DNA from: a bacterium
Lineage (GTDB): Bacteria; CAIJMQ01; JAADFP01
Assembly (NCBI GenBank): GCA_027021085.1
Contig: JALUVB010000233.1
Location: forward strand, 1 to 18,175
DNA length: 18,175 nucleotides
Direction: 5' to 3'
A program made the position numbers and the translations under genes. The notes beneath the pieces were generated by a model. The model worked only from the letters and a program-made list of their open reading frames with translations, was not told the origin of the DNA and searched no databases. Every line of letters starts with the position of its first letter. Position 1 is the stretch's first letter. Below, piece after piece: positions 1-18,175 of this stretch.

Positions 1-366
1 TTTGAAACCCTGGTAGAAGCAGGATACCAACCGGAAATAGCCTACTTTGAATGCCTGCATGAACTAAAACTTATCACAGACCTCATATACCAGTACGGCA
101 TAACCGGCATGAGGAAGAGAGTAAGCGATACCGCTGAATACGGGGACCTTACCCGCGGACCCCGCGTGATTAGCCCCCAGGTAAAAATGGAAATGGCACG
201 GATACTCAAGGAAATCCAATCCGGCGAATTCGCCCGGGAATGGATACTGGAAAACCAGGCCGGCAGGCCCATGTTCAAACTGCTGGAAGAAAAATCTTAC
301 CATCATCTCATAGAAAAAGTAGGAGAAGAGCTCAGAAAAATGATGCCCTGGATGGAGGAAAAATAA
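1..366 (+). CDS. ilvC: Ketol-acid reductoisomerase, C-terminal part (partial)
   Basis: The reading frame is open from base 1 to the TAA at 364-366, so the 5' part lies outside the window. The 121 residues seen match the C-terminal knotted helical domain of class I ketol-acid reductoisomerase, the NADPH- and Mg-dependent second step of branched-chain amino acid synthesis (acetolactate or acetohydroxybutyrate to the dihydroxy acid). Diagnostic stretches are [19 protein letters not shown], which carries metal-binding glutamates, then SDTAEYGD with the substrate-binding serine, GPRVI, and the usual RKMMPW end. The N-terminal Rossmann NADPH domain is missing only because of the window edge. The stop is 3 nt before the next start, so it is probably cotranscribed with sppA. 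Nothing suggests a defective gene. Confidence 0.96.
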
Positions 367-369
367 GGA

Positions 370-1311
370 TTGCACAGAGAGCAAGTTCTATCCTTTCTTA
401 TCATTCTCCTTCTGGTAGGAAGCATCGTGGTGGGGGTCCTGTATACTCCTGCCCCTGCGCCTTCCCTGCGCACTGCCCGACCTTCCTTCCCGGTTAAAGA
501 GGAAGGCAATATTGCCATCATAGAGATTTACGGTCCTATACAGATTGAACAGCCTGCACCTTTCCGCTTTACACCCCAGGGCAGTGACTACGTGGTAAGC
601 AAGCTAAGGGAACTATCAAATATCAAAACTGTCAAGGCTGTAATCCTCAGGATAAACAGCCCGGGGGGCACGGTGGCAGCAGTGCAGGAGATATACCAGG
701 AAATAGAAAGGCTCAAGAAACAGGGCATCAAAGTAGTTGCTTCCCTGGGAGATATCGCCACTTCCGGAGCCTATTACATTGCTTCTGCCTGCGATGTCAT
801 TGTAGCTGACCCGGGTACTCTTACCGGCAGTATCGGGGTGATAATTCCCCTGATGAATTTCCAGGGACTGATGCAAAAGCTGGGGATAAAGGCAGAAAGC
901 ATAAAGAGCGGGAAATACAAGGATATAGGCTCAAGCTCCAAGGAAATGACCCCGGAAGAAAGAGAGATACTCCAGAAACTGGTGGACAATGCCTACCAGC
1001 AATTTTTAAGCGCAGTAAAAAAGGGAAGAGGCAACAAAGTAAAGGGCAAATGGGAGAATATTGCAGACGGCAGGATTTTTACCGGGGAACAGGCATACAA
1101 GTTAGGCCTTGTTGACTACCTGGGAAACCTTGAAGAAGCAAAAACGATAGCTAAAGACCTGGCCGGGATAAAGGGAGAGCCTGTATTTATCAGGGAACGG
1201 AAAGGATGGCAAAGGTTATTTGAATTAAGAGAAGACGCCCTATTCAACTGGAAATACTACCTTAAAAAAGATCCTCTCCCCTATTACCTGCCTCTTTTTA
1301 GACAACCATGA
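370..1311 (+). CDS. sppA: Signal peptide peptidase SppA, short (36 kDa-type) form
   Basis: This 313-residue membrane serine protease should degrade leftover signal peptides in or near the cytoplasmic membrane. An N-terminal membrane anchor spans about residues 5-26, followed by the ClpP/crotonase-fold S49 protease domain. The Ser/Lys dyad is readable: Ser132 in DIATSGAYYIA and Lys184 in SGKYKDIGS. The 52-residue spacing equals that of the Bacillus-type enzyme (Ser147/Lys199). The oxyanion-side motif INSPGG lies near residues 95-100. The length fits the short single-domain family, not the 67 kDa E. coli form. The start is TTG at 370: no in-frame ATG exists before the catalytic domain, the anchor begins there, and GGAGG lies at 354-358. 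It follows ilvC by 3 nt and overlaps the next start by 4 nt (ATGA). Confidence 0.95.
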   Translation: MHREQVLSFLIILLLVGSIVVGVLYTPAPAPSLRTARPSFPVKEEGNIAIIEIYGPIQIEQPAPFRFTPQGSDYVVSKLRELSNIKTVKAVILRINSPGGTVAAVQEIYQEIERLKKQGIKVVASLGDIATSGAYYIASACDVIVADPGTLTGSIGVIIPLMNFQGLMQKLGIKAESIKSGKYKDIGSSSKEMTPEEREILQKLVDNAYQQFLSAVKKGRGNKVKGKWENIADGRIFTGEQAYKLGLVDYLGNLEEAKTIAKDLAGIKGEPVFIRERKGWQRLFELREDALFNWKYYLKKDPLPYYLPLFRQP

Positions 1312-1883
1312 GCTTCCTGGAAAGTTTCTACAACCTGTTTTTTCACCCGCTTTTTCTACTGAAACAGGAAAGGAAACCATTTACCCTTTCCTTATTTATA
1401 TCTCTGCTATCTGCATTTTCTCTCGGCTTTTCCCTTTCTTACATCTCCCCCACTCTTTACATTTTATTTTCTATCTTACTTTTTCTTTACCTGTTGCTTA
1501 TCTTGTTCTTCTCCTCCTCTTTCTACCATTTTATCTCCGAAATATTTAAGGGAAAAGGCAGGCCGGGAAATCTCCTCAATTCCTTCCTCTTAAGCTTATT
1601 TCCTCTTTGCCTTCTTCCCTCCTTCAATATACTTTCCCGCTCCTTCCAGTTTACGGGATTGCAAGGCATCATTTCTCCCATCATTTTTTTCTGGATAATC
1701 TTTCTGCAGATTTACATTATAAAAAATAACTATGGATTGGAAAGCGGAACTGCTGTCTTTGTTTATTTCATTCCCTTTTTAGTCCTGATAGCAATGGGAA
1801 TTTTATTTTTTCTCTTTTCCCTATCTATCTTTACCATCCTCATCGGCAAAAACCTTCCCTTTTTCCTTAACCTCATCCAGTAA
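1308..1883 (+). CDS. Yip1-like polytopic membrane protein
   Basis: This 191-residue, very hydrophobic protein is rich in Phe, Leu, Ile and Ser. About five membrane spans can be drawn: residues 25-45, 48-70, 90-110, 119-139 and 148-178. The N-terminal FFHPLFLLKQ, the central loop KGKGRPGN and the spacing of the spans resemble the bacterial Yip1 family, whose function in bacteria is unknown. The assignment rests on general layout, not on a catalytic motif. Its ATG overlaps the sppA TGA (ATGA at 1308-1311), which points to translational coupling. The coding strand is strongly pyrimidine-rich because TTT, CTT, TCC and ATT codons dominate. The stop codon TAA at 1881-1883 forms the end of the first unit of a heptad repeat array. 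Confidence 0.75.
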   Translation: MSFLESFYNLFFHPLFLLKQERKPFTLSLFISLLSAFSLGFSLSYISPTLYILFSILLFLYLLLILFFSSSFYHFISEIFKGKGRPGNLLNSFLLSLFPLCLLPSFNILSRSFQFTGLQGIISPIIFFWIIFLQIYIIKNNYGLESGTAVFVYFIPFLVLIAMGILFFLFSLSIFTILIGKNLPFFLNLIQ

Positions 1884-2115
1884 AGTAGAAAGGGGTATAG
1901 TAAGCAGTAAACAGTGAAAAGTGAATAGTGAATGGGGAGAAAGTAGTAAGTAGCGGGTAGCGAGGGGAACATTTTAGACCTTAGACCATAGACTTTAGAC
2001 TGTAGACTGGGAAAATAGTGAACAGTAAACAGTGAATAGTGAACAGTAAGCAGTGAACAGAGTGAGTAGCGGGTAGTGAGGGAAGATAGTAAATAGTAAA
2101 CAGTTCACAGTAAAT
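1877..2115 (+). repeat. Heptad repeat array, family A (consensus NNAGTRA), interrupted
   Basis: Seven-base units with core AGTRA recur in phase. The first, at 1877-1883, contains the stop codon of the upstream gene. Five units run back to back at 1897-1931 and six at 2015-2056. Further units and degenerate relatives (GTAGCGG, GTAGTGA) follow to about 2115, with a family B block (1974-2008) in the middle. The period of 7 is not a codon multiple and no protein is encoded. The units match family A units near 7731-7751 and 18164-18175 on the opposite strand. Confidence 0.85.
1974..2008 (+). repeat. Heptad repeat block, family B (consensus NTAGACY)
   Basis: Five uninterrupted 7-base units occur at 1974-1980, 1981-1987, 1988-1994, 1995-2001 and 2002-2008, all sharing the core TAGAC. 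The first two are identical (TTAGACC). The block is embedded in the family A array. A second family B block at 2149-2176 lies in the opposite orientation. Confidence 0.88.
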
Positions 2116-2148
2116 AGTGAGTTGGTCCCCCGTATCATGTGTCTTTCC

Positions 2149-2176
2149 TGTCTAAAGTCTGATGTCTATAGTCTAA
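2149..2176 (-). repeat. Heptad repeat block, family B, inverted copy
   Basis: Four in-phase 7-base units at 2149-2155, 2156-2162, 2163-2169 and 2170-2176 read on the minus strand as TTAGACT-, ATAGACA-, TCAGACT- and TTAGACA-type units. They mirror the plus-strand block at 1974-2008, so the two blocks could pair as imperfect arms of a long-range inverted repeat with a spacer of about 140 nt. Confidence 0.82.
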
Positions 2177-2191
2177 CATGGGGGCACAGGC

Positions 2192-2226
2192 GGAACTCGC
2201 AACTCAGGACTGGGGACTCACAACTC
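2192..2226 (+). repeat. Heptad repeat block, family C (consensus NNRACTS)
   Basis: Five in-phase 7-base units at 2192-2198, 2199-2205, 2206-2212, 2213-2219 and 2220-2226 share the core RACT followed by C or G. The block ends 17 nt before the 3' end of the convergent lipoyl-domain gene. It completes a non-coding gap (1884-2243) that is almost wholly period-7 sequence. Confidence 0.82.
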
Positions 2227-2243
2227 TTACACTATGATCCATC

Positions 2244-2492
2244 CTACGGCTCCCCTACCACTACCCCCAGGGTCTCACCAATTTTCACTTTTTCTCCCTC
2301 CTTCTTTAATATTTTCTCCAGCTTCCCTGCTCCGGGAGCAGAAATCCTGAATACTGCCTTGTCCGAGAGCACCTCTACTATTTCTTCCCCTTCTTTTACC
2401 GTTTCTCCTGCTTCTTTTAACCAGAAGGAGACCTCCACTTCTTTAATGTCCTCTCCCAGTACGGGCACTTTTACTTCCTGTTGATTAGCCAT
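2244..2492 (-). CDS. Free-standing lipoyl (biotinyl-lipoyl) domain protein
   Basis: At 82 residues this protein is essentially one lipoyl domain of the 2-oxoacid dehydrogenase E2 type. The KVPVLGEDIKEVEVSFWLK opening, the turn VKEGEEIVEVLSDKA and the second half-barrel (SAPGAGKLEKILKKEGEKV) are all present. Lys45 in SDKA is the predicted lipoylation site; DKA fits lipoyl domains, whereas biotin domains normally read MKM. No linker, subunit-binding domain or acyltransferase domain follows, so it is a detached swinging arm or carrier. E1, E2 and E3 genes are not in the window, and its partner enzyme is unknown. The ATG is preceded by AGGAGGT at 2497-2503. It lies 46 nt after the RimI-like gene, presumably the same operon. 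Confidence 0.88.
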   Translation of the reverse strand: MANQQEVKVPVLGEDIKEVEVSFWLKEAGETVKEGEEIVEVLSDKAVFRISAPGAGKLEKILKKEGEKVKIGETLGVVVGEP

Positions 2493-2538
2493 TTTTACCT
2501 CCTGCTATAATGCTTTCAGAAGTCGTATCTTAAAAGTT

Positions 2539-3003
2539 CTACGAGGTCGAATTTTTGACCGTATTTAGCCTCTTGTAAAAAAGATAGGCATCTTCTCCAT
2601 CCCGGTAATAATGAGGAATCAGGTCAGCTTTCTCGAATCCCATTTTCTCATAAAGGGCAATAGCAGGTTTATTACTCACCCTCACCTGGAGTTCTATCCG
2701 CTGCGCCTTATCCATGCACTCTTTCTCCACACTTTCCAGTAATGCAGTCGCCACTCCTTCCTGCCTTCTTTCCGGAGTAACCGCAAGGGAAACAATAGTT
2801 ATCAAATCCCTCCATAAAGTGGCTACTATGTAGCCGATAACTTCTCCATTCGACTCTGCCACAAAAAAATACTCGCTTTCCACTTCCAGGTAATAGCGAA
2901 AATCCCAGGGAGAGTAAGGATAGGGAAAGCTTGTTTTCTCTATCTCGTATATTTTCTCAATATCTTCTTCTCTTGCTTCTCGCACAATGAAGGGGATCGC
3001 CAT
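2539..3003 (-). CDS. rimI: GNAT acetyltransferase, RimI-like
   Basis: This 154-residue single-domain GNAT protein resembles RimI, which acetylates the N-terminal alanine of ribosomal protein S18 using acetyl-CoA. The acetyl-CoA pyrophosphate loop is RRQEGVATALL (residues 79-89). The family block QVRVSNKPAIALYEKMGF (106-123) and the ending HYYRDGEDAYLF are typical of RimI. Tyr118 matches the catalytic Tyr115 of E. coli RimI. The position 12 residues earlier, catalytic Glu103 in E. coli (LEVR), is Gln106 here (LQVR). It may therefore use another base, such as Glu104, or have another substrate. Its ATG directly abuts the TAA of the preceding gene, implying coupled translation. A general GNAT label is certain; RimI is likely. 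Confidence 0.83.
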   Translation of the reverse strand: MAIPFIVREAREEDIEKIYEIEKTSFPYPYSPWDFRYYLEVESEYFFVAESNGEVIGYIVATLWRDLITIVSLAVTPERRQEGVATALLESVEKECMDKAQRIELQVRVSNKPAIALYEKMGFEKADLIPHYYRDGEDAYLFYKRLNTVKNSTS

Positions 3004-4539
3004 TTAATCTATTTTTCTGGGAATCGCAAAAATAGAAGACAGCATTTCCTTATCACATCTAATTTCCGTTATTATTTTATTATCTCTTGCATATATCACC
3101 CCTCCCAATCCCCTGGATGGAAAAGGTCGCTTGGTAATCATGGAGATAATCTGGGCAGGAGAGAAATAAATCTTTGCCGAAACCCGGGAGGGAAGGGATT
3201 TAAATATATGGGCAACCTGGGGCGAATCCTGCAAGCTTTCGCCACCCTTTTTTATAATCTTGTAGCCATTTTTTATAGCCGCATTATCCTTTCCCACGCT
3301 TAGCAAAAAGAATTTCCCGTTAAGGATAAGAAACACCTTTATTTTCTGGGGTGCTCTTGCGGTTTTTTCCGGTAGAGTTATCTCGTATCCCTTGATTTTC
3401 TCTCCCAGGTAATCTACCTCAGGCAGTTTCTGAACCTGGAGTTTATCCGCAGGGATATTAGCCAGGGGGGAAAATTTCCGGGGAGATTCTACCAGTTCCT
3501 TGAAAGACTCCTCTTTCTTCACCCTGCCTACTACCAGAACAGAGGGGAAGCCGTCTTCTCCCATACTGCCGCTTATTCCTACCTCAGGGTACATGGACTC
3601 TTTAATTTTTTCCCGGAATTCCAGGGTAGATTTTTTCATTTCTGCCAGCTTGTCTTTGTCTTCCTGGCTGAGAGATGCTCCTTCTTTTTCCAGCTCCTGA
3701 TAGAACTTATTTATTTCTTCCGTATTTTGGAAGTCCAGCAGGAAATCTGCCCCGAAGATGCTTTCCCGGGGAAGCAGAGAAAAGTAATCCAGTTTCTGGG
3801 CAGGCAAATCCTGCAATCTCTGGAAATAGACTACTTTTTTTACCAGAATACCTTCTTTTCCCAGATTTACATTCAAAAACACATAATCCAACTCCTGCAG
3901 CTTTTCCTTCGCCTTTCTTATGTTAACTTTTGCTATCAAATCAGTAAGAGCACCCGTGCTTTTCTGGGAGATACCCTGGGAAATCAAGTTTAAAAAGGGA
4001 GAGAAATTTTTAACTAAAGCTTTTAAATCTATAAAGGCAATAAACTCCCCTCCGCCAAATTCTTTTAATGCCTTATGATATTCTTTTCTCTGGGATAAAC
4101 TCCCTCCTTCCCTTATAACCTTGATGATATCCCTTGCCGTAGGAATATCAGAAGTAAGGATAAGCAAACGTTTATACCGGAGAGCATAACGCAGTCCTTT
4201 TAAAGGGGTTTTTAGGGAGAGAATTTTTATTCCCTGGTATTCTTCTGCCTGCGAGGAGACAAAATCCTCAGGCAGGGTTTTCCCTTTCAAATAAGCTGTC
4301 AATCCATAAGAATCAGGAAGAGAAAGATAGTAGTAAGCAATGGGCTTTGTAGTATCAATGTTTACCTTTTGCAAAGTAGCAATAAAGCGGGAATCTTTTT
4401 TGCCTGCGTAATCAACTGCGTACTGCAGATTCTTAGCCTCGCTGTAAACATGCAGGGAAGAGGGAACGTATTCCGCCAGGTCAGCGAAAAGGGGTAAACT
4501 AAGAAAAACAACCAATGCCACTCCCAAAATCTTTTTCAT
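3004..4539 (-). CDS. Exported protein of unknown function, possibly DUF3352-like
   Basis: The start is placed at the ATG at 4537-4539, because AAGGAGGTG lies just upstream and the protein then opens with a clean Sec signal peptide (MKKILGVALVVFLSLPLFA, cleavage before D). An in-frame TTG at 4557 lies 5' of that ribosome site and is unlikely. The mature protein of about 490 residues starts LAEYVPSSLHVYSEA and alternates short hydrophobic strands (GEFIAFIDLKAL, SIFGADFLLDF, PSVLVVGRV) with charged helices. This recalls the loosely defined DUF3352 family, often described as periplasmic or surface proteins of unknown role. No catalytic motif or membrane anchor beyond the signal was found. The ribosome site overlaps the end of purN, so it is probably in the purN operon. 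Confidence 0.8.
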   Translation of the reverse strand: MKKILGVALVVFLSLPLFADLAEYVPSSLHVYSEAKNLQYAVDYAGKKDSRFIATLQKVNIDTTKPIAYYYLSLPDSYGLTAYLKGKTLPEDFVSSQAEEYQGIKILSLKTPLKGLRYALRYKRLLILTSDIPTARDIIKVIREGGSLSQRKEYHKALKEFGGGEFIAFIDLKALVKNFSPFLNLISQGISQKSTGALTDLIAKVNIRKAKEKLQELDYVFLNVNLGKEGILVKKVVYFQRLQDLPAQKLDYFSLLPRESIFGADFLLDFQNTEEINKFYQELEKEGASLSQEDKDKLAEMKKSTLEFREKIKESMYPEVGISGSMGEDGFPSVLVVGRVKKEESFKELVESPRKFSPLANIPADKLQVQKLPEVDYLGEKIKGYEITLPEKTARAPQKIKVFLILNGKFFLLSVGKDNAAIKNGYKIIKKGGESLQDSPQVAHIFKSLPSRVSAKIYFSPAQIISMITKRPFPSRGLGGVIYARDNKIITEIRCDKEMLSSIFAIPRKID

Positions 4540-4549
4540 AAACACCTCC

Positions 4550-5170
4550 TTAATCAAGTATCTTCACCCTGTTTCCTTCCACTCTGAGCTTTCCCCGGGA
4601 AAAAAGCTGCAAACCCTTTACTATTATCTCCTGCTCTGCTTTCTGCACTTTTGCCTTGAGGGTCCCCGGGGTTTCTTCTTCATTCACCTCTACCGCCTTC
4701 TGAAGGATTATAGGGCCCGTGTCTGCGCCCTCATCCACAAAATGAAGCGTGCATCCGGTAACTTTTACACCTCTTTTTATAACTTCCTCATGAACATTCA
4801 AGTCCATCCCCCCTGCAAAAGCGGGAAGAAGCGAAGGATGGATATTCATAATGCGATTTTTCCACTCGTTGACAAAAGAAGCAGAGAGAATTCGCATGTA
4901 ACCGATGAGAAGCACCACTTCCACCCCTCTCTCTCTTAACAGCCGGGAAACTTCCGCATCAAATTCCTGCCGGGAGGAAAACCTGGCAGGAGAAATATAA
5001 ATTGACTCTATTTTATGTTTTCTTGCCCTTTCCAGGATATAGGCACCTTTCTTATCAGATATCACTACTACAATCTCGGCCTGAAGTCTGCCTTCTTTTA
5101 TTGCTTTTATTACCCCTTCCAGGTCTGTGCCGCTGGTAGAACCCAGGACTCCTATTTTCAATTCACCCAC
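4550..5170 (-). CDS. purN: Phosphoribosylglycinamide formyltransferase (GAR transformylase)
   Basis: This 206-residue protein should carry out the third step of purine synthesis, transferring a formyl group from 10-formyl-tetrahydrofolate to GAR in the cytosol. The phosphate-binding loop is GSTSGTDLEGVI near residues 10-21. The catalytic triad is visible: Asn109 and His111 in MNIHPSLLP, and Asp150 in HFVDEGADTGPII. Length is normal. The loop after LLPAF (AGGMDLNVHEEVIKRG) is a variant found in part of the family, so another formyltransferase-fold role cannot be fully excluded. The start is GTG at 5168-5170, with no Shine-Dalgarno sequence but a TATAAT only 5 nt upstream, suggesting a leaderless mRNA. 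It is first in a four-gene minus-strand operon and has no other pur gene beside it. Confidence 0.93.
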   Translation of the reverse strand: MGELKIGVLGSTSGTDLEGVIKAIKEGRLQAEIVVVISDKKGAYILERARKHKIESIYISPARFSSRQEFDAEVSRLLRERGVEVVLLIGYMRILSASFVNEWKNRIMNIHPSLLPAFAGGMDLNVHEEVIKRGVKVTGCTLHFVDEGADTGPIILQKAVEVNEEETPGTLKAKVQKAEQEIIVKGLQLFSRGKLRVEGNRVKILD

Positions 5171-5175
5171 AATTA

Positions 5176-5181
5176 ATTATA
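5176..5181 (-). promoter_or_regulatory. Probable -10 element of purN (leaderless)
   Basis: The minus strand reads TATAAT, a perfect -10, with only 5 nt before the GTG start of purN. No good -35 is seen (TTAAAA at 15-nt spacing is the best match). Transcription would begin at or within a base or two of the start codon, consistent with the lack of a ribosome-binding site. Confidence 0.5.
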
Positions 5182-5218
5182 CACAATCTTGTTATTTTTT
5201 AACACTTTTCGCCCCCCT

Positions 5219-5246
5219 TTACCAGAGAAAGAATAAATTATAAAAT
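5219..5246 (+). promoter_or_regulatory. Possible promoter for the NYN nuclease gene
   Basis: TTACCA (5219-5224, 4 of 6 to the -35 consensus), a 16-nt spacer and TAAAAT (5241-5246, 5 of 6 to the -10 consensus) face the nuclease gene and would give a leader of about 100 nt. The AT-rich setting makes chance matches likely. The intergenic stretch 5171-5354 thus holds divergent start signals. Confidence 0.35.
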
Positions 5247-5283
5247 GATAGCAGAGGAAATACTGCATAAGAAGTAGCCTGTG

Positions 5284-5340
5284 ATGGATAAGAGAGAGCA
5301 AGAAAGAAAGCCATTCATTACTTTGTTGCTTTATTTTTAG
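5284..5340 (+). CDS. Possible 18-codon leader ORF upstream of the NYN nuclease
   Basis: ATG at 5284 opens an 18-codon frame (MDKREQERKPFITLLLYF) ending in TAG at 5338-5340, 14 nt before the nuclease ATG. The TAG overlaps the AGGA that is the only candidate ribosome site for the nuclease, so translation of the two could be linked. It has no clear Shine-Dalgarno sequence and is short enough to arise by chance. It is listed because the downstream product belongs to a family that cuts mRNA in translating ribosomes. Confidence 0.25.
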   Translation: MDKREQERKPFITLLLYF

Positions 5341-5354
5341 GATTATTTTGCACT

Positions 5355-5819
5355 ATGCTAATAGTAGACGGTTATAACCTGCTGCATCAATTACCAAGTC
5401 TTAAAGGGAAAAAGATAGACAGAGCCAGGGATATAATGGTGCGCAAACTGGGAGAAAAAAGAAAGCATTTCCAGGAAATGCTCGTGGTATTTGACGGAGA
5501 AGAAGGGCCCACCCCTGCCCGTTTCAGAGAGAAAGGTGTCAAGGTAATCTTCAGCGGGGAGGAATCAGCTGATGATTATATCAAAAGACAGGTGAAACGT
5601 GCCAAATCCCCCGGGAAGATCACCGTGGTAACCGATGACAGGGAAATCCGGGATTTTGTCAGACTTCACGGCAGCAAGCTTCTTTCCACAAAAGAAATGA
5701 GATCACTACTTTTCCCCGAGAAGCCCCCCGTACTGCCTCCTGCTGAGGAAAAGCCCTCCCCCTCCTCGGAAAAAGGAAGGAAAATAAACGCGGAATTAAA
5801 GAAAGTGTGGAGAGCGTAG
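5355..5819 (+). CDS. NYN-domain endoribonuclease, YacP/Rae1-like
   Basis: This 154-residue protein has the YacP-type NYN (PIN-like) nuclease fold. Acidic metal-site residues are readable: Asp5 and Asn8 in IVDGYNLL, Asp47 in VVFDGEE, Asp73 and Asp74 in SADDYIKR, and Asp94 and Asp95 in VVTDDREI. In Bacillus subtilis the family member Rae1 (YacP) cuts mRNA in the ribosomal A site. Here that role is inferred from family only. After the domain, residues 120-142 form a Pro/Glu/Lys/Ser-rich tail ending in a basic helix (INAELKKVWRA) that might contact RNA or ribosomes. The ATG lacks a strong ribosome site (AGGA at 5339-5342 is 12 nt away). It is a lone plus-strand gene, divergent from purN and convergent with the next gene. 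Confidence 0.88.
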   Translation: MLIVDGYNLLHQLPSLKGKKIDRARDIMVRKLGEKRKHFQEMLVVFDGEEGPTPARFREKGVKVIFSGEESADDYIKRQVKRAKSPGKITVVTDDREIRDFVRLHGSKLLSTKEMRSLLFPEKPPVLPPAEEKPSPSSEKGRKINAELKKVWRA

Positions 5820-5871
5820 AAAACACGCCTCAATATCAATACTCTTTTTACCGTCTGAAGAAGAACAAGGC

Positions 5872-6291
5872 TTAAGGATTATCCAGGAGAATAAAAAGAT
5901 TTTCCAGGTCTTCTTTTACCTCTTCCTTTTCTTTTTTTGAAAGTTTATCCCAATTTTTCTCCGCCCAGGAGAGATAAGCAGAAAATATACCGTACTCTTC
6001 CATTTCAATATTCTTATACTCCTCTGAAAGAGTATGCAGGAGAGACAGGTTCCTGCGAAGAGAGGAAAGATAAAAATAGGGACGAAATTTCTTTCCTCCC
6101 TTCTGAAATTCTTTCTTGTAAATTTCCATTTTCCGGATTACACTCTGCATCTGCCGGGAAATATCTTCTTTCCTTCCCTCCAACCAGAGAATGGAAGCAA
6201 CAAACTTCTCTTTTTCTGTTACTGCTTCCCCTTCAGAAAAAAGAGGGGAAATTAGTGCACCCAGTAACAGCAAAACGGCAAATATTCTCAT
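5872..6291 (-). CDS. Small exported helical protein, unknown
   Basis: Starting from the ATG at 6289-6291 the product is 139 residues: a Sec signal peptide (MRIFAVLLLLGALISPLFS) followed by a Lys/Glu-rich, mostly helical chain with coiled-coil character (KEKFVASILWLEGRKEDIS, KLSKKEKEEVKEDLE). No known domain is recognised. An in-frame TTG at 6309 would add six residues and overlap the preceding stop, but it puts charged and aromatic residues before the signal and has no better ribosome site. The chosen ATG is 7 nt after the stop of the sigma-54 activator, so the two are probably translationally coupled. It may be an envelope-stress or sensor accessory of that regulator, but only gene order supports this. 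Confidence 0.7.
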   Translation of the reverse strand: MRIFAVLLLLGALISPLFSEGEAVTEKEKFVASILWLEGRKEDISRQMQSVIRKMEIYKKEFQKGGKKFRPYFYLSSLRRNLSLLHTLSEEYKNIEMEEYGIFSAYLSWAEKNWDKLSKKEKEEVKEDLENLFILLDNP

Positions 6292-6298
6292 CAACCAT

Positions 6299-7624
6299 TT
6301 ACTCTGCAAATTTTATGCCGTATTTCTTCATTCTATAGATTAAGGTGCGACGGGTTATTCCCAGCAGCCTGGCAGCCTGGGTCTGGTTACCCCTGCTCAT
6401 GCTCAGGGCTTCCTCTATGAGCCCTTTTTCTACTTCTTCTATGGTCCCCCTTCTCTTTTCAGAAGAGAAAAGAGAGAGTTGGGGAAGAGAGATATGAGAA
6501 GGAAGAATTTTCTCACCTTCGGAAATTAAAGAAGCATTCTCCAGCACATTTTCCAGCTCTCTCACATTTCCAGGCCAGGAATAGGAATTAAGAATAGGCA
6601 GAACTTCTGGAGAAAGTTTCTTTTGAGGATACTTTTTCCTGAGAAAGTTTTCTGCCAGAGGCAGTATATCCTCTCTGCGTTCCCGCAGGGGTGGAATAAA
6701 AATCGGGAATACATGCAGGCGATAGAAAAGGTCCTCCCTGAATTTGCCTTCTTCCACGCTCTTTTTAAGCTCGCGATTTGTGGCTGCGATTATTCTTACA
6801 TTTACCCTGATAGTCTCGTTTCCCCCTAACCTTTGAAATTCTTTATACTGAAGAAACCGCAAAAGCTTACCCTGCAAGGAAGGAGACATCTCCCCTATTT
6901 CGTCCAGGAATACACTGCCTCCCTCCGCAAACTCAAATTTACCGATTTTTCTGGCAGTGGCTCCGGTAAAAGCACCTTTTTCATGTCCAAACAACTCGCT
7001 CTCCAGCAAATTCTCCGGGAGAGAGGCACAGTTTATCACCACGAAGGGCTTGTTTTTCCTCTTGCTTTCATAATGGATAATCCTGGCTATTAGCTCCTTT
7101 CCCGTGCCGCTTTCTCCCGTGATAAGAACCGTAACCTCCTTATCCAGTATTTTTTTAACTTTATCTATAATATCCTGCATGGCTTTACTTGTATATATAA
7201 AATCTTTAAAGGTTATTTTCTCTGGCCAGCGCGTTTTGAGATAAAGGTTTTCCTCCTTCTGCTGCTGCTCCTGGAATATCTGCTCAAGAATATGCTTCAA
7301 TTCTTCTGTTTTGAAAGGTTTCGTCAAATAGTCCCTGGCTCCTTTTTTAAGAGATTCCACCGCGGTTTCCACCGTAGCGTATGCGGTAATAATAACAGTT
7401 TCCGTAGAAGGTTCCCTCTTTTTAATCTCTTCCATAAGCCTTAAGCCATCCATGCCAGGAAGCTTTAAATCCACAATTGCCACCGGGAAGTAGCTTCTCT
7501 TCACTTTATCCAATGCTTCGTAAGCATCTCCTGCTCCCTCCACCCTGTATCCTTCCTTGCTCAACTGGCGAATGAGCAGTTCCCTCATTCTCTCCTCGTC
7601 TTCAACAATCAGTATTTTTTTCAT
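6299..7624 (-). CDS. NtrC-family sigma-54-dependent response regulator
   Basis: All three modules are intact in 441 residues. The receiver domain (about 1-118) has acidic Glu8/Asp9, phospho-acceptor Asp52 (VDLKLPGMDG), Thr80 and Lys102. The AAA+ domain has Walker A GESGTGKE (170-177), the sigma-54-contacting GAFTGA loop (217-222), Walker B VFLDEI (238-243) and PGNVRELEN (351-359). A Fis-type helix-turn-helix follows (NQTQAARLLGITRRTLIYRM, 413-432). Phosphorylation should promote assembly of an ATPase ring that opens RNA polymerase-sigma-54 complexes at enhancer-linked promoters. No histidine kinase is next to it, so the signal is unknown. A TGTTAAAAT extended -10 lies 6 nt before the ATG and no clear Shine-Dalgarno sequence is present. 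It heads a two-gene unit. Confidence 0.95.
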   Translation of the reverse strand: MKKILIVEDEERMRELLIRQLSKEGYRVEGAGDAYEALDKVKRSYFPVAIVDLKLPGMDGLRLMEEIKKREPSTETVIITAYATVETAVESLKKGARDYLTKPFKTEELKHILEQIFQEQQQKEENLYLKTRWPEKITFKDFIYTSKAMQDIIDKVKKILDKEVTVLITGESGTGKELIARIIHYESKRKNKPFVVINCASLPENLLESELFGHEKGAFTGATARKIGKFEFAEGGSVFLDEIGEMSPSLQGKLLRFLQYKEFQRLGGNETIRVNVRIIAATNRELKKSVEEGKFREDLFYRLHVFPIFIPPLRERREDILPLAENFLRKKYPQKKLSPEVLPILNSYSWPGNVRELENVLENASLISEGEKILPSHISLPQLSLFSSEKRRGTIEEVEKGLIEEALSMSRGNQTQAARLLGITRRTLIYRMKKYGIKFAE

Positions 7625-7630
7625 ACCTAC

Positions 7631-7639
7631 ATTTTAACA
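7631..7639 (-). promoter_or_regulatory. Extended -10 element of the sigma-54 activator gene
   Basis: The minus strand reads TGT followed by TAAAAT (TG at 7638-7639, TAAAAT at 7631-7636), only 6 nt before the ATG. An extended -10 does not need a good -35, and none is seen. The mRNA would be leaderless or nearly so. Confidence 0.4.
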
Positions 7640-7730
7640 GAATTATCCCGCGCTTATCCGGGGAATCCACATATTTGAAAAACCTTAAATGCAAAAGCAA
7701 AAACTGTCTTCCGCATACCAGGCGATTAAC

Positions 7731-7751
7731 TTACTGCTTACTGTTTACTAT
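7731..7751 (-). repeat. Heptad repeat, family A, three units starting on a stop codon
   Basis: On the minus strand three in-phase NNAGTRA units occur at 7745-7751, 7738-7744 and 7731-7737. The first contains the TAG stop (7748-7750) of the spermidine-synthase-like gene, followed directly by TAA. The rest of the gap 7625-7730 holds no gene and only the -10 element of the sigma-54 activator. Confidence 0.8.
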
Positions 7752-10018
7752 TCTATATTATCCTCATACCAGTTTAATCTCTTTCCCGTCTTCTCATCCC
7801 GGGAAAAAATGAGTAAGCTGAGCGCGGAACTTCCCAGGATAACCGCAGAAGCAGCAAAAGAAGCCACCAGTCCCAGGGTAATGGAGGCAGCAGAACCTAT
7901 GAGCAATGCTCCCAGCATAGCGCCTATCAGGTCAGCACCGTAAAGCCTGCCGGCAGAAGCGGCAGCATCGTCTCTTGCAGCCAGGGCAAAGCGGAAAGCT
8001 GCCCCCACGCCAGCTCCCGCTGCCAGGTTCAACAGGCAGGCAACTACCAGGAGAGAATCTCCCAGCATAGCCATCCATTTTACTGTTACCGCAGCCAGTC
8101 CCAATATAAGCAAGGCAACGAATACACAGGCCAAAAGCCCTCTCATCTGCCATTCTTTATGCTTTAATGCCCAGACCGAGCCAAGCGCCAACCCTCCCAT
8201 GAAAGCTGCATTGAAAATCCCTATGTAAAGATAGACAAAGCCAAAAGCACTCTGCAGGGCGTGAAGCACGGAAATTTCAACTGTCAGGCCAAAAACCCCC
8301 AGGCACATTATTGCGGAGTAAACAGCAGCGGTTTTCCCTTTTTCTCTTCCTCCCATCCTGGCTCCTCCGCAAAACAACAACACCAGGAGTGAAAGCAGCA
8401 CAAAGTGCCAGAACCTGATTTTATCAATAACGCGGTACAGGAAGCTTTCCTTCTCCCCCAGGAGTGACCGCCATACCTCAAACATGTAGCCTATGGCAGA
8501 AGGCTTTGCATCCGTGTTGATGCGAACCTCCTCTCTCCCGGCATAGGGCATAATCTTGCTATTTGTTCTTCTGACAGGCCCCTCCTGGTAAATCAGGGAG
8601 AAACATTCAGGCCGGAAGAACCTGGTGGGCTCTGTCCCCGCGGTAAGCCGTTTGTACCGTTCATAGAGCACCTTCCAGTCGGATACTAACCTGGCCTCAG
8701 AGGCAAAGATAAAGCCTTCCGTAGGCAGAGCAAGTATATCTGGGAAAACTTTTCTCAAGGTCTTCACAATACTGGCGGAGAGGAGCAAGTTCTCCTTCTG
8801 GGGGTCAATATCCACCTTCATGCCAAGCGCTACCGTACCACCTGGATTAAGTATCTTTTTCAGCTCCTGGAAAAACTCCAGCGTGTAGAACCGGTTGGCA
8901 TTCCTGGTAAGAGGCGCAGGCATATCAACAATTATTACATCATATTTTCCCTCTGTCTTCTTCACGAACCTCCTGGCATCTATGAAATGAAATTCCAGAT
9001 TTTCTATCTCTGGCGTGGACACGTAGCTGGTAATAGTGCTGATGAGTTGGGGATCCAATTCCACAAAATCAATCCTTTCCAGGTTGTATCTTTTTATCTC
9101 GTTCAGCGACTGGCCTATAGAACCTCCCAGCATCAGCAAAGAACGCGGATGGGGATGTTGGATCAGGGCAGCATTGATACGGCTGGCAGCAGGATAGTCA
9201 TCGGGATAAGATTTTTGCAGCTGCGAGTCCACGTAAAAGTTGTACTGGTCATGCCATTTTGTTACGGCAATCTCACCGTAGCGGGACTGGATAACCTTCA
9301 GCAATCTCATTCCCGGGGTAAATATCTTCCACTTGGCCTCCTGTGATTCCTTTTCCAGGTAGGGGGAGAGAGGAATGGCGACCAGTACAAGCAGAAAAGT
9401 GAGCAAAACGAGAACGGAAGGGAGCAGGAACTTCCTGAGCACCAGAACTACAGAAAAGACGAGATATCCACTGGCCAGGAGAACCACCCCTATGGGATTG
9501 AAAAACTCCACCAGCAGGAAAGAAAAAAGAACTCCTGCCAGGAGGCTGCCGGTAGCATCCAGCAGGTAGGCTCTGGCTGAACCCAGACGCAACCTCTTTT
9601 CATCGTAAAGAAGCGAGGCAGAATGGAGCAAGCCAAGGAGAAAACATAAGGGAGCAAGGATAATTATTGTACTGATAGAAAGAGAGAGCAGAGGAATTAC
9701 TTCCCCGCTCTCCTTGTCCATCCACACCCTCACAACCCGGAAAAGGTGCACCGTAATCGGCACAGAGAAAGCCAGCAGGCAAACCAGCCCGGCCAAAAGA
9801 TAAGGAGAAGCTGTCCTGCATTTTCTTATCCGGGGCGCTACGAGCGTCCCCACGCCCAGGAAAAGAAGCCATACCCCGAGGACAAGCCCGAAAGAAAGCT
9901 CGCTCCCCCTGAAATTGACGAATACCTGCCGGAAAGCAGAAATCTGGGCGATTTGTTCGAAGAATCCGATAGCAAAGAAAAGATTAATTGAGAGACTGCG
10001 AGAAAGTTTTACGTCCAT
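7748..10018 (-). CDS. Polytopic membrane protein with central spermidine-synthase-like domain
   Basis: In 756 residues an aminopropyltransferase/methyltransferase-fold domain (about 235-445) sits between two blocks of membrane spans: about 11-30, 43-63, 72-95, 109-135, 153-173, 175-195 and 197-217, and then about 537-552, 567-590, 596-618, 627-650, 655-680, 695-715 and 717-738. The core shows the nucleotide loop LGGSIGQSLNEI (297-308), VELDP (319-323), DAR (347-349) and VDMPAP (364-369). Spermidine synthases usually have a second Asp in the last motif (D-x-x-D-P); here it is Ala368, so classical spermidine synthesis is doubtful. The two membrane blocks share Y-x-x-D-x-x-G-[SA] (151-158, 693-700), hinting at an internal duplication. 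Substrate is unknown. Its ATG overlaps the end of the radical SAM gene by 10 nt. Confidence 0.85.
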   Translation of the reverse strand: MDVKLSRSLSINLFFAIGFFEQIAQISAFRQVFVNFRGSELSFGLVLGVWLLFLGVGTLVAPRIRKCRTASPYLLAGLVCLLAFSVPITVHLFRVVRVWMDKESGEVIPLLSLSISTIIILAPLCFLLGLLHSASLLYDEKRLRLGSARAYLLDATGSLLAGVLFSFLLVEFFNPIGVVLLASGYLVFSVVLVLRKFLLPSVLVLLTFLLVLVAIPLSPYLEKESQEAKWKIFTPGMRLLKVIQSRYGEIAVTKWHDQYNFYVDSQLQKSYPDDYPAASRINAALIQHPHPRSLLMLGGSIGQSLNEIKRYNLERIDFVELDPQLISTITSYVSTPEIENLEFHFIDARRFVKKTEGKYDVIIVDMPAPLTRNANRFYTLEFFQELKKILNPGGTVALGMKVDIDPQKENLLLSASIVKTLRKVFPDILALPTEGFIFASEARLVSDWKVLYERYKRLTAGTEPTRFFRPECFSLIYQEGPVRRTNSKIMPYAGREEVRINTDAKPSAIGYMFEVWRSLLGEKESFLYRVIDKIRFWHFVLLSLLVLLFCGGARMGGREKGKTAAVYSAIMCLGVFGLTVEISVLHALQSAFGFVYLYIGIFNAAFMGGLALGSVWALKHKEWQMRGLLACVFVALLILGLAAVTVKWMAMLGDSLLVVACLLNLAAGAGVGAAFRFALAARDDAAASAGRLYGADLIGAMLGALLIGSAASITLGLVASFAASAVILGSSALSLLIFSRDEKTGKRLNWYEDNIE

Positions 10019-11157
10019 ACTCCCGGTATAACATTACCACATTTACTGCACCTCCCGTTCCGCAGGTTATTTTCTATAATCCTCAGGCCTACCCGTTTAA
10101 TGAGGGCAGTTCCACAGGAAGGACAGTAAGTATAGTTGCCGGGATGGGGAGAGACATTGGTGGTATAGACATAATGCAATCCCACCTCTTTCCCGATGTT
10201 ATAGGCTCTCTCCAGGGTGGAAAGGGGTGTCTGGGGGAGATTTTTAAGTTTATATTCCGGCACGAAGCGGGCAAAATGGAGCGGGACATCAGGCCCTACA
10301 TTTTTCAGGAGCCATTTACACATCTCCCGTACTTGTTTCATATCGTCGTTATAGGTAGGAACGATAAGGTTTACCACCTCCAACCACCTTCCGCTTTCCT
10401 TGATAGCAAGTATGGTGTCCAGCACCGGCCTGAGCGTGGCAGCAGTCATCCTCCTGTAGACTCCATCATCAAATGCCTTCAGGGTAATGGTAAAACTCTC
10501 AGCCACTGAGATTAAGTCCTTGAGCGGTTCCTTGTTGATATACCCTGCCATGGCTATGGCATGCCTGATTCCCCTCAACTTGGAATAATGTGCCAGCTCC
10601 AGGATATACTCCATGAAAACTACCGGCTCAGTATAATTATAGGTAAGAATTTTGATGTCTTTCTGGCTCAACGCCCCGGGGACTCTCTCCTTGGGAAAGC
10701 GAATAGTATCGAGCCTTTCCGGCCGCTCCTGGGATTGCCGCCAATTCTGGCAGTATAGACAGTGCAGATTACATCCTCCCACAGCCACGGTGAGACTCTT
10801 GTGTCCCGGCAGATAGTGTGCAGTAGGAAGTTTTTCCACCGGGTCCACGGAGATAATACAGGGATTATCCATGGCATGGGTGTAAAGCACACCACTATAA
10901 TTCTTTTTTGTCCTGCATTGGCCAACAGCATTATCTCCCAGCAGGCAGTAAAAAGGACAAACCTGGCACTGCACCATTCTTCCGCTTACCCTTCTGTAAT
11001 ACTTACCCGGGATAGCTTTCTTCCTCACTAACTCTGCGTAGGCATTCTCCTCCAGCAGTCCCAGGTATTTCAGAGCCAGGGGAAGCGAAATAAATGCAGA
11101 GCCGTAACGTGCCATGTTTTTCAGGAAATCCCGCCGACTTATTATGCCCTTTTCCAT
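10009..11157 (-). CDS. amrS: AmrS-type radical SAM enzyme with Tat signal
   Basis: This 382-residue protein matches the radical SAM member of the AmmeMemoRadiSam family. The 4Fe-4S/SAM motif is CNLHCLYC (Cys129, Cys133, Cys136). An N-terminal cysteine cluster, C64-x2-C67-x3-C71 with Cys81, is typical of the family. The C terminus has a zinc-ribbon-like set, Cys345/348 and Cys370/373. Residues 7-25 form a twin-arginine signal (SRRDFLKNMARYGSAF), so the folded, cofactor-loaded enzyme may be exported. The reaction is not established to my knowledge. The partners AMMECR1 and Memo are not in the window. The ATG at 11155-11157 follows GAAGAG, lies 7 nt after the previous stop, and the gene overlaps the next by 10 nt, a tight three-gene unit. 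Confidence 0.9.
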   Translation of the reverse strand: MEKGIISRRDFLKNMARYGSAFISLPLALKYLGLLEENAYAELVRKKAIPGKYYRRVSGRMVQCQVCPFYCLLGDNAVGQCRTKKNYSGVLYTHAMDNPCIISVDPVEKLPTAHYLPGHKSLTVAVGGCNLHCLYCQNWRQSQERPERLDTIRFPKERVPGALSQKDIKILTYNYTEPVVFMEYILELAHYSKLRGIRHAIAMAGYINKEPLKDLISVAESFTITLKAFDDGVYRRMTAATLRPVLDTILAIKESGRWLEVVNLIVPTYNDDMKQVREMCKWLLKNVGPDVPLHFARFVPEYKLKNLPQTPLSTLERAYNIGKEVGLHYVYTTNVSPHPGNYTYCPSCGTALIKRVGLRIIENNLRNGRCSKCGNVIPGVWT

Positions 11158-11164
11158 AACTCTT

Positions 11165-12154
11165 CTAATTGCTCTGTAACAAATTCAAGCGATACTGAAG
11201 AAGAGGAATTATTTCCGGGTCAAGGAAATACCGCACAATCTTGCTTGTGCCCACAGGGTCGCGAACCTTCTGGGTCCTGTATAATTCCTGCTGAATATTA
11301 CGTAAATCATCCCGCAGTACTTCCAGCTTATCCTTGTATTTAAACTCATCTGCCAGTTCTTCTTTGTTCATTTCAAAGTCCACATCGTCCATGTAATATA
11401 CCTTTTTGAGCAGCTCCCGCATACGCTGACGTTCCTGTGCTATCTCATCATCTGTCAACCGGTACCTGCGGCTGATTTTGTCCAGGTGCACATCTACTAT
11501 CCTATCCAGGGCAAAGGAAAACTTCTGGGAGGGAATACTGCGAATTCTCTTAAGCATGCGCACAGCGTACTCGTTACTGGAAGCCTGTCCAACCCTGATG
11601 GGATCACGCAAATCATTGGGCGGAACAACACAGGGCTTGAATCCCTTTATGACTTCCTTTTGAGCATCGGTAAAAACATCGTTCAGCCTGGCAAGAAACG
11701 GTTCTTTTATATCCTTAAACTGCTGGCGAAATTCTTTTGTGATACGGGAGGCTCTTCCTGCCTCTTTCATCCTCTCCTCGGGCAAGCTGCCATCCCGAAT
11801 AGCCTGTTCCCACTTTTCCAGTGATGCACGCGATTCTGAGAGAACCTTAATCGCCTTGGCAACACTCTCCTGGAGCTTTTCCTTGTACTCGGTGTTTATG
11901 GCAATAAGCTCTTCAATCTGTTCCCGGGAGAGATTCAGTCCGTTAAACAGATTCCAGAAACTTATCCTGTGCTTCAGCCTGTTAATCGCCCTCATATCGG
12001 AAATAAGCCTCTGGGCAGGATCCTCCCTGTTCTGCAGGGAGAGCACTTCATCCCCGTAAAGAACAGGCGACTGAAGAATACCGCCACCCAGCAAAAAACC
12101 CAGCATTATTAATACCAGCATCCCCGGAAAGCACCATCTTTTCTTGAAACCCAT
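11165..12154 (-). CDS. Exported helical protein, Spy/LTXXQ-like
   Basis: The ATG at 12152-12154 is chosen because GGAGGTGA (12160-12167) lies 5 nt upstream; an in-frame GTG falls inside that ribosome site. The product is about 329 residues with a signal peptide or anchor (WCFPGMLVLIMLGFLLGGG) and long charged helices. LNLSREQIEELI and VFTDAQKEVI resemble the repeated LTxxQ motif of Spy/CpxP periplasmic chaperone-like proteins. A cysteine-containing segment, GFKPCVVPPNDLRDPIRVGQ, lies mid-protein and looks conserved in style, but its role is unknown. It is first of a unit with the Tat-dependent radical SAM enzyme (7-nt gap). This suggests that the two act in the same compartment, perhaps as substrate, chaperone or sensor; that is inference. 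Confidence 0.72.
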   Translation of the reverse strand: MGFKKRWCFPGMLVLIMLGFLLGGGILQSPVLYGDEVLSLQNREDPAQRLISDMRAINRLKHRISFWNLFNGLNLSREQIEELIAINTEYKEKLQESVAKAIKVLSESRASLEKWEQAIRDGSLPEERMKEAGRASRITKEFRQQFKDIKEPFLARLNDVFTDAQKEVIKGFKPCVVPPNDLRDPIRVGQASSNEYAVRMLKRIRSIPSQKFSFALDRIVDVHLDKISRRYRLTDDEIAQERQRMRELLKKVYYMDDVDFEMNKEELADEFKYKDKLEVLRDDLRNIQQELYRTQKVRDPVGTSKIVRYFLDPEIIPLLQYRLNLLQSN

Positions 12155-12190
12155 AACGTTCACCTCCAGAATTCAGGAGATACAATTTTT

Positions 12191-12236
12191 GTGCCAATCG
12201 TGGAAGAGCTGAACATGCTGCCAGATAAAGTGGCAC
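12191..12236 (-). ncRNA. Possible structured 5' leader element
   Basis: GTGCCA (12191-12196) and TGGCAC (12231-12236) are perfect complements enclosing further nested pairs, TGG with CCA (12201-12203, 12221-12223) and AGC with GCT, with a 7-nt loop. The element would end about 24 nt before the ribosome-binding site of the Spy-like gene. It matches no riboswitch class I recognise. Confidence 0.35.
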
Positions 12237-12248
12237 CCCTTAAGCTCA

Positions 12249-12265
12249 ATTCCGTGGGACGGAAT
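12249..12265 (-). promoter_or_regulatory. Small perfect hairpin in the leader of the Spy-like gene
   Basis: ATTCCG (12249-12254) and CGGAAT (12260-12265) pair perfectly around a 5-nt loop. No T-tract follows, so it is not an intrinsic terminator. With the stem at 12191-12236 it forms a two-hairpin leader, or it may be a protein site. Confidence 0.35.
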
Positions 12266-12361
12266 CCTGATGGAAAGCCCCTCCCTCTCACCATTTTATC
12301 CGGGGTTATTCCTGATTCGGACGAATTTTCGCCTTGCAGTAAAGAAAACCCGGGCAAAATG

Positions 12362-12377
12362 TGTACCATATAGTACA
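12362..12377. promoter_or_regulatory. Near-perfect 16-bp palindrome, candidate operator
   Basis: TGTACCATATAGTACA pairs at 7 of 8 positions across its centre, a typical shape for a dimeric regulator site. It lies in the gap (12155-12421) between the sulfatase stop and the Spy-like gene, about 210 nt before that start. No clear -35/-10 pair was found around it. Confidence 0.4.
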
Positions 12378-12421
12378 AAACCTACCTTTTGGGCCTCAGC
12401 CGGCAGCAGCGGAAAAGAGCC

Positions 12422-13888
12422 TCACTTCATCGGTTCTGTCAAAATCCAGTCAAGTAAGTGATTTTTTAACTCTTCTTTCTGATTTCTATACAGTTTATTA
12501 TTTGCTAAATTAATCATTTCCCAGGGGTCATCTTTCAGATTATATAACTCTTCCCTGTCGCCCACATAGTAGCAATATTTCCAATTGCCTTTTTTTAGCA
12601 TTGCCGCCCTGCCCCTGGTAGTGTAGTCAATAAACCAGAATATGCCATCCTTTTTCAATCTTTCTTTTTGGTATACACGGAATTCCTCCTTGCTCATTAC
12701 GGGAGGAGGAAATTCCGGGGTGCCTAATTCAGCATAAACTTCGTCCCGGTGGGAGGCTTTTTGGCGCATGATAATATCAAAGAATGATTTACCCTGTACA
12801 CCTTCTACCAACGGCAAATCCAGGCATTCAAATATAGTGGGCATGATATCTATATTACTAATTTGTGCCTTAACCACTGTATTGCCCTGCATTCCGGGGA
12901 TCTTCATAATCAGAGGTATCTTAACCAGCACCTCATAAAACCCCCCGGTTTTTCCCACCAAACCATATCTCCCGCCAAAATTCCCGTGGTCTGCCGTAAA
13001 TACTACCAGGGTATCCTCTTCCAGCCCCAATTCTTTAATTCTGCTTAAAAGCATTCCTACCGCTTTATCAATAAAACTTATTTGCCCGTAATAGGTGGCC
13101 AGTATTCGTTTTATATCTGCCTCCGAGTAGGCAGGATAGTCATAAGCCTGCGACTGCACGTAATGTTTAAAGGGGTGTTCATCCCAGTCTATATCCAGAG
13201 CTTCCAGTTTTATGTCCTCCGGATTGTACATTGAATAATACGGTTCGCAGACCACATTTGGCCAGTGCGGGTCCGGAAACGAGAAGTATAAAAAAAACGG
13301 ATTATCCCTGTTTTCTTCAACAAACCGTATTCCATCCTCAGCGATTCTATGCGAAATGCAATATTCTTCAGCAAATGGCTCCGGCTCCTGAACCAACCCC
13401 TCCATTATTCCATAGCTTTTTTGTGCAGAAATATCTTTAAATCTTTTTTCTGTTCTCCTCCATTCAGCAATTTTTTTGTCTGTCTCCGTGATGGTCCCGT
13501 GTGTTTTCCCGTGATGCCCGTATTCCTCCCTGTAATCAAACCATTTCCCCAGGTATTCGTCTGTAAAAGCATGGTTCTTACCGGCTAACCCAACTTTGTA
13601 TCCATTTTCCTTTAAAATCCTAATGAAAGATGCCTGGGCCAATCCAATGTGGCATTTCATGGCATTGGAAACAGAACGCGTTCTGTGCACGTATTGCCCG
13701 GTGAAAAAACTTACCCGGGAAGGAACGCATAAAGGCGAGACACAATAAGCATTTTCAAATATAAAATTGCCCTTTGCCAAAGAATCTATATGCGGTGTTT
13801 TTACTATGGGATGCCCCATGCAGGCAAGGGAATCGTATCTATGTTCATCCGTCATAATCACAATAAGGTTCTTTTTCTTGCCCATCAT
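12422..13888 (-). CDS. Type I sulfatase (cytoplasmic, Cys-type)
   Basis: This 488-residue alkaline-phosphatase-superfamily enzyme should hydrolyse sulfate esters. The formylglycine signature is CVPSR, with Cys54 as the residue to be converted. Metal ligands are suggested by Asp14 in MTDEHRYDS and by FTADHGNFGGRYGLVGKTGGFYE, which also holds the active-site Lys region. The C terminus (EELYNLKDDPWEMINLANN) is the normal sulfatase ending. No signal peptide is present, so it probably works in the cytoplasm on imported saccharides. A formylglycine-generating enzyme or anaerobic sulfatase-maturating enzyme must come from elsewhere. ATGATG at 13883-13888 gives two possible starts; AAGGG lies just upstream. 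It follows the GH130 gene by 14 nt, so it is the last gene of a glycan operon. The substrate cannot be read from sequence. Confidence 0.92.
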   Translation of the reverse strand: MMGKKKNLIVIMTDEHRYDSLACMGHPIVKTPHIDSLAKGNFIFENAYCVSPLCVPSRVSFFTGQYVHRTRSVSNAMKCHIGLAQASFIRILKENGYKVGLAGKNHAFTDEYLGKWFDYREEYGHHGKTHGTITETDKKIAEWRRTEKRFKDISAQKSYGIMEGLVQEPEPFAEEYCISHRIAEDGIRFVEENRDNPFFLYFSFPDPHWPNVVCEPYYSMYNPEDIKLEALDIDWDEHPFKHYVQSQAYDYPAYSEADIKRILATYYGQISFIDKAVGMLLSRIKELGLEEDTLVVFTADHGNFGGRYGLVGKTGGFYEVLVKIPLIMKIPGMQGNTVVKAQISNIDIMPTIFECLDLPLVEGVQGKSFFDIIMRQKASHRDEVYAELGTPEFPPPVMSKEEFRVYQKERLKKDGIFWFIDYTTRGRAAMLKKGNWKYCYYVGDREELYNLKDDPWEMINLANNKLYRNQKEELKNHLLDWILTEPMK

Positions 13889-13902
13889 TTACCCTTTACT
13901 TT

Positions 13903-14823
13903 TTATCTTTTAAGACAGTAATCTATAAGCGTATCAATAGTAGTTTGAGCCAGGCATATTCTGGTGTCTGCCCCCCCATAATAGATATTTAATTTACCGT
14001 CGTCTGTCTCAATGGCACCACAGGTAAAAACAACATTTGGCACCTGTCCAATACATTCATACTCCTTTTCCGCCGCCAGTATACATTCTCTGGGAGCAGC
14101 AATTACCCTGGAAGGGTCATCAAGGTCCAGCAAAGCCACCCCAAGGTAATAGTTCTCGGTAGAACATGTGCCTCCTACGCCATGGTATATTTCCAGCCAA
14201 CCTTCTCTTGTCTTGATAGGAACCGTCCCAGCCCCAATTTTCTTCCCTGACCATGGGGTCACCGGGATGTCCAGGGGCATTGACTTCCCCCAGTACACCA
14301 AATCCGGCGAATAACTCACCCACATAATTCCGGAACCATCTATATTCTGCGGCCTTTCCAGCCTTGCATACAGCCCGTTTATTTTCTCGGGAAATAATAC
14401 TGCATTCCGGTTTGAAGGAACCGAGGTATAAGGTAATGGCTCAAAATTTACGAAATCTTCTGTTTTTGCCATGGCAATCATACACCCAGGGTCAAGCCAG
14501 AGCGCATGGCAGACATAATAGGTATTTTCCAGGTAGGTTATGCGCATATCAAACCTGTGCCCTTTCCTGTATCTTTTCTCAATCTCTGTAAGGGGATAAT
14601 TAATCGGTTCACTGCGCACCGAGAAGTTAATCCCGTCTTTACTTGTAGCCACGTAGAAATCAGTGCGCCTGGAATAATCTTCCACCCTCAGCAGCAGCAA
14701 GTATTCATCCTTGAACCGTATTGCACCGGCATTAAATACTGAATAGCAGCGAAAAGGCATCTGTTCCGGTGTTAGTATTGGATTACCTTCGTAACGAATT
14801 AACGGGTCTTCTTTTTTACCCAT
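13903..14823 (-). CDS. Glycoside hydrolase family 130 protein (mannoside phosphorylase-like)
   Basis: This 306-residue five-bladed propeller enzyme resembles GH130, whose members phosphorolyse or hydrolyse beta-mannosides, often releasing mannose 1-phosphate. Family landmarks in order: GNPILTPEQMPF (13-24), VFNAGAIRFKDEYLLLLRVED (29-49), Asp92 in RFDMRITYLE, NAVLFPEKINGLYARLERPQ, GAGTVPIKTREGWLEIYHGV, and YYGGADT near the end. Asp92 takes the place of the usual catalytic Asp in the more common D-P-R context; here the Pro is Met. No signal peptide is seen, so it is probably cytoplasmic. AGGAGG lies 5 nt before the ATG. Its place between two exported proteins and a sulfatase suggests intracellular processing of saccharides made outside. 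Phosphorylase versus hydrolase cannot be decided here. Confidence 0.9.
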   Translation of the reverse strand: MGKKEDPLIRYEGNPILTPEQMPFRCYSVFNAGAIRFKDEYLLLLRVEDYSRRTDFYVATSKDGINFSVRSEPINYPLTEIEKRYRKGHRFDMRITYLENTYYVCHALWLDPGCMIAMAKTEDFVNFEPLPYTSVPSNRNAVLFPEKINGLYARLERPQNIDGSGIMWVSYSPDLVYWGKSMPLDIPVTPWSGKKIGAGTVPIKTREGWLEIYHGVGGTCSTENYYLGVALLDLDDPSRVIAAPRECILAAEKEYECIGQVPNVVFTCGAIETDDGKLNIYYGGADTRICLAQTTIDTLIDYCLKR

Positions 14824-14865
14824 GCGAACCTCCTGTTTTATTTAATAACATGCTGATTTGAGTGT

Positions 14866-16269
14866 TTATTTTGCCAAAAGCAATTTACTCAGTAAAGCCC
14901 TGGTATTCCCCAGCTCTAAATCGATAAAATATTTCTCATCAGTATATCGGTTAGAGCTATTCCCTGCTCTCCCGCCCGGTTTTTCCCCGGTATACAACCT
15001 GAATACATTATCCCCTCGATACAGCAAGGGCACCACAGTATTATCTGATAAATATATCAACAAGTAGGATTTCTCCGGGAGAAGGAAGTCCCTTTTTATC
15101 TCCATTGCTTTTCCCGAGATACGGGAAGGTATCTTCTGCCTTCCTTCCTGATACATGAAGGTAGTGACATCCTGGAATAAAACTCTTAGTAGACTTTCCA
15201 GGTTTTCTTTATCAAACTCTATCCTGCCCGGGACTTTGCCGGATTTATCCCCCGGGATAAACTCTATTTTATATACATACCTGTTACTGTAGGGAAAATG
15301 CTTTTCCTTGCTGCTCGGCCTGATAGCTTCTATGTAATCGGTTTCTCTTAGCCAATCCACTCCCGGCGGGAAGAGCCAGACATAGCGTTTGGCTATTTTA
15401 AATACCTCTCTTACCTCAGTTTTAACTTCGCGGGGGGTCAACCTGCTACGGTTCTCATGGATACCCGGCCAGATTCCGGGGGCAATACCGCATTTCTCCA
15501 AGAGTCTCTGGTCATTTTTCATTACCAGTATCATCATCAGGGTATAAATCATGTCCTGTGCCTTGATTTCCTCCGGGGTTGTCGAATAATAATACTCCTC
15601 CCAGCCCATATGGATATTTTTAATAGGACTCTCTGCCAGCCCCCTGACGAAGTAAAGGAAATTCTTCCTGGTCATAAAACTGGCCGGAAAGATGAGCATC
15701 AATTCTGCCTTAGGAAACTCTTTAAATATAGCCTCCCCTATTTCCTTTCCCCGTTTAAGCGCTAAATTGCTCGGCCCTGTGCTGAAAATACGTCCCTTCC
15801 CATTCCGCACCCCGTAGGGCTCTACGTCTATACTGATTCCCACACATCCTATATCCTTAGCCCTGGAGGCCACCCGGCTGAGTAGGGCTACTGCCGCAGA
15901 CCATTTCTCCTCATCCACCCATTGCAATTCCTGGCGGGCAAATAGGAGTATATCTATGAAATTATCCTGCAAACCTTCTTCCCGGGCAATTTCCACCCGC
16001 TTTCTGAGTGGAACACCGCGGTAATCTTTCTCCACCAATTTATCGAAATTTTCTCCCGCTGTTTTCCAGGTTACTCCCGTGGTATAAATCAGTCCATCCA
16101 GGAAGCTCCTGTAATGCTTATAACGGCCCCTGATTACGGATTCATCAGAAGTCTTAACCGGCTGGGACCATAAGATAAGCTTCTTGCCAGCAACCTTTTC
16201 CTCTCCGCCGAACATGCTGAGAGAATAAACCCCGATTATAAATATGCTTACCAGTATCTTCCTAATCAT
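14866..16269 (-). CDS. Exported TIM-barrel-like protein, putative glycoside hydrolase
   Basis: This 467-residue protein has a signal peptide (MIRKILVSIFIIGVYSLSMF). I recognise no named family. The pattern fits a (beta/alpha)8 glycosidase-like barrel: KKLILWSQP as strand 1, GCVGISIDVEPYG (residues 141-153) with Asp148 and Glu150 at a strand end, then AELMLIFPASF, IKNIHMGWEEYYY (216-228), CGIAPGIWPGIHEN and YVWLFPPGVDW. Acidic residues at strand ends and the aromatic WEEYYY cluster suit sugar binding. A C-terminal beta-rich module (about 335-450) may be accessory. The ATG overlaps the previous gene by 8 nt and lies just after GGAGGGGGG, so translation is coupled. Operon partners GH130 and sulfatase support a carbohydrate role. 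Activity is unproven and it might be only a binding protein. Confidence 0.72.
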   Translation of the reverse strand: MIRKILVSIFIIGVYSLSMFGGEEKVAGKKLILWSQPVKTSDESVIRGRYKHYRSFLDGLIYTTGVTWKTAGENFDKLVEKDYRGVPLRKRVEIAREEGLQDNFIDILLFARQELQWVDEEKWSAAVALLSRVASRAKDIGCVGISIDVEPYGVRNGKGRIFSTGPSNLALKRGKEIGEAIFKEFPKAELMLIFPASFMTRKNFLYFVRGLAESPIKNIHMGWEEYYYSTTPEEIKAQDMIYTLMMILVMKNDQRLLEKCGIAPGIWPGIHENRSRLTPREVKTEVREVFKIAKRYVWLFPPGVDWLRETDYIEAIRPSSKEKHFPYSNRYVYKIEFIPGDKSGKVPGRIEFDKENLESLLRVLFQDVTTFMYQEGRQKIPSRISGKAMEIKRDFLLPEKSYLLIYLSDNTVVPLLYRGDNVFRLYTGEKPGGRAGNSSNRYTDEKYFIDLELGNTRALLSKLLLAK

Positions 16270-18028
16270 TTCCCCCCTCCTTTTTCATTTCCTTGATAAA
16301 GCCATGGTAACGTCCCATCCAGTAGGGAAGCAGGAAAAATGTCCCTGCTTCCTCGCTATACCCGCCATTTCCTCCATCCACCACATAGGGATTTTCATTC
16401 CATTTCATAATAGGACGCTCGTAGTAGGGAAGCACCTTCCAGGTCTGCTTCCTGCCAAACCGGTCGTTGTAGAAACGAAACTTGATATCCCTGCGCTGGG
16501 AATTCCGGACCGTCCAGGTAACTAAGTCTAAGGGAATCTCCCTGAGAGTCTGCATGGCTCCTTCCGGGTCAAAATCCACTCTTTTGCCAAAAGAAGCACG
16601 GTAAATAAAATTCCATAGGGGGTTTCTCTCCGGCTTCTCAATATTCCAGGAGCGGGTAATACTCTTCAGGTAAATTTTGCGCAGTTCCGCATTCTTTTCG
16701 TAAAGCAACAACGGATAGTAAGAGAGAAAAGCCAGCTCATCATCAGAGTGATTTACCTGTCCGGGGATATTTATTTTCTGCCTTATTGTATTCCGGGCAT
16801 AACCTTTTTTAACCAGCTCATTATAAACCCTGGCATAGCGGGGGTTGCCGGTGATATGGTAAGCCACCTTCAGGTGGGAAAGAATCTCCAGTGACTGCAA
16901 CCCCTTTTCGAAGAACCAGTCCACTGGTTTAAAATATTCTTCCGCCCACCTTCCCCAGCTGGTTGGCTTGCCATCTACATCAACAAGTGCCAGTTTATTG
17001 TCTATGATGTGGTCCATGATACGGCTTACTACCCCGGCAATCTGTTTCTTCTCTTCTCCGTTTGCCACCAGGTCATAATATACAGAATAGGCAAAGAAAT
17101 GCCCCACAATCTCGTCACTGGAGGTATCCCCCTTCCAGTACCATACCCCGTCACTGGCAAGATGCCATTCCCCCTTCTTTTTCTTCTCCTTGCTGATGGA
17201 ACGCGCCACGAACCCCTTTATCCCGGTTATCTCTTCCAGGCGGATGAGCGCCAACAGGGATTGGCGGGCAAACCTGCGTGCTTCTTCCTCCCCCGTAACC
17301 GCAAAGCGAAAAGCCTCCGCCGCCACATACATCCCGGTCCAGAGACCGTCATTATCACTATCCCGCAGATAAAAAGTAGAAAGGTCGCCCGGCTTCCGCA
17401 ACCCGCAATCCGAGACCAGCCCGTAGCGCACATGCCGCTTACGGGTGAGCTTTTCAAAATACTCTGCCTTTTCCTTCAGGGTCATGCTCCGGGTATAAAT
17501 CTTGCTGACCCCTTTTTTAGTAGCTATCCAGGCAGCACCGCCCTCTCCCACTGCTATATCATTCACATAATCATCGGGGAGCCATCTTCTCCCCGCATAA
17601 TACTCCCATCCCGCCGATGTTCGCCTTATTGCCCCTCTGCTGGTCCCAAACCACTCTTCTCCTCCCTTACCCACTGCCACCACCGTGATATCATCGCAGG
17701 GGATGCCCTCTATTTTTTTATAGTTCTCCGCCGATTCCCGAATAGCTTTCCGCCTCCCGGCAACCGGCCCTGTGCCCGCCGGAAAAGTCTTCCATATCTT
17801 TCCGTCAAACCGGCTCACCCCTCCATCAGTATCAAGCCATACGTTCCCTTCCTCATCCACCAGCACAGCTCTGACATCATCTCCCGCCAGCCCATCTTTA
17901 AGCGTGTACGTTTTCTGCAACTTCTGAGGGTAAGGCTTATCCGGAACATAATCCGGGGCAGCCGGCGAGAACTCAGGAAAAGCCAGCAAAAAGAGAACGG
18001 ACAGAAGCAGAAGAGTATACTTGAACAT
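16262..18028 (-). CDS. Exported protein: two-component-propeller repeats plus alpha/alpha-toroid domain
   Basis: This 588-residue protein has a signal peptide (MFKYTLLLLSVLFLLAFPEF). Residues 38-82, 106-143 and 150-178 are three repeats of the type known from periplasmic sensors of hybrid two-component systems (TLKDGL..D-V-AV-VD--GNVW--T--GVSRFDG--W). Three repeats are too few for a usual 7-blade propeller. From about residue 185 the chain turns helical and resembles (alpha/alpha)6 toroids of glycan-active enzymes: DSDNDGLWTGMYVAAEAFRF (223-242), GDTSSDEIVGHFFAY (300-314), SWGRWAEEYF (357-366), HSDDELAFLSYYPLLLYE. No transmembrane kinase part follows. Function is unknown; a lyase or hydrolase with a binding module is a reasonable guess. 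It is the first gene of the four-gene operon, with a TTGACT-17-TATAAT promoter and an 8-nt -10-to-ATG gap. Confidence 0.78.
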   Translation of the reverse strand: MFKYTLLLLSVLFLLAFPEFSPAAPDYVPDKPYPQKLQKTYTLKDGLAGDDVRAVLVDEEGNVWLDTDGGVSRFDGKIWKTFPAGTGPVAGRRKAIRESAENYKKIEGIPCDDITVVAVGKGGEEWFGTSRGAIRRTSAGWEYYAGRRWLPDDYVNDIAVGEGGAAWIATKKGVSKIYTRSMTLKEKAEYFEKLTRKRHVRYGLVSDCGLRKPGDLSTFYLRDSDNDGLWTGMYVAAEAFRFAVTGEEEARRFARQSLLALIRLEEITGIKGFVARSISKEKKKKGEWHLASDGVWYWKGDTSSDEIVGHFFAYSVYYDLVANGEEKKQIAGVVSRIMDHIIDNKLALVDVDGKPTSWGRWAEEYFKPVDWFFEKGLQSLEILSHLKVAYHITGNPRYARVYNELVKKGYARNTIRQKINIPGQVNHSDDELAFLSYYPLLLYEKNAELRKIYLKSITRSWNIEKPERNPLWNFIYRASFGKRVDFDPEGAMQTLREIPLDLVTWTVRNSQRRDIKFRFYNDRFGRKQTWKVLPYYERPIMKWNENPYVVDGGNGGYSEEAGTFFLLPYWMGRYHGFIKEMKKEGGND

Positions 18029-18036
18029 TCTGAGTG

Positions 18037-18065
18037 ATTATATGGGCACTGTCCCCATAAGTCAA
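18037..18065 (-). promoter_or_regulatory. Sigma-70 promoter of the glycan operon
   Basis: The minus strand has TTGACT (18060-18065, 5 of 6 to the -35 consensus), a 17-nt spacer and TATAAT (18037-18042, perfect -10). The ATG begins 8 nt after the -10, so the mRNA should be leaderless; no Shine-Dalgarno sequence is seen. This is the best promoter in the window. Confidence 0.75.
18041..18059. promoter_or_regulatory. 19-bp palindrome filling the promoter spacer, candidate operator or REP-like element
   Basis: TATGGGCACTGTCCCCATA pairs at 8 of 9 positions around a central T. It lies exactly between the -35 and -10, overlapping the latter by 2 nt, an ideal place for a repressor. An alternative is a dispersed REP-type palindrome (GGGGACAGT...CCC-like), as found near REP-associated transposases. 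Confidence 0.5.
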
Positions 18066-18163
18066 ATCCGAGAGGCCCTGCCTAACTCCATAAAATCGGG
18101 GTCGGGAAAAAGGTGGGAAACCAAGATTACCCGGAAACCAGGATACTAAGTTCCCATCCCTGC
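18066..18163. other. Non-coding upstream region
   Basis: No gene is seen. The octamer GGAAACCA occurs twice, at 18116-18123 and 18133-18140, 17 bp apart, in the zone where an activator could bind upstream of the glycan operon promoter. A G-rich stretch (ATCGGGGTCGGG) lies nearby. Confidence 0.3.
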
Positions 18164-18175
18164 TTACTGCTTACT
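18164..18175 (-). repeat. Heptad repeat, family A, cut by window end
   Basis: One full unit (18164-18170, GCAGTAA on the minus strand) and 5 bases of the next run into the window edge, preceded by a partial TGC. Phase and core match the arrays at 1877-2115 and 7731-7751. Confidence 0.65.

Follow-up and report, generated by a model that had tools for sequence, protein, structure and literature searches.

A putatively exported AmrS radical SAM enzyme and the membrane protein SpeEm as an apparently undescribed bacterial module

Can SAM chemistry take place in the bacterial cell envelope? Radical SAM enzymes are regarded as cytoplasmic because they depend on SAM and low-potential electrons and must be shielded from oxygen. 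The AmrS-SpeEm module described here makes the question a testable one. The module was encountered in a stretch of 18,175 nucleotides (hereafter the window) from a Caldisericota bacterium, in which three neighbouring genes encode a partner protein with an N-terminal signal peptide, an AmrS radical SAM enzyme with a Tat signal, and an adjoining membrane protein that we named SpeEm.

The genes of the trio lie on the minus strand (Table 1) and are separated by the 7-nt gap and joined by the 10-nt overlap given in the original prediction for this DNA. A close relative (G001) has an identical gene order and the same 10-nt overlap (L037:5089-5098). Upstream of the trio lie sulfatase and GH130 genes. 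The matching region of G001 lacks them, and they were therefore excluded from the module.

Table 1. Features of the three-gene locus, in window coordinates.
Feature	Position	Strand	Remarks
Partner gene, predicted secreted helical protein	11165..12163	-	332 aa from GTG; 329 aa from internal ATG at 12154
Invariant partner motif C-x-[IV]-P-[PY]-x2-L-x-[DH]-P-x-R-V-G-[QE]-A	11582..11632	-	residues 178-194
Intergenic gap, partner gene to AmrS gene	11158..11164		7 nt
Exported AmrS	10009..11157	-	382 aa; TIGR04337 score; placed in exported clade
Tat motif S-R-R-D-F-L-K, then hydrophobic stretch	11119..11139	-	AmrS residues 7-13; sequence, classified Tat
CxxxCxxC radical-SAM [4Fe-4S] motif	10750..10773	-	AmrS residues 129-136
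AmrS/SpeEm gene overlap	10009..10018		10 nt; recurs in G001
SpeEm	7748..10018	-	756 aa; 14-TM MFS-type with inserted spermidine-synthase-fold domain
SpeEm TM helices 1-7	9371..10018	-	residues 1-216; charge topology and model
SpeEm spermidine-synthase-fold domain, predicted extracytoplasmic	8423..9370	-	residues 217-532
SpeEm TM helices 8-14	7751..8422	-	residues 533-756; charge topology and model

The first gene had been described as Spy-like, an identity that our analyses did not support. A Pfam search of the protein identified no family at E 0.01, with two unrelated families at chance level at E up to 1. Its model was helical and of low confidence (pLDDT 64.8), and a PDB search with this model gave no match under E 0.001. 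The partner is a distinct family and not demonstrably Spy-like. Its members were found only in the window, G001, L076, L077 and L132, all within the window subclade except L132; the gene lies upstream of that of AmrS in L076, as in the window, and downstream of SpeEm in L077. A glycyl-radical reading of the RVGQA segment was rejected, as it does not match the known glycyl-radical motif, which is of the RVxG type.

The AF2 model of SpeEm (pLDDT 84.7, pTM 0.85) has 14 TM helices, with the spermidine-synthase-fold domain inserted after helix 7. The TM part of the model matched the MFS protein G6PT1 (Z 27.8 over 361 residues); the two six-helix halves and inside N-terminus of an MFS fold were evident from the model and the positive-inside pattern. 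The inserted domain matched aminopropyltransferases (Z 27), including the classical SpeE structures 1uir and 3anx (Foldseek E 9e-11, TM-score 0.68 by target length), and SpeEm of the window scored above the cut-off of PF01564 (Spermine_synth; 76.4 vs 22.9 bits). The SAM- or dcSAM-binding-type fold noted for the membrane protein was upheld, but identity as a spermidine synthase is unlikely. SpeEm scored below the equivalog cut-offs of TIGR00417 (68 vs 249.55 bits) and NF002956 (118.8 vs 472 bits), and below the cut-off of NF037959 for fused MFS/spermidine synthases (32.7 vs 40 bits). The nucleoside-binding residues are kept, with E320 and D347 of the SAM-type site invariant, but the acidic position of the aminopropyltransferase motif GGG[DE]G is Ile301 in the window protein (its site aligned to 1uir and 3anx), and 1 of 84 relatives has an acidic residue there. 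Judged from these residues, SpeEm is probably not a spermidine synthase.

SpeEm might instead be an enzyme of another kind, its outer domain transferring a methyl or other group to a periplasmic or lipid product of AmrS and its MFS part importing or exporting the substrate or product. The MFS fold is complete, and invariance also extends to residues outside the nucleoside site (N375, R376, N501, D503 and P506), suggesting a conserved active site. However, the loss of the GGGDG acid and of the catalytic Asp, whose position (D365) is kept in 34% of SpeEm, indicates that at least aminopropyl chemistry is gone, and such an enzyme would still require SAM on the outside. We consider this explanation unlikely, although a serious one. 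That SpeEm is a carrier or presenter of SAM is our tentative preference.

Analyses of AmrS indicated that it is a genuine member of its family and a predicted Tat substrate. The window protein scored 293.5 bits against TIGR04337 (cut-off 220), and the CxxxCxxC motif and other conserved cysteines were kept in all 99 aligned AmrS, the window copy included. Its N-terminus (MEKGIISRRDFLK) carries the Tat signal that had been claimed, a perfect SRRDFLK that fits the Tat-substrate pattern S/T-R-R-x-F-L-K before a hydrophobic stretch, and this signal is kept in homologues. The window genome has tatC, the gene being cut by a contig end (C2). In addition, exported AmrS formed one clade separate from the ordinary cytosolic AmrS, with 2 label changes compared to 24 when the labels were shuffled; the window genome also encodes a second AmrS, of the cytosolic type. 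The residues W381 and P146-E147 separated exported from cytosolic AmrS better than the CQNW motif, which was discarded as a marker since it is also present in cytosolic AmrS. In about a dozen genomes AmrS lacks a signal of its own, and an ORF upstream of it encodes the N-terminal anchor separately. We did not read these split genes as frameshifts, because the anchor and AmrS ORFs of L122 and L080 are non-overlapping.

The original prediction had remarked that Memo and AMMECR1 do not accompany this AmrS. No gene for either was found in the window, and a search of the other contigs of the genome, as had been suggested, turned up two copies of Memo and one of AMMECR1, all of them lacking a signal peptide. 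The remark does not extend to the module at large, however. Many other lineages have, at this same locus, a gene for a Memo-AMMECR1 fusion that scores above the TIGR04335 and TIGR04336 cut-offs. Its N-terminus carries a signal peptide, of Sec or lipoprotein type, in 29 of 29 complete cases, so that the whole AmmeMemoRadiSam trio is predicted to be exported in those lineages.

Other neighbours of the AmrS-SpeEm pair included FMN_bind and Fer4_5 proteins, in 13 of 80 loci, and in L043 Fer4_5 is fused to SpeEm. A NosR-type electron donor was rejected for the window genome, in which no FMN_bind match was found. Additional exported SAM enzymes also occur beside the pair, namely another radical SAM protein of the Tat type and a PCMT that bears a signal peptide; the search of the window genome for an exported PCMT gave one weak partial match only. 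These neighbours bear on the possibility that AmrS takes up SAM and becomes reduced while still in the cytoplasm and acts a single time before or during export (e.g., on a co-exported partner), so that no outside SAM would be needed and SpeEm would be unrelated to SAM supply. Tat exports folded, cofactor-loaded proteins, and the small anchor proteins of the split AmrS suggest export as a complex. Nevertheless, the recurrent membrane electron carriers, the second exported radical SAM protein and the exported methyltransferase point to continued use of SAM outside, and we regard a single action of AmrS as improbable.

The placement of the SpeEm domain was based on charge. In 87 SpeEm, the summed K+R of the loops came to 21.3 inside and 2.35 outside, a roughly ninefold positive-inside bias that agrees with the MFS fold and places the SAM-fold domain outside the membrane. 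We are confident in this prediction of an outer-face domain. The PRK03612-type 7TM spermidine-synthase proteins share this predicted topology but are not accompanied by AmrS; an AmrS pathway therefore does not follow from an outer SAM-fold domain by itself. Both proteins would act in the cytoplasm if the Tat motif were a membrane anchor only and the topology prediction were wrong; AmrS export and SpeEm topology are indeed predictions, and some members of the exported AmrS clade lack an own signal. The charge bias, the consistency of the Tat motifs across phyla, and the Sec or lipoprotein-type signals on the Memo-AMMECR1 partners make this very unlikely.

The proposal of a shared envelope pathway for the Tat-type AmrS and the SAM-fold membrane protein was strongly supported, as the pair is kept across phyla and the SAM-fold domain is predicted to be extracytoplasmic. 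In 290 broadly sampled genomes, exported-type AmrS was found in 57 of the 65 with SpeEm and in 7 of the 225 others (odds ratio 222, p = 1.6e-43). Among 80 loci chosen on SpeEm alone, 63 had AmrS, with a median gap of 578 nt. Where at least 5 kb was available on both flanks the two genes were neighbours in 30 of 33 loci, and the three exceptions (L111, L131 and L140) had a Tat-type AmrS elsewhere in the genome. Neighbouring pairs span more than ten phyla. Neither of the outcomes named beforehand as refuting the proposal was seen, since homologues retain the Tat signal and relatives retain the trio. The survey of gene order that had been suggested gave a divided result: the AmrS-SpeEm pair is widespread, but the full trio is restricted to a small subclade made up of Caldisericota, a single Desulfobacteraceae genome and an unclassified one. 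A pairing through operon neighbourhood or shared lineage alone, with no functional link, would fit the variation of the remaining neighbouring genes between lineages, but it can be dismissed together with chance neighbourhood given these frequencies, the side-by-side placement of the two genes in either orientation and in several arrangements, and the co-occurrence that persists where the genes are far apart. Together, these data indicate that AmrS and SpeEm almost certainly form a real exported module. The module is widespread in bacteria and apparently undescribed; literature searches, with subscription papers and preprints outside their scope, found no description of exported AmrS or SpeEm.

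On balance, we favor reading the locus as the form that a widespread extracytoplasmic variant of AmmeMemoRadiSam takes in one lineage, a variant in which SpeEm would carry or hold SAM or a SAM-related nucleoside. Based on its signal, its clade and the presence of tatC, AmrS would fold and acquire the [4Fe-4S] cluster before leaving the cytoplasm by way of Tat. SpeEm, as an MFS-fold membrane protein with its spermidine-synthase-fold domain predicted on the outer face, may ferry SAM, or a nucleoside related to it, through the membrane, or keep it on this domain close to AmrS, or do both. Once outside, AmrS would cleave SAM and use radical chemistry on an envelope target, and the exported Memo-AMMECR1 fusion would take part in many lineages. 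Electrons probably come from membrane carriers, such as the NosR-like FMN/Fe-S proteins, the polyferredoxin fused to SpeEm, and CcdA-like proteins. In the window subclade, the secreted helical protein with its invariant C-x-[IV]-P-P motif would be a local partner, possibly a substrate or scaffold. More broadly, we speculate that many phyla keep usable SAM outside the inner membrane, with SpeEm as a transporter or presenter of SAM, or of a SAM nucleoside, whose SAM-binding domain faces outward and which feeds exported radical SAM enzymes and methyltransferases modifying envelope targets.

AMMECR1 and Memo are conserved from archaea to humans, and we know of no reaction for the AMMECR1/Memo/AmrS system. 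The module would offer a genetic handle on these three proteins, and a cultivable host should exist since SpeEm is present in about one-fifth of the broadly sampled genomes (65/290). If an exported AmrS clade works with a SAM-fold partner in the membrane and with electron carriers, the reach of SAM chemistry would also include the envelope.

The closest known system is AmmeMemoRadiSam (TIGR04335/04336/04337; AMMECR1, Memo and AmrS), which the module resembles in its AmrS, with a score above the cut-off and all cluster cysteines, and in the fusion partner of relatives. It differs in the export signals on its parts, the separate AmrS clade and the 14-TM SAM-fold protein as a near-constant partner, and the window genome has no exported Memo or AMMECR1. 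The 7TM-spermidine synthase fusions (PRK03612/NF002956), which belong to Psp-linked and polyamine operons (PMC11237479), likewise join a spermidine-synthase fold to MFS-like helices, with the same outward placement predicted by charge where checked. SpeEm differs from these in having a second seven-helix set after the domain, in its score (119 vs the cut-off of 472), in lacking the acidic GGGDG residue, and in being linked to exported AmrS, not to DUF350/DUF4178. Classical SpeE (1uir, 3anx) shares the fold of the inserted domain, whereas in SpeEm this domain is predicted to lie outside the membrane, is fused to an MFS fold and has lost the donor-discriminating acid. Lastly, the FMN_bind and Fer4_5 proteins beside the pair, and the Fer4_5-SpeEm fusion, are reminiscent of the NosR/NapH Fe-S carriers, although here the acceptor would be an exported radical SAM enzyme and not a terminal reductase.

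The three minus-strand reading frames that the original prediction joined into one module, separated by 7 nt at one junction and overlapping by 10 nt at the other, were all confirmed on the sequence (see the table of features below). The middle protein scored 293.5 bits against the AmrS model TIGR04337 (cut-off 220), and its N-terminus, MEKGIISRRDFLK, is by its sequence a textbook Tat signal. The draft genome comprises 1.93 Mb at 94% completeness, and its nearest named relative is "Caldisericota bacterium M_MaxBin.041" (locus L074, SpeEm identity 85%). The window's genome encodes a second AmrS, which has no signal and falls in the cytosolic part of a tree of 99 AmrS proteins. Genes for Memo and AMMECR1, missing beside the trio, were found elsewhere in the genome (two and one, respectively), none with a signal peptide; a search of the genome for an FMN_bind protein found none. 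In a close relative (G001), as in the window, the genes downstream of the trio encode a response regulator together with a small protein that overlaps it; the sulfatase, phosphorylase and secreted protein upstream were absent from the matching region.

Coordinates of the trio and of associated features in the window and other loci
Sequence	Coordinates	Strand	Feature
Window	11165-12163	minus	First gene, secreted helical partner
Window	10009-11157	minus	AmrS
Window	7748-10018	minus	SpeEm
Window	5872-7624		Sigma-54-type response regulator and overlapping small protein with signal-like N-terminus
Window	12422-16269		Sulfatase (CVPSR motif), GH130 phosphorylase, secreted protein of unknown family
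L199 (window genome, contig C2)	3667-4912		tatC, cut by contig end, adjoining Tat-signal DUF362 protein
L043 (genome G035)	10519-13434		SpeEm with C-terminal fusion
L075	4746-5807		Second radical SAM protein, representative
L077 (Desulfobacteraceae genome)	12299-13498		Partner gene
L130	1066-1827		PCMT, representative

Analyses across genomes indicated that exported AmrS and SpeEm occur together. Full-length SpeEm was present in 14 of 60 sampled genomes, all 14 of which encoded an exported-clade AmrS, as did two of the 46 genomes without full-length SpeEm (Fisher p = 7e-12). One of these two (G020) encodes a divergent SpeEm whose architecture is the same; the other (G050) has an AmrS fragment at a contig edge and a possible SpeEm fragment. 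A survey of 290 genomes counted SpeEm as present at E <= 1e-60, which gave 65 genomes, and scored AmrS by a profile built from exported members. The AmrS threshold of 445 bits was set post hoc, just over the top-scoring known plain member (G033, 439.8), on the basis of a local trial where nearly all the exported members scored above plain ones. Both proteins were found in 57 genomes, SpeEm only in eight, AmrS only in seven and neither in 218. The co-occurrence of Tat-form AmrS with the membrane protein, proposed as a test in the original prediction, was borne out (odds ratio 222, p = 1.6e-43, counting genomes, most from different families, as independent). Searching 84,980 species genomes separately, with a single peptide pattern of SpeEm alone, yielded 419 relatives, from which 80 loci were kept. 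A clear AmrS was present in 63 of these (median gap 578 nt) and in 30 of the 33 with at least 5 kb of flank on each side; the genomes of the other three all had a Tat-type AmrS elsewhere.

In the tree, a single clade (SH-aLRT 87) held all exported AmrS together with a set having a separately encoded anchor, with two label changes observed versus 24 when labels were shuffled. The sole plain row within it (L016) also proved to have a separate anchor. SpeEm-linked AmrS carried Tat signals by a simple rule in 45 cases and Tat-like signals, by eye, in three more; four had other N-terminal hydrophobic signals (including L075, also counted among the three), and the remainder were mostly contig-cut or in the split-anchor group. 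Exported members retain the CxxxCxxC motif and other cysteines nearly throughout and have added fixed residues (e.g., W282, W381), and therefore look, from their sequences, catalytically intact. A split of AmrS at one common place was seen in L095, L098, L100, L105, L115, L122, L143, L153, L042, L046, L177 and L183. There, a small upstream ORF encodes a TM anchor and has as its end the EA-x-YY/YW-type stretch with which AmrS normally starts. The AmrS gene behind it has no signal, and its start codon often overlaps the stop codon of the small ORF.

Members of the first-gene partner family turned up in the window, G001, L076, L077 and L132 and nowhere else; the first four of these also constitute the window's AmrS subclade (support 100). 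The gene order in L076 is that of the window; in L077 the partner follows SpeEm and has an insertion with a CxxCH haem-type motif, and in L132 it lies ~8 kb from AmrS. The family shares an invariant motif, C-x-[IV]-P-[PY]-x2-L-x-[DH]-P-x-R-V-G-[QE]-A. The partner protein matched no family in Pfam, and its low-confidence helical model had no PDB match.

Among the 80 SpeEm loci, 34 contained a Memo-AMMECR1 fusion that exceeds both the TIGR04335 and TIGR04336 cut-offs, with a signal in all 29 complete N-termini. Eighteen loci, most of them from Acidobacteria, encode DUF362 proteins, many with Tat motifs; 13 have NosR-like FMN_bind+Fer4_5 proteins and five have CcdA-like proteins. A second, distinct Radical_SAM (PF04055) protein was encoded next to the pair, on the opposite strand, in seven loci (L075, L078, L086, L094, L107, L127, L135), its representative having a Tat signal. 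The isoaspartyl methyltransferase PCMT was near SpeEm in six (L130, L108, L124, L132, L134, L147); the N-terminus of its representative is signal-peptide-like, so PCMT is possibly another SAM user outside the cytoplasm. In G035, a Fer4_5 iron-sulfur membrane domain is fused at the SpeEm C-terminus. Together, these surveys indicated a clustering of exported SAM enzymes around SpeEm, along with membrane electron carriers.

The AlphaFold2 model of SpeEm (pLDDT 84.7, pTM 0.85) has seven TM helices, a spermidine-synthase-fold domain (residues 217-532) and seven further helices. In 87 relatives, the loops expected inside have a mean Lys+Arg count of 21.3 and the loops expected outside one of 2.35, from which the domain is predicted to lie outside the membrane. 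Alignment to 1uir/3anx and known structures of the family showed a retained glycine-rich loop and, at 100%, the ribose-binding Glu (E320) and adenine-site Asp (D347). One of 84 SpeEm proteins has the acidic residue in the GGG[DE]G motif, 34% have the catalytic Asp (D365), and SpeEm scores far below the equivalog cut-offs for spermidine synthase. From these residues and scores, nucleoside binding is likely and aminopropyl transfer unlikely. PRK03612-like 7TM-spermidine-synthase proteins were also encountered (L154, L155, L156, L158); in the one checked in detail (L155), charges likewise put the synthase domain outside the membrane.

The signals, clade, pairing and conserved sites are all established at the sequence level; we infer that SpeEm would deliver SAM to exported AmrS or present it there, that electrons would come from membrane carriers and that a target in the envelope would be modified. 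An extracytoplasmic SAM economy is possible. The AmrS family is known and, to our knowledge, uncharacterised, and a search of the searchable literature turned up no account of either the exported clade or SpeEm. PMC7159879 mentions a related radical SAM domain as well as "Memo-Ammecr1 systems", and PMC11237479 mentions 7TM-spermine-synthase fusions within Psp operons. In structure, the SpeEm helices resemble those of MFS proteins (Z 27.8 over 361 residues to G6PT1); the inserted domain resembles aminopropyltransferases (3anx, Z 27.3).
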